Of a DNA stretch of 64,000 bases, positions 1 through 64,000 are shown piece by piece. A program made the position numbers and the translations under genes. The DNA lies in assembly GCF_000296445.1 (NCBI RefSeq), contig NZ_JH815198.1:436501-500500 (forward strand), in the 5' to 3' direction. Numbering within the stretch: position 1 is the first letter of the stretch; every line of letters begins with the position of its first letter. The notes below the pieces were generated by a model that saw only the letters and a program-made list of their open reading frames with translations, was not told the origin of the DNA and did no database searches. Origin of the DNA: Slackia piriformis YIT 12062. GTDB lineage: Bacteria > Actinomycetota > Coriobacteriia > Coriobacteriales > Eggerthellaceae.

Positions 1-760
1 CGGCCGCTTCCTTGGGGGAAAGGTCCGCGCCGAACCCTTTCGGTCTTGCGCTCGCCTGCGTCGTCTGCGGCGGCACGGCGTCGGTGGCGCGGTCGCTTTT
101 GACGATGCGCACGTCGTAGATGTCGGGATGCTTGGCGATCGCGCGGGCGATGGACTCGTCCACTTCGTCGTCGGTCTCCATGATGGTGAAGGCGATATCA
201 CCCTTGCGCTCTCGGAAAAGGCTTGTAGTGGCAATGTTGACGTCGAAGACGTTCAAGCATGTTGCAATGTGGGCGAGCACGCCTTTCGCGTCGCGCTGCT
301 TGACGACGATGCTGTGGTATTCGCCGCTCAAGCGCACGTCGATGCCGTTGATGCGGCTGATGACCGCCGCGCCGCCGCCGATGCTCTCGCCGCGCATGCT
401 GGTGATCGATCCGGTTTCGTCGGTCACTTCGATATCCACCGTGTTGGGGTGCTCGCACGGCTCGTTGGGAGCGGGCACGAAGGAGAACTCGAGCCCGGCT
501 TTTTTCGCCAGGTCGAAGGACTCGCGAATGCGCAGATCGTCGGTGGCCATGCCAAGCAGGCCGGCCACGAGGGCCTTGTCGGTGCCGTGTCCTCGGTAGG
601 TGTGCGCGAAACTGCCGTAGAGCGTGAAGGTTGCCTTGCGTGGTTCGCCTGCCAAAAGGCGGCGGCACATGAGCGCGATGCGCAGTGCGCCTGCGGTGTG
701 GCTGCTTGACGGGCCGATCATGATGGGGCCGATGATGTCGCGAATGCCGAGAACTTTCAT
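1..760 (-). CDS. sdaAB: L-serine dehydratase, iron-sulfur type, beta subunit/domain (partial)
   Basis: The gene starts at the ATG at 760-758, preceded by AAGGA, and runs off the left edge of the window, so about 253 codons are visible. It deaminates L-serine to pyruvate and ammonia using an oxygen-labile [4Fe-4S] cluster carried by the alpha part. The N-terminus holds the typical GPIMIGPSSSHTAGA stretch of the beta domain. Residues of roughly 145-220 form an ACT regulatory domain (VVKQRDAKGVLAHIATCL). After the ACT domain a linker rich in Thr, Gln and Ala continues past the usual end of a free beta subunit (about 220 residues). This hints at a fusion to the alpha part, but the continuation is outside the window. 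It is divergent from the pyrophosphatase gene. Confidence 0.9.
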   Translation of the reverse strand, partial: MKVLGIRDIIGPIMIGPSSSHTAGALRIALMCRRLLAGEPRKATFTLYGSFAHTYRGHGTDKALVAGLLGMATDDLRIRESFDLAKKAGLEFSFVPAPNEPCEHPNTVDIEVTDETGSITSMRGESIGGGAAVISRINGIDVRLSGEYHSIVVKQRDAKGVLAHIATCLNVFDVNIATTSLFRERKGDIAFTIMETDDEVDESIARAIAKHPDIYDVRIVKSDRATDAVPPQTTQASARPKGFGADLSPKEAA

Positions 761-831
761 CGCACATCCTTCCGAGCGAGACGGGTTTTTGCATGCTTCG
801 CGCACGGTTCGATCCGGGCGCGTCGCTGCCA

Positions 832-840
832 TGGTACACT
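832..840 (+). promoter_or_regulatory. Extended -10 element (TGGTACACT) upstream of ppaC
   Basis: TGG followed by TACACT lies about 52 nt before the ppaC start. I see no good -35 at 16-18 nt. The same TG-n-TANNNT pattern recurs before several genes of this window, which raises its credibility. Confidence 0.45.
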
Positions 841-892
841 GTCTGGTTGTAATTACGAGCGCAAATGCAAAGGAATCAAGGAGGAATCGCCC

Positions 893-1831
893 ATGACAGC
901 GCCCATCCTGGTGTTCGGTCATAAAAACCCCGATAACGATGCCATTTCGGCAGCGGTCGGCTACGCCTATCTGAAAAACGAGCTCGCCCGCGCCAACGGC
1001 GAAGACGCCGTATACGAGGCGTGCCGCCTGGGCGGCTTCCCGCCGGAGACGGCTAAGGCTCTCGAAGAGCATGGCATCGAGGCCCCTCGCCTGATCGAGT
1101 CTGTCGGCGAGGGCGATAAGGTCATTTTGGTCGACCACAACGAGGCGTTGCAGTCTGCTGATGGCATCGAGAATGCTGAAATCGTCGAAATCGTCGATCA
1201 TCATCGCCTGGGCGGTCTTGTGACTGCGCAGCCGCTTCGCGTCAACGTCATGCCCGTCGGTTCCAGCGCTGCCGTGGTCGCGCGCGAATTCGAGATTCAG
1301 GGCGTGGAGCTGCCGAAGAACATCGCCGCTCTGCTTCTGGGCGCCATGCTGACCGACACCGTCATCATGAAGTCTCCCACCACCACCGATTTCGACCGCG
1401 CGATCATCGCGAAGACGGCCGAATACGTGGGCGTCGATCCGGTCGAATACGGCATGGAAATCTTCAAATGCCGCTCCAATCCGGCGGAGCTGCCCATCCA
1501 CAAGATGGTCAACGCCGACGCCAAGGAGTTCGAGCTCTCCAACGGCAACAAGGTCTACATCGGCCAGTTCGAAACCGTCGATTTGCAGGCTGTGCTCAAT
1601 CGCGAAGACGAAATCCGCGCAGCGATCAAAGAGCTTGTCGCCGAGAAGGGCTATCAGTTCGTGCTCTTCTTCGCCACGGATATTCTCGCTGAGGGCAGCC
1701 AGTTCATCGTCGAGGGCGATACCGATTTCGTGAACAGGGCTTTCGGCATCGATGTCACGGGCAAAAGCGTCTGGATGCCGGGTGTGCTTTCCCGCAAGAA
1801 GCAGGTTGCTGCTCCCATTTTGGCTCTCTAA
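893..1831 (+). CDS. ppaC: Manganese-dependent inorganic pyrophosphatase (DHH family)
   Basis: This 312-residue cytosolic enzyme hydrolyses pyrophosphate to two phosphates and so pulls biosynthetic reactions forward. Its length is normal for family II pyrophosphatases. Residues 10-16 (HKNPDND) and the VDHNEA and VDHHRLGG (DHH) segments supply the Mn2+ ligands. The C-terminal DHHA2 domain ends with the substrate-binding SRKKQ motif at 300-304. No CBS or DRTGG insert is present, so it is the short, non-nucleotide-regulated form. The ATG at 893 has a strong AAGGAGG at 878-884. It is a single gene, divergent from the serine dehydratase. Confidence 0.96.
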   Translation: MTAPILVFGHKNPDNDAISAAVGYAYLKNELARANGEDAVYEACRLGGFPPETAKALEEHGIEAPRLIESVGEGDKVILVDHNEALQSADGIENAEIVEIVDHHRLGGLVTAQPLRVNVMPVGSSAAVVAREFEIQGVELPKNIAALLLGAMLTDTVIMKSPTTTDFDRAIIAKTAEYVGVDPVEYGMEIFKCRSNPAELPIHKMVNADAKEFELSNGNKVYIGQFETVDLQAVLNREDEIRAAIKELVAEKGYQFVLFFATDILAEGSQFIVEGDTDFVNRAFGIDVTGKSVWMPGVLSRKKQVAAPILAL

Positions 1832-2217
1832 GCGGCCGTCCTGCGCTCGCGCAGGCCTTCCGGCGATGCGCGTAGCTCGAGAGAGGCTGCGCGCGTATTG
1901 CTGAAAACTCGAAGACCCCGATCGTCGAGTCGCTTCGTTTCCTGGATATCCAGAAATGGGGCGCTCGCGTCGGGGTTTTCTTCGTTCTGGTTTTTGCGTC
2001 GTGTTGCGCGTCGAAGCCGCAGCTGCGCTCGGGGCGAAAAGGGCGTCCGGACGTGGTTGCTGCACCGCCGTTTGCTCGGTGGAATTTCTACGCTGCTTTG
2101 CGAAAAGTCCGCTCGTCGTCGTTTGCCATAGTATGCTACAGGCCAATTGAAACGGTTGTTGCTCGAGTTTGCTTCGAGGGAAGAGAGGCTTCGGCGAGCG
2201 AGGGAGAGGGATTCGCA
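1832..2217. other. Intergenic region with possible terminator
   Basis: I see no convincing gene in these 386 nt. CCCCGA at 1916-1921 can pair with TCGGGG at 1970-1975, which is followed by TTTT, and the loop carries the palindrome CTGGATATCCAG. This could be a branched terminator for ppaC. A TATGCT at 2132-2137 may be a weak -10 for proC. Confidence 0.3.
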
Positions 2218-3009
2218 ATGCATAAGATTGGTTTTCTCGGTTGCGGAAACATGGCGCGTGCCATTATCGGGGGCATTCTCGCAAAGGGCATCGTCGCTCC
2301 GGGCGAGATTATCGCGTCGGCTCGCACGCAGGCCACCATCGACGCTGCGCATGAACGCTTCGGCATCGATGTGACGCTCGATAACGCCGAAGCCTGCAAG
2401 GCATCCGTCGTCTTTCTGGCGGTAAAGCCGCAGATGTACGAATCCGTGATTGCGGAGGCGGCTCCTCATTTCTCCTCGGAGACCGTGCTTGTTTCCATCG
2501 CCCCTGGCAAGACCCTCGCTTGGCTCTCCGACGCTTCCGGCCTTGCGAAGGTCGTGCGTCTGATGCCCAACACGCCCGCCGCGGTGGGAGAGGGCATGAC
2601 CTCGGTCGTTATCGGAAAGGGCTGCTCCGCCGAAGACGCCGATCTCGTGCTTGAGATCGTCGATTCCTTCGGAAAGAGCGAACGCATCCCCGAGCACTTG
2701 ATGGATGCCGCAAGCGCGGCCGCGGGCTGCTCTCCCGCGTATGTGTATATGATGATCGAGGCTATGGCCGACGCAGCCGTTCTCGAGGGCATGCCGCGCG
2801 CGCAGGCGTATCGTTTCGCGGCGCAAGCCGTGGTGGGTGCCGGCAAGATGGTGCTTGAGAGCGGCCAGCATCCGGGCGCACTGAAAGACGCTGTCTGTTC
2901 TCCCGGCGGCACCACGATCGAAGGCGTGCGCACGCTTGAGGCGTGCGGGTTCCGCTCGTCTGTCACCGAAGCCCTTATCGCGACGGTGGACAAGGCGCGA
3001 AGCCTCTAG
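2218..3009 (+). CDS. proC: Pyrroline-5-carboxylate reductase
   Basis: This 263-residue protein catalyses the last step of proline synthesis, reducing 1-pyrroline-5-carboxylate with NAD(P)H. The N-terminal Rossmann motif is GFLGCGNMARAI. The C-terminal dimerisation domain contains the family signature around SPAYVYMMIEAMADAAV and the PGGTT.EGV stretch (residues about 225-240). The start at 2218 follows GGGAGAGG. The reading frame stays open upstream, but the Rossmann motif begins directly at this ATG. The next gene begins 20 nt downstream. Confidence 0.95.
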   Translation: MHKIGFLGCGNMARAIIGGILAKGIVAPGEIIASARTQATIDAAHERFGIDVTLDNAEACKASVVFLAVKPQMYESVIAEAAPHFSSETVLVSIAPGKTLAWLSDASGLAKVVRLMPNTPAAVGEGMTSVVIGKGCSAEDADLVLEIVDSFGKSERIPEHLMDAASAAAGCSPAYVYMMIEAMADAAVLEGMPRAQAYRFAAQAVVGAGKMVLESGQHPGALKDAVCSPGGTTIEGVRTLEACGFRSSVTEALIATVDKARSL

Positions 3010-3029
3010 GCCGAAAAGGCGAAACAACC

Positions 3030-4139
3030 ATGGTGTCGAAACGTGCCAAAAACGATAGCATTGACGATTCCCGAGAGGCGGCACGCCAGCGGCTTGAACG
3101 CCGTCGTGCGCGTTCCGACGCGTCTTCGGGCAACGGGGATGGCGCGCGAAAAGCGGGGTCGTCCCGGTCTTCGGCGCGCAACGTCCGCCCAAGCGCGGCT
3201 TCTTCCAATGTGCGGGTGATTCATATTCCCCGTCCGTTGGTCATAGCTGCGGGCATTCTTTTTCTTGTGGCGTTGTTCGCAGGGGTCAATGCGATAGAGC
3301 ATTCGTGTGCTCGTGAGAACGCGGTCGATTCCATCGAGGCGGATACCGGCCAGCCTACGCAAAACGAAGAGCCCGCTGCCGAGCCCGAGCAGGCTGACCT
3401 TTCGCTTCTTCCTGCCGATTTGTCGCAGGAAGACGTTGATTCCCTTACCGCTCAGGCGTCCGATCCTCGCATTGTTTTCATTGTGAACAAGAGGCAGCAA
3501 TATGTGGACGCCTTCGGTGAAGAGCGTGCGACGAAGCTACTGCAGCTTGCGGCTCAAGAACCCGACGCGGTGGATTTCGTGGCGTCGCTTCTCGATTCGT
3601 ATCCTGCATCTTCTGGAGAACCGTACGAGGAACAGGTTTCAAAGGGCAGCGTTCCGCTGCTTTTCCAGTGGGACGAACGCTGGGGATATGTCGAATACTG
3701 CGCAGGGCCGTTTGGGAGCACGGGGTGTTGTCCCACGTCTCTTTCCATGGTGTATATGGGGCTGACGGGCAAGACCGACAAGACGCCGGCGGATATGGCG
3801 GAACTGGCAACGCAGAATGGCTATGCGGCGGATGACGAGGGAACCATCGGATCGTTTCTGACGGACATGGCGCCAGGCCTCGGTCTGCAATGCGAATTCT
3901 TCGCACCCAGTTCAGCGTCGCTTCTGACGTATTTGGAGAGCGGCTACGTCGTCATCGTCAACGTGGGTCCGGGTGACTTCACGACGGCAGGTCATTTCTT
4001 CGTGGCCACGGGCGAGGCTTCGGACGGGTCCGTCAAGATACACGACCCGTATTCCAATGCGAATTCGTCGGTGACGTGGGATGCCGATGTGCTGGCGAAT
4101 CAGTCCATCGCCATGTACGCGTTCAAGGCGCAGTCGTAG
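3030..4139 (+). CDS. Membrane-anchored C39-like cysteine peptidase family protein
   Basis: The protein has 369 residues. A basic, Ser/Arg-rich cytoplasmic segment (about 70 residues) precedes one membrane helix (IAAGILFLVALFAGVNAI). An acidic linker and then a C-terminal peptidase_C39_2-type domain follow, probably outside the cell. The papain-like catalytic residues are visible: Cys in GSTGCCPTS, His in TAGHFFVATG and Asp in KIHDPYSN. Its substrate is unknown; relatives process or bind peptides at the cell surface. It follows proC by 20 nt, but a functional link to proline synthesis is not evident. The start is the ATG at 3030. An upstream extension of the frame would overlap proC and is not needed. 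Confidence 0.75.
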   Translation: MVSKRAKNDSIDDSREAARQRLERRRARSDASSGNGDGARKAGSSRSSARNVRPSAASSNVRVIHIPRPLVIAAGILFLVALFAGVNAIEHSCARENAVDSIEADTGQPTQNEEPAAEPEQADLSLLPADLSQEDVDSLTAQASDPRIVFIVNKRQQYVDAFGEERATKLLQLAAQEPDAVDFVASLLDSYPASSGEPYEEQVSKGSVPLLFQWDERWGYVEYCAGPFGSTGCCPTSLSMVYMGLTGKTDKTPADMAELATQNGYAADDEGTIGSFLTDMAPGLGLQCEFFAPSSASLLTYLESGYVVIVNVGPGDFTTAGHFFVATGEASDGSVKIHDPYSNANSSVTWDADVLANQSIAMYAFKAQS

Positions 4140-4276
4140 GGCGTCCTTCGGTTTTTCGCTCCGGATGCCTTCGCGATTGCGAGGCGCATGCCGTTGACGT
4201 GGCGAGGCTCGAGTGCGCGCTTGGGGGCGTGGACCCTCCTTCGGTCTGCCCCCTGCGACGTTCGCGATATCGGGGC

Positions 4277-4304
4277 TTGCGGCGACGCTTTCTCATGGTA
4301 AAGT
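4277..4304 (+). promoter_or_regulatory. Probable promoter TTGCGG-16-TAAAGT with extended -10
   Basis: TTGCGG at 4277-4282 and TAAAGT at 4299-4304 are 16 nt apart, with TG at 4296-4297. They lie 43 nt upstream of the symporter start. Confidence 0.5.
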
Positions 4305-4347
4305 ATTCGACCATATTGCAAGCCTCAATCGAAGGAAAGCCGCTGAT

Positions 4348-5616
4348 ATGAAGAAGATTTTTACCAGCCTGCCCTTCATCTTGCTGGTGTCCGTCGTTAT
4401 CGGCATTCTTGTAGGCCTCGTTGCGAACGAGGCGGTCATGAACGTCGTGATTACCATCAAGTATGTGCTCGGACAGCTCATCACGTTCTGCGTGCCCCTG
4501 ATCATCATCGGGTTCATCGCGCCGTCGATCACCAAACTCGGAAAAAACGTGTCGCGCATTCTCGGCGTGGCCGTGCTGCTTGCCTATATCTCTTCGATCG
4601 GCGCTGCGTTCTTCTCGATGTTTTCCGGCTATGCGATTATCCCCAATCTCTCGATCGTCACGTCGGTGGAAGGTCTCAAAGAGCTTCCCGAGGTTGTTTT
4701 CCAGCTCGACATTCCCCAGATCATGCCGGTCATGAGCGCACTCGTTCTGTCCGTGCTTCTGGGTCTTGCCTGCGTCTGGGCGAAGGCGGACTCCATCGCA
4801 CACCTGCTTGACGAGTTCCAGCGTATCGTGCTTTCCATTGTCACGCGTATCGTCATTCCGCTGTTGCCGTTCTTCATCGCCACCACGTTTTGCGCGCTGG
4901 CTTACGAGGGAACCATCACCAAGCAGTTGCCGGTGTTTTTGGTCGTCGTGCTCATCGTTATCGTGGGCCACTATATCTGGCTCGCCGTGTTGTACGGAAT
5001 CGCCGGCGCGTATGCGGGCAAGAACCCGCTGAAGGTCATCAGGCACTACGGCCCGGCGTACTTGACGGCCATCGGCACCATGTCTTCTGCCGCAACGCTT
5101 GCTGTTGCTCTGCAGTGCGCCAATAAGGCCGTTCCGCCGCTGCGCCGCGACATGGTGAGTTTTGGCATTCCGCTGTTCGCCAACATTCATCTGTGCGGCT
5201 CGGTCTTGACCGAGGTGTTCTTCGTCATGACTATCTCCCAGATGCTCTACGGCGCTATTCCCAGCATGGGTACCATGGTTTTGTTCTGCCTGCTTCTGGG
5301 CGTGTTCGCTATCGGCGCACCCGGTGTTCCCGGCGGTACGGTCATGGCATCGCTTGGCCTTATCACGGGCGTGCTCGGCTTCGACGCCACGGGCACGGCA
5401 CTGGTGCTTACTATCTTCGCGCTGCAGGATAGCTTCGGCACCGCCTGCAACGTCACGGGCGACGGCGCTTTGTCCCTGTTCATGAGCGGCTATGTCCGCA
5501 GGAAGGGCATTGAGGAGAGCGAAGAGCGCGTAGAGCTGTTCAACGCCTCCGATGAAACCAAACTGGGCATCGGCTACGACCAGAGCGAGAAAGCTGCGGA
5601 GCTGAGCGCCAAATAG
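4348..5616 (+). CDS. Dicarboxylate/amino acid:cation symporter (SDF/DAACS family)
   Basis: This 422-residue inner-membrane protein of the glutamate/aspartate transporter superfamily probably imports a dicarboxylate, amino acid or related anion with Na+ or H+. Eight or more hydrophobic segments are visible, starting at residue 5. The conserved serine-containing hairpin region is TAIGTMSSAATLAVAL. The later GAPGVPGGTVMASLG and QDSFGTACNVTGDGA stretches match the HP2 and TM8 substrate-binding elements of the family. The start at 4348 follows GAAGGAAAG; a longer frame exists upstream but lacks a site. Substrate specificity cannot be read from the sequence. It is a single gene ended by a terminator. 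Confidence 0.88.
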   Translation: MKKIFTSLPFILLVSVVIGILVGLVANEAVMNVVITIKYVLGQLITFCVPLIIIGFIAPSITKLGKNVSRILGVAVLLAYISSIGAAFFSMFSGYAIIPNLSIVTSVEGLKELPEVVFQLDIPQIMPVMSALVLSVLLGLACVWAKADSIAHLLDEFQRIVLSIVTRIVIPLLPFFIATTFCALAYEGTITKQLPVFLVVVLIVIVGHYIWLAVLYGIAGAYAGKNPLKVIRHYGPAYLTAIGTMSSAATLAVALQCANKAVPPLRRDMVSFGIPLFANIHLCGSVLTEVFFVMTISQMLYGAIPSMGTMVLFCLLLGVFAIGAPGVPGGTVMASLGLITGVLGFDATGTALVLTIFALQDSFGTACNVTGDGALSLFMSGYVRRKGIEESEERVELFNASDETKLGIGYDQSEKAAELSAK

Positions 5617-5678
5617 GGCACGGCTCCCTGCGCGCGGTGAGGACTTTGCCACAACGAGCGTCATGCCAATAACGAAGA

Positions 5679-5707
5679 GGCTGCGACGAATGGTCGCAGC
5701 CTTTTTT
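5679..5707 (+). terminator. Rho-independent terminator of the symporter gene
   Basis: GGCTGCGAC (5679-5687) and GTCGCAGCC (5693-5701) form a 9-bp stem with a 5-nt loop, followed by six T. Confidence 0.93.
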
Positions 5708-5904
5708 GTCTGTTTCCCGATGCAGTGGTCGCGTGCGATTTCGAGCCTGCGGTCAAAGAGGGGGAGTGCTGCATCCATTGGCGCGAAAATCGTCCAGATC
5801 AACGTTGGCTATGACGACGTAGTTGCTTTTCGCCCTTACGGCCAATGCCGCAAAGGAGCCATTCAGCGCCGTTGCGGCATTGGTCGTAAACCGAACGAGG
5901 TACC

Positions 5905-5913
5905 TGGTAGAAT
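5905..5913 (+). promoter_or_regulatory. Extended -10 element (TGGTAGAAT) for the universal stress gene
   Basis: TGG then TAGAAT lies 37 nt before the start at 5951. No clear -35 is visible, which fits an extended -10 promoter. Confidence 0.5.
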
Positions 5914-5950
5914 GAAGGCGTACAAGGGAGGATTGTTGAAAGGGGCTCCT

Positions 5951-6430
5951 ATGAAGTACAGTAGTATTCTTGTTCCGTACGATCATTCCGAATCGGCGAA
6001 ACACGCTATGTTCACGGCGCTTGAGTTTGCGGCCGAAAACCCCGAGGCACGTGTCACGGCGTTTTTCGCGTCGCCTGTTCCTGAGTTCGAATCGACTCAG
6101 TTCCTTGCGGCCGAGACGGTTTCAGGAGTGCGCCGCGTTTCTCCCGAGGAGTTGGCTGGCATGCAGCAGGATTATCTTGATTATGAGCGCGGGTCCCTTA
6201 AGAAGAGTCTGGTCAAAGAGTTCGGCGAGCCTCTTATCGACAATGCCAGGTTCGACATCGCCGTCGGTCAAGGCAAGCCCAGCAAAGCTATTCTCGATTT
6301 CGCGAGGGATAACGGCGTCGATCTCATCATCATGGGCTGTCGTGGTCTGAACGCCGTCGCCGGCATGCTCGGGTCTGTGAGCTATGCGGTTTTGCGCAAT
6401 GCGGAATGCCCCGTCCTGATCGAGAAGTAG
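5951..6430 (+). CDS. Universal stress protein (UspA family)
   Basis: A single Usp domain of 159 residues. It begins with the typical beta strand KYSSILVPYDHSESA and ends with the ATP-binding pattern GCRGLN...GSVSYAVLRNAECPVL, equivalent to G-2x-G-9x-G(S/T). It is therefore probably an ATP-binding member. Universal stress proteins accumulate on starvation or stress and act as small cytosolic modulators; a specific partner is not evident. In-frame ATG 5912 would add 13 residues, but it lies inside the likely -10 element. The start at 5951 has AAAGGGG upstream and matches family N-termini. Confidence 0.9.
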   Translation: MKYSSILVPYDHSESAKHAMFTALEFAAENPEARVTAFFASPVPEFESTQFLAAETVSGVRRVSPEELAGMQQDYLDYERGSLKKSLVKEFGEPLIDNARFDIAVGQGKPSKAILDFARDNGVDLIIMGCRGLNAVAGMLGSVSYAVLRNAECPVLIEK

Positions 6431-6486
6431 CGGGTCTTTTCCGGGATTTGCGCGTGCATCGCTCAACGGGTTTAGATGTAAAACGG

Positions 6487-6559
6487 CCCGCCGGTTTCGC
6501 GGGGTTTCTCTGGATGCAGCTATGTCAGAGGAGCTCTTCGCGAAGCCGGCGGGGTTTTT
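6487..6559 (+). terminator. Terminator with long stem and 37-nt loop
   Basis: Positions 6487-6501 pair with 6539-6553 over 15 bp (one G:U). A G and five T follow. It separates the stress gene from the ribosomal promoter. Confidence 0.8.
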
Positions 6560-6713
6560 GTTGCAGGTAGCTCATACGTACCGCATATGAAGAATATCTT
6601 TGCAAGTTTTTTCGTGAAAATAGCAGTCTCATATATGCAAATCGCTAGACAAGTGACATGTGACCAGGTGTTTCGATTAATATGAAGTCTAGATACACCC
6701 GGACGCGTGGCGT

Positions 6714-6742
6714 TTGACACCCTATGCGTGCGATGCTAAAGT
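6714..6742 (+). promoter_or_regulatory. Strong promoter of the rpsL operon (TTGACA-17-TAAAGT)
   Basis: A consensus -35 TTGACA (6714-6719), 17-nt spacer and -10 TAAAGT (6737-6742) preceded by TGC. The inferred start near 6749 leaves an untranslated leader of about 180 nt. That leader contains a small hairpin (GCGTC-TGAAAG-GACGC) and could carry feedback control by a ribosomal protein. Confidence 0.85.
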
Positions 6743-6930
6743 TCCAACCTGCGTCTGAAAGGACGCATATGCTTTCGTGTGCGTATGCTGCGTGACCGAA
6801 GGCAGGATGACCGCGAATCCGCTGTTCCAGGGTTGAGCAATGAGCAGGGGAGGCGCGCAAATCCGAGGAAAGGGCCAACCTCGTCAAAACAGGCTCGTGA
6901 ATCCGTCAGGTAAGATTAAAGGAGAAGAAC

Positions 6931-7302
6931 TTGCCTACTATTAACCAGCTGGTCCGCAAGGGCCGCGCCAAGACGGTCGATAAGAAGAAGACCCCGGCGC
7001 TCAAGGGCAACCCCCAGAAGCGTGGCGTGTGCACCCGCGTGTACACCACCACCCCGAAAAAGCCGAACTCCGCACTGCGTAAGGTCGCTCGTGTCCGTTT
7101 GGTCAACGGCATGGAAGTTACCGCGTACATCCCGGGTATCGGCCACAACCTCCAGGAGCACTCCATGGTGCTCATCCGCGGCGGTCGTGTTAAGGACCTC
7201 CCCGGTGTTCGCTACAAGATCATCCGTGCGGCTCTCGACTGCGCAGCAGTCAACAACCGCATGCAGGCTCGTAGCCGCTACGGCGCAAAGCGCCCCAAAT
7301 AA
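6931..7302 (+). CDS. rpsL: 30S ribosomal protein S12
   Basis: This 123-residue protein of the decoding centre is the first gene of the str-type operon. It uses a TTG start at 6931 with AAAGGAGAAG just upstream. The two loops that contact the decoding site are intact: [12 protein letters not shown] and [12 protein letters not shown]. Both lysines where classical streptomycin-resistance changes occur are unmodified. rpsG follows 82 nt downstream. Confidence 0.98.
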
Positions 7303-7384
7303 GTAGGATTAAGCCGCGCGGGTTCTAGATAAACCTAATGGGCAAACGCCCCGAAGCGCGCACAGAACATGAAGGAGCATTATT

Positions 7385-7855
7385 ATGCCGCGTCGTGCAG
7401 CAGCAGTCCGTCGTGAAGTTCAGCCGGACGCCGTGTACAACAACCGTTTGGTCACGCAGCTGATCAACAAAGTCCTCCTCGATGGCAAGAAGTCCATCGC
7501 AGAAGGCATCGTCTACGGTGCATTTGACATCGTTGCCGCGAAGACCGAGCAGGACGCCCTGTCCGTCTTCAAGAAGGCCATGGACAACGTTCGCCCCACG
7601 CTCGAGGTCAAGCCGAAGCGTGTCGGCGGCGCAACCTACCAGGTCCCGATGGAAGTCAACCCCCGTCGTGCCACCACGCTCGCCATCCGTTGGATCGTCG
7701 ACTTCTCCCGCAAGCGCAAAGAGCACACCATGGCTCAGCGTCTTGCTGCCGAAATCATGGATGCCGCCGAGAACACTGGTGCTTCTGTCAAGAAGCGTGA
7801 GGACCTCTACAAGATGGCCGAGTCCAACCGTGCGTTCTCGCACTATCGCTGGTAG
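7385..7855 (+). CDS. rpsG: 30S ribosomal protein S7
   Basis: A 156-residue primary 16S rRNA-binding protein of the small-subunit head, of normal length. The N-terminus is [20 protein letters not shown] and the C-terminal segment [18 protein letters not shown] is typical. AAGGAG precedes the ATG. In many bacteria S7 autoregulates its operon; no such site can be proven here. fusA follows after 17 nt. Confidence 0.98.
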
Positions 7856-7872
7856 GGAAGGGATTTACTACC

Positions 7873-9978
7873 ATGGCTAAATCCAACGCTTTGCAGAATA
7901 CGCGTAACATCGGCATTATGGCCCACATTGACGCGGGCAAAACCACCACGACCGAGCGTATTCTCTACTACACGGGTAAAACCCATAAGATCGGTGAGGT
8001 TCATGAGGGCGCTGCCACCATGGACTGGATGGTTCAGGAGCAGGAGCGCGGTGTAACCATCACCTCCGCTGCTACCACGTGCTTCTGGAAGAAGGACGAT
8101 GTCGAGTACCGCCTCCAGATCATCGACACCCCGGGCCACGTCGACTTCACCGCTGAGGTCGAGCGTTCCCTTCGCGTTCTCGACGGTGCTGTCGCAGTCT
8201 TCGACGCAGTCGCAGGCGTTCAGCCCCAGTCCGAGACCGTTTGGCGTCAGGCAAGCCGCTACGGCGTTCCCCGTATCGCCTACATCAACAAGTACGACCG
8301 CGTCGGTGCCGACTTCTTCCATGCAATCGACACCATGAAAGAGCGCCTCGGTGCTCCCGCGATCGCCGCTCAGATGCCCATGGGCGCTGAGGACAACTTC
8401 TGGGGTCTCATCGACCTCGTCGACATGACCGCATGGGACTTCAAGGCTGACGAGAAGGGCATGACCTATCCCGAGCAGCTCCCCGAGATCCCCGCTGAGT
8501 TTGCCGAAGAGGCCGCTTTGCGCCATCAGGAACTCCTCGACGCCGCTGCTGACTGCGACGACGACCTCATGGAGAAGGTCCTCATGGACGAAGAGGTTAC
8601 CGTCGACGAGATCAAGGCCGCTCTGCGTAAGGGCACTATCGCCTGCAAGATTCATCCTGTCTTCGTCGGTTCTTCCTACAAGAACAAGGGTGTTCAGGAG
8701 CTTCTCGACGCTGTCGTCGACTACATGCCCGCTCCGACGGACGTTGCTGCCATCAAGGGCATCAACCCCAACACCAACGAGGAAGAAGAGCGTCCGAGCG
8801 ATCCCAAGGCTCCGTTTGCCGCTCTCGCCTTCAAGATCATGACCGACCCCTTCGTCGGCAAGCTGACCTACCTGCGTGTGTACTCTGGCACCTTGGAGTC
8901 CGGCTCCTACGTCAGCAATGCTTGCAAGGACAAGAAAGAGCGCATCGGTCGTCTGCTGCAGATGCACTCCAACAACCGTATCGACATCGACGTCTGCTCC
9001 GCTGGCGATATCGTTGCCGTCGTTGGCCTGAAGGACACCTCTACGGGTGACACCCTCTGCGACGAGAGCGCACCGATTATCCTCGAGTCCATGGAATTCG
9101 CCGATCCGGTTATCGACATCGCTGTCGAGCCCAAGACCAAGGCTGAGCAGGACAAGATGAGCCTTGCTCTTCAGAAGCTCGCCGAAGAGGACCCGACCTT
9201 CCGCGTCTCCACCAACCACGAGACCGGCCAGACCATCATCGCCGGCATGGGCGAGCTCCATCTGGAGATCATCGTCGACCGTCTGCTGCGCGAGTTCAAG
9301 GTCGAGGCGAACGTCGGCAAGCCGCAGGTTGCCTATCGCGAGCGTCCTGGCAAGGAAGTCATGAACGCCGAGGGCAAGTTCGTCCGCCAGTCCGGCGGTC
9401 GCGGCCAGTATGGTCATGCGGTTATCAACATGTATCCGCAGGAAGCTGGCAAGGGCTACGAGTTCGAGAACAAGATTGTCGGCGGTGTTATCCCCAAGGA
9501 GTACATCCCCTCGATCGACAAGGGCATCCAGGATGCGCTCGAGCATGGCGTTTTGGCTGGCTATCCCGTCGAGGACGTCCGCGTCGAGCTCGTCGATGGT
9601 TCTTACCACGACGTCGACTCTTCGGAAGCGGCGTTCAAGGTTGCCGGTTCTATGGCGATTAAAGAGGCTCTGCGCAAGTCCAGCCCCGTTATCCTCGAGC
9701 CGGTCATGGCCGTTGAGGTTGAGACCCCCGAAGACTACGTCGGCTTCGTCATGGGCGACATCCCGTCCCGCCGCGGCCTGATTCAGGGCCAGGAGCAGCG
9801 TGGCAACGCCGTATCCATCAGCGCCAAGGTTCCTCTGGGCAACATGTTCGGTTATGCAACCGATCTGCGCAGCGGTACGCAGGGTCGTGCTACCTACACC
9901 ATGCAGTTCGACTCCTACGAGCCCGTACCCAAGGGTGTTCAAGAGGAAATCATCAGCAAAGCCGGCGGCAACGCTTAA
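7873..9978 (+). CDS. fusA: Elongation factor G
   Basis: This 701-residue translocation GTPase has the full five-domain length. The GTPase motifs are visible: [14 protein letters not shown] (P-loop), [11 protein letters not shown] (switch I), DTPGHVDF (G3) and NKYD (G4). G4 therefore has Tyr where the common motif has NKMD. Domain IV contains [11 protein letters not shown]. It lies between rpsG and rpsJ. The tuf gene that commonly follows fusA is absent; rpsJ starts 31 nt after the stop. Confidence 0.98.
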
Positions 9979-10009
9979 GCCTTGGCTTTAATTCATGGAG
10001 GAAATGAAA

Positions 10010-10318
10010 GTGGCTAATCAGAAGATTCGCATCCGCCTGAAGGGCTATGATCATGAGATCGTGGATCAGTCCACCAAGCTCATCGTCGACACCGCCCAGA
10101 AGACCGGTGCTAAGGTTTCCGGACCTATCCCCCTGCCCACCGAGCGCAATCTGTATTGCGTCGTGCGCGGACCCCACGTGAACAAGGATTCTCGTGAGCA
10201 GTTCGAGATGCGTACGCATAAGCGCCTGATCGACATCTTGGAGCCGACCCCCAACACGGTTGATTCGCTCATGCGTCTCGACCTTCCTGCGGGCGTCGAC
10301 ATCGAGATCAAGCTGTAA
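10010..10318 (+). CDS. rpsJ: 30S ribosomal protein S10
   Basis: A 102-residue head protein that also serves transcription antitermination with NusB in other bacteria. I chose GTG at 10010 because GGAGGA sits at 9997-10002 and the product then begins [16 protein letters not shown], the usual length. An ATG at 9995 is inside the ribosome-binding region. The conserved [14 protein letters not shown] loop is present. rplC begins 15 nt downstream. Confidence 0.96.
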
Positions 10319-10333
10319 GGAGTGTGTGACAAC

Positions 10334-10969
10334 ATGATCAACGCTATCTACGGCAAGAAAATCGGCATGACCCAGCTCTTCGACGAGAACGACCGCGTGG
10401 TTCCTGTCACCGTTATCGTTGCCGAGCCTAACAAGGTCTGCCAGGTTAAGACCGCTGCTACCGACGGTTACGAGGCTGTTCAGCTCGGCTTCGGCGCTGT
10501 AAAGCAGTACAAGAGCGGCGACTACAAGATCAACAAGCCCATGGCTGGCCATTTTGCCAAGCAGGGCACTGAGCCTACCCGCTATCTGCGTGAGGTCCGC
10601 ATCGAGAACGCTGGCGAGTACAAGGTTGGCGATCTTCAGACCGTCGAGGCATTCGCCGAGGTCAAGAAGGTCGACGTTACCGGTATCTCCAAAGGTAAGG
10701 GCTTCCAGGGCGTTATCAAGCGTCACGGCTTTGGTGGCGGCCCCGGCGGACACGGTGCACACTTCCATCGTGCTCCCGGCTCCATCGGTCAGTGCGCAAC
10801 TCCGTCTCGCGTCTTCAAGGGCGTTCGCATGCCGGGCCATATGGGCTGCGACACTGTGACCGTCAAGAACCTTGAGGTCGTGCGCATCGACGCCGAGCAG
10901 AACCTGATTCTTGTCAAGGGTTCTGTGCCGGGCGGCAAGAACGGCATCGTCCGCGTTCGCATGGCTTAA
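10334..10969 (+). CDS. rplC: 50S ribosomal protein L3
   Basis: A 211-residue large-subunit assembly initiator that reaches toward the peptidyl-transferase centre. It starts [18 protein letters not shown]. The conserved central loop is [31 protein letters not shown]. The start at 10334 uses AAGGAG at 10317-10322; the GTG at 10322 overlaps that site and is rejected. Confidence 0.97.
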
Positions 10970-10997
10970 GACCTACTTGTTATAGGAGATCACCATA

Positions 10998-11621
10998 ATG
11001 GCAAAGATTGAAATCAAAGATGCCAGCGGCAAGAAGGTCAATGAGGCCAACTTGAACGCCGCTGTGTTCGGCATCGAGCCGAACGTGCATGTGATGCACA
11101 CGGTCGTTCGTGCCTATCGCGCTGCCATGCGTCAGGGCACTCACGACACCAAGACCCGCGGCGAAGTCCGCGGCGGCGGCAAGAAGCCGTGGCGCCAGAA
11201 GGGCACCGGCCGTGCTCGTCAGGGTACGATTCGTGCTCCTCATTGGGTCGGCGGCGGCACCGTCTTCGGTCCGCATCCCCGCAGCTATGCCTTCCGCGTG
11301 AATCGCAAAGAGGTCAAGCTCGCTATGCGTTCCGCTCTGTCCGCCAAGCTCGCCGACGAGCAGCTGATCGTGGTCGACGGCTTCAACTTCGAGAAGCCCT
11401 CCACCAAGCAGGCTGCTGCGGCTCTGAAGGCACTGGGTTGCGATCGTCGTACCACCATCGTTGTGGCGGACGACGACGTGAACACCTACCTGTCTTTCCG
11501 CAACATCGAGCGCGTCAACATCATTCCTGTCTCCGAGGCCAACACCATGGAGCTCGTTGACAACAAGGTTCTGGTTCTGACCGCTGCCGCTCTGGAACGC
11601 CTTGAGGAGGTGCTCGCATAA
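10998..11621 (+). CDS. rplD: 50S ribosomal protein L4
   Basis: A 207-residue protein lining the peptide exit tunnel. The extended loop KKPWRQKGTGRARQGTIRAP is intact. In Escherichia coli L4 represses its own S10 operon; no equivalent leader is recognisable here because the promoter lies far upstream of rpsL. The stop codon overlaps the rplW ATG by one base. Confidence 0.97.
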   Translation: MAKIEIKDASGKKVNEANLNAAVFGIEPNVHVMHTVVRAYRAAMRQGTHDTKTRGEVRGGGKKPWRQKGTGRARQGTIRAPHWVGGGTVFGPHPRSYAFRVNRKEVKLAMRSALSAKLADEQLIVVDGFNFEKPSTKQAAAALKALGCDRRTTIVVADDDVNTYLSFRNIERVNIIPVSEANTMELVDNKVLVLTAAALERLEEVLA

Positions 11622-11902
11622 TGAAGGATCCCCGCGAGGTTATCATTCGCCCGGTTATCACCGAGCATAGCTATGACATGATGGCTAAGAACACCTTTAC
11701 GTTCGAGGTGGCCAAAGACGCCAACAAGATCGAGATCGCCCAGGCTGTTGAGGCAATCTTCGATGTCAAGGTCGTCAAGGTGAACACCCTCATCGTTAAG
11801 CCGAAGCCTAAGCGCGTGCGCTACCAGCTTGGTCACACTCGCTCCTGGAAGAAGGCCATGGTCACCCTCAAAGAGGGCGACACCATCGAGCTCTTCGGCT
11901 AA
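11621..11902 (+). CDS. rplW: 50S ribosomal protein L23
   Basis: A 93-residue protein at the tunnel exit that docks signal recognition particle and trigger factor. It starts MKDPREVIIRPVITEHSYDMM, and the loop VKPKPKRVRYQLGHTRSWKKA is typical. It is the last gene of this ribosomal block. In most bacteria rplB follows directly, but here a strong terminator does. Confidence 0.96.
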   Translation: MKDPREVIIRPVITEHSYDMMAKNTFTFEVAKDANKIEIAQAVEAIFDVKVVKVNTLIVKPKPKRVRYQLGHTRSWKKAMVTLKEGDTIELFG

Positions 11903-11920
11903 GCGTCACCACGCTGCCAT

Positions 11921-11985
11921 GGCGGAAGAGCGTACGCTCTTCCGCCTTCTAAGCCCTGAGGCAATCAGCCTCAGGGCTTTTCTTT
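11921..11985 (+). terminator. Double terminator after rplW
   Basis: First hairpin: 11921-11932 pairs perfectly with 11935-11946 (12 bp). Second: AGCCCTGAGGC (11952-11962) pairs with 11968-11978 and is followed by a T-rich tract. It ends the ribosomal operon. Confidence 0.93.
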
Positions 11986-11986
11986 T

Positions 11987-12376
11987 ACTTCGTATCAGAG
12001 GAGGGGGGCGTGTTTTCTTGGCAAAGCGCGGTGCGTTTCGCCATCATCTAAGGCACTGGATGACGATGTCTTTCGATAATGCCTGGTCGTTCATCCTGCA
12101 AAACACGCCGCTAACCGTAAATACGGGTAGAAAATGTTACAAAAACTTAACCGAGGAGAATCGCTCGTGTGATTCGAGGTATTCTAGTACGACATGAAAA
12201 AATGAATCATGCACTCATATCGGTACCGTTTTTGCTGGCATATGTGCCGCTCACCGTAGTTGAATGGCGCATATGCTATGGCATTTCATGCGGATCGGTA
12301 GAATTCGTTGCCATAGCACTTTTTGCTCGGGCGTGAAACGTGTCGAGCTTAAGAGAAATTGTCGAAAGGGAGGACA
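11987..12376. other. Intergenic region before the ABC importer
   Basis: I see no gene in these 390 nt. It is AT-richer than its surroundings. GGTAGAAT at 12297-12304 resembles the -10 elements of this window and would give a leader of about 65 nt. No -35 at good spacing is visible. Confidence 0.4.
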
Positions 12377-13966
12377 ATGGAAAACAAGTTTGCTCTTGAC
12401 CGCCGTACTTTCGTGGCGGGTAGCGCCGTGGCGGCTGCTACGCTTGGTCTCGGTATGTACGGTTGCGGCGGCGGCAGCGAAGAGGCTCCTGCTGACGGCG
12501 AGGGCGCAGCTGTCGAAGGCGGCGCTCTGACTGGCGCATGCGCTTACACCAGCACCAACTGCAACCCCATTGGTAACAGCTCTGCTCTTATGCTCGCTGC
12601 GACCTGGCATGTCTTCGAAGGCCTCTATGACCTCGACTTGCATACCTACAAAACCTACAACGCTCTTGCTGCCGATGAGCCCGTCAAGGTTTCTGACACC
12701 GAGTACGAAGTGACCCTGCGCGAGGGCGCCAAGTTCTCTGACGGCACCGACGTCACCGCTGCCGACGTTGTCAATGCGTTCGAGATGAACATGGCCGACG
12801 CCACCTATGGCGCATTCCTCGAGTTCATCGAGTCTGTTGCCGCTAAGGATGACACCACCGTCACCTTCACGCTGAAGTATCCCTTCGAGGCTCTGCTCAA
12901 GGGCCGCCTGAGCGTCGTCAAGGTCTTCCCGGCCGCCTCTACCGAGGACGACCTCAAGACCATGCCCATCGGTTCTGGCCCGTGGAAGTACGTCACCATC
13001 AACGGCGATGACGGCGGCACCATCGAGTTCGCTCCCAACGAGAATTACAACGGCTCCATGAAGGCTACCGCCGACACCATGTCCTGGAACATCCTGCTCG
13101 ACGACACCGCTCGTACCACCGCTCTGCAGGAAGCTTCCGTCCAGGTTATGGAGAACGTGCCCGATGCCAACGCCGAGCAGCTTTCCGCAGCCGGCGCAAC
13201 CGTCGAGTACATCCCTGGCTTCAACCAGCCGTTCTTGATGTTCAACACGAAGAAGGCTCCGTTCGACGACGCTCGCGTCCGTCAGGCGTTCTTCTATGCC
13301 ATCGACGTGGAGAAGCTCATCTCCAATCAGATGGCCGGCCATGCAGATGTCGTCACCGGCTTCCTGCCCAAGTCTCATGAGAACTACCATGAGGCTTCCG
13401 TGGTCTACACCTACGATCCCGAGAAGGCCAAGGCTTTGCTCGCCGAGGCTGGCGTGGAGAACCTCGAGTTCACCATGGTCACCAACAACAACTGGGTTAA
13501 GGGCCTTGCCGCTCAGATCCAGAACGACCTTGCTGCCGTCGGCATCACGATGACCAACGCAGAGCAGAAGATCAACTGGTCCGAGTACGCCGCTCCCGAA
13601 GACGGTGCAACCCTCGCATACGACGTCATGCTCACCCCGGGCGACCCGACCTGCTTCGGCAATGACCCCGACCTGCTCATGAGCTGGTGGTACGGCGATA
13701 ACATCTGGACTCAGGGCCGTTCTTGCTGGAAGGGCACCGAAGAGTGGACCCAGCTGCAGGAGCTTATGCAGGAGGCTCGCGAGGCTACTGGTGAGGACCA
13801 GCAGAGCCTCTGGAACCAGTGCTTCGACATCCTTGCCGAGCAGGTTCCGCTGTACCCGCTGTTCCACCGCCAGGTTGCCACCGGCTACCAGGAGACCATG
13901 ATCGAAGGCTTCAAGCCCATCGCAACCACCGGTCTGGTCTTCCTCGGCGCAAGCGCCAAGGCCTAG
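12377..13966 (+). CDS. ABC transporter substrate-binding protein, family 5 (Tat lipoprotein)
   Basis: A 529-residue extracytoplasmic binding protein of the Dpp/Opp type. The signal region carries a twin-arginine motif (DRRTFVAGS) and a lipobox ending at Cys in MYGCGGG, so it should be exported folded and lipid-anchored. The family 5 body follows, with features such as EVTLREGAKFSDGTDVTAADVV and VRQAFFYAIDVEKLI. AAAGGGAGG precedes ATG 12377. It is the binding component for the permease and ATPase genes at 15300-19112. Relatives bind peptides, but some Dpp-like systems import sialic acid, and the downstream nan genes make that attractive. The ligand is not readable from sequence. Confidence 0.92.
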   Translation: MENKFALDRRTFVAGSAVAAATLGLGMYGCGGGSEEAPADGEGAAVEGGALTGACAYTSTNCNPIGNSSALMLAATWHVFEGLYDLDLHTYKTYNALAADEPVKVSDTEYEVTLREGAKFSDGTDVTAADVVNAFEMNMADATYGAFLEFIESVAAKDDTTVTFTLKYPFEALLKGRLSVVKVFPAASTEDDLKTMPIGSGPWKYVTINGDDGGTIEFAPNENYNGSMKATADTMSWNILLDDTARTTALQEASVQVMENVPDANAEQLSAAGATVEYIPGFNQPFLMFNTKKAPFDDARVRQAFFYAIDVEKLISNQMAGHADVVTGFLPKSHENYHEASVVYTYDPEKAKALLAEAGVENLEFTMVTNNNWVKGLAAQIQNDLAAVGITMTNAEQKINWSEYAAPEDGATLAYDVMLTPGDPTCFGNDPDLLMSWWYGDNIWTQGRSCWKGTEEWTQLQELMQEAREATGEDQQSLWNQCFDILAEQVPLYPLFHRQVATGYQETMIEGFKPIATTGLVFLGASAKA

Positions 13967-14010
13967 TTTCTCGCCTTACGCGTCGGGTATTGCACGTTTG
14001 TGCTTTACGA

Positions 14011-14041
14011 AGGCCCGCCCCATTCGTGGGGCGGGCCTTTT
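14011..14041 (+). terminator. Terminator after the binding-protein gene
   Basis: AGGCCCGCCCC (14011-14021) pairs with GGGGCGGGCCT (14028-14038) around a 6-nt loop; four T follow. It probably lowers expression of the downstream genes relative to the binding protein. Confidence 0.9.
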
Positions 14042-14165
14042 CTCTGCGAAGAACGGTTTTTGTCGGCGAGGAGCGTGTGCGTCTGTCCGCTTCGTCGGCG
14101 GAAGTCCGATTACACTCGATTGGCGCTTGCACGAGGAGCGCCGCCTCACAAAGAAGGGAGCCGCC

Positions 14166-15086
14166 ATGGGGGCGTCGAACAAGCCGCTTTTTTCCATCAT
14201 GGGTGATTCCATAAGCACGTATGCCGGATGCAACCCCGAAGGCTACGATGTGTTTTACGAAGGGGAGCGCAAGGCGGCTACGGGCGTGTGCAGCGTATCC
14301 GATACGTGGTGGGCGCGCATAATCGATCTTCTTGGCGGTCGGCTTCTTTCGAACGCTTCGTTTTCCGGGAGCATGGTCGAAGGAGCGGGCTTTCCTGCGG
14401 GGGACAGCCAGGAGCGCGTCGAGGCGTTGGGCGGCAATGGTCTTGCCCCCGATACAATCGTGGTGTTCATGGGAATCAATGACTACGGATGGGGAGGAGC
14501 AAAAGCCCAGGCTGCCGCTGGTGCACGGGCGGTTCCCGCGCAATCACGCAGGGAAGAGTCCGAGCGTCGCGTTGCCGGACGTGCAGAGAAAGGGGCTATC
14601 GAGGGCTTCGCGAAGGCGTATTCTTCTATGCTTTCGCGTATTCGCGAACGCTATCCCGAGGCCGACGTCTGGTGTTGCACGCTTTGTCCTGGGCGCGTTG
14701 CGGGGAAAAACGTCCCGACGTTTGCATGGAAACTTCGGGGTGTGCCGCTCGAGTCGTATAACGATGCCATCCGATCGGCTGCCGCGGAGCACGGATGCGC
14801 CCTGGTCGATTTCGCCGCATACGGTCTTGATTACGATGCGATAGACGGCACCCATCCTACGAAGGCGGGTATGAAGCAGCTCGCCGCGATGGCTGTCGGC
14901 TCTATGGCGTCCCAGCGCGGATTTGCCTCGCGCGAGGCGGCATTGCTCGAGGATGCTTACAAAGGCTTCTCCCTGCGTTCGCGCAATTGGTGCGAGAAAA
15001 ATGACTGCATAGACTGCGCTTATGCCAAGGCCACAGGAAACGCATGGTATCTCGTGTGCGAGAACGAAGAGGGGAGCGGCTTCTAG
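14166..15086 (+). CDS. SGNH/GDSL-family hydrolase
   Basis: A 306-residue protein without signal peptide or membrane helix, so probably cytosolic. Block I is FSIMGDSISTYAG with the nucleophilic Ser. The block III region is VVFMGINDYGWG and block V is IDGTHPTKAGMKQLA with the catalytic Asp and His. A Cys-rich tail (WCEKNDCIDCAYAK, then WYLVC) is unusual and may bind metal. Family members are esterases or lipases, including acetylesterases of carbohydrates. Its place between the binding protein and permease genes of an importer that precedes nan genes suggests removal of O-acetyl groups from imported sugar, but this is inference. The start at 14166 follows AAGGGAG. Confidence 0.75.
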   Translation: MGASNKPLFSIMGDSISTYAGCNPEGYDVFYEGERKAATGVCSVSDTWWARIIDLLGGRLLSNASFSGSMVEGAGFPAGDSQERVEALGGNGLAPDTIVVFMGINDYGWGGAKAQAAAGARAVPAQSRREESERRVAGRAEKGAIEGFAKAYSSMLSRIRERYPEADVWCCTLCPGRVAGKNVPTFAWKLRGVPLESYNDAIRSAAAEHGCALVDFAAYGLDYDAIDGTHPTKAGMKQLAAMAVGSMASQRGFASREAALLEDAYKGFSLRSRNWCEKNDCIDCAYAKATGNAWYLVCENEEGSGF

Positions 15087-15171
15087 GAGACCGGGTAAAA
15101 GAGTTAGGTCGACGGGGCGTTCTCGAACCTGTGGAAATAGCCTGTTCACGCTTGCATCTTTATCAAATTTT

Positions 15172-15199
15172 TTGAACTTTTAACAACTTCGTATAAAAT
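15172..15199 (+). promoter_or_regulatory. Probable promoter of the permease operon (TTGAAC-16-TAAAAT)
   Basis: TTGAAC at 15172-15177 and TAAAAT at 15194-15199 stand in an AT-rich island, 101 nt upstream of the permease start. Confidence 0.6.
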
Positions 15200-15299
15200 A
15201 ATTCGGTTACGTATTTTCAAGGTTGCTCGGCCCGCGTTCCTCCGCTCGGACCGAGCTACCTTGGCGCACGGTAAGTCTAACGAAAGAAAGGGGGTCGAG

Positions 15300-16256
15300 G
15301 TGAGCAATTTGCTGCGTCTGATCGGACGGCGCTTGATCGCGCTTCCCATCATGATTATCGGCGTTACTATCCTCGTATTCTTCCTCATGGCTCTTTCGCC
15401 CATCGACCAGGCATATTCGGTCTTGGGTGAAAATGCTTCCGAGGCTCAGGTACAGCAGTACCGTGAAGAGCACGGTCTGAACGATCCCGTACTTGTCCAG
15501 TATGGCAACTTCATGGTCGGCCTGGTTCAGGGCGACCTTGGCACCTATGGCGCGAACAGCGCTTCGGTTGCCGATCGTATTGCATCCGCTTTGCCCGTCA
15601 CGCTTCAGCTGACGTTTATGGGCCTTATTATCGCGGTCGTGCTTGCGGTCATCCTGGGCGTGATTTCCGCACTGTATCGAGATCGATGGCCCGACCAGGT
15701 CATCCGCATCTTCTCCATTGCGTTTATCGCCACGCCTTCCTTCTGGTTGGCCGTCTTGTTGATCCTGCTGTTCTCCTCCATGCTGCAGCTTCTGCCTGCT
15801 TCGGGCCCGCTGCCGTCTTTCACCTCCGATCCCGGCGGATGGATGGCTCGTATGGCCATGCCCGCGTTCGCTCTCGCCGTTCCCGTTATCGGTCAGCTTA
15901 CGCGCGTTATCCGTACCTCTATGGTCGAGGAGCTTGACAAAGACTACGTTCGCACAGCTCTTGGCGCCGGCATTCCGAAGGGCATTGTCGTCGCGCGCAA
16001 CGTCTTGCGCAACGCGCTCATCACGCCGGTTACCGTTTTGGGTCTTCGTATCGGATACCTGATCGGCGGCGCCGTCGTTATCGAGGTCATCTTCAACCTT
16101 CCCGGCATGGGCATGGCCATCATCTCCGGCATCCAGTCCAACTACACCATGCTGGTGCAGGGTGTAGTTCTGTGCGTGGCCTTTACGTTCATCATCATCA
16201 ACATCATCGTGGATATGCTCTATATCCTGATCGATCCGCGAATCAGGACGGTGTAG
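15300..16256 (+). CDS. Dpp/Opp-type ABC transporter permease (DppB-like)
   Basis: A 318-residue inner-membrane protein with about six helices. It starts SNLLRLIGRRLIALPIMIIG and has the long extracytoplasmic loop typical of DppB/OppB (SPIDQAYSVLGENASEAQVQQYREEHGLNDP). The EAA-type coupling segment is LDKDYVRTALGAGIPKGIVVARNVLRN. GTG at 15300 is preferred because AAGGGGG lies just before it; a TTG at 15261 lacks a site. It forms the channel with the permease half of the next protein, which begins 4 nt downstream. Confidence 0.92.
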   Translation: MSNLLRLIGRRLIALPIMIIGVTILVFFLMALSPIDQAYSVLGENASEAQVQQYREEHGLNDPVLVQYGNFMVGLVQGDLGTYGANSASVADRIASALPVTLQLTFMGLIIAVVLAVILGVISALYRDRWPDQVIRIFSIAFIATPSFWLAVLLILLFSSMLQLLPASGPLPSFTSDPGGWMARMAMPAFALAVPVIGQLTRVIRTSMVEELDKDYVRTALGAGIPKGIVVARNVLRNALITPVTVLGLRIGYLIGGAVVIEVIFNLPGMGMAIISGIQSNYTMLVQGVVLCVAFTFIIINIIVDMLYILIDPRIRTV

Positions 16257-16260
16257 CGGT

Positions 16261-18279
16261 ATGGCTCAACTTAGGAAAAACCTCACGGAGAAAATGGAAT
16301 CGAACCCGGGCAAGGTGCACTTCCGCCGCTGGAAGGCCATGAGCATCGGCGCTCGCATTTCCTTGATTGTCCTTACCCTTATCGTGCTCATCGCGGCGCT
16401 TGCGAACTTTATCGCGCCCCACGATCCGTTGGAAATCTTCACGGCTCGTCAGGCTCCCGATGCCGAGTTCATCTTCGGCACCGACGATAAGGGCCGCGAC
16501 GTCTTGTCCCGCATGATGTACGGCGCACGCTATTCGCTCGTCATCGGCTTGGGCGCGACCGCCTTCGCTTTGGTATGCGGCTCCATTATCGGCGCTCTTG
16601 CCGCTGTTTCGCGCAAATGGGTCTCTGAAGTCATCATGCGCGTCCTCGACGTCGTTATGTCCTTTCCCGGCATCGCGCTGGCTGCAACCTTCGTCGTCGT
16701 GTTCGGCACCAACATCCCGTCGCTCATCTTCGCGATCGGCTTTTTGTACATTCCCCAGATCGCCCGCATCGTTCGTGCGAACATCGTGAGCGAATACAAC
16801 CAGGATTACGTCCGTGCCGTCGTGGTTTCCGGCGCCCGCGCTCCCTGGATTTTGATGAAGCATGTCGTGCGCAACTGCATCGCGCCCGTCATGGTCTTCA
16901 CCATCGTCCTTGTCGCTGACGCCATCGTTTTCGAGGCATCCCTCGCCTTCATCAGCGCGGGCATTCCCGAGCCTACGCCTACGTGGGGCAATATTCTCGC
17001 CGACGCGCGCGGCGGCGTTTTGTCCGGTCGCTGGTGGCAGGCGCTGTTCCCGGGTCTTGCCATCATGATTACGGTTTTGTGCCTGAACATTCTTTCCGAG
17101 GGCATGACCGACGCCATGGCAGCTGCCCCTAAGGCCGCCATCAAGCCGAGCGATTCCAACCTCAACAGCGACCGCGAGGCTGACAAGCTCGTCGCCAACC
17201 CCGTTCTGGCATATGAGGCCCAGGCCGAGTCTTTGGCGCAGCGCCTTGCCGCTCTGAAGGAAGTCGAGAACAAGCGCACCGACCGCTTCGAGGCGCACAC
17301 CGATGCGGAGCCCATCCTCGAGGTCAAGAACCTCTGCATCAAGTTCCCGCGCCACGGAGACGTCAACGTCGTCGACAACGTGAGCTTCAAGGTCCGCCCC
17401 CATCAGACCATGGGCCTGGTCGGCGAGTCCGGCTGCGGCAAGTCCATCACGTCGCTGACCATCATGGGCCTGCTCGACCCCAAGGCCGAGGTTTCCGGCG
17501 AGATCATCTACGACGGCAAGAACCTGCTCTCCATGACGGAGAAGGAGAAGAACACGCTGCGCGGCCGCGAGATCGCCATGATCTATCAGGACGCTTTGTC
17601 TTCCCTGAACCCGTCCATGCTCATCCGCGCTCAGATGAAACAGCTCACCAAGCGCGGCGGCACCCGCACCGCAGAGGAACTCCTCGAGCTTGTAGGCCTC
17701 GATCCGAAGCGCACGCTCGACTCCTATCCTCATGAGCTTTCCGGCGGTCAGCGCCAGCGTGTTTTGATCGCTATGGCTCTCACGCGCGACCCGAAGGTCA
17801 TCATCGCCGACGAGCCCACCACCGCTCTCGACGTGACCGTTCAGAAGCAGGTCGTCGACTTGCTGAACAAGCTGCAGGCCGAGCTCGGCTTCGCCATGGT
17901 CTTCGTCAGCCACGACTTGGCTCTGGTTGCCGAGGTTGCGAACTCCATCACCGTCATGTACGCCGGCCAGATCGTGGAACAGGGTTCGGTTCACGACATC
18001 CTGACCAATCCCATCCACGAGTACACGCGCGGCCTGCTCGGTTCCGTTCTGTCCATCGAAGCGGGCAGCGGACGTTTGCATCAGGTTCCGGGATCGGTTC
18101 CCAGCCCCGCAGACTTCCCGAAGGGCGACCGCTTCACCCCGCGTTCCAGCCATCCCGATGCCGTTTCGGACGTTCGTCCGATTCTCAAGAAGGACGGCGA
18201 TTCGAATCACTGGTACGCCGAGCTGCCTGACGAAGAGATGGCGCGTCTCGGCCTGAAGCCGTATGGAGGTGAGCAGTAA
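16261..18279 (+). CDS. Fused ABC permease (DppC-like) and ATP-binding protein (DppD-like)
   Basis: One 672-residue polypeptide combines two subunits that are separate in classical Dpp systems. Residues 1-295 are a DppC-type permease: first helix at 33-50, GTDDKGRDVLSRMMYGARYS, and coupling loop EYNQDYVRAVVVSGARAP. Residues about 296-350 are a charged linker with coiled-coil character. Residues 351-672 are an ATPase with Walker A GESGCGKS near 386, signature LSGGQRQR near 493, Walker B VIIADEPTTALD near 513 and an oligopeptide-type C-terminal region. No frameshift or internal stop is present and the codon use is uniform, so the fusion looks genuine. It overlaps the next gene by one base. Comparable permease-ATPase fusions are annotated in other actinobacterial importers. 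Confidence 0.93.
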   Translation: MAQLRKNLTEKMESNPGKVHFRRWKAMSIGARISLIVLTLIVLIAALANFIAPHDPLEIFTARQAPDAEFIFGTDDKGRDVLSRMMYGARYSLVIGLGATAFALVCGSIIGALAAVSRKWVSEVIMRVLDVVMSFPGIALAATFVVVFGTNIPSLIFAIGFLYIPQIARIVRANIVSEYNQDYVRAVVVSGARAPWILMKHVVRNCIAPVMVFTIVLVADAIVFEASLAFISAGIPEPTPTWGNILADARGGVLSGRWWQALFPGLAIMITVLCLNILSEGMTDAMAAAPKAAIKPSDSNLNSDREADKLVANPVLAYEAQAESLAQRLAALKEVENKRTDRFEAHTDAEPILEVKNLCIKFPRHGDVNVVDNVSFKVRPHQTMGLVGESGCGKSITSLTIMGLLDPKAEVSGEIIYDGKNLLSMTEKEKNTLRGREIAMIYQDALSSLNPSMLIRAQMKQLTKRGGTRTAEELLELVGLDPKRTLDSYPHELSGGQRQRVLIAMALTRDPKVIIADEPTTALDVTVQKQVVDLLNKLQAELGFAMVFVSHDLALVAEVANSITVMYAGQIVEQGSVHDILTNPIHEYTRGLLGSVLSIEAGSGRLHQVPGSVPSPADFPKGDRFTPRSSHPDAVSDVRPILKKDGDSNHWYAELPDEEMARLGLKPYGGEQ

Positions 18280-19112
18280 TGACCGAAACCAAAGCAGCGG
18301 CAGGCGAGCAGACCCCCATCATCTTCCTGGACGATATCCACGTTGTTTTCAAGACCCGTACCGGTTCCATTCTGCATCCGAACAAGGTGCATGCCGTCAA
18401 CGGGCTCACGCTGAAGCTCATGCCCGGCGAGACCATCGGCATCGTAGGCGAATCCGGCTGCGGCAAGTCCACGACGGCGAACGTCATGTGCGGCCTGCAG
18501 GCACCGACCTCCGGTCACGTGTATTTCAAGGGCATCGACGTGACCAAGCGCACCGCCGATCAGCGCAAGACCATCGGCCGCGTCATCTCCGTTGTCTTCC
18601 AGGACCCTGCGACGGCGCTTAACGCGCGCATGTCCGTTCATGACCAGCTTATGGACCCCATGAACGTTCACAAGGTCGGCACGAAGCAGGAGCGCGAGGC
18701 TCGCGTGAAGGAGCTGATTGAGATGGTCGGTCTGCCCAACTCCGTGTTGGGCGCGCTTCCCGGGCAGCTTTCCGGCGGTCAGCGCCAGCGCGTTGCAATC
18801 GCCCGCGCTCTTTCCCTGAAGCCCGACGCGATCATCGCTGATGAGCCCACCAGCGCCCTTGACGTTTCGGTTCGTGCGCAGATCCTCAATCTGCTGTCCG
18901 ACCTGAAGAAGGAGCTCGGTCTGTCCATGGTGTTCATCAGCCACGACATCCAGACCGTGCGCTATATTTCCGATCGCATCATCGTTATGAACGGTGGCCA
19001 GGCGGTCGAACAGGGCAAGGCGTCCGAGGTTTTCGAGAACCCCAAAGACGACTACACCCGTCTGCTTCTCGGTGCGGCTCCCTCGCTGCTCCATCCCGAT
19101 CTTGGCAAATAG
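18279..19112 (+). CDS. Dpp/Opp-type ABC transporter ATP-binding protein (DppF-like)
   Basis: A 277-residue cytoplasmic ATPase that pairs with the ATPase half of the preceding fusion. Walker A is GESGCGKST, the signature LSGGQRQRVAIARAL and Walker B AIIADEPTSALD. It ends soon after LLLGAAPSLLHPDLGK and lacks the long C-terminal extension that carries the iron-sulfur or zinc motif in some DppD/DppF proteins. Its start overlaps the previous stop as TAATG. A terminator follows 38 nt downstream. Confidence 0.93.
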   Translation: MTETKAAAGEQTPIIFLDDIHVVFKTRTGSILHPNKVHAVNGLTLKLMPGETIGIVGESGCGKSTTANVMCGLQAPTSGHVYFKGIDVTKRTADQRKTIGRVISVVFQDPATALNARMSVHDQLMDPMNVHKVGTKQEREARVKELIEMVGLPNSVLGALPGQLSGGQRQRVAIARALSLKPDAIIADEPTSALDVSVRAQILNLLSDLKKELGLSMVFISHDIQTVRYISDRIIVMNGGQAVEQGKASEVFENPKDDYTRLLLGAAPSLLHPDLGK

Positions 19113-19150
19113 CCCTGTATCGTCTCGCTTCGAAGCTTTCGAACGAATCA

Positions 19151-19176
19151 AGGCCCGCTTTCCAGCGGGCCTTTTT
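19151..19176 (+). terminator. Terminator of the ABC importer operon
   Basis: AGGCCCGCT (19151-19159) pairs with AGCGGGCCT (19164-19172) around TTCC, followed by a T run. Confidence 0.92.
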
Positions 19177-19197
19177 ATGCGACCTTTTCGAGCGTTC

Positions 19198-19226
19198 TTG
19201 ACGATAGGGGTAGGGGGGCATATAGT
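19198..19226 (+). promoter_or_regulatory. Promoter of the nan genes (TTGACG-17-TATAGT)
   Basis: A near-consensus -35 TTGACG and -10 TATAGT separated by exactly 17 nt, 40 nt upstream of nanA. It gives the catabolic genes transcription independent of the importer. No clear operator palindrome is seen. Confidence 0.8.
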
Positions 19227-19266
19227 CTTGCTGTTTATGGAAACCGAAGAGTAGAGGTAATCACTC

Positions 19267-20187
19267 ATGACAGACATCAACTTCCACGGTGTTATCCCCC
19301 CGGTTGTCATTCCGCTGACCGAGGAGCGCACGCTTGACCTCGAGGCGCTCGAGCGCTCCATCAACCGCATGATCGATGCGGGCGTCGACGGCCTGTTCTT
19401 CCTGGGCTCCAGTGGTGAGGTTGCATTTTTGACCGATGCTCAGCGTTATCACGTGCTGCAGGAGGCCGTCGCCATGGTTCATGGCCGCGTTCCTGTTCTC
19501 GCGGGCATCATCGACATGGAAACCCTGCGTGTCGTCGACCAGGCGAAGCGTGCGACGGGCTACGGTGTTGACGCGCTCGTTGCTACCGCTCCGTTCTACG
19601 CGCTTGGCGGCCCGAAGGAGACCGAGCGTCATTTCCGTGCCATTCGCGAGCATACCGACCTGCCTCTGTTCGCATATGACCTTCCGGTCTGCGTTCATAC
19701 GAAGCTTGATCCCACGATGCTCGTGCGCCTGGGCACCGACGGCGTCATCCAGGGCGTTAAGGACTCCTCCGGCGATGACGTCTCCTTCCGCTGGCTCTGC
19801 CTTGAAAACGAGGACGCCGGCCATCCGCTGCAGATTTTCACCGGCCACGAGGTCGTCGTCGACGGCGCCTACATGTGCGGTGCGGACGGCTCCGTTCCCG
19901 GCCTTGCGAACATCGACCCTCACAGCTATGTCGAGCAGTGGCGTGCCTATCAGGCGGGCGATTGGGATAAGGTCCGCGAAATCCAGGACCACCTTGCGCG
20001 CCTGATGTTCGTTACCCGCGTCGTCAAGGCCACGGTCGGCTTCGGCGCAGGCGTCGGCGCGTTCAAGACTGCTCTGTGGCAGATGGGCGTGTTCAACACG
20101 AACCAGATGCGCGAGCCTGTCCAGAAGCTCGAGGGCGAGGATGTCGAGGCTATTCGTCGCGTTCTTGAGCGCGAGGGCATGCTGTAA
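19267..20187 (+). CDS. nanA: DapA-family aldolase, probable N-acetylneuraminate lyase
   Basis: A 306-residue TIM-barrel class I aldolase. The Schiff-base lysine is Lys165 (GVKDSSGD) and the catalytic tyrosine is Tyr137 (FAYDLPV), the positions used by Escherichia coli NanA. The substrate-carboxylate loop is GSSGE at 47-51. Such enzymes split sialic acid into pyruvate and N-acetylmannosamine. The family also holds dihydrodipicolinate synthases and sugar-acid aldolases, and KDSSGD is not diagnostic. The assignment to sialic acid rests mostly on the immediate neighbours, a ROK kinase and NanE, which form a tight operon (4-nt and 3-nt gaps). The start ATG 19267 is family-like. Confidence 0.8.
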   Translation: MTDINFHGVIPPVVIPLTEERTLDLEALERSINRMIDAGVDGLFFLGSSGEVAFLTDAQRYHVLQEAVAMVHGRVPVLAGIIDMETLRVVDQAKRATGYGVDALVATAPFYALGGPKETERHFRAIREHTDLPLFAYDLPVCVHTKLDPTMLVRLGTDGVIQGVKDSSGDDVSFRWLCLENEDAGHPLQIFTGHEVVVDGAYMCGADGSVPGLANIDPHSYVEQWRAYQAGDWDKVREIQDHLARLMFVTRVVKATVGFGAGVGAFKTALWQMGVFNTNQMREPVQKLEGEDVEAIRRVLEREGML

Positions 20188-20191
20188 GCCT

Positions 20192-21166
20192 ATGGACCTC
20201 GGAGCGAAAACATCATCTTTCGCCTCATGTGCCACCGCGAATGACTATCCATTCGCGGTGGTTTCTGTTGATGTGGGCGGAACGAAAATAGCCTGTGCAC
20301 TCATGCGCTATGAATCGGCGGACGCTGCGCCGCAGGACGTATGGAATAAATCCGTGCCCACCGAGGCGTCTCGCGGCGGCGCGGCGGTGCTCGAGAGCAT
20401 TGTCGGCGTTGCGGCGGCGGCTACGGAGGCTTCCGCCCGTCTGGGCCTGAAGGTCTTAGGTATCGGTGTCGGCACGGCGGGCAGGGTCGATGCGAAGACC
20501 GGATCTATCGCCTACGCCAATGAAATCATGCCCGGCTGGACCGGGCAGCCGGTGGCGCAGCGTCTGCGTGACGCTTTCGGGCTCCCCGTGGCCGTGCTTG
20601 GCGACGTTCAGGCCCATGCGCTCGGCGAGGCTCGCTGGGGCGCGGCGCACGGCGCGCAGACGTGTATTGTCATGGCTCCGGGCACAGGGCTTGGCGGCGG
20701 CATTATTGTCAACGGGCGAATCGTGCGAGGCTGTCACGGTTTCGCGGGCGAGATCGGAGCGACGCCGAATACGTTGCGTGCAGGGGACGGAAACCTCGAA
20801 TCGGTTGCATCGGGGAGCGGAATCGAGGCCCGTTATCGTGCCCTGACGGGGCGCTCCTTGAGCGGCGCGGACATTTCTTCTCGTGCAAACGACGGTGAAG
20901 AAGCCGCCATCGAAGTCATTTCGAACGCAGGCCGGTCTTTGGGCATTGCGCTTGCGGGCTGGGTGAACATGCTCGACCCCGAGATGGCGGTTGTTTCGGG
21001 GTCGGTCGTGAAGGCGGGCCCTCTTTGGCGCAATGCGCTGCAGGAGGCTTTTGCCTCGCATGCTCCCGAAGTGCAGTCGAAGCTTCCCATCGTCGATGCC
21101 GCTTTGGGCTCCAACGCGCCTTTGGTCGGTGCTGCGGAAAATCTGCTGGACTCCTTGAAAGGGTAG
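20192..21166 (+). CDS. nanK: ROK-family sugar kinase, probable N-acetylmannosamine kinase
   Basis: A 324-residue cytosolic kinase. The phosphate-binding motif is VDVGGTKIACAL and the ROK signature region is APGTGLGGGIIVNGRIVRGCHGFAGEIG. No DNA-binding domain is present, so it is a kinase and not a ROK repressor. The CxCGxxGC zinc motif that normally follows the conserved His is missing: the sequence reads LRAGDGNLESVASG. The expected step is ATP-dependent phosphorylation of N-acetylmannosamine at O6. It starts 4 nt after nanA. ATG 20192 gives an N-terminus of about 22 residues before the core; a later GTG is possible. Confidence 0.82.
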   Translation: MDLGAKTSSFASCATANDYPFAVVSVDVGGTKIACALMRYESADAAPQDVWNKSVPTEASRGGAAVLESIVGVAAAATEASARLGLKVLGIGVGTAGRVDAKTGSIAYANEIMPGWTGQPVAQRLRDAFGLPVAVLGDVQAHALGEARWGAAHGAQTCIVMAPGTGLGGGIIVNGRIVRGCHGFAGEIGATPNTLRAGDGNLESVASGSGIEARYRALTGRSLSGADISSRANDGEEAAIEVISNAGRSLGIALAGWVNMLDPEMAVVSGSVVKAGPLWRNALQEAFASHAPEVQSKLPIVDAALGSNAPLVGAAENLLDSLKG

Positions 21167-21169
21167 AAG

Positions 21170-21838
21170 ATGCATCCTTTGATCGAACAACTTCGCGGCA
21201 AGCTCATTGTGAGCTGCCAGGCGTACATGGGAGAACCTATGCGCCATCCCGAGACCATGGCCCAGATTGCGCGTGCGGCCGAATTGGGCGGCGCAGCCGC
21301 TATTCGCTGCCAGGGCCTTTCCGATATCGCGGCCATCAAGGGTCGGGTAGAAATCCCCGTGATCGGCCTGTGGAAAGAAGGTCACGAAGGCGTCTATATC
21401 ACGCCGTCCGTGCGTCATGCACGCGCCTGCATCGCCGCAGGTTCCGATATCGTAGCCATCGATGCGACGGGTCGTTTGCGTCCCGACGGGTCGACCTTCG
21501 AAGACACGGTGGAGGCCGTGCGCGGAGAGACGCTCGTCATGGCCGATTGCGCATGCATGGATGACGTGCATCGTGCTGTTGCCGCGGGCGTGGATATCGT
21601 TTCCACCACCATGGCCGGTTATGCGCCCGGCCGCGAGAAGACGGAGGGTCCCGACCTCGATTTCGTGCGCGAAGCAGTGGCCGTCGCCGGCGATACGCCG
21701 GTGTTTTGCGAAGGCCGCGTGCATACGCCGGCTCAGGCTCGTGAGGCGCTCGATGCCGGCGCATTCGCCGTGGTCGTGGGAACCGCCATCACTCATCCTA
21801 CGAGCATTACGGGCTGGTTCTGCAACGCTATGTCGTAG
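21170..21838 (+). CDS. nanE: N-acetylmannosamine-6-phosphate 2-epimerase
   Basis: A 222-residue TIM-barrel protein of the NanE family. It converts N-acetylmannosamine-6-phosphate into N-acetylglucosamine-6-phosphate. Typical stretches are LRGKLIVSCQA, GLWKEGHEGVYITPS, AIDATGRLRPDG and VFCEGRVHTPAQA. This is the most specific marker of sialic acid or N-acetylmannosamine catabolism in the window. The next enzymes (NagA, NagB) are not in this window. It starts 3 nt after nanK. Confidence 0.93.
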   Translation: MHPLIEQLRGKLIVSCQAYMGEPMRHPETMAQIARAAELGGAAAIRCQGLSDIAAIKGRVEIPVIGLWKEGHEGVYITPSVRHARACIAAGSDIVAIDATGRLRPDGSTFEDTVEAVRGETLVMADCACMDDVHRAVAAGVDIVSTTMAGYAPGREKTEGPDLDFVREAVAVAGDTPVFCEGRVHTPAQAREALDAGAFAVVVGTAITHPTSITGWFCNAMS

Positions 21839-21880
21839 GGCAGATGGGGCTCTAGGGCTTTTGTTCTATAGGATCGGATA

Positions 21881-21914
21881 AATCGGCCGCAGGCAATTGC
21901 GCCTGCGGCCGATT
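21881..21914. terminator. Terminator between convergent nanE and the next gene
   Basis: A 14-bp perfect stem (21881-21894 with 21901-21914) with a 6-nt loop. CTGTTT follows on the plus strand. It lies between two convergent genes and may act in both directions. Confidence 0.85.
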
Positions 21915-21918
21915 CTGT

Positions 21919-23250
21919 TTATAGGGAGGCATTTTCTAGAATGAAGAATTCCTCCTGGCTCGGTTGCCATCTTTTTTCGAGAGGATCCAGCGTATCGTCG
22001 AAGCGCCGTGCTTCCGTTTCATCGATATCCATGACGGAGCTGTATCGGTAAGTCCAGTCTTTCGTTTCGAGGGCTCCCTTGACGAGCTCTTTGACCAATA
22101 GTGCCGCGGGGAAGCTCCCGTCTTCCATGTGCACGTTGTGTTTCTTGCAGCTGACGAACCCGCTGCTGACGTAGTTTGCGGGGTTTCCCAGGATGACGAT
22201 CGTGTCGTACCCAAGTTCACGCGCTCGTTCGAACGAACGCTCCATCAGCGCTTTTCCATATCCTTTTCGTTGATGATGCGGGTGTATTGCGATCGGTCCA
22301 AAGGTGAGGATGTTTTTCACTTTTCCCGATTCGTCGGTCAGCGTCGCTTTCGTATACATGATGCTTCCGACGATCACGCCGTCCTTTTCAGCGACGAGGT
22401 CGAGCTCGGGAAGAAAATCCTCGTGGGAGCGCATGAGCCGCACGAGGTAGTGTTCGAAGCATCCGGGAACGTAATGGTTGTTGAAGGCCTCGCGAATCAG
22501 CTTTTCAACCTGCTCGCGGTCGGTTTCGCGTTCTTCGCGGACGATGAGCGCCTGGGGGCTTTCCGCGTATGTCGCCATGATGCGCTCTGACCACGAGATA
22601 ATCATGTCGCAGAGCGTGTCGACGGAATATGTCCGAAGAGCTTCCTCATCGCATCCGATGCGCAAAATGTCCGCCTCTTCGTTCCAGCCTCGGCTTTCGA
22701 GGATGTGTTCGAGCTCGGCACGGGAGTGCGGGTAGTTTGACCCTTGCGCGAAGCAATGGGCCTGCATGGCGAAGACCGCGTTCTTGAAAAGCGCCTTCGT
22801 CGCATCGTGGTTCTGATCGGGGTTTTGCATCGAGTCGAACGCGCAAAGGTGGCAGGCGGCGTGATAGAGGCCCGCTGCGCCGATCGCGGCAGCCTGACAT
22901 GCCTCGCTTTTCGTCGGCGCTTCGACGATATCGAGAAGCGATCCATGCAACGCTTTCGTGTCGCTGACGAACCAGAACAGCTCGTGGCGCGGCCATGCGG
23001 CCAGGGCTGCTCGGCTGCCGACGAATCCGCATGCGAGGTCGCTTCGCTCCATTGTCGCTACGATTTCGCGATATTGTCTGATTATGCTTGCGTCAAGCAT
23101 ATCGAATATGGCGACGAAGTCGATATCGCTCTCATTGCGGGCTTCGCCTCGTGCGCGGCTTCCCTGCATTCCCGCAAACACGAGATGGTCGCCGAAGTGC
23201 GCTTGGAGTTTTTCCAGGAGCGTTTCGCTCCACTGTTCGGTATCTATCAT
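21919..23250 (-). CDS. Nucleotidyltransferase-like protein fused to a GNAT acetyltransferase
   Basis: A 443-residue protein. Residues about 1-120 hold a minimal nucleotidyltransferase motif, GSRARGEARNESDIDFVAIF (Gly-Ser then Asp-x-Asp). Residues about 120-225 are helical and HEPN-like. Residues about 240-443 form a GNAT acetyltransferase: FGPIAIHPHHQRKGYGKALM is the acetyl-CoA loop, followed by LGNPANYVSSGF. Each module is known alone; the combination suggests modification of a small molecule or protein, but I cannot name a substrate. ATG 23250 has AAAGG nine nt upstream; the frame extends upstream without support. It is divergent from the fumarase genes. Confidence 0.75.
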   Translation of the reverse strand: MIDTEQWSETLLEKLQAHFGDHLVFAGMQGSRARGEARNESDIDFVAIFDMLDASIIRQYREIVATMERSDLACGFVGSRAALAAWPRHELFWFVSDTKALHGSLLDIVEAPTKSEACQAAAIGAAGLYHAACHLCAFDSMQNPDQNHDATKALFKNAVFAMQAHCFAQGSNYPHSRAELEHILESRGWNEEADILRIGCDEEALRTYSVDTLCDMIISWSERIMATYAESPQALIVREERETDREQVEKLIREAFNNHYVPGCFEHYLVRLMRSHEDFLPELDLVAEKDGVIVGSIMYTKATLTDESGKVKNILTFGPIAIHPHHQRKGYGKALMERSFERARELGYDTIVILGNPANYVSSGFVSCKKHNVHMEDGSFPAALLVKELVKGALETKDWTYRYSSVMDIDETEARRFDDTLDPLEKRWQPSQEEFFILENASL

Positions 23251-23467
23251 GGGGTTTTCGCCTTTCTTATATGCCATGGCACACGTCGGTTTTTCGGAAG
23301 GGAAACGCCTGCCTGGGATTTCCCTGTTTGACCACGGCGTCGCATCTTTCGGTCGAGTACAGGGGCTGTATAGTATATCTGACGCTTGCGATTGCTTCGT
23401 CTCGGTCTCGTGATGCGAAAACCGTTCGGTTTTCGCAAGGGGCGGCGTTTGCATGCGGCAAGCGGGT

Positions 23468-23473
23468 TATACT
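23468..23473 (+). promoter_or_regulatory. -10 element (TATACT) just upstream of the fumarase start
   Basis: TATACT ends 8 nt before the ATG at 23482, so transcription would begin at or within 3 nt of the start codon. No ribosome binding site is visible. This suggests a leaderless mRNA. No good -35 is seen. Confidence 0.45.
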
Positions 23474-23481
23474 ATTGCGCT

Positions 23482-24372
23482 ATGGATACTTTCGAAATCA
23501 TCACCAAAGAAGATGTTGCCCGCGTAGTGTACGAGGCCATTCCCCGGATAGCGTGCGAACTGCCGAATGACGTGCTCGCGGCCCTCGAAGCGGCCCGTAC
23601 GGCCGAGGGCGACACCCGTGGCACCATCGTGCTCGACCATCTGCTTCAAAACGCCGATATCGCGCGACGCGATCGCGTGCCCATATGCCAGGACACAGGC
23701 ACGGTATGGGTCTGCCTCGAGGTCGGTCCCGACGTGGCGGTGCCAGGCGACGTGTTCGCCGACGTCGACGAGGCCGTTGCCCGGGCGTATACGGAGGCGC
23801 GTTTGCGCAAAAGCGTGGTACGTGATGCGCTGTTCGACCGCGCCAACACCGGCGATAACACGCCCGCATTCACCGACATTCATTTCGTGGACACCCCTGG
23901 CGCTCGCGTGCATGTTCTGCTGAAAGGCGGCGGTTCCGATAATGCTTCGCGCGTGGTCATGCTTACGCCCGGTTCGGGGCGGGAGGGCGTCGTGCGCGAG
24001 ATTATGGAATGCGTGCGCGCGAAGGCGGCGAATGCTTGTCCGCCGCTTGTGATCGGTGTGGGCGTGGGCTCGACGTTCGACAAAGTGGCGTCTTTGGCCA
24101 AAACGGCTCTTCTACGTCCTGTGGGTAAGCGCTCAGGCGACGACCGCATTGCAGCGTTCGAAGAAGAACTGCTCGATATGGTGAATGCCACGGGCATGGG
24201 TCCTGGGGCGCTCGGCGGTAAGACGCTTGCCCTCGATGTCCATGTCGAAACTGCTCCCTGCCATATCGCCGCATTGCCTCTTGCCATCAACATGGGCTGC
24301 TCGGCCATGAGGCGTGCGACGGTGGAGCTTACGTGCGAGCCTTTGGCATTTCGCGCGCAGGGAGGGAAGTGA
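23482..24372 (+). CDS. Fumarate hydratase class I, alpha subunit (TtdA/FumA N-terminal type)
   Basis: A 296-residue oxygen-sensitive [4Fe-4S] hydro-lyase subunit that interconverts fumarate and malate with the beta subunit. Typical features are PICQDTGTVWVCLEVGPDV (first cluster Cys), HFVDTPGARVHVLLKGGGSDN and GPGALGGKTLALDV. The L-tartrate dehydratase alpha subunit is the close alternative. The start MDTFEIITKEDVARVV matches the family. There is no ribosome binding site, and a -10 element sits immediately upstream. The beta subunit follows after 1 nt. Confidence 0.9.
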   Translation: MDTFEIITKEDVARVVYEAIPRIACELPNDVLAALEAARTAEGDTRGTIVLDHLLQNADIARRDRVPICQDTGTVWVCLEVGPDVAVPGDVFADVDEAVARAYTEARLRKSVVRDALFDRANTGDNTPAFTDIHFVDTPGARVHVLLKGGGSDNASRVVMLTPGSGREGVVREIMECVRAKAANACPPLVIGVGVGSTFDKVASLAKTALLRPVGKRSGDDRIAAFEEELLDMVNATGMGPGALGGKTLALDVHVETAPCHIAALPLAINMGCSAMRRATVELTCEPLAFRAQGGK

Positions 24373-24373
24373 G

Positions 24374-24907
24374 ATGGCAACACCCAGGAATTTGTCTTTG
24401 CCGCTCGATAGGGAAGAGCTCAAGACGCTGCGCGCGGGCGATGCGTGCCTGCTTTCCGGCGAGATGTTCATGCTGCGCGATGCGGGGCATATCCGCCTGG
24501 TCGCCGAACTTGAAGAACAGGGGTCTCTTCCTTACGGGCTCGATGGCGCGACTATTTTCTACGCCGGCCCTTCGCCCGCCGCGGCAGGTCGTCCGTTCGG
24601 GGCAGTCGGTCCCACCACGGCCTCTCGCATGGATTTCGCGGCGCCGCGTCTGCATCGTGCCGGCGTTGTGGCGACGATCGGGAAAGGCGTGAGAAGCGCC
24701 GAGGTCGCTCGGGCCTGTCAAGAGACCGGCTCGGTGTACTTCGTGGCAACGGGTGGCGCGGCGGCATTGCTGGCGCAGTGCGTCATTGCCGGGCATGTTG
24801 TTGCCTACGACGATCTCGGTACGGAAGCTTTACGCCGTATAGAGGTTTGTGACCTGCCTGTATTCGTGGGAATCGATACTCAAGGAGACTGCATATATGA
24901 CTGCTGA
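24374..24907 (+). CDS. Fumarate hydratase class I, beta subunit (TtdB/FumA C-terminal type)
   Basis: A 177-residue partner of the alpha subunit that completes the active site. Typical stretches are GPTTASRMD, TIGKGV and YFVATGGAAALLA. It is translated from ATG 24374 with GGAGGG at 24361-24366. Its 3' end overlaps the likely tmk start by 11 nt, so the fumarase and nucleotide/DNA genes may be co-transcribed. Confidence 0.92.
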   Translation: MATPRNLSLPLDREELKTLRAGDACLLSGEMFMLRDAGHIRLVAELEEQGSLPYGLDGATIFYAGPSPAAAGRPFGAVGPTTASRMDFAAPRLHRAGVVATIGKGVRSAEVARACQETGSVYFVATGGAAALLAQCVIAGHVVAYDDLGTEALRRIEVCDLPVFVGIDTQGDCIYDC

Positions 24908-25823
24908 GACCACGGGCTGCCTCCGAAAAGCGGCCGTTTCGCCTACGGAGGCAGCCTCGGACATGCATGAACTATACGGTGTATATAATGATATTTCCGC
25001 TCATGGCGCAGGCTGTTCATGCAATGCGGCAAAGCAGCAGGGGCAAGACGGGGAATACGCCGAGGACGCGTCCGACCCGGTGCATCGCGGCGTGTTCGTC
25101 ACCTTCGAAGGAGGCGAAGGGGCGGGAAAGACCACGCATATATCGATCCTTGCCGAAGTGCTCGAGTCCCTGGGGCGAGAGGTTGTCAGGCTGCGCGAGC
25201 CGGGTGGCACTTCGATCGGGGAGAGCCTTCGCTCCATCGTGCTCGATCCCTCCAACAAGGCGATGTGCGATGAATGCGAGCTTCTTATCTATGAAGCGGC
25301 GCGTGCCCAGATAGTCCACGAGGTGATCGCCCCGTCGCTTGATCGAGGCGCTGTCGTGCTGTGCGATCGCTTCTACGATTCCACGGTGGCCTACCAAGGC
25401 GGTGGGCGCGGCATGGACGCGCTTTTCATCGATCGGGCGAACGCCTTCGCATGCCAGGGCGTCCGTCCCGACCGCACGATTTTGCTCGTGCCGCCAAGCG
25501 TTGAAGACGGCCTTGATAGGGCCGTCCAGTTCGGCCAGGCCGACCGCCTCGAATCGGAGAGTGCGCGTTTTCACGAGCGCGTGCGCGCAGCGTTTGCCAC
25601 GTTGTCTCGCAACGACTCGCAGCGCGTCCGCACGGTCGAATCCGCCTCTGCGATATCGGATACGGCGCGAGCCGTCTTCTGCGAGCTGCGCGACCTCTTT
25701 CCGTTCGAGGCCTTTCTTCGCGACGAGACGTTCTTCAAGCGGTTCGACGCGTACGCAGGCCGAGGCGAAAAAGCCATCTTTGGCGGGGGCTGCGCGTCTT
25801 TTTCCGATAAGGAGGTGCGCTGA
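24897..25823 (+). CDS. tmk: Thymidylate kinase with unusual N-terminal extension
   Basis: It phosphorylates dTMP to dTDP. The P-loop is TFEGGEGAGKTTH, the DR(F/Y) motif is LCDRFYDST and the LID arginine lies in QADRLESES. The protein would be 308 residues from ATG 24897 (AAGGAG at 24880-24885), against about 210 for the family. About 61 extra residues precede the kinase core and about 40 follow it. In-frame ATG 24963 and GTG 25080 are alternatives; the GTG would give a family-like start two residues before GVFVTF. An inverted repeat (24916-24926 with 24945-24955) and a TATAAT at 24984-24989 fall in the extension and favour a later start. The stop overlaps the holB start by one base. Confidence 0.9.
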   Translation: MTAETTGCLRKAAVSPTEAASDMHELYGVYNDISAHGAGCSCNAAKQQGQDGEYAEDASDPVHRGVFVTFEGGEGAGKTTHISILAEVLESLGREVVRLREPGGTSIGESLRSIVLDPSNKAMCDECELLIYEAARAQIVHEVIAPSLDRGAVVLCDRFYDSTVAYQGGGRGMDALFIDRANAFACQGVRPDRTILLVPPSVEDGLDRAVQFGQADRLESESARFHERVRAAFATLSRNDSQRVRTVESASAISDTARAVFCELRDLFPFEAFLRDETFFKRFDAYAGRGEKAIFGGGCASFSDKEVR

Positions 25824-26953
25824 TGTCCGATGCGTTCGACGGCATTATCGGCCAGCCGAAGGTGCGCGAGTTTCTTCGTTCGTGCGTGTCGTCCGACCGC
25901 GTGAGCCATGCGTATCTGTTTTGCGGGCCTGCGGGATCGAACAAAACCCAGGCCGCCTATGCGTTTGCGCGCGCTATCCTCTGCGAAGGCGATCCGTGCG
26001 CGGATTGTGAAGGCTGCACGTCTCAGGCGTGTCGTCACATCGTGCGTAAAGCCCATCCCGACGTGCACTACCTTGCGCCGGAGGGCGCGCAGGGCTACGT
26101 GGTCGATCAGATACGCGACGTCATGGCCGATACGCTGCTGGCCCCCATCCAGGCGAAGCGCAAGGTGTACATCATCGACCGCGTCGATCTTTTGGGGACC
26201 GCCGCCGCAAACGCGTTTCTCAAAACGCTCGAGGAGCCTCCATCGGATGTGGTGCTTATCCTGCTCGGCCGTACGCGCGAAAGCGTGCTTCCCACCATCG
26301 TATCGCGCTGTCAGGTGGTTCCTTTTCGCCATATACCGGCAAGCGAGGCTGCGGGAATTCTCGTTCAAAACACGGGATGCACGCTGCCCGAAGCCTCCAT
26401 TGCCATCGAGGCGTGCGGCGGATCTATCACCAAGGCGGCGGATTTTCTTCGTTCCAAGGAGCGTGCTCGGTTGCGGCTGACCATGACGCAGGCGCTTGCA
26501 TCGCTTGCTCGCGCCGACGACCTTGACGTGCTCGGCTACGCCGCAGAAATCGTTCTCGCATCGAAAGCTCCGCTCGACCAGGTTCGTCGAGAACAGGAGC
26601 GCGTCTTGGATGAGCGGTCGGAGTTCTTGCAGAAGTCGGCTCTGAAAACGCTCGAAACGCGCCATAAACGCGCTTTGTCGCAAGCGAGCTTCGAGCTTTT
26701 GCGTCAGATGACGAGCGTGGCGAAATCGTGGCTGAGGGATGTGGAGATGATCTGCTCGGGCGCCGAGCGCCTCGTGATAAACGTGGACTGTCTCGACGCG
26801 CTTCGCGATTGCGCAGAGCGCACCGATCTTGCGCGGGTTTGCCGTGCTTTGATGCGCGTGCAAGCGGCCGACGAGGCCATCTCGTATAATGTCTCCCCGC
26901 AAGTGAGCATCGAAGCTATGCTTTTTGAGATAAGAGAGGAACTGTATGCCTAA
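25823..26953 (+). CDS. holB: DNA polymerase III delta' subunit
   Basis: A 376-residue clamp-loader subunit. The N-terminal AAA+ fold starts FDGIIGQPKVREFL. Its P-loop is degenerate (GPAGSNKT), as is common in delta'. Four zinc-type cysteines are present (CADCEGCTSQAC). The LEEPPSDVVLILL strand and the SRC motif (VSRCQVVPF), which supplies the arginine finger, are clear. It overlaps tmk by 1 nt and ricT by 8 nt, giving the widespread tmk-holB-ricT order. Confidence 0.92.
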   Translation: MSDAFDGIIGQPKVREFLRSCVSSDRVSHAYLFCGPAGSNKTQAAYAFARAILCEGDPCADCEGCTSQACRHIVRKAHPDVHYLAPEGAQGYVVDQIRDVMADTLLAPIQAKRKVYIIDRVDLLGTAAANAFLKTLEEPPSDVVLILLGRTRESVLPTIVSRCQVVPFRHIPASEAAGILVQNTGCTLPEASIAIEACGGSITKAADFLRSKERARLRLTMTQALASLARADDLDVLGYAAEIVLASKAPLDQVRREQERVLDERSEFLQKSALKTLETRHKRALSQASFELLRQMTSVAKSWLRDVEMICSGAERLVINVDCLDALRDCAERTDLARVCRALMRVQAADEAISYNVSPQVSIEAMLFEIREELYA

Positions 26954-28325
26954 TGTTGCTGCGGTCAGGCTTACCTATAATCCCAAGGTTTTGTGGTTTG
27001 ATCCAAACGGGGTCGAATTTCGTGCGGGCGATGCGCTCATCGTACGCACCGAACGTGGACTGGAATACGGTATAGCCGACGAAGACCTGAAAGAGGTCGA
27101 CAAGAAGGCCATCGAGAACCTGAAGTGCGCGCTGAAGCCGGTGGAGCGCAAGGCCACCGTCGAAGACCAGCTTGCCTGGAAGGAAATGCAGGCAAAAGCC
27201 GAAGAAGCGCTTCCGGTGTTCAAGCAGATGGTTGCCGAACAGAAGCTCGACATGCATCCGGTGACGGTCGAGTTCCTCTTCGATGGGGACAAGGCCGTCT
27301 TCTACTTTGAAGCGGAAGACCGCGTTGACTTCAGAGAGCTCGTTCGCGTTCTGGCGGCGCGCTTTCACGTGCGTATCGACATGCGCCAGATTGGCGTGCG
27401 CGACGAGGCTCGCATCGTGGGCGGTTTGGGCCACTGCGGCCAGGAACTGTGCTGCAAGCGTCTCGGCGGCGAGTTCAATCCCGTTTCCATTCGCATGGCC
27501 AAAGACCAGGACCTGTCTTTGAATCCCCAGAAGATTTCCGGCGTCTGCGGACGCTTGATGTGCTGTTTGCGCTACGAGGCCGACACGTATAAGGAATTCA
27601 AGACGCGCTGCCCGAAAATGAACTCCATGGTGTCCACCCCCGAAGGGGATGCCAAGGTCATCGAGGTCAACGTGCCGCGCGAGACGGTCACCATCATGGC
27701 GGGCGACAAGCGCGTGAAGATTCCCGTTTCCGAGATGGACATAGACAAGAAGACGGGCAAGCCGGGCATCGTTCCTCGCGATGTGTACGAAGAGTGCGTC
27801 AACGGCGACCGGACGCCCTCGGCATCGGTCGAGACCTTGATAACGCCCATGTTCACTGGGACCGACAAGCTCGCCGAAAAACCCTCCGCCCGTCGTTCAT
27901 CGTCGCGTAAGTCCGACGCGGATGCGGCGGAGAAGAAAAAGTCGTCTTCGTCCCGCCGTCGCCGTCGTTCGGGTCGCGGTCGTGGCGCGGAAGGGTCTTC
28001 CGTTTCCGCCGATCGCCCTCGCCAGCAGCGTTCCGGCTCCCAGAAGCGCGAAGGTACGAAGAATTCTTCGCAGCAGCCGAAAAACCAGCAGCGCAGCGCT
28101 TCGAAGCCGCAGCGTTCGCAGGGGGCTGCAGATAAGCAGAAGACCCGCTCTGCGGCTCGTCCTGGGCAGCGCTCCTCGAGCCTTTCCGATACGCGGGATT
28201 CCCAGCAGCGTCGCAACGTCGCCGACCGCTCGTCTTCATCGAATCGTCCCGCCTCAAGCGAGCACCGCAAATCGCGCCGTCGCAGCCATAAGGCCCAAGG
28301 CGGAGAGGCTCGTCAAGACAATTAG
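26946..28325 (+). CDS. ricT: RicT/YaaT-type PSP1-domain protein with basic tail
   Basis: Residues 1-295 form a RicT (YaaT) protein with the PSP1 domain. They carry the Cys clusters GHCGQELCCKRLGG and GRLMCCLRYEA, which in Bacillus ligate iron-sulfur clusters of the RicAFT complex that stimulates RNase Y processing. Residues about 300-459 are a disordered Ser/Arg/Gln/Lys-rich tail with arginine clusters (SSRRRRRSGRGRG). Bacillus YaaT ends near 275 residues, so the tail is extra and probably binds RNA or membranes. No ricA or ricF homologue is in the window. Confidence 0.88.
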   Translation: MPNVAAVRLTYNPKVLWFDPNGVEFRAGDALIVRTERGLEYGIADEDLKEVDKKAIENLKCALKPVERKATVEDQLAWKEMQAKAEEALPVFKQMVAEQKLDMHPVTVEFLFDGDKAVFYFEAEDRVDFRELVRVLAARFHVRIDMRQIGVRDEARIVGGLGHCGQELCCKRLGGEFNPVSIRMAKDQDLSLNPQKISGVCGRLMCCLRYEADTYKEFKTRCPKMNSMVSTPEGDAKVIEVNVPRETVTIMAGDKRVKIPVSEMDIDKKTGKPGIVPRDVYEECVNGDRTPSASVETLITPMFTGTDKLAEKPSARRSSSRKSDADAAEKKKSSSSRRRRRSGRGRGAEGSSVSADRPRQQRSGSQKREGTKNSSQQPKNQQRSASKPQRSQGAADKQKTRSAARPGQRSSSLSDTRDSQQRRNVADRSSSSNRPASSEHRKSRRRSHKAQGGEARQDN

Positions 28326-28330
28326 TCTTC

Positions 28331-28364
28331 AAGGCTGTCGTATGATCTCATGCGGCAGCCTTTT
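28331..28364 (+). terminator. Terminator of the fumarase-tmk-holB-ricT run
   Basis: AAGGCTGTCG (28331-28340) pairs with CGGCAGCCTT (28353-28362, one G:U) and is followed by T. Confidence 0.85.
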
Positions 28365-28444
28365 CGTCAGGATACGTTGCGCCTCCCCAACGGAGGCGGC
28401 TTGCCTTCGCCGATTGCGGCAAGGCGATATGAGGGAAGGCTTGC

Positions 28445-29977
28445 ATGATGCTTGAAGATGCCGTTTTGGGGACGCAGGATGCGCCATCGGGCGAATTGCC
28501 TCGTCGGACGCTCGCGTATGCGCTTTTGACCGATTTGTATCAGCTCACGATGGCGCAAGGATACTGGGCTAACGGAAAACTGGACGAAGAAGCGTGCTTT
28601 CACATGTTCTTCCGCGAAAACCCCTTCAAAGGGGGCTTTGCCATAGCGTGCGGAGCCGCGCAGCTTGCGGAGATGATAGACGGCTTCGCGTTTTCCGACG
28701 AAGACGTCGCCTATCTCGGATCTTTGCAGGCTCCGGGCGGGGGTCCGCTGTTTGACGAGGGGTTCCTCGCGTATCTACGCGAGATGCGGCTGACGCTTGA
28801 CGTGGACGCGGTGCGTGAAGGCACGGTGGTTTTTCCCATGGAACCCATTGTGCGCGTCACAGGTCCCATCCTGCAGTGCCAGCTGCTCGAGACGGCTCTT
28901 CTGTGCTGCATGAATTTCCAGACGCTCATCGCGACGAAGGCGGCGCGCGTCTGTCTTGCCGCCCAAGCCCCGGTGGCGGAGTTCGGTCTTCGTCGTGCCC
29001 AGGGAGCAGGCGGCGCGCTGTGGGCGAGCCGCGCTGCGGTGGTGGGGGGCTGCGCTTCCACGTCGAACGTGCTCGCGGGCAAAATGTTCGATATCCCGGT
29101 CTCCGGCACGCATGCCCATTCGTGGGTCATGGCGTTCGATAGCGAGATAGAAGCATTTCGCGCCTATGCGAAGACGTTTCCTAAGAATTGCATCCTGCTC
29201 GTGGACACTTACGACGTCAAGCAGGGCATCGAGCATGCGATCGAGGTCGGTCTGGAGATGCGCGCTCAGGGGGAGAGGCTTGCTGGCATACGCATCGATT
29301 CGGGAGACCTCGCCTGGCTTGCTCGCTACGCCCGCGAGCGCCTTGATGCCGCGGGTCTTGTCGATTGCGGCATCGTCCTTTCCAACGATCTGGACGAATA
29401 CACCATCAAGTCCATTCGCGATCAAGGAGCCGACGTTATGTCGTGGGGCGTCGGCACGAAGCTCGCCTGCGCCTACGACCAGCCTTCCCTGGGCGGGGTC
29501 TACAAGCTCTCGGCAACGCGCGTTGCCGGCTGCAAGGCGTGGTCCAACAGATTGAAGGTGTCCGAACAGTCCTCCAAGCTCACGCTTCCCGGCGTGCTGG
29601 ACGTGCGTCGCTATTCTTTCGCGGACGGCCGCATCGCGGGCGATATGGTCTTTGACGTGAATGAACCGGTGGATGGGGAAGGCGCGATCATCGATCCGGC
29701 GGACATCCTTCGTCAGAAAAAACTCGCGGGGTACGCTTTCGAGACGCTTTTGCATCCGCTTGCGCGTCGCGGCGTTTCCGTTCTTTCGGACGAAGAACGC
29801 TCGGCGCTCGCCGCCCGAGAAAGGACGGCCGCCGGCATTTCTCGTCTCGACGAATCGCAGAAGCGCTTCCTCAATCCTCATTCCTATCCGGTGGGGCTTG
29901 AGGCGGGGCTGTGGCATCGTCGCGCCTCGATGGCCGCCGCACTGCGCGAATCGGGGCGCGCTGACGGATTGCGCTAG
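28445..29977 (+). CDS. pncB: Nicotinate phosphoribosyltransferase
   Basis: A 510-residue enzyme joining nicotinate and PRPP to nicotinate mononucleotide in the Preiss-Handler route to NAD. The N-terminal LLTDLYQLTMAQGYW is diagnostic, as are EFGLRRAQG, the phosphorylatable-His region SGTHAHSWVMAF and VDTYDVKQGIEHAI. GGGAAGG lies just upstream; ATG 28448 is an alternative start with better spacing. The 119-nt upstream gap holds two GC-rich hairpins after the ricT terminator. The end is convergent with purC. Confidence 0.94.
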   Translation: MMLEDAVLGTQDAPSGELPRRTLAYALLTDLYQLTMAQGYWANGKLDEEACFHMFFRENPFKGGFAIACGAAQLAEMIDGFAFSDEDVAYLGSLQAPGGGPLFDEGFLAYLREMRLTLDVDAVREGTVVFPMEPIVRVTGPILQCQLLETALLCCMNFQTLIATKAARVCLAAQAPVAEFGLRRAQGAGGALWASRAAVVGGCASTSNVLAGKMFDIPVSGTHAHSWVMAFDSEIEAFRAYAKTFPKNCILLVDTYDVKQGIEHAIEVGLEMRAQGERLAGIRIDSGDLAWLARYARERLDAAGLVDCGIVLSNDLDEYTIKSIRDQGADVMSWGVGTKLACAYDQPSLGGVYKLSATRVAGCKAWSNRLKVSEQSSKLTLPGVLDVRRYSFADGRIAGDMVFDVNEPVDGEGAIIDPADILRQKKLAGYAFETLLHPLARRGVSVLSDEERSALAARERTAAGISRLDESQKRFLNPHSYPVGLEAGLWHRRASMAAALRESGRADGLR

Positions 29978-30141
29978 GCCCTTATCGAGCGGCGCCGCAG
30001 ACGCAGATCCGATGCTCGGTGAACAGGTCCGCGGCCCTTCGACGCAAAGCGGCGCCGCAGGCCTGGCGGTCGGCGGCGCCGTTCGAAAAACAGGCGATAA
30101 GCAAGAAGAAAAACTCCACGAGGGGTTTGCGGGTCGAAGAC

Positions 30142-30854
30142 TTAAAGGCCCAGACGGCGGGCAACTTCCTCGTAGGCTTCTTTTACATTGCCCAGATTGC
30201 GGCGGAAGCGGTCTTTATCCAGCTTTTCACCGCTTGCCGCATCCCAGATGCGGCAGGTGTCGGGAGACACCTCGTCGGCGAGGATGATCGAATCTTTGAA
30301 GCGTCCGAACTCGAGCTTGAAATCGACGAGCGTAAGCTTGTGCTCCAGGAAAAAGCCGCTGAGGGCCTTGTCGATTTCCAGGGCAAGCTCCACGATGCGA
30401 TCGAGCTCGGATTCGTCGACCAGTTCCAAAGCAAGCGCGTCGTGGCCCGAAACCATCGGGTCGTCGAGTTCGTCGTCTTTCAGATGGAACTCGATCGCCG
30501 GTCTGGAAAGGGGCTGTCCCTCCGTCATGCCGAGGCGCTTCGAAAAGCTTCCTGCCGCGATATTGCGCACCACCACTTCGAGAGGAATCATCTCGGCATG
30601 CCTCACCACGGCGTTTCGCTCGTCTATCTCGTTTACGAAATGGGTCGGGATGCCCTGGTCGTTCAAGAAGGCGAAGATGCGATTGGAGATGCGGTTGTTC
30701 AAAAGGCCCTTGCCTTCGATGGTCTCCTTGCGCTTTCCGTTCAGCGCCGTGGCGTCGTCTTTGTATTCGATGACCAGTTCGTCGGGCGCATCGGTCGTCC
30801 ATACCTTTTTCGCCTTGCCTTCGTAGAGCATTTCTTTTTTTGCCGGGGTTTTCA

Positions 30855-30858
<4 letters not shown>
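30142..30858 (-). CDS. purC: Phosphoribosylaminoimidazole-succinocarboxamide synthase
   Basis: A 238-residue ATP-dependent enzyme joining aspartate to CAIR in purine synthesis. It starts KKEMLYEGKAKKVW. The signatures PLEVVVRNIAAGSFSKRLG and LVDFKLEFGR are clear. Its ATG at 30858 overlaps the purF stop as ATGA, with AGGAG upstream. It is the last recognised gene of the minus-strand glnN-pyrG-purF-purC operon. Confidence 0.96.
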
Positions 30859-35994
<5,136 letters not shown>

Positions 35995-36463
35995 TGCTGC
36001 ATCCTTTCTTTGTGGCCGAAGCGCTCTGGGCTAGCGAGCAGGATGATGAGCCTGCAGGCCGAACGGGCGATGGTCGGCCGGCCGTATTCAACGGATGCAC
36101 ACTATAGGTTCGACAAGGGCTTTTCCGCCTGTACGAGGCAAGCATTTTTCAAAGTTGAATCACGGTCGAAACATGTTCGAAAACTGCAGGACCGCTCTGT
36201 GTCCTTCTCGTTACGAGCATGCTTCGACTGTGAAAACAACCGCGTTTTTCGTCGTGGGCGAATCTGTCGAATACGAAAATGCCGCCAGTGCACGCAAGCG
36301 GGGCGGTCGCGCTGCCATTCGGGCCGCGCTGCTTGCGATCGCGTCCGCGCTGTACGTTTGCGGCATGGGCGCTGTTCGGCGAATCGGCCCGCGCCGCAGC
36401 TCTCGTCCATCTTGGCGCGGGATTGTGGGGCACGCTCGATTCGTTCTGGCAGAGAGGAGCGGC
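35995..36463. other. Divergent intergenic region between glnN and the glutamate synthase genes
   Basis: I see no gene in these 469 nt. TATAGT on the minus strand (36106-36101) could be a -10 for glnN. TCGAAACATGTTCGA near 36164-36178 is a near-palindrome that could be an operator. The plus frame of the downstream gene is open here but lacks family similarity. Confidence 0.4.
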
Positions 36464-37567
36464 ATGGAAAAAGAAGGAAACATCCGCATCCCTTCCGGAT
36501 GCGCTATAGCGGCGGCCATCTCAAGGGAGGGTCGCCGATTTTCGGGGGGCAGGCTCATCGACGCCATGCGCCCCATGCACGATCGCTCGAACGGTCTCGG
36601 CGGCGGATTCGCGGGGTACGGCATCTATCCCGAATACCGCGATTTCTACGCCCTGCATATGTTCTTCGACGACCGAAGCGCCCGCAAATCGTTCGAGGCG
36701 TATCTGAAAGAGCGCTTCGAGATTGTGGAGTCGCAGCGTATGCCTACAAGAACCATTCCGCAGATTTCCGACGAACCGGTCATCTGGCGCTATTTCGTCG
36801 ACCCCTTGCGCTCCCTGCTTGCCTCGATGCAGCTTGACGAGCGCGAGTTCGTGGCCCGCATGGTCATGGACGTGAACGCGAACATGCCGGGATGCTACGT
36901 TTTCTCGAGCGGCAAGAACATGGGCGTGTTCAAGGCGGTCGGCTACCCCGAGGACGTAGGCGAATTCTACAGGATCGACGAATACCGTGGCTATTCATGG
37001 ACCGCTCATGGGCGCTATCCCACCAACACGCCGGGATGGTGGGGCGGCGCGCATCCGTTCTCGCTGCTCGACTTTTCCGTGGTGCACAACGGGGAAATAT
37101 CGTCTTACGACGCCAATCGTCGTTTCATAGAGATGTTTGGGTACCAGTGCACGCTGCAGACGGACACCGAGGTCATCACCTACCTTTTCGACTACCTGGT
37201 TCGAAAGAAAGGGCTCGTTCTCGAGGAGGCGGCCGCGGTGGTCGCCGCCCCGTTCTGGGAAGCTATCGAATCCGATCGCGATGCCGAGCGCGGGAGGCTC
37301 GCGGCGTATCTGCGCACCGTGTTTCCGAGCCTGCTGGTGACGGGGCCGTTTTCCATCGTGGTCGGATTCGACGGGGGACTCATGGCTCTCAACGACCGAT
37401 TGAAGCTTCGTTCGATGGCGGTGGGGGAGAAAGGCGACATGGCCTACATCGCAAGCGAAGAGGCGGCCATCCGCGCAATGGAGCCGACGGCCGAAAACAT
37501 CTGGGCTCCTGCCGGCGGACAGCCGGTGGTGTTCACGGTTCGAAAGGAGAGCCCTTATGGGAATTGA
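36464..37567 (+). CDS. Glutamate synthase, class II glutamine amidotransferase subunit (split GOGAT)
   Basis: A 367-residue protein equivalent to the N-terminal amidotransferase domain of glutamate synthase. It would release ammonia from glutamine for the FMN subunit encoded next. Typical stretches are MHDRSNGLGGGFAGYGIYPEY, HGRYPTNTPGWWGGAHPF and SVVHNGEISSYDAN. The likely nucleophile is Cys13 (IPSGCAIAA), so a short leader must be removed for an N-terminal cysteine; this is inferred. ATG 36464 with GAGGAG upstream is preferred over far-upstream in-frame starts. It overlaps the next gene by 11 nt. Confidence 0.88.
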   Translation: MEKEGNIRIPSGCAIAAAISREGRRFSGGRLIDAMRPMHDRSNGLGGGFAGYGIYPEYRDFYALHMFFDDRSARKSFEAYLKERFEIVESQRMPTRTIPQISDEPVIWRYFVDPLRSLLASMQLDEREFVARMVMDVNANMPGCYVFSSGKNMGVFKAVGYPEDVGEFYRIDEYRGYSWTAHGRYPTNTPGWWGGAHPFSLLDFSVVHNGEISSYDANRRFIEMFGYQCTLQTDTEVITYLFDYLVRKKGLVLEEAAAVVAAPFWEAIESDRDAERGRLAAYLRTVFPSLLVTGPFSIVVGFDGGLMALNDRLKLRSMAVGEKGDMAYIASEEAAIRAMEPTAENIWAPAGGQPVVFTVRKESPYGN

Positions 37568-39065
37568 TTACTCGTATCCTCTCTTCGAGGTGGTTCGCAA
37601 CGAATCTCGCTGCACGAACTGTCGCGTATGCGAGAAGCAGTGCGCAAACGGGGTTCATCGTTTTTCCGAGCAGAGTGCGACGATGGAATGCGACGAGCGG
37701 CTGTGCGTGAACTGCCAGCGATGCGCGGCTTTCTGCCCCGAGGACGCATTGAGAATCTATCGGGCTCCCGAAGGCCTACGCGCGGGCGGTGCCAACTGGC
37801 CGTCTTCCTTGATGGAGGAGACGTACAAACAGGCGGCGACAGGCGGTGTGCTTCTTTCCTCCATGGGCTCGCCCGCTGCGCAGCCAGTATATTGGGACAA
37901 GCTCTTGGTTAACGCCTCGCAGGTCACCAATCCTCCCATCGATCCTTTGCGCGAACCCATGGAGACGCGCGTGTCGCTGGGGCGCACGCCACGTTCCATA
38001 AAGCGCGACGATCAGGGTAGGATTGTATGCGAAATGCCCCCTCACGTGACGCTTTCCATGCCGGTGATGTTTTCTGCCATGAGCTATGGCGCCATCAGCT
38101 ACAACGCCCACGAAGCGCTGGCGCGGGCGGCCGAAGAGCTGGGAATCCTTTATAACACCGGAGAAGGCGGGCTGCATCAGGGCCTGTATCGCTACGGTTC
38201 GAACACGATGGTGCAGGTCGCCTCCGGACGCTTCGGCGTGTACGAGGGGTATCTCAAGGCCGGCGTCGCCATTGAGATCAAGATGGGCCAGGGCGCCAAG
38301 CCGGGAATCGGGGGACACTTGCCGGGCGCGAAAATCGTGGGCGACGTGTCGAGGACCAGGATGGTTCCCGAAGGCTCGGACGCCATATCTCCGGCGCCTC
38401 ATCACGACATCTATTCCATCGAAGACCTCAGGCAGCTGGTGTATTCGCTTAAGGAGGCGACGGATTACGAGAAGCCGGTCTTCGTCAAGGTCGCGGCGGT
38501 GCATAATATCGCCGCCATCGCAAGCGGCATCGCGCGCAGCGGCGCGGACGGCATCGTCATCGACGGTTTTCGCGGCGGGACCGGCGCGGCTCCCACGAGG
38601 ATTCGCGACAACGTGGGCATTCCCATCGAGCTCGCACTTGCTTCGGTCGACCAGCGTCTTCGTGACGAAGGCATTCGCAACGAAGTGTCCCTGATTGTGA
38701 GCGGAAGCATTCGTAGCTCTGCAGACGTCGTCAAAGCCGTCGCTCTGGGGGCTGACGCATGCGGGGTCGCCACGACCCCGCTGCTTGCTTTGGGCTGTCA
38801 TCTGTGCCGAGCCTGCAGGACGGGCGTGTGCAACTGGGGCATCGCCACGCAGGACCCCTCCTTGGAAAAGAGGTTGAATCCTGACCGGGGAGCGCAGCGG
38901 CTGGTGAACCTCATGCGCGCCTGGCAGCGCGAGATTATGGAATTCATGGGGGCGATGGGCATCAACTCCATCGAGGCGTTGCGCGGCAATCGTCTCATGC
39001 TGCGCGGCGTGGGGCTCAGCAGTCGCGAGCTTGCCATACTTGGCGTGGCTCATGCGGGAGAGTAG
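37557..39065 (+). CDS. Glutamate synthase, FMN-binding subunit with ferredoxin domain (split GOGAT)
   Basis: A 502-residue protein. Residues about 15-65 form a two-[4Fe-4S] ferredoxin domain (CTNCRVCEKQC and CVNCQRCAAFCPED). Residues about 90-480 are the FMN/3Fe-4S synthase barrel: MSYGAISYNAHEALARAA, EGGLHQG, GQGAKPGIGGHLPG, GFRGGTGAAPT and LGCHLCRACRTGVCNWGIATQ. It makes glutamate from 2-oxoglutarate and ammonia. No gltD is nearby, and the built-in ferredoxin domain suggests electrons come from ferredoxin and not directly from NADPH. Confidence 0.92.
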   Translation: MGIDYSYPLFEVVRNESRCTNCRVCEKQCANGVHRFSEQSATMECDERLCVNCQRCAAFCPEDALRIYRAPEGLRAGGANWPSSLMEETYKQAATGGVLLSSMGSPAAQPVYWDKLLVNASQVTNPPIDPLREPMETRVSLGRTPRSIKRDDQGRIVCEMPPHVTLSMPVMFSAMSYGAISYNAHEALARAAEELGILYNTGEGGLHQGLYRYGSNTMVQVASGRFGVYEGYLKAGVAIEIKMGQGAKPGIGGHLPGAKIVGDVSRTRMVPEGSDAISPAPHHDIYSIEDLRQLVYSLKEATDYEKPVFVKVAAVHNIAAIASGIARSGADGIVIDGFRGGTGAAPTRIRDNVGIPIELALASVDQRLRDEGIRNEVSLIVSGSIRSSADVVKAVALGADACGVATTPLLALGCHLCRACRTGVCNWGIATQDPSLEKRLNPDRGAQRLVNLMRAWQREIMEFMGAMGINSIEALRGNRLMLRGVGLSSRELAILGVAHAGE

Positions 39066-39168
39066 CGGGCTTTCGTCGCATTTCAGCAATCGCGTCTCGC
39101 GTGCGGCGGGGCGCTTTGCGTGCTGGGGCGCCAGAGGAAGGCGACATTAACGAGGAAGGGTCTGGACC

Positions 39169-39891
39169 ATGAAGGTTATCGAGGCGAACGGCCTTGACGG
39201 CAGGGCTTTGAACGCTTTGCTGAGAGAGAACGAAGAAGGCTGCATAGTGAAAGGATGCCTCGGACAGCGTTTTCTCGCGGCGGGCATGGAGCAAGGCGTA
39301 TTCGAGATGGAAGGCATTCCTGGCAACGCGCTGGGGTCGTATCTCAACGGCGCCACGGTGGTCGTGCGGGGCAATGCCCAAGATGCGGTGGGCGATACCA
39401 TGAACGACGGCGAGATCGTGGTTCACGGTAGTATCGGCGACGCCGTCGGCTACGCCATGCGCGGAGGCGGGATATTCGTCGAGAGAGACGCGGGCTATCG
39501 CGCAGGCATTCATATGAAGGAATTCGAGGAAAAGGTGCCGAGTCTGGTTGTCGGCGGTGTTGCCGGCAGCTTTTTGGGGGAATACCAGGCGGGCGGCATC
39601 ATTGTCGTGCTCGGTATCGGCGCGAATGGAAGGCGGATCGTGGGGGATTTCCCCTGCGCGGGCATGCACGGAGGCGAGATGTATCTGCGCGGGGCTTGCG
39701 AGGGCGTGACGTTTCCCGAACAAGTGAGCGCGCGAACCGTCGGAAAAGACGAGCTCGATCGCATCGAAGGTCTTGTGCGGGAGTTCTGCGACCGATTCGG
39801 CTACGATGAGGGCTTTCTGCTCGAGGGCCCCTTCGTCAAGGTCGTTCCGAATACGAACAACCCCTATCGGCAGATGTACGTGGGAAACTAG
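39169..39891 (+). CDS. Glutamate synthase, GXGXG-domain subunit (split GOGAT)
   Basis: A 240-residue beta-helix domain with repeated Gly-rich turns (EGIPGNALGSYLNGATVVVRGNAQD read in pieces, then GSIGDAVGYAMRGG and GGVAGSFLGEYQAGG). In one-chain glutamate synthases this domain is C-terminal and structural; here it is a separate gene, as in archaeal-type enzymes. It lies 103 nt after the FMN subunit with GAGGAAGGG upstream of its ATG. Confidence 0.9.
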   Translation: MKVIEANGLDGRALNALLRENEEGCIVKGCLGQRFLAAGMEQGVFEMEGIPGNALGSYLNGATVVVRGNAQDAVGDTMNDGEIVVHGSIGDAVGYAMRGGGIFVERDAGYRAGIHMKEFEEKVPSLVVGGVAGSFLGEYQAGGIIVVLGIGANGRRIVGDFPCAGMHGGEMYLRGACEGVTFPEQVSARTVGKDELDRIEGLVREFCDRFGYDEGFLLEGPFVKVVPNTNNPYRQMYVGN

Positions 39892-40016
39892 CCCTGCGTT
39901 TCGGCGGTATGTGGTGGTGCTGCAGTTTCTTCGGCAACGGCGCCGTGCTGCACTACAATATGCCGAAGGAATCAATGCGCGCCGCCCGCTTCGGCGCGGC
40001 GCAAGACAGGGGTGCC

Positions 40017-40916
40017 ATGATAAAGCTTCTCACCGACTCGGTCGCATCCATTCCTGCACAGGATGCCAGGGATGCAGGAATAGACGTCATATCCCTTTAC
40101 GTTAACGACGGCGGCGTCGAATACGCTGACGCGACCATGGATTTGGATGCGTTCTACGCAGACCTTCCCTCCAAGGTCGATAACATCCCCACGTCGTCGC
40201 AGCCTTCGCAGCACGAATTCGAAGAGTACTTCGAGCGTGCCGCCGCTGCGGGAGACGAGGTGCTCGGCGTGTTCATCTCTTCGAAGCTTTCCGGCACCTT
40301 CGACGGCGCATTGCGCGCGGCGCGCGCCGTCCATGCCCGCAATATCGGGTTTAAAGCGTCTTTCGTCAATACCTACTCCACCGGATGGGACCAGGCGTTT
40401 TGCGTGTGGGCCGCCTACGATGCCATCAAGGCTGGCAAATCGCTCGACGAATGCGCCAAGGCGGCGGCCGATGCGGTGCAGCGCACGCGCTTCCTGTTCT
40501 CGCCCACGAATCTGACGTTTCTTCAGAAAGGGGGCCGCATCGGCGCGGCGAAAGCCCTTCTGGGAAACATCATCCAGATCGTGCCCGTTCTCACGGTGCG
40601 CGACGGGCTTCCTGTGGATGTGGCGAAGGCCCGCACGCAGAAAAAAGCCGTCGCGGCGCTTTTCGAGACGTTCAAGTCCGACGTTGAGAAACACGGGCTG
40701 AAAGACGCCGTCGTGCACTATATAGGATCTTCCGAGGATGCCGAGAAATGGGCGCGCGAGAAGGTCGAGCCGTATGTGGGCCGACCGGTGCGCGTGCTGC
40801 CCGTCAGCCCGGTTGTCGGCCTGCATGTCGGTCCCGCCATGGGCATCGCCTATGAATGCGAGCGTCCCCTCGAAGGCAAGCTCACCATGCGGGAAAACCT
40901 TATCGTGTCCCTGTAG
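40017..40916 (+). CDS. DegV family fatty-acid-binding protein (first copy)
   Basis: A 299-residue DegV protein. Relatives bind long-chain fatty acids and some (FakB) present them to the kinase FakA. It starts IKLLTDSVASIPAQDARDAG. The ligand-loop region is TSSQPSQHEFEEYF, and SSKLSGTFDGA carries the conserved Ser. TACAAT at 39954-39959 is a likely -10. In-frame ATG 39975 with AAGGA upstream would add 14 residues, so the exact start is uncertain. No fakA-like gene is in the window. Confidence 0.85.
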   Translation: MIKLLTDSVASIPAQDARDAGIDVISLYVNDGGVEYADATMDLDAFYADLPSKVDNIPTSSQPSQHEFEEYFERAAAAGDEVLGVFISSKLSGTFDGALRAARAVHARNIGFKASFVNTYSTGWDQAFCVWAAYDAIKAGKSLDECAKAAADAVQRTRFLFSPTNLTFLQKGGRIGAAKALLGNIIQIVPVLTVRDGLPVDVAKARTQKKAVAALFETFKSDVEKHGLKDAVVHYIGSSEDAEKWAREKVEPYVGRPVRVLPVSPVVGLHVGPAMGIAYECERPLEGKLTMRENLIVSL

Positions 40917-41043
40917 CCTCGTTTTCTGCGTCCTTTCGGCGGAGTGTCGCGCTCTTGTTGTTGCCGCCTTGCTCGGTTTCTGCCGATCGGCATCGTGCGA
41001 TTTTTCCGGGTGAACGAAAGGCCTATTCCCAAGAAGGAGCCAT

Positions 41044-41970
41044 ATGACTGCCCAATGCAATCTGATTATCGACTCGTGCTGCGATCTTCCCTATTCGGTC
41101 GTCGATAGGGAAGGGGTCTATCTCATCAAATTCCCGTTTCTTTTTGGCGATCAAGAGCATCTGGACGATCTCGGCCAGAGCATGTCGGCCCATGATTTCT
41201 ACGAGCGCATGCGCCACGGGGAGTGCCCGACTACCGCGCAGGTGTCCATTCCCGCGTTTACCGAAGCCTTCACGAAGGTGGCGCAAAGCGGCATTCCCAC
41301 CGTGTATCTGAGCTTTTCCTCCGGGCTTTCCGGCAGCTATGACGTCTCTCATATTGTTGCCGAACAGGTGCAAGGGCAGTATCCCGATATGGAGCTGCAC
41401 ATCGTCGATACCAAACTCGCATCGGTTGCCGAGGCGCTGCTGGTCTACGAGGCCATTCGCCAGCGCGAGAAGGGCCTGACGGCGCACGAGATGGTGGCAT
41501 GGGCCGAAGAGGCCCGCTATTTCGTGAACGCCCTGTTCATGGTGGACGATCTTGAAAGCCTGCGTCGCGGCGGCCGTATTCCCGACTCCGTCGCCTATGC
41601 GGGAGCAAAGCTTGACGTGAAGCCGCTGCTCACCATCGACTTGGAAGGAAAGCTCTCCCTCAAGGGCGTCGCGCGCGGTCGAAAGAAAGGCATCAAGCAG
41701 CTTGCGGAATACTATCTCGAACGTCGCGATCTGGAGAATCCGTCTCAGCGTGTGGTAACCGGTCATGCCGATTGTCCGAAGGACCTCGAGCGTCTGCACG
41801 ATATCGTCTCCAAGCAGGACGAAGGCGTGCTGTTCATGGACGGCGAAATCGGTCCGGTCATCGGTAGCCATGTCGGCCCGGGCATGATCGCCATCGTCTT
41901 TTGGGGCAAAGACCGTCGAGAGGACCTGTCTGTCGCCGACCGCATCGCGCGCAAGGTGAAGGGAATCTAG
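41044..41970 (+). CDS. DegV family fatty-acid-binding protein (second copy)
   Basis: A 308-residue paralogue of the preceding DegV gene, 127 nt downstream. It starts NLIIDSCCDLPYSVVDREG. The serine-containing region is SSGLSGSYDVSH and the middle has LRRGGRIPDSVAYAGAKLDVKPLL. Identity with the first copy looks low, so ligand preference may differ. AAGAAGGAGCC precedes the ATG, and a terminator follows. Confidence 0.88.
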   Translation: MTAQCNLIIDSCCDLPYSVVDREGVYLIKFPFLFGDQEHLDDLGQSMSAHDFYERMRHGECPTTAQVSIPAFTEAFTKVAQSGIPTVYLSFSSGLSGSYDVSHIVAEQVQGQYPDMELHIVDTKLASVAEALLVYEAIRQREKGLTAHEMVAWAEEARYFVNALFMVDDLESLRRGGRIPDSVAYAGAKLDVKPLLTIDLEGKLSLKGVARGRKKGIKQLAEYYLERRDLENPSQRVVTGHADCPKDLERLHDIVSKQDEGVLFMDGEIGPVIGSHVGPGMIAIVFWGKDRREDLSVADRIARKVKGI

Positions 41971-41985
41971 GGTTCGCTTTGATGT

Positions 41986-42022
41986 CGTCGGTCGGCGCGG
42001 TTTCGTCCGGCCGACGCTTTTT
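41986..42022 (+). terminator. Terminator after the second DegV gene
   Basis: CGTCGGTCGG (41986-41995) pairs with CCGGCCGACG (42007-42016, one G:U), then C and five T. Confidence 0.85.
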
Positions 42023-42057
42023 GCGCGGCCCGCATTTCGGCCATAGTGGAGGAATAC

Positions 42058-42939
42058 GTGTTCGAAGATTTTTTGGCGCGCTGCGAACTGTGCCCCCGTC
42101 GCTGCGGAGCCGACAGGGCTGCGGGCAGGCGCGGAGTGTGCGGCGCGGCGGACGAGCTGCGCGTCGCGCGTGCGGCGCTTCATTTCTGGGAAGAGCCGCC
42201 GATATCGGGCGAGGCGGGCAGCGGAACCGTGTTCTTCTCGAATTGTCCTCTGCATTGCGTCTATTGCCAAAACGCCTGCATTGCCAACGGTCGTGCAGGA
42301 GCGGACGTCTCCGTCGCGCGCCTGGCGCGGATTTTTCTCGAGCTTCAGGGAAAAGGGGCTCTGAACATCAATCTTGTGACGGCGACGCATTACGCCCCCC
42401 ATGTTCTTGAGGCGCTTCGGCAAGCGCGCGCTCAGGGGCTTCGTTTGCCGGTTGTCTGGAACACCTCGGGATATGAAACCGTCGAGACCGTGAGGCTTGT
42501 TGCGCCGTATGTCCAGACGTTTCTGACCGATTTTCGCTATACGGATCCCGAGACCGCGCGAGCATATTCCCATGCCCCTGATTACCCGCATGTCGCCCGT
42601 GCCGCACTCGACGAAATGGTTCGGGGCGATGCGGACGTCATCGTGCGCATTCTTGCCTTGCCAGGACATATCGACGAGGCGAAAGACGCCGTGCGCTATC
42701 TCTACGAGACCTACGGCGATCGGGTTGTGCTAAGCATGATGAGCCAGTACACGCCTGCGGGAAGCCATCCTGAACATCCTGAGCTTGACCGGCGCGTTTC
42801 CCTGGAAGAATTCGAAGAGCTGCTCGATTTCGCCGATGCGATCGGATGCGACGAGTACTTCTGGCAGGAGGGCGATGCGGCGCAGGAGAGCTTCATTCCT
42901 GATTTCTACAGCCTCGAAGGCGTTTTGGGCCCCGAATAG
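42058..42939 (+). CDS. Radical SAM protein, PflX/pyruvate-formate-lyase-activase-like
   Basis: A 293-residue radical SAM protein. The SAM cluster motif is CPLHCVYC. A CELCPRRCGADR N-terminal segment offers further cysteines for an auxiliary cluster. The COG1313-like body has NINLVTATHYAPHVLEAL and QYTPAG. Its substrate is unknown; no glycyl-radical enzyme is adjacent. I place the start at GTG 42058 because GGAGGA at 42048-42053 is then a correctly spaced site; GTG 42046 would overlap that site and add four residues. Confidence 0.85.
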   Translation: MFEDFLARCELCPRRCGADRAAGRRGVCGAADELRVARAALHFWEEPPISGEAGSGTVFFSNCPLHCVYCQNACIANGRAGADVSVARLARIFLELQGKGALNINLVTATHYAPHVLEALRQARAQGLRLPVVWNTSGYETVETVRLVAPYVQTFLTDFRYTDPETARAYSHAPDYPHVARAALDEMVRGDADVIVRILALPGHIDEAKDAVRYLYETYGDRVVLSMMSQYTPAGSHPEHPELDRRVSLEEFEELLDFADAIGCDEYFWQEGDAAQESFIPDFYSLEGVLGPE

Positions 42940-43146
42940 CTTCAAGCGCTTTGAAATCCGAGCGGTTCAAGGATGCCTTCCGGAAGATATCCGTGCGTTC
43001 GCCTCGGAGCTAAGGTCGTTCGGTGATGGGTTTGTTTCGCTGCGCGCTTTCAGCCCATCGCTGCGTCGAAGGCTGTGGTAGGGTGTGTCAAAGCGCTCTG
43101 TTCGAGGCGCGACGTCTGCATGAGTCGCGCGGATGCTACGGTGCGA

Positions 43147-43177
43147 TTGAGGATGTCGCCTTTCGGGGCGATACTAT
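43147..43177 (+). promoter_or_regulatory. Possible promoter TTGAGG-19-TACTAT
   Basis: It lies 18 nt before the zinc-ribbon gene; the leader would be very short and nearly all ribosome binding site (AAGGAGG, 43182-43188). The spacer is longer than optimal. Confidence 0.4.
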
Positions 43178-43195
43178 ATGGAAGGAGGCTTCGAA

Positions 43196-43609
43196 ATGGG
43201 CCTTTTCTCAATGAGCGGCAAGAAGAAAAAGGGCTATTACGGCGGTAGCAGCTCGTATGGAAAGCCGGGTCTTGGGGGCCTTGGCGGCATGATGGGGATG
43301 TTCGGGTCGTTTTCGAGCTCGTCGCGCAAGCGGCAGATGTATCAGCAGCAGATGGCCCAGCAGCAAGCCGCTATCCATCAAAATCCAGTCGTGCAGCAGA
43401 CCCCTCAGGCCGCGCCGGCTGCTGCCGTTTCTGCCCAGGCCTCTTCCGGGAGCATCGCATGCCCCGCATGCGGCGCCTCCGTTCCCGCGGGCTCGAAATT
43501 CTGCCTTGAATGCGGCAATAAGATCGGCGGCGGTTTCTGCGCCGGGTGCGGTGCCGCGTTGCCTCCCGGTGCGAAATTCTGTCCCGCATGCGGAACCCCG
43601 CGCGCATGA
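43196..43609 (+). CDS. Small zinc-ribbon protein with Gly/Ser/Gln-rich N-terminus
   Basis: A 137-residue protein with no signal peptide or obvious membrane helix. Residues 1-80 are low complexity: a KKKK stretch, Gly/Ser-rich GLGGLGGMMGMFG, then a Gln-rich segment. Residues about 84-137 carry two zinc ribbons (CPACGASVPAGSKFCLECG and CAGCGAALPPGAKFCPACG). Such domains often mediate protein or membrane contacts. It is followed after 15 nt by a protein kinase gene, so it may be a kinase partner or substrate; this is inference from position only. Confidence 0.75.
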   Translation: MGLFSMSGKKKKGYYGGSSSYGKPGLGGLGGMMGMFGSFSSSSRKRQMYQQQMAQQQAAIHQNPVVQQTPQAAPAAAVSAQASSGSIACPACGASVPAGSKFCLECGNKIGGGFCAGCGAALPPGAKFCPACGTPRA

Positions 43610-43624
43610 CGAAGCGGTCGCCTT

Positions 43625-44599
43625 ATGCCTTTTCGCTCGAAGCGCGAAATCTCGATTGATGACGAACGCGAAAACGCCTTCCGCGAAAGCGGCGCGTTTT
43701 CAGATGGAAGATCCGACGCGCATGCGCCGGATCTTTCTTTGCGCACGGCGGATTTTCCCCGTTTGCGCTTTTCTTCGTCTCGTGCGGCGCGCTTTCTTAC
43801 GGCGTTTTTCGACCGTTGCATCGTCGGCTGCGATGCGGGAGAGTATCGTCTTGAATCCGTGCTCGGCCAGGGGCGGTACGGCACGTCTTTCTCGGGCATT
43901 CGCCGAGCTGATGGCATGGAGGTCGTCATCAAAAAGATCGACCGAGCGGAGTCGACGAGCGTTCGCGAGGCCGTGTGGACGGAGTGCGCCGCGCTTTCCC
44001 TGCTTGACCATCGGGGAATCGCGCGCTGGCTCGGAATCGTGAACGGGCGGGTTACGACGTGCGGCTCCCGCGTTTGCGTTCGTGCGCTTCTGCCGCGGCA
44101 TGCGGCTTTTTACGGCATCGTCCAGTCGAGGTGTCCAGGGAAATCCCTGCACCTTCTTCTTTGCGAAGGGCATGTCTTTTCCATGGATGAAATCGCATCC
44201 ATCGGAGCCTCGCTTATCGAGACGGTGGCCCATTGTGTTTCGCGCGGGGTGCTTCACGGCGATATCCGACCGGCAAACGTCCTCGTGGACGAGCAAGGGC
44301 GTGTTTCGCTTGTGGATTTCGGCCTTGCTCGCTTTTTCGACAGGTCCCTCGCGGAAAGCGCGGTCTTTACCTGTGCGGCCGACGACGTGGACGGCATCGT
44401 CGAAACGCTGCTGTTTCTGCTGTATTCCGACCGTGCCCGGATTCGTGCCGACAGGAGCGGCCGCCCCTGGTTTGAAGAACTCGCCATAAGCGAGCGTCAG
44501 CGGTCGTTTCTTCACGACGCGTTCTTTCGCAAGGAATCGTTCGATTCGTTCGAGGAATTCGGATCGCGTTTCGCCGCCGCCTTTTCTTTCCGCTCCTGA
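43625..44599 (+). CDS. Eukaryotic-like serine/threonine kinase, compact and non-membrane
   Basis: A 324-residue protein. After about 70 poorly conserved residues the kinase fold begins: YRLESVLGQGRYGTSFSG (glycine loop), VVIKKID (ATP-anchoring Lys), HGDIRPANVLVD (catalytic loop with HGD instead of HRD) and VDFGLARF (DFG). The C-lobe is short and the activation segment lacks a clear APE motif. There is no membrane helix and no PASTA domain, unlike PknB. HGD-type kinases may be active or may act on small molecules. No strong ribosome binding site precedes ATG 43625, so the start is uncertain. Confidence 0.75.
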   Translation: MPFRSKREISIDDERENAFRESGAFSDGRSDAHAPDLSLRTADFPRLRFSSSRAARFLTAFFDRCIVGCDAGEYRLESVLGQGRYGTSFSGIRRADGMEVVIKKIDRAESTSVREAVWTECAALSLLDHRGIARWLGIVNGRVTTCGSRVCVRALLPRHAAFYGIVQSRCPGKSLHLLLCEGHVFSMDEIASIGASLIETVAHCVSRGVLHGDIRPANVLVDEQGRVSLVDFGLARFFDRSLAESAVFTCAADDVDGIVETLLFLLYSDRARIRADRSGRPWFEELAISERQRSFLHDAFFRKESFDSFEEFGSRFAAAFSFRS

Positions 44600-44620
44600 T
44601 TTCGTCGCATCGTCGAACGC

Positions 44621-44657
44621 AAAAAAAGTCCGAAGCAACAATGTGCTTCGGACTTTT
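44621..44657. terminator. Bidirectional terminator between kinase and thrB
   Basis: AAGTCCGAAGCA (44626-44637) pairs with TGCTTCGGACTT (44644-44655). An A run flanks it on the left and a T run on the right, so it works for both converging units. Confidence 0.93.
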
Positions 44658-44707
44658 CGGCAGAGGATTTCGCGCGATGCTCGTTTTCGCTTCGAGATAC
44701 GGCGTCC

Positions 44708-45595
44708 TTATGCGTCGTAGGAGATGCGCACGCCTTTCGTGTCGCATTCGAGCACGTGGACTTCGAATGTAGGATAGAGCGACGCCAATCGGGCGCGCAG
44801 GCTTTCTGCGACAAGCCCGTCGGCCGTGACGGCCATCATGGTCGATCCAGATCCCGAAATCCACATGGTGCATGCGCCGCCGTCGAGGCAGATGCGGCGG
44901 ACGTCCTCGTAATCGGGGATGAGTGTCTTGCGATACGGCTCCTGCAGTTTGTCTTCGCAGGCGGCGGCGATCAGCTCGACATCGCCGCTTTCGAGCCCGC
45001 GCGTAAGGCCTGAGATGCGGCCCATCTGCCACACGGCGGTGGAAAGGGAAACTTCTTTCGGGACGATTTTTCGGGCGCTTTCGGTCTTGACCTCGTAAGG
45101 CGGGATGATGGTGATGAATTTCAGATGCGGGTTCACGTCGTAGCGGATGCAGTGGGGCAGCGCGCCTTCGGGCGTAAAAGAGCAGACGAGCGAGCCCATG
45201 ATGGCGGGCGCCACGTTGTCGGGATGGCCTTCCATCTGGGTTGCTATGCTCACCGCTTCGGCTCGCCCGACGATGCGCCCCGTCAAAGCGGCGGCGCCCA
45301 TGATGCCTGCAACGGTGCAGGTGGAAGAAGACCCCAGGCCGCGCGACACGGGAATGCTCGTGTCGATGTCGATGGCGATAGGGAAGGGTTCTTCCCCCCA
45401 GTGCTCGAGGGCAAGGACGAACGAGCGATAGACGAGGTTGTCCTCGTTGCGGTATTTCTCGGGGCAGCCTGTGATGGTCAGCTTCTCCGCGCGATCGAAG
45501 GTGAAGCGCGAGTAGAGGCTTACGGCCATGCCGAGGCAGTCGTATCCGATGCCGAGGTTTGCCGAGGTTGCCGGCACAGCAATGGTCACGCTCAC
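44708..45595 (-). CDS. thrB: Homoserine kinase
   Basis: A 295-residue GHMP kinase phosphorylating homoserine in threonine synthesis. It starts VTIAVPATSANLGIGYDCLG. The ATP loop is PVSRGLGSSSTCTVAG, and EGHPDNVAPAIMG and ISGSGSTMMAV are typical. It overlaps the thrC stop by 4 nt. Homoserine dehydrogenase is not in this window. Confidence 0.96.
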   Translation of the reverse strand: MSVTIAVPATSANLGIGYDCLGMAVSLYSRFTFDRAEKLTITGCPEKYRNEDNLVYRSFVLALEHWGEEPFPIAIDIDTSIPVSRGLGSSSTCTVAGIMGAAALTGRIVGRAEAVSIATQMEGHPDNVAPAIMGSLVCSFTPEGALPHCIRYDVNPHLKFITIIPPYEVKTESARKIVPKEVSLSTAVWQMGRISGLTRGLESGDVELIAAACEDKLQEPYRKTLIPDYEDVRRICLDGGACTMWISGSGSTMMAVTADGLVAESLRARLASLYPTFEVHVLECDTKGVRISYDA

Positions 45596-47073
45596 AGCAG
45601 CTCACCGCATTTCTTTTCAACGTAGGCGGACATATCGTCGGCGTTCATAACGTCATCGAAGCGTACCGAAGCGGCCTCGAGCGCCGAAAGGGCTGCGGGC
45701 GCGTGCGTCTTGCTTGCAGCCTCGAGCGCGCGCATGCAGTCGAAATCCGAGCCTTCCGAGGTGACGCCGAGCGCGGCGCAGACGTCTCGGCAGAACTTGT
45801 AGGGGCTTGCGGTGGACAAGACAATGCGTGCAACGCCGTCTTCCTTAGGCGTATTTCGGGACACGTGCCACGCGACCGCCGTGTGCGGGTCGAGGACATA
45901 GCCGTGCTCGTCGAAGCAGGACTTCATAACCTCGCGTGCTTCGTCGTCGGTGGCGAATCCGCAGTCGAAGACTTCCTGGATGCGCTCAAGCATCTCGTCG
46001 GAGACTTTGTAGCGACCCGTTTCGGCAAGGTCGTTCATAAGGCCTGCGACATAGGATGCGTTGCCGTCGCTCATGTAGTAGAGAAGGCGTTCCAGGTTGG
46101 ACGAAATCAGGATGTCCATGCTCGGGGAGATAGTTTTATAGAAGGGACGGTTTCGGTCGTAGACGCCGGTGGCCAAGAAATCCGTGAGGACATTGTTCGC
46201 GTTGCTCGCGACGATGAGCTTGCGGACGGGAAGGCCCATGCGTCGTGCGAAATACCCTGCGAGCACGTCTCCGAAATTACCCGTGGGAACGCAGAAATCG
46301 ACGCAATCGCCGCAAGCGATCGCGCCTTGGCGGACCAACTGGGCGTAGGCGTCGAAGTAGTAGACCACCTGCGGAGCGAGCCTGCCGATGTTGATGGAGT
46401 TGGCGCTGGAAAGCACGACGTTCTGCTTTGCCAGGCGGGCACGCAGCTCCTCGTCGCCGAAAATGCGCTTGACGGCGCTTTGGGTGTCGTCGAAATTGCC
46501 GCGCACGGCTCCCACGGCTACGTTGTCGCCGGCTTGCGTGACCATCTGGAGGCGCTGGATCTCGGACGTGCCGCCGTGCGGGTAGAACACGGTGATGCCC
46601 AGGTTGGGGGTGTCGGCGAAGCCGGCGAGCGCTGCCTTGCCGGTGTCTCCGCTTGTGGCGGCGAGAATCATGATGCGTTCGCTCGTTTGGGATGCGGCGC
46701 GGCTCATGAGCTGGGGCAGCATCTGCAAAGCGACGTCTTTGAATGCGCTTGTGGGACCCCAGAACAGCTCGAGGATATAATCGTCTCCCACGGAGACGAG
46801 CGGCGTAACTTCTTTTGAGGCGAAGGTCTTTCCGTAGGCTGCGTCGACGCAGGCCTCGATTTCCTCGGCGGTGTAGTCATCGAGCAGCGTGCCGAGGATG
46901 TCGGCAGCGTTTTCTCGGTAGGTTTGGGCGACGACGCGTCCGAGATCGATGGGTGTGCGGCCGAGCTCGTCGGTCACGTACAGGCCGCCGTCGGGCGCGA
47001 GGCCGTCGAGCACCGCCCGTTTAGCGGAGCACTCCATCGCATTAGAGCGTGTACTGTGATACATTGATGCCAT
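45592..47073 (-). CDS. thrC: Threonine synthase
   Basis: A 493-residue PLP enzyme making threonine from phosphohomoserine. It starts MYHSTRSNAMECSAKRAVLDGL after three residues. The PLP lysine lies in SAFKDVALQ, and the phosphate loop is AATSGDTGKAAL. The start at 47073 has AAGGAG at the right spacing. It is the first gene of the thrC-thrB operon, divergent from lysC-asd. Confidence 0.95.
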   Translation of the reverse strand: MASMYHSTRSNAMECSAKRAVLDGLAPDGGLYVTDELGRTPIDLGRVVAQTYRENAADILGTLLDDYTAEEIEACVDAAYGKTFASKEVTPLVSVGDDYILELFWGPTSAFKDVALQMLPQLMSRAASQTSERIMILAATSGDTGKAALAGFADTPNLGITVFYPHGGTSEIQRLQMVTQAGDNVAVGAVRGNFDDTQSAVKRIFGDEELRARLAKQNVVLSSANSINIGRLAPQVVYYFDAYAQLVRQGAIACGDCVDFCVPTGNFGDVLAGYFARRMGLPVRKLIVASNANNVLTDFLATGVYDRNRPFYKTISPSMDILISSNLERLLYYMSDGNASYVAGLMNDLAETGRYKVSDEMLERIQEVFDCGFATDDEAREVMKSCFDEHGYVLDPHTAVAWHVSRNTPKEDGVARIVLSTASPYKFCRDVCAALGVTSEGSDFDCMRALEAASKTHAPAALSALEAASVRFDDVMNADDMSAYVEKKCGELL

Positions 47074-47132
47074 TCGACTACTCCTTGGCGTTTTGCGGAT
47101 GGGAAAGCCCTTGCAGGCTCTGCTTTCGGCTA

Positions 47133-47141
47133 ATAGTAGCA
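47133..47141 (-). promoter_or_regulatory. Extended -10 (TGCTACTAT) of the thrC-thrB operon
   Basis: On the minus strand TGC precedes TACTAT, giving a leader of about 50 nt before thrC. No convincing -35 is seen. Confidence 0.5.
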
Positions 47142-47370
47142 AGAAAACGAATCTACGGGGCGAGCGGTCGGGGAAATGCACGTGTCGTTGACGGTGCGGC
47201 AATGGGGGCTTGTGCGCAGGCGCGCTTGCTCGTTTCGGACGTTGTTCGGGCGGGTGATTCTGCGGCATCCGCCGCACGGCTGCGTTTCAGCGTAGTCTCC
47301 TGCACGGTTTCGCACAGCCGCGGTCCTCATTCGCCAGGGCGGGAATGTTTTTGTATGCAAAGGTGGGCGT

Positions 47371-48750
47371 ATGATAAAAATCACGAAGTTCGGCGGCTCG
47401 AGCGTAAGTTCCGCCGAGCAGTTCAAGAAGGTGAAGAAAATCGTCGAGGCCGACGAGGCCCGTCGCTTCGTCGTCGTTTCTGCGGCAGGCAAGCGCGACA
47501 AGACCGATAGCAAGATTACCGATTTGCTGTATCTGGTCAACGCCCATCTTCAGTACCACGTATCGTGCGACGATCTGCTGGGAACCATAGGGCAGCGTTT
47601 TTGCGAGATCGCGAAGGAACTCGACCTCCAATACCCGATCGGTCACGAGTTCGGCGTGTTCCGCGAACGCGCCAAGCGCGGCGATTTCACGCCTGAGTAC
47701 ATCGTCAGCCGCGGCGAGTACTTCACCGCGCGCATGATGGCCGAATACCTTGGGTTTCCGTTCGTGGATGCCGCCGACGTGGTCGCGTTCAACCAGGACG
47801 GAACGCTTGATATGGATCGCACGGGCGAGCAGCTGCGTGCCGCCATCGGCGAGGAGAAGCACTTCGTGCTCCCCGGATTCTACGGCGCTACTGCAGACGG
47901 CCAAATTCGCCTGCTCGACCGCGGCGGCGGAGACATCACGGGCGCCATTCTTGCCCAGTCGATCGGCGCCGATCTGTATGAGAACTGGACCGACGTGTCG
48001 GGCTTTTTGACGGCCGACCCCCGCATCGTTGACAATCCGAAGTCCATTTCGCGCATCACCTATGCCGAGCTTCGAGAGCTTTCCTACATGGGCGCGAGCG
48101 TTTTGCACGAAGAGGCCATTTTCCCCGTGAAAGACGCCGGAATCCCGTTGGTTATCAAGAACACCAACCGCCCAGACGATCCGGGCACGGTCATCAGCGA
48201 GGAGACCGAGCCCGGCATGGCTGAGCCCATCATCACGGGCATTGCGGGCAAGCGCGATTTCGTGGCGGTTCATATTCGCACCAACCATATGTCCAATCAG
48301 GTCGGATACCTGCGCAAGGCGCTTTCCATCTTCGAGCGCTATCGCGTGAGCATCGAGCACCTTCCCTCGGGCATCGATTCATTCGCCGTCGTGGTGCAGG
48401 GGGCCGATGTGAAGGATTGCCTGTACTCCATCGTGGGCGACATCCAACGCGAGCTCGAGCCCGACGAGATCAAAGTCGTCGAGCGCCTCGCGCTCATCTC
48501 CACCGTCGGTCGCAACATGTCGAGCCGTCCGGGCATTTCGGGACGGTTGTTCGGCGAGCTGGGCAGCGCGGGCGTCAATATTCGCATGATCGCCCAGGGC
48601 TCGGAGGAGTTCGACATCATCGTCGGCGTTAACGACGAGGATTTCGAGCACGCTATTCGCGTCATCTACAATGCATTCGTCGATTCGGACGAAAATGTGA
48701 TCACCGTCGACGAGCTCGAAGAGAAAGGTTCCTTCAATGAAGTCGTATAA
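47371..48750 (+). CDS. lysC: Aspartate kinase
   Basis: A 459-residue monofunctional aspartokinase, the entry to lysine, threonine and methionine synthesis. It starts KITKFGGSSVSSAEQFKKV. The substrate loop is LDRGGGDITGAILA. Two C-terminal ACT domains (LISTVGRNMSSRPGISGRLFGELGSAGVNIRMIAQG region) imply end-product feedback. The class III-like length differs from the roughly 410-residue actinobacterial alpha/beta type. It overlaps asd by 14 nt. Confidence 0.95.
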   Translation: MIKITKFGGSSVSSAEQFKKVKKIVEADEARRFVVVSAAGKRDKTDSKITDLLYLVNAHLQYHVSCDDLLGTIGQRFCEIAKELDLQYPIGHEFGVFRERAKRGDFTPEYIVSRGEYFTARMMAEYLGFPFVDAADVVAFNQDGTLDMDRTGEQLRAAIGEEKHFVLPGFYGATADGQIRLLDRGGGDITGAILAQSIGADLYENWTDVSGFLTADPRIVDNPKSISRITYAELRELSYMGASVLHEEAIFPVKDAGIPLVIKNTNRPDDPGTVISEETEPGMAEPIITGIAGKRDFVAVHIRTNHMSNQVGYLRKALSIFERYRVSIEHLPSGIDSFAVVVQGADVKDCLYSIVGDIQRELEPDEIKVVERLALISTVGRNMSSRPGISGRLFGELGSAGVNIRMIAQGSEEFDIIVGVNDEDFEHAIRVIYNAFVDSDENVITVDELEEKGSFNEVV

Positions 48751-49750
48751 CGTTGCCATTCTGGGCGCCACGGGCGCCGTGGGGCAGCAGATGCTCCAGT
48801 GCCTCGCCGAGCAGGATTTCCCCGTGAATAACCTTAAACTGCTCGCCTCCGCTCGAAGCGCCGGCAAAATCGCGCAGTTCAAGGGCGAAGACGTGGTGAT
48901 CGAAGAGGCTCGCGACGAAGCGTTCGACGGCGTTGACATCGTGCTTGGCGCGGCAGAAAACGACATTGCCAAACGATTCGTTCCCGTTGCTCGCGAAAAA
49001 GGAGCCGTGACGGTGGACAACTCGAGCGCATACCGCCTCGACCCCGATGTCCCCCTGATCATCCCCGAGGTCAACCCCGAGGACATAGCGAAGCACAACG
49101 GCATTATCGCCAACCCCAATTGCGCTACGATCATCGGTCTTGTCGCCGTCAATCCGCTGCATAAGCTCGGTGGCATCAAGCGCATGGTCGTGTCTACGTA
49201 TCAGGCCGCATCGGGCGCCGGTGTTGGCGGGCTTCGCGAACTCGAAGCGCAGATGGCTCGCATTTCAGCGGGCGAGAAGGTCGAGGATCCTAAGGCTTTC
49301 GCCTATCAGCTTGCGTGCAATCTGATTCCCCAGATTGGCGGATTCGATGAGGTGGGCTATACCTCCGAGGAGATGAAGATGCAAAACGAAGGGCGCAAGA
49401 TCATGCATCTTCCCGATCTTCGTGTGAACTGCACGTGCGTGCGCGTTCCCGTGATGCGCTCCCATTCCGAGAGCATCACGCTCGAATTCGACCGTGCGGT
49501 AAGCGTCCAGGCCGCCCGCGAAGCCCTCGCGGCCGCCCCTGGCGTCAAGCTCGTAGACGACCCTGCGGCCCAGTTGTATCCCATGCCGTTTGATACGACC
49601 GACCAAGACCTCATCTACGTCGGCCGTATTCGCGACGATATCTCTGCCGGCGAAGGCCAGCATGGTCTTACGCTATGGTGCTGCGGCGACCAGATTCGCA
49701 AGGGTGCGGCCACAAACGCTGTGCAGATCGCCAAGATGCTCGCCGAATAG
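48737..49750 (+). CDS. asd: Aspartate-semialdehyde dehydrogenase
   Basis: A 337-residue NADP-dependent enzyme reducing aspartyl phosphate. It starts YNVAILGATGAVGQQMLQ. The catalytic cysteine lies in NPNCATI and the substrate-binding stretch is STYQAASGAG. It is translationally coupled to lysC. Together with thrC-thrB across the divergent promoter, the cluster covers the aspartate family pathway except homoserine dehydrogenase. Confidence 0.96.
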   Translation: MKSYNVAILGATGAVGQQMLQCLAEQDFPVNNLKLLASARSAGKIAQFKGEDVVIEEARDEAFDGVDIVLGAAENDIAKRFVPVAREKGAVTVDNSSAYRLDPDVPLIIPEVNPEDIAKHNGIIANPNCATIIGLVAVNPLHKLGGIKRMVVSTYQAASGAGVGGLRELEAQMARISAGEKVEDPKAFAYQLACNLIPQIGGFDEVGYTSEEMKMQNEGRKIMHLPDLRVNCTCVRVPVMRSHSESITLEFDRAVSVQAAREALAAAPGVKLVDDPAAQLYPMPFDTTDQDLIYVGRIRDDISAGEGQHGLTLWCCGDQIRKGAATNAVQIAKMLAE

Positions 49751-49846
49751 AGGAGTGTTTTTCGGAGCGATTCTTATGGCCGGCAGATTGGCTACAGCCT
49801 CGGCAAAGCGCTCGAGGCCGGCGTGGACATTTTCCTTGAAGTCATT

Positions 49847-49875
49847 TTGTGGATGCGCTATCGCTATGGTAGAAT
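49847..49875 (+). promoter_or_regulatory. tRNA promoter TTGTGG-17-TAGAAT
   Basis: TTGTGG (49847-49852) and TAGAAT (49870-49875) are 17 nt apart with TG at 49867-49868. Transcription would start about 10 nt before the tRNA. Confidence 0.75.
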
Positions 49876-49891
49876 CACTCACGCACAATTT

Positions 49892-49966
49892 GCCAGTGTG
49901 GCGCAACGGTAGCGCAACTGATTTGTAATCAGTGGGTTGCGGGTTCGATTCCTGTCACTGGCTCCA
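49892..49966 (+). tRNA. tRNA-Thr (anticodon UGU)
   Basis: A full cloverleaf is visible: acceptor GCCAGTG pairs with CACTGGC. The anticodon stem ACTGA/TCAGT encloses TTTGTAA, so the anticodon is TGT. The T loop is TTCGATT. CCA is encoded. It stands alone, with its own promoter and terminator, directly after the threonine/lysine pathway genes. Confidence 0.97.
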
Positions 49967-49974
49967 GTAGATTC

Positions 49975-50010
49975 ACAGGCCGAAACGGATGTTTCGGCCT
50001 GTTTGTTTTT
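49975..50010 (+). terminator. Terminator of the tRNA gene
   Basis: ACAGGCCGAAAC (49975-49986) pairs with 49991-50002 around GGAT, followed by TTGTTTTT. Confidence 0.93.
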
Positions 50011-50087
50011 CAGTTTTGCTCGTTCGAGCGAAACGCATCATATAGCGAGAGCGAACGCGCTCTTATGGTTTTAGGGGGTCGGTCATC

Positions 50088-50864
50088 ATGCGGAAGCGTT
50101 ATTTCTTTTTCGACATAGACGGAACCTTGGCTGCGGGCCCTATTGCGAACCGTCGTGTTCCCGAAAGCGCCGCTTTCGCGTTGCAGCACCTGCGCGAGCA
50201 AGGCCACTTCACGGCCATCTGCACCGGTCGCGGCTACGCCATGGCTCTGCCGTATCTGAAGGAACATGGCTTTTCCGATATGGTATGCGACGGCGGCAAC
50301 GGCATTGTGCTTGACGGAGTGTTGCGCGGCGTAGAGCCTCTCGATAGGGAGGCGTGCATTCGCGTGCTCGAGGAGTGCGACAGGCTAGGACGGCCATGGG
50401 CCCTTTCCTGCGATCTTACTCGGCGTCGCTACACTCGCGTGCCCGAATTCGACGATTTGGCGCACGACGCCTACATGGATACCGTCGTCGATCCCAATCT
50501 TGACTATCATGCCATCGATTGTTTCTACAAGCTGTTCCTGCCGTGCACCGAAAGGGAAGAGGCGCCGCTTTCTTCGCTTTCCTTCGTTCCGACTGCTCGT
50601 TTCAGCCCCTATGTGCTTTTTGTCGAGCCCGTGGACAAGGGCAACGGGGTGAAACGCGTCATGGACGTGTACGGCGCGGACTATGCGGACGCCGTCGTGT
50701 TTGGAGACGGGTCGAACGATATCAGCATGTTTCTCCCCGAATGGACCTGTGTCGCCATGGGCAACGCCATCGACGAGCTGAAGGCGCGTGCCGACTTCGT
50801 GACGACCGACGCGGACAAGGACGGTATTTTGAACGCGTGCAGACATTACGGATGGGTTTCCTGA
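50088..50864 (+). CDS. Cof-type HAD-superfamily phosphatase
   Basis: A 258-residue cytosolic HAD phosphatase. Motif I is FFDIDGTLAAG with the nucleophilic Asp, motif II-like is AICTGRGYAM, the Lys is in VDKGNGVKRVM and motif IV is VFGDGSNDISMF. The Cof-type IIB cap domain sits between. Such enzymes dephosphorylate sugar phosphates or cofactors, and the substrate is not readable. GGGGGT precedes the ATG. It follows the tRNA as a separate unit. Confidence 0.88.
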   Translation: MRKRYFFFDIDGTLAAGPIANRRVPESAAFALQHLREQGHFTAICTGRGYAMALPYLKEHGFSDMVCDGGNGIVLDGVLRGVEPLDREACIRVLEECDRLGRPWALSCDLTRRRYTRVPEFDDLAHDAYMDTVVDPNLDYHAIDCFYKLFLPCTEREEAPLSSLSFVPTARFSPYVLFVEPVDKGNGVKRVMDVYGADYADAVVFGDGSNDISMFLPEWTCVAMGNAIDELKARADFVTTDADKDGILNACRHYGWVS

Positions 50865-50928
50865 CCGACCTGCCCGGCTTTAGGCGCAAGTGTTGTGCTG
50901 GGTATGAATCCAGGATGGGCGCGTGCTA

Positions 50929-51291
50929 CTACGAACGGTGGCTTTTCTTTTCCACCTTTCCCGTGATGCGCCAGCGGTAGTTGGGGTTGTTTTTCAAAAA
51001 ACGGAATCTGCATACGAACGTGATGCCCAAGACGATGAGCGTGGTTGCCATGCATGTGGCGAAGAATTCTGCTACGAACAGATTTCCCTCGAGCAGCGCA
51101 TAAAGCGTAGCGAGCAGAAACAGCGCCGAAAGGCCGCCGTTGAGCACGATGAATATCTTGATGAGGACCTCTTTCGCTCGTGCAGGGGTCGACCTCCACG
51201 ATACAACGAGGTAGATGGCAAGGGCGATGATCGCCAGAATTATCAAAAGGGGCGCGATGCGATAAAGACGGGCTGCTATGAAGGCCGGCAT
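50929..51291 (-). CDS. Small integral membrane protein, unknown function
   Basis: A 120-residue protein with three or four hydrophobic helices (LLIILAIIALAIYLVV, FIVLNGGLSALFLLATLYALL, TTLIVLGITFVCRF) and a basic C-terminus (RWRITGKVEKKSHR). I do not recognise the family. AAGGAG precedes its ATG at 51291. It is divergent from the radical SAM DNA-metabolism genes and shares their 171-nt upstream region. Confidence 0.7.
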   Translation of the reverse strand: MPAFIAARLYRIAPLLIILAIIALAIYLVVSWRSTPARAKEVLIKIFIVLNGGLSALFLLATLYALLEGNLFVAEFFATCMATTLIVLGITFVCRFRFLKNNPNYRWRITGKVEKKSHRS

Positions 51292-51400
51292 GATGACTCC
51301 TTTTCGCCGATGCGGCGTATTCGAACGTATGCTTCAATCATATCGCAACCATGCGCGAAGACTCCGATGGAGGGTTGACGAATTGGCATCGAAACCCATG

Positions 51401-51454
51401 CTTGAATCGAACATTTATTCGTATTACTATTATCGAATAAATGTTCGATTCAAG
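51401..51454 (+). promoter_or_regulatory. Promoter inside a 21-bp inverted repeat resembling two LexA (SOS) boxes
   Basis: Positions 51401-51421 and 51434-51454 are exact reverse complements, separated by 12 nt. Each arm contains a 14-nt near-palindrome, CGAACATTTATTCG (51408-51421) and CGAATAAATGTTCG (51434-51447). Each differs by one base from the Gram-positive LexA consensus core CGAAC-N4-GTTCG. A promoter TTGAAT (51402-51407), 17-nt spacer, TACTAT (51425-51430) is embedded between and over them. The right arm runs into the ribosome binding site AAGGAGG (51452-51458). Repressor binding would block RNA polymerase; the RNA could also fold over the ribosome site. LexA is an inference from the motif. 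Confidence 0.65.
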
Positions 51455-51462
51455 GAGGCGGC

Positions 51463-52767
51463 ATGGACACGGAGAGCAAACTTCGCATTCTGGCGGATGC
51501 TGCGAAATACGATGTGGCCTGCACCTCGAGTGGCCTTGACCGGCAAGCGCAGCCTGGAAAGCTCGGCAATGCGGTCTCGGCGGGAATCTGCCATAGTTTT
51601 TCGGCGGATGGGCGCTGTATCACGCTCCTGAAGGTTCTGTACACCAATGCGTGCGTATACGATTGCGCGTACTGCGTGAACAGGCGCAGCAACGATGTTC
51701 CTCGTGCCGTGTTCGATCCTCGGGAGCTTGCCGATTTGGTTATCGCGTTTTATAGGCGCAACTATATCGAAGGCCTTTTCCTGTCGAGCGGCGTTTTGGT
51801 CAACCCCGACTACACGTCGGAGCTCATCATGGAGTCCCTTCGCATATTGCGCGAGGAATACGGCTTTCGCGGATACATTCACGCCAAGGCAATCCCGGGG
51901 TCTTCTCCCGACCTGGTTGCCCGGCTTGGGCTTCTTGCGGATAGAATCAGCGTCAACATGGAGCTTCCGTCCCGCGAAAGCCTAGCGCTTCTTTGCCCCG
52001 AGAAAACGAAAAGCTCCATCATCTCTCCTATGCGCCAAATCAAAGAACGCATAGAAGAAGATAAAGACGCTCGTTCTCTCGCTCGCAAAAACGCATGCTA
52101 CATGGCCGAACGTAGGTCCGGAAAAACAAGTCGCGCATTCGCTCCTGCCGGGCAAAGCACCCAGATGATAATCGGCGCAACGCCCGAATCCGACCGCCAG
52201 ATTCTGATGCTTTCTTCGGCGCTGTATGCGTCCATGGCGCTGAAGCGCGTCTTTTTCTCCGCGTATCTTCCCGTGAACGAGGACGCACGTCTTCCGTCTT
52301 CCGGCGCGGTCCAGCTTGATAGAGAGCATAGGTTGTATCAGGCGGACTGGCTCATGCGGTTCTACAGGTTCGACGCGAAAGAGATTCTGGGGGGTTCTTC
52401 TTTTCTAGAGACCGACCTTGACCCGAAAGCGGCTTGGGCCTTGCGGCATCTTGAGCAGTTTCCCATAGAGGTGAATACCGCGCGTTACGAATCCCTTATT
52501 CGGGTTCCGGGTATAGGGGTCCGCAGCGCGAAGTTGATTGTAAGAGCCCGAAAGGCGTCTAGCCTGGGAGAATGCGAACTTCGCAAGCTCGGAATCGCAT
52601 TGAAGCGGGCTCGTTACTTTATAACCTGTCGTGGGAAATACCTTGGCGAAGGGGTCGAATTTGCCCCCGAGGCGTTGAGGGCCAGGCTGTCCGCTCCAAT
52701 ACGCTCGGGTAATTCCGGAAGAGGTGCCAACAGGGCTCTTGAGGGCCAGCTTTCGCTTTGGGGGTAG
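51463..52767 (+). CDS. Radical SAM protein of the DNA modification/repair family (TIGR03916-like)
   Basis: A 434-residue protein. The radical SAM motif is CVYDCAYC near residue 65, within LYTNACVYDCAYCVNRRSND. The central part has GYIHAKAIPGSSPDL and APAGQSTQMIIGATPE. The C-terminal third carries a helix-hairpin-helix DNA-binding element (RVPGIGVRSAKLIVRARK), as in base-excision glycosylases. The family is typically encoded beside the next protein and linked to uracil-DNA-glycosylase-like domains; its reaction is not established. AAGGAGG precedes the ATG. The likely SOS operator upstream supports a damage-response role. Confidence 0.88.
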   Translation: MDTESKLRILADAAKYDVACTSSGLDRQAQPGKLGNAVSAGICHSFSADGRCITLLKVLYTNACVYDCAYCVNRRSNDVPRAVFDPRELADLVIAFYRRNYIEGLFLSSGVLVNPDYTSELIMESLRILREEYGFRGYIHAKAIPGSSPDLVARLGLLADRISVNMELPSRESLALLCPEKTKSSIISPMRQIKERIEEDKDARSLARKNACYMAERRSGKTSRAFAPAGQSTQMIIGATPESDRQILMLSSALYASMALKRVFFSAYLPVNEDARLPSSGAVQLDREHRLYQADWLMRFYRFDAKEILGGSSFLETDLDPKAAWALRHLEQFPIEVNTARYESLIRVPGIGVRSAKLIVRARKASSLGECELRKLGIALKRARYFITCRGKYLGEGVEFAPEALRARLSAPIRSGNSGRGANRALEGQLSLWG

Positions 52768-52774
52768 AAGGCTC

Positions 52775-53641
52775 ATGGAAACGCTTGCGTACATATGCGA
52801 AGACTCCTTGGAAGGCATGCTTTCGGCGGTCTTCGAAGCATACGAACATCGGGAGTTTCCCGATGATATCGTGGTTCGGGGTCTGTTCCAGCAACGCTTG
52901 GGAGAAAAGGTCCGCTACGTGCAGACCGACATCGACCATGCATGCCGCGTGAGAGCCGGGCTTATCCGAACGTGCGGTTTCAGGGCGTATGAGGCCGTTC
53001 GGGCGGTGTATCTTTCGGACGATCGACGCAAAGGGTCGGCAATTCACGTTTTCGTGCGGTATGCAATGAAGCGCGGAACCCAGGCTCTTGACGACGTGGC
53101 TCATCCAGACGCCTCCGATTTCGTTGTCATCAATAGGTTCGTCTACAACGAGGTGCATCATTGGAAAGAGTTTCTTCGCTTTCGCCAGGCGGAAGGAGGG
53201 CTGTATTTTGCTCAGTGTAATCCGAAGGCGAGCGTTGTCCCGCTGCTTATGGGATGGTTTTCGGCTCGTTTCAACACGCAGGACTTCATGATTTACGACG
53301 AGGTTCATGCCCTTGCCGGAATCTCGCACGGCGGGTCTTGGGCCTTGGTGAAAACCGATGCTCTGGAGGTGCCTTCTGACACGGCTGAGGAGCGGTCGTA
53401 CGCGCGTGCTTGGAAAACGTTCTACGATGCCATCGCCGTGAAGGAGCGTCTCAACCCCGATTTACGCAGGCAGCTCATGCCCAAACGTTTCTGGGGCGAT
53501 ATGACAGAGATGAAAGAAGAGGCGCCCCGGAAGAGCGCCTCGGCAGGTGATTCTTCTGTTCAGATTGGCGAACCCACTGTAACGGGAGGATTGCCGATAT
53601 CGGCCCGAGCGAAACGAGCTCCCGTCGCCCTCGCCGATTGA
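52775..53641 (+). CDS. DNA-metabolism protein, partner of the radical SAM gene (TIGR03915-like)
   Basis: A 288-residue protein beginning METLAYICEDSLEGMLSAVFEAYEHR, typical of the conserved partner of the preceding radical SAM protein. The middle has NRFVYNEVHHWKEFLRFR and YFAQCNPKASVVPLLMGWF. In some genomes a uracil-DNA-glycosylase-like domain is fused to it; none is seen here, and the C-terminal 40 residues are low complexity. The start ATG 52775 lies 7 nt after the upstream stop, so the two genes are co-transcribed. The biochemical role is unknown; partnership in DNA repair is inferred from conserved pairing. Confidence 0.82.
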   Translation: METLAYICEDSLEGMLSAVFEAYEHREFPDDIVVRGLFQQRLGEKVRYVQTDIDHACRVRAGLIRTCGFRAYEAVRAVYLSDDRRKGSAIHVFVRYAMKRGTQALDDVAHPDASDFVVINRFVYNEVHHWKEFLRFRQAEGGLYFAQCNPKASVVPLLMGWFSARFNTQDFMIYDEVHALAGISHGGSWALVKTDALEVPSDTAEERSYARAWKTFYDAIAVKERLNPDLRRQLMPKRFWGDMTEMKEEAPRKSASAGDSSVQIGEPTVTGGLPISARAKRAPVALAD

Positions 53642-53647
53642 AGCCCT

Positions 53648-54955
53648 CTACTTCTGAGATGCTTTGCTCATTTCCTCCACGTCCACCGAAATCGTGTGGC
53701 TGATCGGTTTCCACTTGGCCTTCTTGAACAGGGCGACAAGTGCGATGGGGATGTACGTGAGCATGAAGAAGGGGAAGGTGAACAGGTACTTGATCTTCTT
53801 TCCTGTGGTCGAGTGAATGTTGTTCCATTCCGTGAAGGTGGTGAGCGCCCCGAGGATGAACATGAACAGGCAGTAATTGAACAGGCAGAAGAACATGCTC
53901 GAAAGAGAGCTTACGATCATGCTGCCGGCGGACATATAACCAAGCAGGGCGAGCGCTACGATGGTGCCGTTGAACCCGATGGTGATGATGGTAAGAAGCA
54001 TCGCCGGGGCGATGGTCATGAGCATGTCGTAGCACGCGAACCGCGCGCCCTTCTTATTGGTGAAGATGCCTTTAAGAAGCTTCCAGGAATAATGGGCGAA
54101 CACCTGATAGAAACCCTTCGCCCAGCGGAAGCGCTGATTCCAGGAGTCCTTGAAGGTAATGGGCTGTTCGTCGTAGAGCATGGCAGTGGGGCAGTAGCTG
54201 ATACGCTTGCCGTCAATGATGGTCTGTGCGGAAAACTCGATGTCTTCGGTGAGCAGATGCCATTTCCATCCGCCGTGTTTCTCGAGGACTTCGGCGGCGA
54301 TGAAAAAGCCCGTTCCGGAGATAGCGCAGCTTGTGTTGAGGGTCAGGCGCGCCTGGCTGAGGTATTTCGCCTCGCGCAGGAACCAGACCGCATATCCGGC
54401 GGAAATCCAATTGCTTCCGTAGTTTTTGGAATTGCGGTAGCTGGTGGATGCGACGGCGCCTCCATCGTAGACCTTGTTCATTTCGCGGAAGTAGTTCACG
54501 TCCAGTACGTTGTCCGCGTCGAATACAAAGTAGGCTTCATAGCCGCGATCGGCGTAGCGCTGTTGGATGCGCTTGTATCCGAAGTCGAGGGCATACCCTT
54601 TCCCGATATAGTCTTTGTTGAATCGCTCGAAGACGTCCGTCGCTCCTGCGCTGCGGGCGACGGATGCCGTATCGTCGGTGCAGTTGTCCGCGATGACGAA
54701 GATGTCGATGAGCTCCTGGGGATAGTTCTGCATGCGGATGCTGTGGATGAGGTCCCCGATGACGGCGATTTCGTTTCGGGCGGAAATCATCACGGCGTAG
54801 CGATGGTTCTTCTTCGCCTCCTGCTTTGGAGGTTTTCTCGTCAGAACGGTGAAAATGTAGAAGAATTGGTAGACGTAGCAGATGGTGAATGCTAAAAAGA
54901 CGCCGATATTGAAGGCGTCCACGAATGTGACCTGTGAGAGAATCTGGTCAAGCAC
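53648..54955 (-). CDS. Membrane-bound processive-type glycosyltransferase, family 2
   Basis: A 435-residue protein. One N-terminal helix (residues about 15-38) precedes a GT2 domain with VMISARNEIAVIGDL, the DxD-like FVFDADNVLD, TEDIEF and the (Q/R)xxRW motif NQRFRWAKG. Several C-terminal helices follow (about 300-420). This layout matches chitin/hyaluronan/cellulose-synthase-like enzymes that extrude or build cell-surface glycans. The acceptor is unknown. The start is GTG 54955. The gene converges on the DNA-metabolism gene with only 6 nt between. TTGAAA-18-TAGTCT on the minus strand (upstream of 54990) may be its promoter. Confidence 0.85.
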   Translation of the reverse strand: MLDQILSQVTFVDAFNIGVFLAFTICYVYQFFYIFTVLTRKPPKQEAKKNHRYAVMISARNEIAVIGDLIHSIRMQNYPQELIDIFVIADNCTDDTASVARSAGATDVFERFNKDYIGKGYALDFGYKRIQQRYADRGYEAYFVFDADNVLDVNYFREMNKVYDGGAVASTSYRNSKNYGSNWISAGYAVWFLREAKYLSQARLTLNTSCAISGTGFFIAAEVLEKHGGWKWHLLTEDIEFSAQTIIDGKRISYCPTAMLYDEQPITFKDSWNQRFRWAKGFYQVFAHYSWKLLKGIFTNKKGARFACYDMLMTIAPAMLLTIITIGFNGTIVALALLGYMSAGSMIVSSLSSMFFCLFNYCLFMFILGALTTFTEWNNIHSTTGKKIKYLFTFPFFMLTYIPIALVALFKKAKWKPISHTISVDVEEMSKASQK

Positions 54956-55157
54956 GAGGCCCTGCCTTTCAGCTCCATGTGTAAGACTAGAAAGAAATGA
55001 ACAAAACTTTCAAAAGTATAGTGGTATCCGGTAAGCCTGCGCTAGCGCATGGGGCATATGGACATAAAATGCAGAATATTGCAGGGCGTTTTCATATCTT
55101 CGCACGGCGAGGACACTTGCGCTTTTTGTCCGGTCGCGCCTTCGCGCCCGTTTTTTT

Positions 55158-55844
55158 TCAGGCGCGGGCGATGGTGGCGATGCGTGTTGAGCATCGGGAT
55201 CGGTCCAAGGCGCATTGTGCGCTCGAGAGCGTCGCTCCCGTGGTTATCACGTCGTCGAGGAGCAGGACCCTGTTAAGGCCGAGCGCCTTGATCGCCTGGA
55301 ATCTCCCTTGCATGTTGGCGATCCTCTCTTGCCGGCTCAAGGTTCTCTGATCGGCCGCTTTGCATTCTTCGAGCGTCTGTGTGCACGGCAGACCCGTCAT
55401 GCGCGAGAAGCTCTGTGCGACGAGCGCCATGTGGTCGAACCCGCGCCGGCGCCGCGCTTTGGTCGTCGCGGGAATGTAGGAAACGGCCTGGGCCCACTCC
55501 TTCCAGGCGGGGTCTACCACGTCGGCGAGGAAACGAGCCAGCACATCCGCCAGCCGCTGTTCGCCTTTGTCTTTGTATGTTTTCACCAGAAGGGCCGCTC
55601 CTCCTTCGTAGCGGAAGCAGCTCACGCAGGGGGAGACGTCGGCGAGCTCGCGTTCGGTCACGGGATTGCAACGGTCGCATTGCAGGCTTCCCCAGGGAGA
55701 GCCGCAGCGAGGGCAGGCTCGGTAGTAGTCGATGAACTCCAGGCTCCGCGCGCATCGCGGGCATAGAAGTTTTCCGGGCGTATCGCAAAGGGCGCATCGG
55801 GTTGGCCAGAGCGTTTCGCAGATCGATTGTGCGATGAATCCCAC
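55158..55844 (-). CDS. comF: ComF family phosphoribosyltransferase-like protein
   Basis: A 228-residue protein. The N-terminal cysteines (CALC, CPRC, CPRC, CDRC) fit zinc ribbons. The C-terminal PRTase fold has the PRPP loop RVLLLDDVITTGATL. ComF proteins support DNA uptake in competent bacteria. Other competence genes are not in this window. The upstream 530 nt hold the structured region described separately. Confidence 0.9.
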   Translation of the reverse strand: MGFIAQSICETLWPTRCALCDTPGKLLCPRCARSLEFIDYYRACPRCGSPWGSLQCDRCNPVTERELADVSPCVSCFRYEGGAALLVKTYKDKGEQRLADVLARFLADVVDPAWKEWAQAVSYIPATTKARRRRGFDHMALVAQSFSRMTGLPCTQTLEECKAADQRTLSRQERIANMQGRFQAIKALGLNRVLLLDDVITTGATLSSAQCALDRSRCSTRIATIARA

Positions 55845-56127
55845 GGCGCTCCTTTCTCGCGCGGCTTTCGTCTGAATTCTCCGACGGGTCTTGGGGATGG
55901 GAAGGACGAGAAAGATGCTAACGGTTCGTCGTTTGCCCGTTTTGCCTCCACTCTTGCGACTCTCTCGCCGCTTTCTTCCCGAATTCGTCTTCTAAGTTGG
56001 CTTTGAGCGTTCCTTCCACGCATGCGATGCTGCCTCATCTCCGAGATTTGACGCTTCTGGGGAACCGCCGTTGGTCTTGTTCAAATCTGCTAAACTTACC
56101 CCGAACTTCTTTCGGGTCTGTAGTTGC

Positions 56128-56330
56128 GGGGGCTTGCGCCCCCTAGTCCATGGCAGATGCGGTCGAAAGGATCCACGTAAGCATCGGGCTTGTCCCGTGC
56201 GAGCATGGCGTATCCTAGGAGTAAGACGCACCCTTCGGAGATTGTTTTGCGGCGTGGTGCTGCACCGAAGGAGAGGGTGGAGCGGATTGCCGCAAACCCC
56301 CGGTGCGCGAGTGTGGGGGCAAAGACTAGG
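56128..56330 (+). ncRNA. Candidate structured RNA, unidentified
   Basis: The stretch between comF and the binding-protein gene has no credible reading frame but dense pairing. GGGGGC-TTGC-GCCCCC forms a hairpin at 56128-56143. CCTAGTC (56142-56148) pairs with GACTAGG (56324-56330) and closes a domain of about 190 nt. Inside are ATGC/GCAT and CGGG/CCCG hairpins, TTTGCGGC with GCCGCAAA, and CCCCC with GGGGG (56297-56301, 56315-56319). Single-stranded parts are purine-rich on the plus strand (GAAAGGA, AGGAGTAAGA, GAAGGAGAGGG). It does not match the signatures I know for RNase P, SRP, tmRNA or common riboswitches. The raiA-type ncRNA, reported near comF/raiA genes, is one hypothesis. Confidence 0.35.
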
Positions 56331-56377
56331 TCAGCCGGAAGAAGACGGAATACGAAAACGGAAAGAGGATCGAAACG

Positions 56378-57388
56378 ATGAAGCATCGCGTGTCGCTTAT
56401 AGGCGTGTTCGCCTGTGCGGTCTGCCTTGTAATGACGCTTGCTGGCTGCAGCCAGAGCACCGCCTATACCCCTGAAACGCTCAATCCCACGGTTTCGTCG
56501 CCCACGATCGGCAAGGACAACACGCTGCGCGTCGGTATCGGCGGAGGCGCGCCGTTCTACGTTTCGACGAATTCGAGCAGTGCGGCGTCGGGTCTCGACG
56601 TCGATATGGCCGCTGCCCTGGCGGACCAGCTTGGTCTCAAGCTTGAGGTGGTCTCTCTCGGCACGGGCGAAGTCGACGTGCAATCCGCCCTCGCGAAAGG
56701 CGACGTCGACATCGTTATGAGCGCGACTTCTTCCGACAAGGGCGATTCGGTGTGGGTTTCCGACCCGTATACGCAGACGGGAATCGCGCTGTTCGCAAGT
56801 CCGGGCACCGCCGCTCCCTCGAAAAGCGATGCTCCCAAGATAGCCGCCCAGTCGTCGTCCACGAGCGCATGGGCCGTCACGAACGCTTTCGGGGAAGATG
56901 CCCTGGTCGCCAATAGCGACCTGCTTTCCGCGCTGTCCTCCGTGGAGACGAAAAGCGCCACCTACGTTGCCGCCGATGCCGTTATCGGCTCGTATGCGGC
57001 TTTGGGCCAAAACGTCGATGTCGAGCCCGTCGCCGTGCTTGGAACGGTGGGCGGCTACGGCGTCGCCGTGTCTGCCAGCAACACCGATTTGCAAAAGGCT
57101 ATCTCCGACGCTCTGGCAACCATCAGCGGCAACGGCGTGGCAAACGTCGTGTGCTCGAAATGGCTCGGTTCCGCCATTGACCTTTCCTCCCTTCCCGTCA
57201 TAGAGGTTTCCACGTCGAAAGCCTCCTCTGCGAAGACGAGCGATTCCGACGAGTCCTCCTCCGAGAAGACGGGTGCCGATACGTCGGCTTCGGAGGATTC
57301 GTCCGCTTCGACGGATGACGGCGTAGAGCCGAAGACGGAAGCTGGGGCGAACGCGGTTCTTCCTCAGGGAACGTCCTCAGCGGCTTAA
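56378..57388 (+). CDS. Amino-acid-type ABC transporter binding lipoprotein (family 3)
   Basis: A 336-residue lipoprotein with signal peptide and lipobox LAGC at residues about 20-23. The family 3 binding fold shows LRVGIGGGAPFYV, GLDVDMAAALADQLG and VDIVMSATSSDKG. The C-terminal 65 residues are Ser/Thr/Glu-rich and disordered. No permease or ATPase gene is adjacent, so it is an orphan binding protein or sensor. Similarity in the second lobe is weak and the ligand is unclear. AAAGAGG precedes ATG 56378. Confidence 0.8.
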   Translation: MKHRVSLIGVFACAVCLVMTLAGCSQSTAYTPETLNPTVSSPTIGKDNTLRVGIGGGAPFYVSTNSSSAASGLDVDMAAALADQLGLKLEVVSLGTGEVDVQSALAKGDVDIVMSATSSDKGDSVWVSDPYTQTGIALFASPGTAAPSKSDAPKIAAQSSSTSAWAVTNAFGEDALVANSDLLSALSSVETKSATYVAADAVIGSYAALGQNVDVEPVAVLGTVGGYGVAVSASNTDLQKAISDALATISGNGVANVVCSKWLGSAIDLSSLPVIEVSTSKASSAKTSDSDESSSEKTGADTSASEDSSASTDDGVEPKTEAGANAVLPQGTSSAA

Positions 57389-57430
57389 ATCGTCCGTCCG
57401 AAGGGCGTCATGCGCTTCTTTTTTCTGCAC

Positions 57431-57468
57431 AATGCGGGGTTTCCTTGACACGAAGGATGCCCCGCATT
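57431..57468 (+). terminator. Hairpin after the binding-protein gene
   Basis: AATGCGGGG (57431-57439) pairs with CCCCGCATT (57460-57468), with an inner TCCTT/AAGGA stem. The tail ATTTATAT is only moderately T-rich. TTGACA (57445-57450) lies in its loop side and could be a -35 for the suf genes, but no good -10 is at 17 nt. Confidence 0.6.
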
Positions 57469-57529
57469 ATTTATATGATATTGTTTTAGTAGCAATTAGC
57501 ATACGAGACATGAGATAGAGGACGTAGTC

Positions 57530-58306
57530 ATGCTTGAACTAAAGAATCTGGTATTCGAGGTGCCTGTTGAAGGGGGAGTCTCTGAGACGAAGCGCATCAT
57601 CGACGACCTTTCCCTTACGATCGAAGACGGTCGATTCACGGTCATAACCGGCCCGAACGGCGGCGGCAAATCCACGCTGGCGAAGCTCATCATGGGTATC
57701 GAGCAGCCGACGTCCGGCTCCATCGTCTTCAACGGCCAAGACATCACCCATGCATCCATCACCGAGCGCGCCAAGCTCGGAATCGGGTACGGCTTTCAGC
57801 AGCCCGCTCGCTTCAAGGGCATGAAGGTCAAAAAGCTTCTTGAGCTCGCAGCGGGCAAGCGCCTTCCGGCCCTTGAGTGCAACGAGTATTTGGCGAAAGT
57901 CGGCCTGTGTTCTGCGGCCTATCTCACGCGCGAGGTGGACAAGAGCCTTTCCGGCGGCGAGGTAAAGCGCATCGAGATTGCAACGATGCTCGCGCGAGAC
58001 CCGAAGATGGCCATCTACGACGAGCCCGAGGCGGGCATCGACCTGTGGAGCTTTGACCGTCTGACCGAGACGTTTCGCGATATCCACGAGACCCGCGACG
58101 ACCGCAGCATCGTGATTATCTCGCACCAGGAACGCATCATCCAGCTCGCCGACGACATCGTCTGTCTTCGCGACGGACGCATTCAGGACATGGGTCCGCG
58201 CGAGGAAATCCTTCCCAAGCTCGGCTTCACCGACCGCGGCTTCCACGGCTGCCAGCTCACCCAGCCGACCGAGCTGCATCTTACCGAGATTTCCACGAAC
58301 TGCTAG
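57530..58306 (+). CDS. sufC: Fe-S cluster assembly ATPase SufC (SmsC-like)
   Basis: A 258-residue ABC-type ATPase without membrane partner. Walker A is TGPNGGGKSTL, the signature LSGGEVKRIEIA and Walker B KMAIYDEPEAGID, with IIISHQERI after it. It powers Fe-S cluster building on the scaffold SufB encoded next. The order sufC-sufB without sufD, sufS or sufU is the minimal arrangement. ATATGATATTGTTTT with ATTG/CAAT half-sites upstream (57475-57500) may be a regulator site, but this is weak. Confidence 0.92.
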   Translation: MLELKNLVFEVPVEGGVSETKRIIDDLSLTIEDGRFTVITGPNGGGKSTLAKLIMGIEQPTSGSIVFNGQDITHASITERAKLGIGYGFQQPARFKGMKVKKLLELAAGKRLPALECNEYLAKVGLCSAAYLTREVDKSLSGGEVKRIEIATMLARDPKMAIYDEPEAGIDLWSFDRLTETFRDIHETRDDRSIVIISHQERIIQLADDIVCLRDGRIQDMGPREEILPKLGFTDRGFHGCQLTQPTELHLTEISTNC

Positions 58307-58328
58307 TGATTCTGTAAGGAGATACGTC

Positions 58329-59255
58329 ATGGCAGATCTTTCCACTCTTGACGAGAAACTGCTCGAGCAGATTGCCGATTTGCACGGCATGCCGCGAGGC
58401 GCTTTCAATATCCGCAAGGACGGCCAGCTTGTCGAGCGCCATTCGAGCGCGAACATCACCATCGACTCGTTCACGGACAAGCAGGGCATCGAAATCACCA
58501 TCGCCCCTGGCACGAAGAACGAAACCGTTCATATTCCCGTCATCGTCACCAAGGCGGGACTGACCGACGTGGTCTATAACGATTTTCATATCGGAGACGA
58601 CGCCGATGTCACCATCATCGCAGGCTGCGGCATCCATAACACGAGCGACCAAAAGGCCGAGCATGACGGCATCCACAGCTTCTGGATCGGCAAGAACGCC
58701 CGTGTCCGCTACATGGAGAAGCACTACGGCGAAGGGGAGGGAACGGGCGAGCGCGTCTTGAACCCCACGACCAACGTGTACATGGACGAAGGGTCTCATT
58801 GCGAGATGGAGATGACCCAGCTCGGAGGCGTCTCCTCCACGATTCGCGACACCAACGCCGAGCTTGCAGCGGGCGCCAAGCTGGTCTTGACCGAGAAACT
58901 GCTCACCCACGGCGACCAGACGGCGACGTCCAACATGAACGTCTATCTGAAGGGTGACGATTCGAGCGTGCAGGTCATTTCTCGAAGCGTCGCTCAGGAC
59001 AATTCTGTCCAGATTTTCAACCCCTTGGTCGTCGGCGAGGCTGCATGTCGCGGCCACGTCCAGTGCGATGCCATCATCATGGGGTCCGCGAAGGTGAAGG
59101 CCATTCCTGGCATCGAGGCGGCAAGCGAAGACGCCCAGCTCATCCACGAGGCCGCCATCGGCAAGATCGCGGGAGACCAGATCGTGAAGCTTATGACGCT
59201 CGGCCTGACCGAAGAAGAGGCCGAAGCGGAGATTCTGGACGATTTCCTTTCGTAG
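58329..59255 (+). CDS. sufB: Short SufB/SufD-type Fe-S scaffold (SmsB-like)
   Basis: A 308-residue beta-helix protein, much shorter than canonical SufB (about 470). It shows the core stretches GEGTGERVLNPTTNVYMDEGS, TNAELAAGAKLVLTEKLLTHGD, VGEAACRGHVQCDAIIMG and the C-terminal HEAAIGKIAGDQIVKLMTLGLTEEEAEAEIL read in parts. It would homodimerise in place of the SufB-SufD pair. No cysteine desulfurase gene is in the window. ATG 58329 lies 22 nt after sufC. Confidence 0.88.
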   Translation: MADLSTLDEKLLEQIADLHGMPRGAFNIRKDGQLVERHSSANITIDSFTDKQGIEITIAPGTKNETVHIPVIVTKAGLTDVVYNDFHIGDDADVTIIAGCGIHNTSDQKAEHDGIHSFWIGKNARVRYMEKHYGEGEGTGERVLNPTTNVYMDEGSHCEMEMTQLGGVSSTIRDTNAELAAGAKLVLTEKLLTHGDQTATSNMNVYLKGDDSSVQVISRSVAQDNSVQIFNPLVVGEAACRGHVQCDAIIMGSAKVKAIPGIEAASEDAQLIHEAAIGKIAGDQIVKLMTLGLTEEEAEAEILDDFLS

Positions 59256-59330
59256 CGTCGTTCGCTTCGCACAAACAGAGCGCGCGAAGATGTTCAAAAC
59301 GCTTCGAGACGCTGTGAATCTTACAAGCAG

Positions 59331-59362
59331 GGCCCGCGGAATGCGGGCCTTGCCCGTATAAT
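59331..59362 (+). promoter_or_regulatory. Hairpin of sufCB followed by a TATAAT -10
   Basis: GGCCCGC (59331-59337) pairs with GCGGGCC (59343-59349) but lacks a T run. A consensus TATAAT follows at 59357-59362, without a good -35. It lies 59 nt before the small membrane protein gene. Confidence 0.4.
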
Positions 59363-59420
59363 GCATGAAAACGATGCCGCGCCGATCGCGACGGATTGAA
59401 TGAAGGACGGTGCATGCCGC

Positions 59421-59561
59421 ATGATGAAGCACGACGATTACCGTCGCCAGACGGAAGAAGACCTCGAAAGCGTTCCTCCGATGAGCACGACCCAAAAGGT
59501 CATTATTGCAATCGCTGCCATCGGGGTTGCTGTGGGCATTGCGTATTTTGTACTTTCGTAA
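59421..59561 (+). CDS. Small single-pass membrane protein, 46 residues
   Basis: It reads MMKHDDYRRQTEEDLESVPP, then a short polar hinge and one hydrophobic helix (KVIIAIAAIGVAVGIAYFVLS) ending at the stop. The charge pattern and helix length are those of a tail-anchored membrane peptide. AAGGA lies at 59403-59407, somewhat far from ATG 59421. An overlapping frame from ATG 59414 is closer to that site but has no membrane or domain features. I do not recognise the family. Confidence 0.55.
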   Translation: MMKHDDYRRQTEEDLESVPPMSTTQKVIIAIAAIGVAVGIAYFVLS

Positions 59562-59645
59562 GCCGCTTCGCGGCAAACGTGCGTGCCCGGGTCGATTCCT
59601 GGGTTGGCGCAGGCTTGCGCGCGATTGATGAAAGGAAGGCGATAT

Positions 59646-60575
59646 ATGGCTAAGCACGCTAAGCGCGAAAGCGATTTGAACGAAGAGGAGCTCAATGATT
59701 CGATGGAGGGTGCCGACAAGGACGCTTCCTCCGAGGACCAAGGCCTTGGTTTCGGGAAAAAAGACGATCGCGAGGAGATGCCGGCACACCATGTGAAATC
59801 CCGAAGGATGCGCACGGCTTTGATTGTAGTGTCGGTCGCGCTTGTCCTTCTGATGGCGGCTCTTGGCTATTTCGCATGGATGCTTATCGGCGAAGCGCGC
59901 GACGTCGCCTATCAAAGCACGATTCAGTCGAGCCAGAATTCCAAAGACTCCGCCTCCACGCTCGATGCGGGAAGCACGTCGGCCGACCGCAAGGAAACGC
60001 CCGAGCTTGTCGGGCTGATTGGGAAAACGGAAGATGAAGCCGTCGCTCTCATCGGCCGTGGCGCGACTGAAACGAGCTCTTCAGAGATCACCGAGGAAAC
60101 GGGCGAAGGAGACGAGAAGACCACGGAGGTCGTCGGCCGCAATGTGACGTTGGCGCTGACCGACGAGACGAGCGACTCCAAGGGCAATACGCCGTCGGTG
60201 TATCTGACGCTCGACAAGGAGGGCGTGATTACCGAGGCCGGATACTCGGCATCGGTCGGCTCTCTCGGGTACGGGGAAGTGAGCTTCGTCGATGCGGTTC
60301 AGACCGAGCATTTGGTCGAAAACCTGGTGAGCATGGCCGGCGTGCCGACCGAAGAAGGCGCTGTCGAGATGCCTTCTCCCGAAAGCTATCGCAGCTACGC
60401 CGACGATGGAAAGACGATTGCCCAGGAGATGTACACATTCGAGGGGACCGGCGAGGCCGACGGGGCGTCGTATGCCTGGTCGTGCAAGCTCAGCTACGAT
60501 TATTCGGCCGCGAATGTTTCGGGTAATCTTGCCGATACGATTCGTCAGGTGTATCTGTACGTCAAGAGCGCTTAG
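59646..60575 (+). CDS. Single-pass membrane protein with extracytoplasmic domain, unknown function
   Basis: A 309-residue protein. An acidic cytoplasmic N-terminus of about 60 residues precedes one helix (ALIVVSVALVLLMAALGYFAWML). The outer part has a Ser/Thr-rich linker and a domain that starts ELVGLIGKTEDEAVALIGRG, faintly PASTA-like (LVGxxxxxA). The C-terminal 100 residues (YTFEGTGEADGASYAWSCKLSYDY) match nothing I recognise. GAAAGGAAGG precedes ATG 59646. It follows the 46-residue membrane protein by 84 nt and may share its mRNA. Confidence 0.72.
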   Translation: MAKHAKRESDLNEEELNDSMEGADKDASSEDQGLGFGKKDDREEMPAHHVKSRRMRTALIVVSVALVLLMAALGYFAWMLIGEARDVAYQSTIQSSQNSKDSASTLDAGSTSADRKETPELVGLIGKTEDEAVALIGRGATETSSSEITEETGEGDEKTTEVVGRNVTLALTDETSDSKGNTPSVYLTLDKEGVITEAGYSASVGSLGYGEVSFVDAVQTEHLVENLVSMAGVPTEEGAVEMPSPESYRSYADDGKTIAQEMYTFEGTGEADGASYAWSCKLSYDYSAANVSGNLADTIRQVYLYVKSA

Positions 60576-60654
60576 CGCCTGTTGTTCGCGAGCGAAGCGA
60601 ATACAATTGAAAAACGTCCTACGGCGCGCATGAATCCGCCGCAGGAAAGGGTCA

Positions 60655-60686
60655 GCAAACGAGGGGCTTTCGAGCCCCTCGTTTGC
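60655..60686 (+). terminator. 14-bp hairpin with TTCG loop, no T tract
   Basis: 60655-60668 pairs perfectly with 60673-60686. The stem is very stable but GTCTGG follows, so it may end transcription inefficiently or protect the mRNA end. Confidence 0.5.
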
Positions 60687-60722
60687 GTCTGGCAAAGCTT
60701 TGCCATATTCGTGTAATAATGC

Positions 60723-60751
60723 TTCGCTTTAGCACTCTACTATGCTAAAGT
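60723..60751 (+). promoter_or_regulatory. Promoter and 8-8-8 palindrome before the his operon
   Basis: CTTTAGCA (60727-60734) and TGCTAAAG (60743-60750) are exact inverted repeats spaced by 8 nt. The right half is also the extended -10 TGCTAAAGT (60743-60751), identical to that of rpsL; TTCGCT (60723-60728) is a weak -35. Binding of a regulator would cover the promoter, making a histidine-responsive operator plausible. Confidence 0.5.
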
Positions 60752-60829
60752 ACATTCTGGAAGTAATCGCGCGGGAATCGTCTGTGCTTTTCCGCCATTG
60801 GAGTCGATACATCAGGAGGTGCGGCCGAA

Positions 60830-62452
60830 GTGAAACCGGTTACCCCGCGGGGATTCAGGGACATCATGCCCGAGGAGGCGTTGAAACGCGAACGCATAAC
60901 GCGCGCAGTGAGCGATGTGCTTGCCGTTCACGGATATCTGCCTGTGGAAACGCCTCTTCTCGAAGACCGGCGTTCGCTCGAACGCGCCTCCAGCGTCGAC
61001 GACACTCCGTTTCAGCTCTTTGACGCGGACGGCAGGCTTCTTATGGTGCGAAGCGACTTGACCATGCCAATCGCCCGTCTTGCCGCGACGCGTCTCGAGC
61101 ATGCGGCCGCTCCGTTCAGGCTGCGCTATGCTGCCCCTATCGTGCGCGAGCAGGCTCAGTTCATGGGTCGTTCCAGGCAGTTCACCCAGCTTGGTGCCGA
61201 GCTCATCGGCGATGCCGGGGCTTCTGCCGACATCGAGGTCGTATCTCTCGCCGCCGAAGCCCTCGATGCCGCGGGCGTGTCGAAATGGCGTATTGCCTGC
61301 GGCAGCGTCCGCCCCATGAAAGAACTCCTCGATGCATGCGGCCTTAAGGAGGACGACCGTGCGGCAGTGTTGGGCTGCATACACGGGTCCGACTTCGTCG
61401 ACCTCGATGAACTTGTGCAGACCCTCGAAGTGTCCGAGGACGCTCGCCGCGCCCTTTGCGGGCTTGCCCGCGTATGCGGAGGCGCGGAGGCTATCGAGCA
61501 GGTTCGCGAACTGCTCGCTCCGTGCGGGGTGGACACCTCGTGCGTCGACGAGCTGGAGAAGCTCTTCGCAGCGGCTCGTGCGCTGCGATTCGGGGACCGG
61601 CTCGTGATCGACTTCTCGATCATGAATTCTTTCGATTACTACACGGGCTTGGTGTTTAGCATATATGCCGACGGCGTGTTCTTTCCTCTCGGATCGGGCG
61701 GTCGATACGACGATGCCTTTTCACGCCTGGGGGAGAAAGACATGCCTGCGGCGGGCTTCGCCTTGTCTCTCGAGCAGATTGAAGAGGCGCTCGCGTACGC
61801 CCCCCAGCAGCGCCCTTTGCGCATTGCGGTTCCCAAAGGCTCGCTTTTCAACGACACGGTCGATGCCCTGGGAAAGGCCGGCTTCGATGTAGAGGCCTTG
61901 CGCAATCCGGGTCGCAAGCTGGTCGTTCACGCCGAAGGGGTCGATTACGTGATCGTTCGCCCCACCGACGCCCCCGCGTTCGTCGCTTCAGGCGGCGCCG
62001 ATTGCGGCATATGCGGTCGCGATTCTTTGATCGAGGCGAACCTCGACCTCGTTCAGATGGCCGATTTAGGCTATGGCCGCTGCCGCTTCGTGGTGGCCGA
62101 GCCGCGTACGGCGAAAGGCAAGGCCCAGGCCCGCTATGCCAGCCATGGGAGCATTCGTGTGACGACGAAGTATCCTCGCATCACCCAGGCGTATTATGAC
62201 CGCATAGGACAGCAGGTCGATATCGTCACCCTCCACGGCAATATCGAGCTCGGCCCCATGGTGGGCATGGCCGACCGCATCGTCGACATCACGGCCACGG
62301 GCACGACGCTCAGGGAAAACGATCTCGTTGTTGTCGACGACGTCATCGAATGCAGTGCAAGATTTTTCGCAAGCCCCGTCGGTTTGCGTTGCGACGAAAG
62401 GGTGCGCCAGCTCGCAGACGCGCTGGCCGCTTCGAGAAAGGTATGTTCATGA
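60830..62452 (+). CDS. hisZG: Fused ATP phosphoribosyltransferase: HisZ regulatory + HisG catalytic domains
   Basis: One 540-residue chain. Residues 1-325 are HisZ, a paralogue of histidyl-tRNA synthetase: TPRGFRDIMPEEA, RSDLTMPIARLAATR, REQAQFMGRSRQFTQLGAEL and the GLVFSIYADG strand. Residues about 329-540 are short-form HisG: RIAVPKGSLFNDTVDALGKAG, VIVRPTDAPAFVASGGADCGICG and the PRPP loop DITATGTTLREN. It performs the first step of histidine synthesis, joining ATP and PRPP. Short HisG always needs HisZ, usually encoded separately. GTG 60830 has AGGAGGTGC upstream. The stop overlaps hisD by 4 nt. Confidence 0.94.
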   Translation: MKPVTPRGFRDIMPEEALKRERITRAVSDVLAVHGYLPVETPLLEDRRSLERASSVDDTPFQLFDADGRLLMVRSDLTMPIARLAATRLEHAAAPFRLRYAAPIVREQAQFMGRSRQFTQLGAELIGDAGASADIEVVSLAAEALDAAGVSKWRIACGSVRPMKELLDACGLKEDDRAAVLGCIHGSDFVDLDELVQTLEVSEDARRALCGLARVCGGAEAIEQVRELLAPCGVDTSCVDELEKLFAAARALRFGDRLVIDFSIMNSFDYYTGLVFSIYADGVFFPLGSGGRYDDAFSRLGEKDMPAAGFALSLEQIEEALAYAPQQRPLRIAVPKGSLFNDTVDALGKAGFDVEALRNPGRKLVVHAEGVDYVIVRPTDAPAFVASGGADCGICGRDSLIEANLDLVQMADLGYGRCRFVVAEPRTAKGKAQARYASHGSIRVTTKYPRITQAYYDRIGQQVDIVTLHGNIELGPMVGMADRIVDITATGTTLRENDLVVVDDVIECSARFFASPVGLRCDERVRQLADALAASRKVCS

Positions 62453-63828
62453 ACACGATCGTATTGTCCGAAGGCCAGCGTCTTGCCTCTTCTCAGCTTC
62501 CGCGCCAGGGCGTGCTTCCTGCCTCCATCACGGAATCGGCACAGGCCATCATCGCCGAGGTGCAGGAGCGCGAAGACGACGCGTTGCGCGATTTCTGCCT
62601 GAAATTCGACGGAGTCGTCCCGGAAAGCTTCTCCGTCGACTCTGACACCATGGATAAGGCGCTCGAATGCGTCGACCCCGCATTTCTGGATGCGTTGGAA
62701 AAAGCCGCCGACCAGATTCGCGATTTCCACGAGCGAGAGCTTGCCCAGTCGTGGTTCACCGCTCGCGAAGATGGCACTATCCTCGGCGTGAAGGTGACCC
62801 CCGTTCCTTCGGCAGGCATTTACGTTCCCGGCGGACGGGCGCAGTATCCGTCTACGGTTCTCATGAATGCCGTTCCTGCGAAAGTTGCCGGCGTAAAACG
62901 CATCGTGATGGTCACGCCTCCGCAGAAAGACGGAGGAATCTCCCCCTATACGCTCGCCGCCGCGAAGGTCGCGGGCGTCGATGAGATATACGCGGTCGGA
63001 GGAGCCCAAGCCATCGCCGCCTTGGCGTACGGAACGCAGTCCATTCCCCGCGTCGCCAAGATAACCGGCCCGGGCAATGCCTACGTCGCGGCGGCGAAGC
63101 GTCTTGTCTCCGGAGACGCCGGCATCGATATGGTCGCGGGTCCGAGCGAGGTGTGCGTGCTCGTGGATTCTTCGGCCGACGCAACCGTTGTGGCGGCCGA
63201 TCTGATGGCCCAGGCAGAACATGACCCCTTGGCCGCATGTTACCTGGTGACGTGCGACCCCAACTTTGCGAAAAAGGTCCAGGAGCGCATCGAGGTGCTC
63301 GTCGCCGCGAGCCCGCGTGCCGCCATCACCAAAGAGTCGCTCGATACCCAGGGAGTGGTGGTTGTCGCCTCCGATATGGACGCCGCGATCGATGCGGTCA
63401 ACGTCATCGCCCCCGAGCACCTGGAGCTGCACTGCGAAAACGCCATGGGCCTTCTGGGAAAGATCGAAAACGCGGGCGCCATCTTCGTCGGTCCGTGGAG
63501 CTCGGAGCCGCTCGGGGATTACGTGGCGGGCCCGAACCATACGCTTCCCACGGGCGGCACGGCGCTTTTCTCCAATCCCTTGTCGGTGGAGGATTTCGTC
63601 AAGCGCTCGTCGGTCGTGTGCTATACGCCCGAAGGCCTTTCCTCGGACGGTCCGGCGGCTCAGACGCTTGCACAGGCGGAGGGTCTGTGGGCCCATGCCC
63701 TTTCGGTGGGCCTGCGTCGCAAGCTTATCGAAGAGGGGCTTGACGGCTACGATGGGGCAGACCTCGGCGACATCGGATCGATAGCCTGGCCCGAGAAGCT
63801 TGCCGCCCCTCGTTTTTTGGAGATGTAG
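62449..63828 (+). CDS. hisD: Histidinol dehydrogenase
   Basis: A 459-residue zinc enzyme oxidising histidinol to histidine in two NAD-dependent steps. Typical stretches are PSAGIYVPGGRAQYPS, KITGPGNAYVAAAKR, DMVAGPSEVCVL, AQAEHDPLA and APEHLEL; the later histidine is in GPNHTLPTGG. The start ATG 62449 overlaps the hisZG stop as ATGA, with AGAAAGG upstream. Confidence 0.96.
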   Translation: MNTIVLSEGQRLASSQLPRQGVLPASITESAQAIIAEVQEREDDALRDFCLKFDGVVPESFSVDSDTMDKALECVDPAFLDALEKAADQIRDFHERELAQSWFTAREDGTILGVKVTPVPSAGIYVPGGRAQYPSTVLMNAVPAKVAGVKRIVMVTPPQKDGGISPYTLAAAKVAGVDEIYAVGGAQAIAALAYGTQSIPRVAKITGPGNAYVAAAKRLVSGDAGIDMVAGPSEVCVLVDSSADATVVAADLMAQAEHDPLAACYLVTCDPNFAKKVQERIEVLVAASPRAAITKESLDTQGVVVVASDMDAAIDAVNVIAPEHLELHCENAMGLLGKIENAGAIFVGPWSSEPLGDYVAGPNHTLPTGGTALFSNPLSVEDFVKRSSVVCYTPEGLSSDGPAAQTLAQAEGLWAHALSVGLRRKLIEEGLDGYDGADLGDIGSIAWPEKLAAPRFLEM

Positions 63829-63834
63829 AGAACC

Positions 63835-64000
63835 ATGCCAGCACAGAATGCAATGCGTATGCGCGACGACCTCGTCGACCTCGAGCCTTACGATCCCGGC
63901 GCCTGCGTTCAGGAAGTCATCCTTTCTGCGAACGAAAACCCTTTCGGCGTTCCTCGCGCATTGCGCGAAGCCATGAACGAAGCGGTGGCGCAATCGGCGT
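63835..64000 (+). CDS. hisC: Histidinol-phosphate aminotransferase, N-terminal part (cut by window edge)
   Basis: The first 55 codons are visible. It starts 6 nt after hisD and contains VILSANENPFGVPRALREAM, the LxxNENPxGP-type start of HisC. A PLP-dependent aminotransferase for imidazole-acetol phosphate is expected. The rest of the gene is outside the window. Confidence 0.88.
   Translation, partial: MPAQNAMRMRDDLVDLEPYDPGACVQEVILSANENPFGVPRALREAMNEAVAQSA

Follow-up and report, generated by a model that had tools for sequence, protein, structure and literature searches.

The window considered here, meaning the whole 64-kb stretch of Slackia piriformis DNA that was analysed, contains two forward-strand genes encoding a radical SAM protein and a partner of the TIGR03915/DUF4130 type, headed by a perfect inverted repeat in which two LexA-type boxes, a promoter and the first bases of a Shine-Dalgarno sequence are combined (Table 1). 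Both proteins score above the curated cut-offs of their families (588.9 bits against 343.5 for TIGR03916, and 212.9 bits against 112.25 for TIGR03915), which confirms the pair that the initial annotation had named. The partner gene may alternatively begin at an upstream GTG at 52724. A radical SAM homolog occurs in 95 of 138 Eggerthellaceae genomes, and the partner gene is present at 105 of 110 loci of the radical SAM gene; within the genus, six of the 12 genomes carry the radical SAM gene and half are without it. Near the operon lies a divergent gene for a 120-aa protein (50929-51291, minus strand), which recurs in four of the five relatives within the genus where the pair occurs. This protein has no Pfam or NCBIfam match, and the operator described below could act on its gene too.

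Table 1. Features of the radical SAM operon and its promoter region (positions in the window)
Feature	Position	Strand	Basis
Left arm of the perfect 21-bp inverted repeat	51401..51421	+	Arm complementarity, window scan
-35 element TTGAAT	51402..51407	+	Sequence; equivalent position in relatives
LexA-type box 1 (CGAACATTTATTCG), within the -35/-10 spacer	51408..51421	+	Box scan; layout recurs in relatives
-10 element TACTAT, within the loop that separates the two boxes	51425..51430	+	Sequence
Right arm of the inverted repeat	51434..51454	+	Arm complementarity, window scan
LexA-type box 2 (CGAATAAATGTTCG), across the predicted transcription start	51434..51447	+	Box scan
Shine-Dalgarno AAGGAGG	51452..51458	+	Sequence; first three bases within the right arm
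Radical SAM protein, 434 aa, TIGR03916	51463..52767	+	Profile match, E 6e-177
TIGR03915/DUF4130 partner, 288 aa from ATG 52775	52775..53641	+	Profile match, E 6e-63

Inverted Repeat and Promoter

The two arms of 21 nt each are 100% complementary and enclose a loop of 12 nt. Among perfect inverted repeats with loops of 3-40 nt, this is the longest in the window (the runner-up has 14 bp), and in five Markov-1 control windows the longest did not exceed 12 bp; the repeat had been described correctly from the sequence. Perfect inverted repeats are frequent in mobile elements and dispersed repeats, but a search of the S. piriformis genome (98.85% complete) for the 20-base arm pattern TTGAATCGAACATTTATTCG with up to three mismatches returned both arms alone. 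The interpretation of the repeat as the end of a mobile element or as a dispersed repeat was therefore rejected, and it is given practically no weight.

Each arm contains a single 14-mer that differs by one base from CGAACN4GTTCG, and the deviations, which affect one half-site of each box, fall at mirrored positions. The box scan thus bears out the earlier claim of two such cores 26 bp apart. The first box takes up most of the 17-nt spacer that separates TTGAAT from TACTAT. This promoter is weak by consensus, its score of 8/12 being under the threshold of 9 in a generic promoter scan, but it is present inside the repeat as proposed and its layout recurs in relatives, in which the -10 elements read TAGAAT, TATTAT and similar, mostly with 17-nt spacing. 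Single boxes are uninformative in the window and in the genome, where boxes with one mismatch number seven against 4.9 expected and 169 against 235 for a reversed control pattern, respectively; the weight rests on pairing, position and conservation.

A long stem in front of a start codon may also be read as a hairpin of the leader RNA that masks the ribosome site or attenuates transcription, and the initial annotation had suggested the former. Folded as a whole, the region does reach -29.1 kcal/mol (z -7.0). However, the -10 element lies within the loop, and therefore the RNA should begin in the right arm and would not be able to form the stem; a transcript from about 51437, the start inferred from the -10 element, folds unremarkably (z 0.64). 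Moreover, the GAGG of the Shine-Dalgarno sequence falls outside the stem, and genus relatives disrupt several of the pairs yet retain the boxes. The region gave no match to Rfam at gathering scores and no terminator-like site in a terminator scan. Neither an RNA hairpin, nor a terminator, nor a known RNA family is supported by this fold and these two negative searches; the suggested sequestration finds no support either, and a function of the repeat in the leader RNA seems very improbable.

SOS Genes of the Same Genome

The S. piriformis genome encodes RecA and a LexA of the TIGR00498 family (E 1e-67), which is of the self-cleaving type in that it retains the Ala-Gly, Ser and Lys of that form, as judged by eye. 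Three boxes at 28-bp spacing lie upstream of lexA, the box AGAACAAATGTTCG lies upstream of recA, and the two Y-family polymerase genes are preceded by CAAACGTATGTTCG plus CGAATGAATGTTCG, and by GGAACACTTGTTCG, respectively. All of these promoters, which had been proposed as the reference for the box type, carry boxes of the CGAAC-N4-GTTCG type, and those of lexA and recA do not carry a different box. The interpretation of the repeat as a LexA operator survives this comparison because the boxes of lexA, recA and both Y-family polymerase genes match those of the operon.

Among the matches listed for boxes with up to one mismatch, five clusters have boxes less than 30 bp apart, and these include lexA, a Y-family polymerase gene, the radical SAM operon and a gene for a 283-aa protein. 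In front of the last of these (L004:1478-1514; G000:C1:878900-878936), CGAACATCTGTTTG and CGAACAGATGTTCG constitute a second double LexA-type operator, 23 bp apart and nearly mirrored. The 283-aa protein is without a Pfam or NCBIfam match, and its gene is a candidate new SOS gene.

Conservation of the Boxes Across Relatives

Upstream regions of the radical SAM gene were used from 90 of the 95 matching Eggerthellaceae genomes, the partial matches G093, G098, G111 and G127 and the contig-start locus G123 being omitted. A box with up to two mismatches lies near the gene in 87 of the 89 distinct upstreams, compared with 9.2 in Markov shuffles, and two or more such boxes are found in 82 of them, compared with 0.5. 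Full 260-nt upstreams contain a box in 90 of 90 cases and two or more in 83, but chance alone puts one box in 14 of 89 regions of this length, and the near-gene counts are preferable. The box is positioned within the -35/-10 spacer in 63 of the 89 distinct upstreams, and 26 do not show this layout. Shuffles average 0.05, with a largest value of 1; they were run on a set in which two upstreams, L094 and L101, were cut at a wrong position owing to early contig ends.

Beyond the family, a box with up to two mismatches precedes the gene in 59 of 60 other Coriobacteriia (a raw count; the 60 were fetched from 94 non-family genomes with a match). Among homologs from named genomes, such a box is present in 65 of 80, against 6.7 in shuffles, and in 54 of the 69 that lie outside the family, against 5.6; these 69 loci are mostly Clostridia by title and include several Coriobacteriia. 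The named-genome set overlaps with the Coriobacteriia set (e.g., L019/L222, L022/L230 and L026/L229), and the two are not independent. The 15 of 80 named-genome homologs without a box at up to two mismatches include loci from Bacteroidales, Geotalea and Endomicrobium.

The spacing of 26 bp, or about 2.5 helical turns, had been taken to mean that two repressor dimers could flank the -10 element. The argument from helical phase is weak: pairs of boxes around the -10 element of the radical SAM promoters show every spacing from 23 to 29 bp, which was the range searched, and a further 50 adjacent pairs lie 16 bp apart, so that strict helical phasing finds no support. Two other features of these upstreams were observed. 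In some leaders of the radical SAM gene, e.g., L095, L096, L104 and L112, up to four LexA-like boxes are arrayed, the last of them at the 16-bp spacing and extending to the region of the start codon. A variant of the box that ends in ATTC instead of GTTC accounts for 71 of 222 boxes of the radical SAM gene but only three of 313 lexA boxes in Eggerthellaceae.

It may be asked whether the palindrome is bound by a dimeric repressor other than LexA, since both boxes are off consensus at one half-site and many local repressors typically use long perfect palindromes. Against this stands the fact that relatives conserve the box motif and not the 21-bp palindrome, and that the motif matches the boxes of the genome's own lexA, recA and Y-family polymerase genes; the nearest divergent gene, moreover, is that of the 120-aa protein without a Pfam or NCBIfam match. 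Another repressor is thus a slim prospect. The boxes, their agreement with those of the known SOS genes, the conserved layout and the pairing of the two genes were computed directly, and the proposal of a LexA/SOS double operator flanking the -10 element is well supported by them at the level of sequence. We are highly confident in predicting that the repeat is a double LexA operator placed in the core promoter of a two-gene SOS operon, and the radical SAM pair would very probably be repressed by LexA as such an operon. We infer that LexA binds at the boxes and that the pair is induced by DNA damage.

The proposed regulation may be outlined as follows. One LexA dimer would bind between the -35 and -10 elements and a second one across the start site, and RNA polymerase would be excluded until DNA damage leads to the RecA-driven self-cleavage of LexA. 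The derepressed operon would then supply the radical SAM protein, equipped with a DNA-binding helix-hairpin-helix, together with its TIGR03915 partner, and the two would most likely cooperate on damaged DNA bases. That they repair bases via radical chemistry is a guess read from their domains.

Mirror Symmetry of the Proposed Double Operator

In the six species of the genus that have the gene, the two boxes are kept at a distance of 25-28 bp, with the intact half-site pointing outward and the weaker half-site towards the -10 element. The full 21-bp perfection is found only in S. piriformis and is lost in the five relatives. A comparable arrangement exists in the lexA promoters of the family, which were surveyed in 111 upstreams from 129 genomes with a LexA match: a -10-like hexamer lies between two boxes, each with up to three mismatches, in 108 of the 111 (shuffles average 0.9, with a largest value of 3), and 100 of these 108 pairs are spaced at 28 bp. 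One of the three misses is truncated by a contig end; only 40 nt exist of the lexA upstream L182. In lexA box 1 the N4 is a T-tract (mostly CTTT) and in box 2 an A-tract (mostly AAAA or AAAG), and therefore the double operator is a near-mirror about the -10 element. The N4 of the two boxes are full mirrors in 43 of the 108 pairs, compared with 34.5 when partners are permuted.

Whether the mirror has any role beyond the boxes is evenly balanced, since it may have arisen by mutation, through template switching that perfects quasi-palindromes, or by a chance overlap of the two boxes, the -35 element and the Shine-Dalgarno sequence. Consistent with such an origin, one genus relative (G103) has the left arm letter for letter, two others (G101 and G105) share 18 bases of the right arm, and only the outer AAG of the right arm, which is part of the Shine-Dalgarno sequence, is particular to S. 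piriformis. In another genus, the lexA upstream L199 (genome G072) likewise has a perfect inverted repeat of 20 bp (loop of 14 nt) that spans the -35 element and box 1, a layout of the same design. In addition, the N4 of 47 pairs from Eggerthellaceae radical SAM promoters mirror each other no better than permuted partners (p 0.64, in the set with L094 and L101 miscut), and mirroring as a general rule of these promoters is not supported within the family. On the contrary, the N4 of lexA pairs mirror each other above permuted partners when each genus is represented by a single row (the median p is 0.01 for the mean agreement between mirrored bases and 0.025 for the number of full mirrors), and in the radical SAM promoters of other Coriobacteriia full mirrors are in excess, with six among 21 pairs against 1.25 expected (p 0.0006) and three full direct repeats besides; the p-values of these mirror tests are inflated by relatedness. 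The symmetry is thus mostly a matter of position-specific base preference, with a modest covariation that is perhaps inflated by shared ancestry. We regard the mirror as an operator of two boxes arranged around the -10 element, as in the promoter of lexA itself, and the last few matched bases as local and probably lacking a function of their own.

The Radical SAM Protein and Its Partner

The radical SAM protein contains CX3CX2C at residues 64-71 (Cys 64, 68 and 71), and TIGR03916 is the only NCBIfam match reported for it at E ≤0.001. The helix-hairpin-helix claimed for this protein is seen at residues 335-365, but at 24.3 bits it falls below the Pfam cut-off of 27 bits. In the structural model (pLDDT 77), the barrel is nearest to those of lipoyl synthase, MqnE, HydE and biotin synthase (Z about 14-15); a PDB sequence search with the radical SAM profile gave only weak matches, most of them to proteins of the radical SAM or helix-hairpin-helix type, with a best E of 0.003. 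Three further cysteines (Cys 20, 43 and 52) are invariant across 32 sequences and Cys 389 is conserved in 94%. These extra cysteines suggest a second cluster, as a lead only, residues 16-40 of the model being of low confidence. In f2-family genomes, e.g., G224 and G139, many radical SAM homologs align as two separate segments, of which the first stops around residue 200-230; this pattern points to an insertion in the middle of these proteins.

The model of the partner (pLDDT 86) has proteins of the DHH/DHHA1 superfamily, such as PAP phosphatase, RecJ and Cdc45, in its top Foldseek rows. The best match is 8a8k (E 8e-5; Z 8.8 across 187 residues; rmsd 4.8), rows for RecJ and Cdc45 mostly have Z 5.5-7.5, and TM-scores are low. 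By sequence, the TIGR03915 search of the PDB gave nothing at E ≤1. Comparison by hhalign with an NrnA profile of 21 sequences (L286 and L303 were excluded from 23) gave a probability of 0.1%, and hhalign detected no sequence homology between TIGR03915 and either NrnA or the radical SAM protein. Among 34 members, neither DHH nor DHHA1 appears among the Pfam matches and no DHH motif among the conserved residues; this alignment holds 34 of 105 homologs, L023, L046, L086, L113 and L115 having been left out of a list of 39 sequences. One guess from the model is that the partner may be a non-catalytic protein that holds DNA. A defence system was rejected, as neither protein matches PADLOC-DB at E ≤0.01.

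These features invite a wider picture, which as a whole we consider unlikely: the pair might represent a widespread SOS-induced repair system with a chemistry of its own, in which the radical SAM enzyme, carrying a second iron-sulphur cluster (Cys 20, 43 and 52, perhaps also 389), would scan DNA and reverse a lesion beyond the known pathways, while the partner, resembling Cdc45/RecJ but non-catalytic, would keep hold of the DNA. Expression would be governed by a double LexA operator in mirror-image form, unusually tight and like that of lexA.

Comparison with Known Systems

For a pair annotated only as "putative DNA repair", control of the LexA type is strongly conserved in lineages ranging from Coriobacteriia to Clostridia. 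This ties the pair to the DNA-damage response, and its activity is to be sought once damage has occurred. Concrete handles on its chemistry are offered by the additional conserved cysteines and by the possible DHH-like fold of the partner. The mechanism itself, LexA repression, is ordinary and strongly supported, and the interest lies mainly in the gene pair rather than in the repeat. No report found in a literature search names the pair in either Coriobacteriia or Clostridia, and the terms "radical SAM" and "uracil" are absent from the main text of the study on LexA in C. difficile, as far as it was available (PMC4234289). SOS control of what is presumably the same pair is already in print for other phyla.

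COG4277 is taken here to be the TIGR03916-type radical SAM protein. A two-gene COG1573-COG4277 operon has been predicted to be under LexA control in Bacteroidetes, and the part of that source used here also refers to earlier findings of SOS control of such a system in Verrucomicrobia and Alphaproteobacteria (PMC8565304). As described in the same part, the Bacteroidetes operon has other LexA motifs and includes a uracil-DNA glycosylase in the pair (PMC8565304), whereas the partner in S. piriformis is a stand-alone TIGR03915 protein. In the available portion of another study, DUF4130 is linked to SplB-like enzymes and uracil-DNA glycosylases, and a modification of thymine is suggested (PMC3765255).

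The fold of DHH/DHHA1 proteins (NrnA, RecJ and Cdc45) provides the best structural matches of the TIGR03915 model, but the partner differs from these proteins in its sequence, as described above. Spore photoproduct lyase, SplB, is likewise a radical SAM enzyme tied to DNA repair; the radical SAM protein described here is distinguished from it by the extra conserved cysteines, the helix-hairpin-helix and TIGR03916 as its sole NCBIfam match. Among the LexA/SOS regulons known from Gram-positive bacteria, the core regulon includes a radical SAM protein according to the sections drawn on from one source (PMC7739468), and the LexA list of Streptomyces venezuelae, as excerpted from another, includes the radical SAM protein vnz_31145 (PMC9380542); from these portions of the two sources, the proteins could be SplB or belong to another family. 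The S. piriformis operon shares with these regulons the CGAAC-N4-GTTCG box, which it has in common with lexA, recA and the Y-family polymerases of its own genome, and it differs from them in that two boxes are set about the -10 element.
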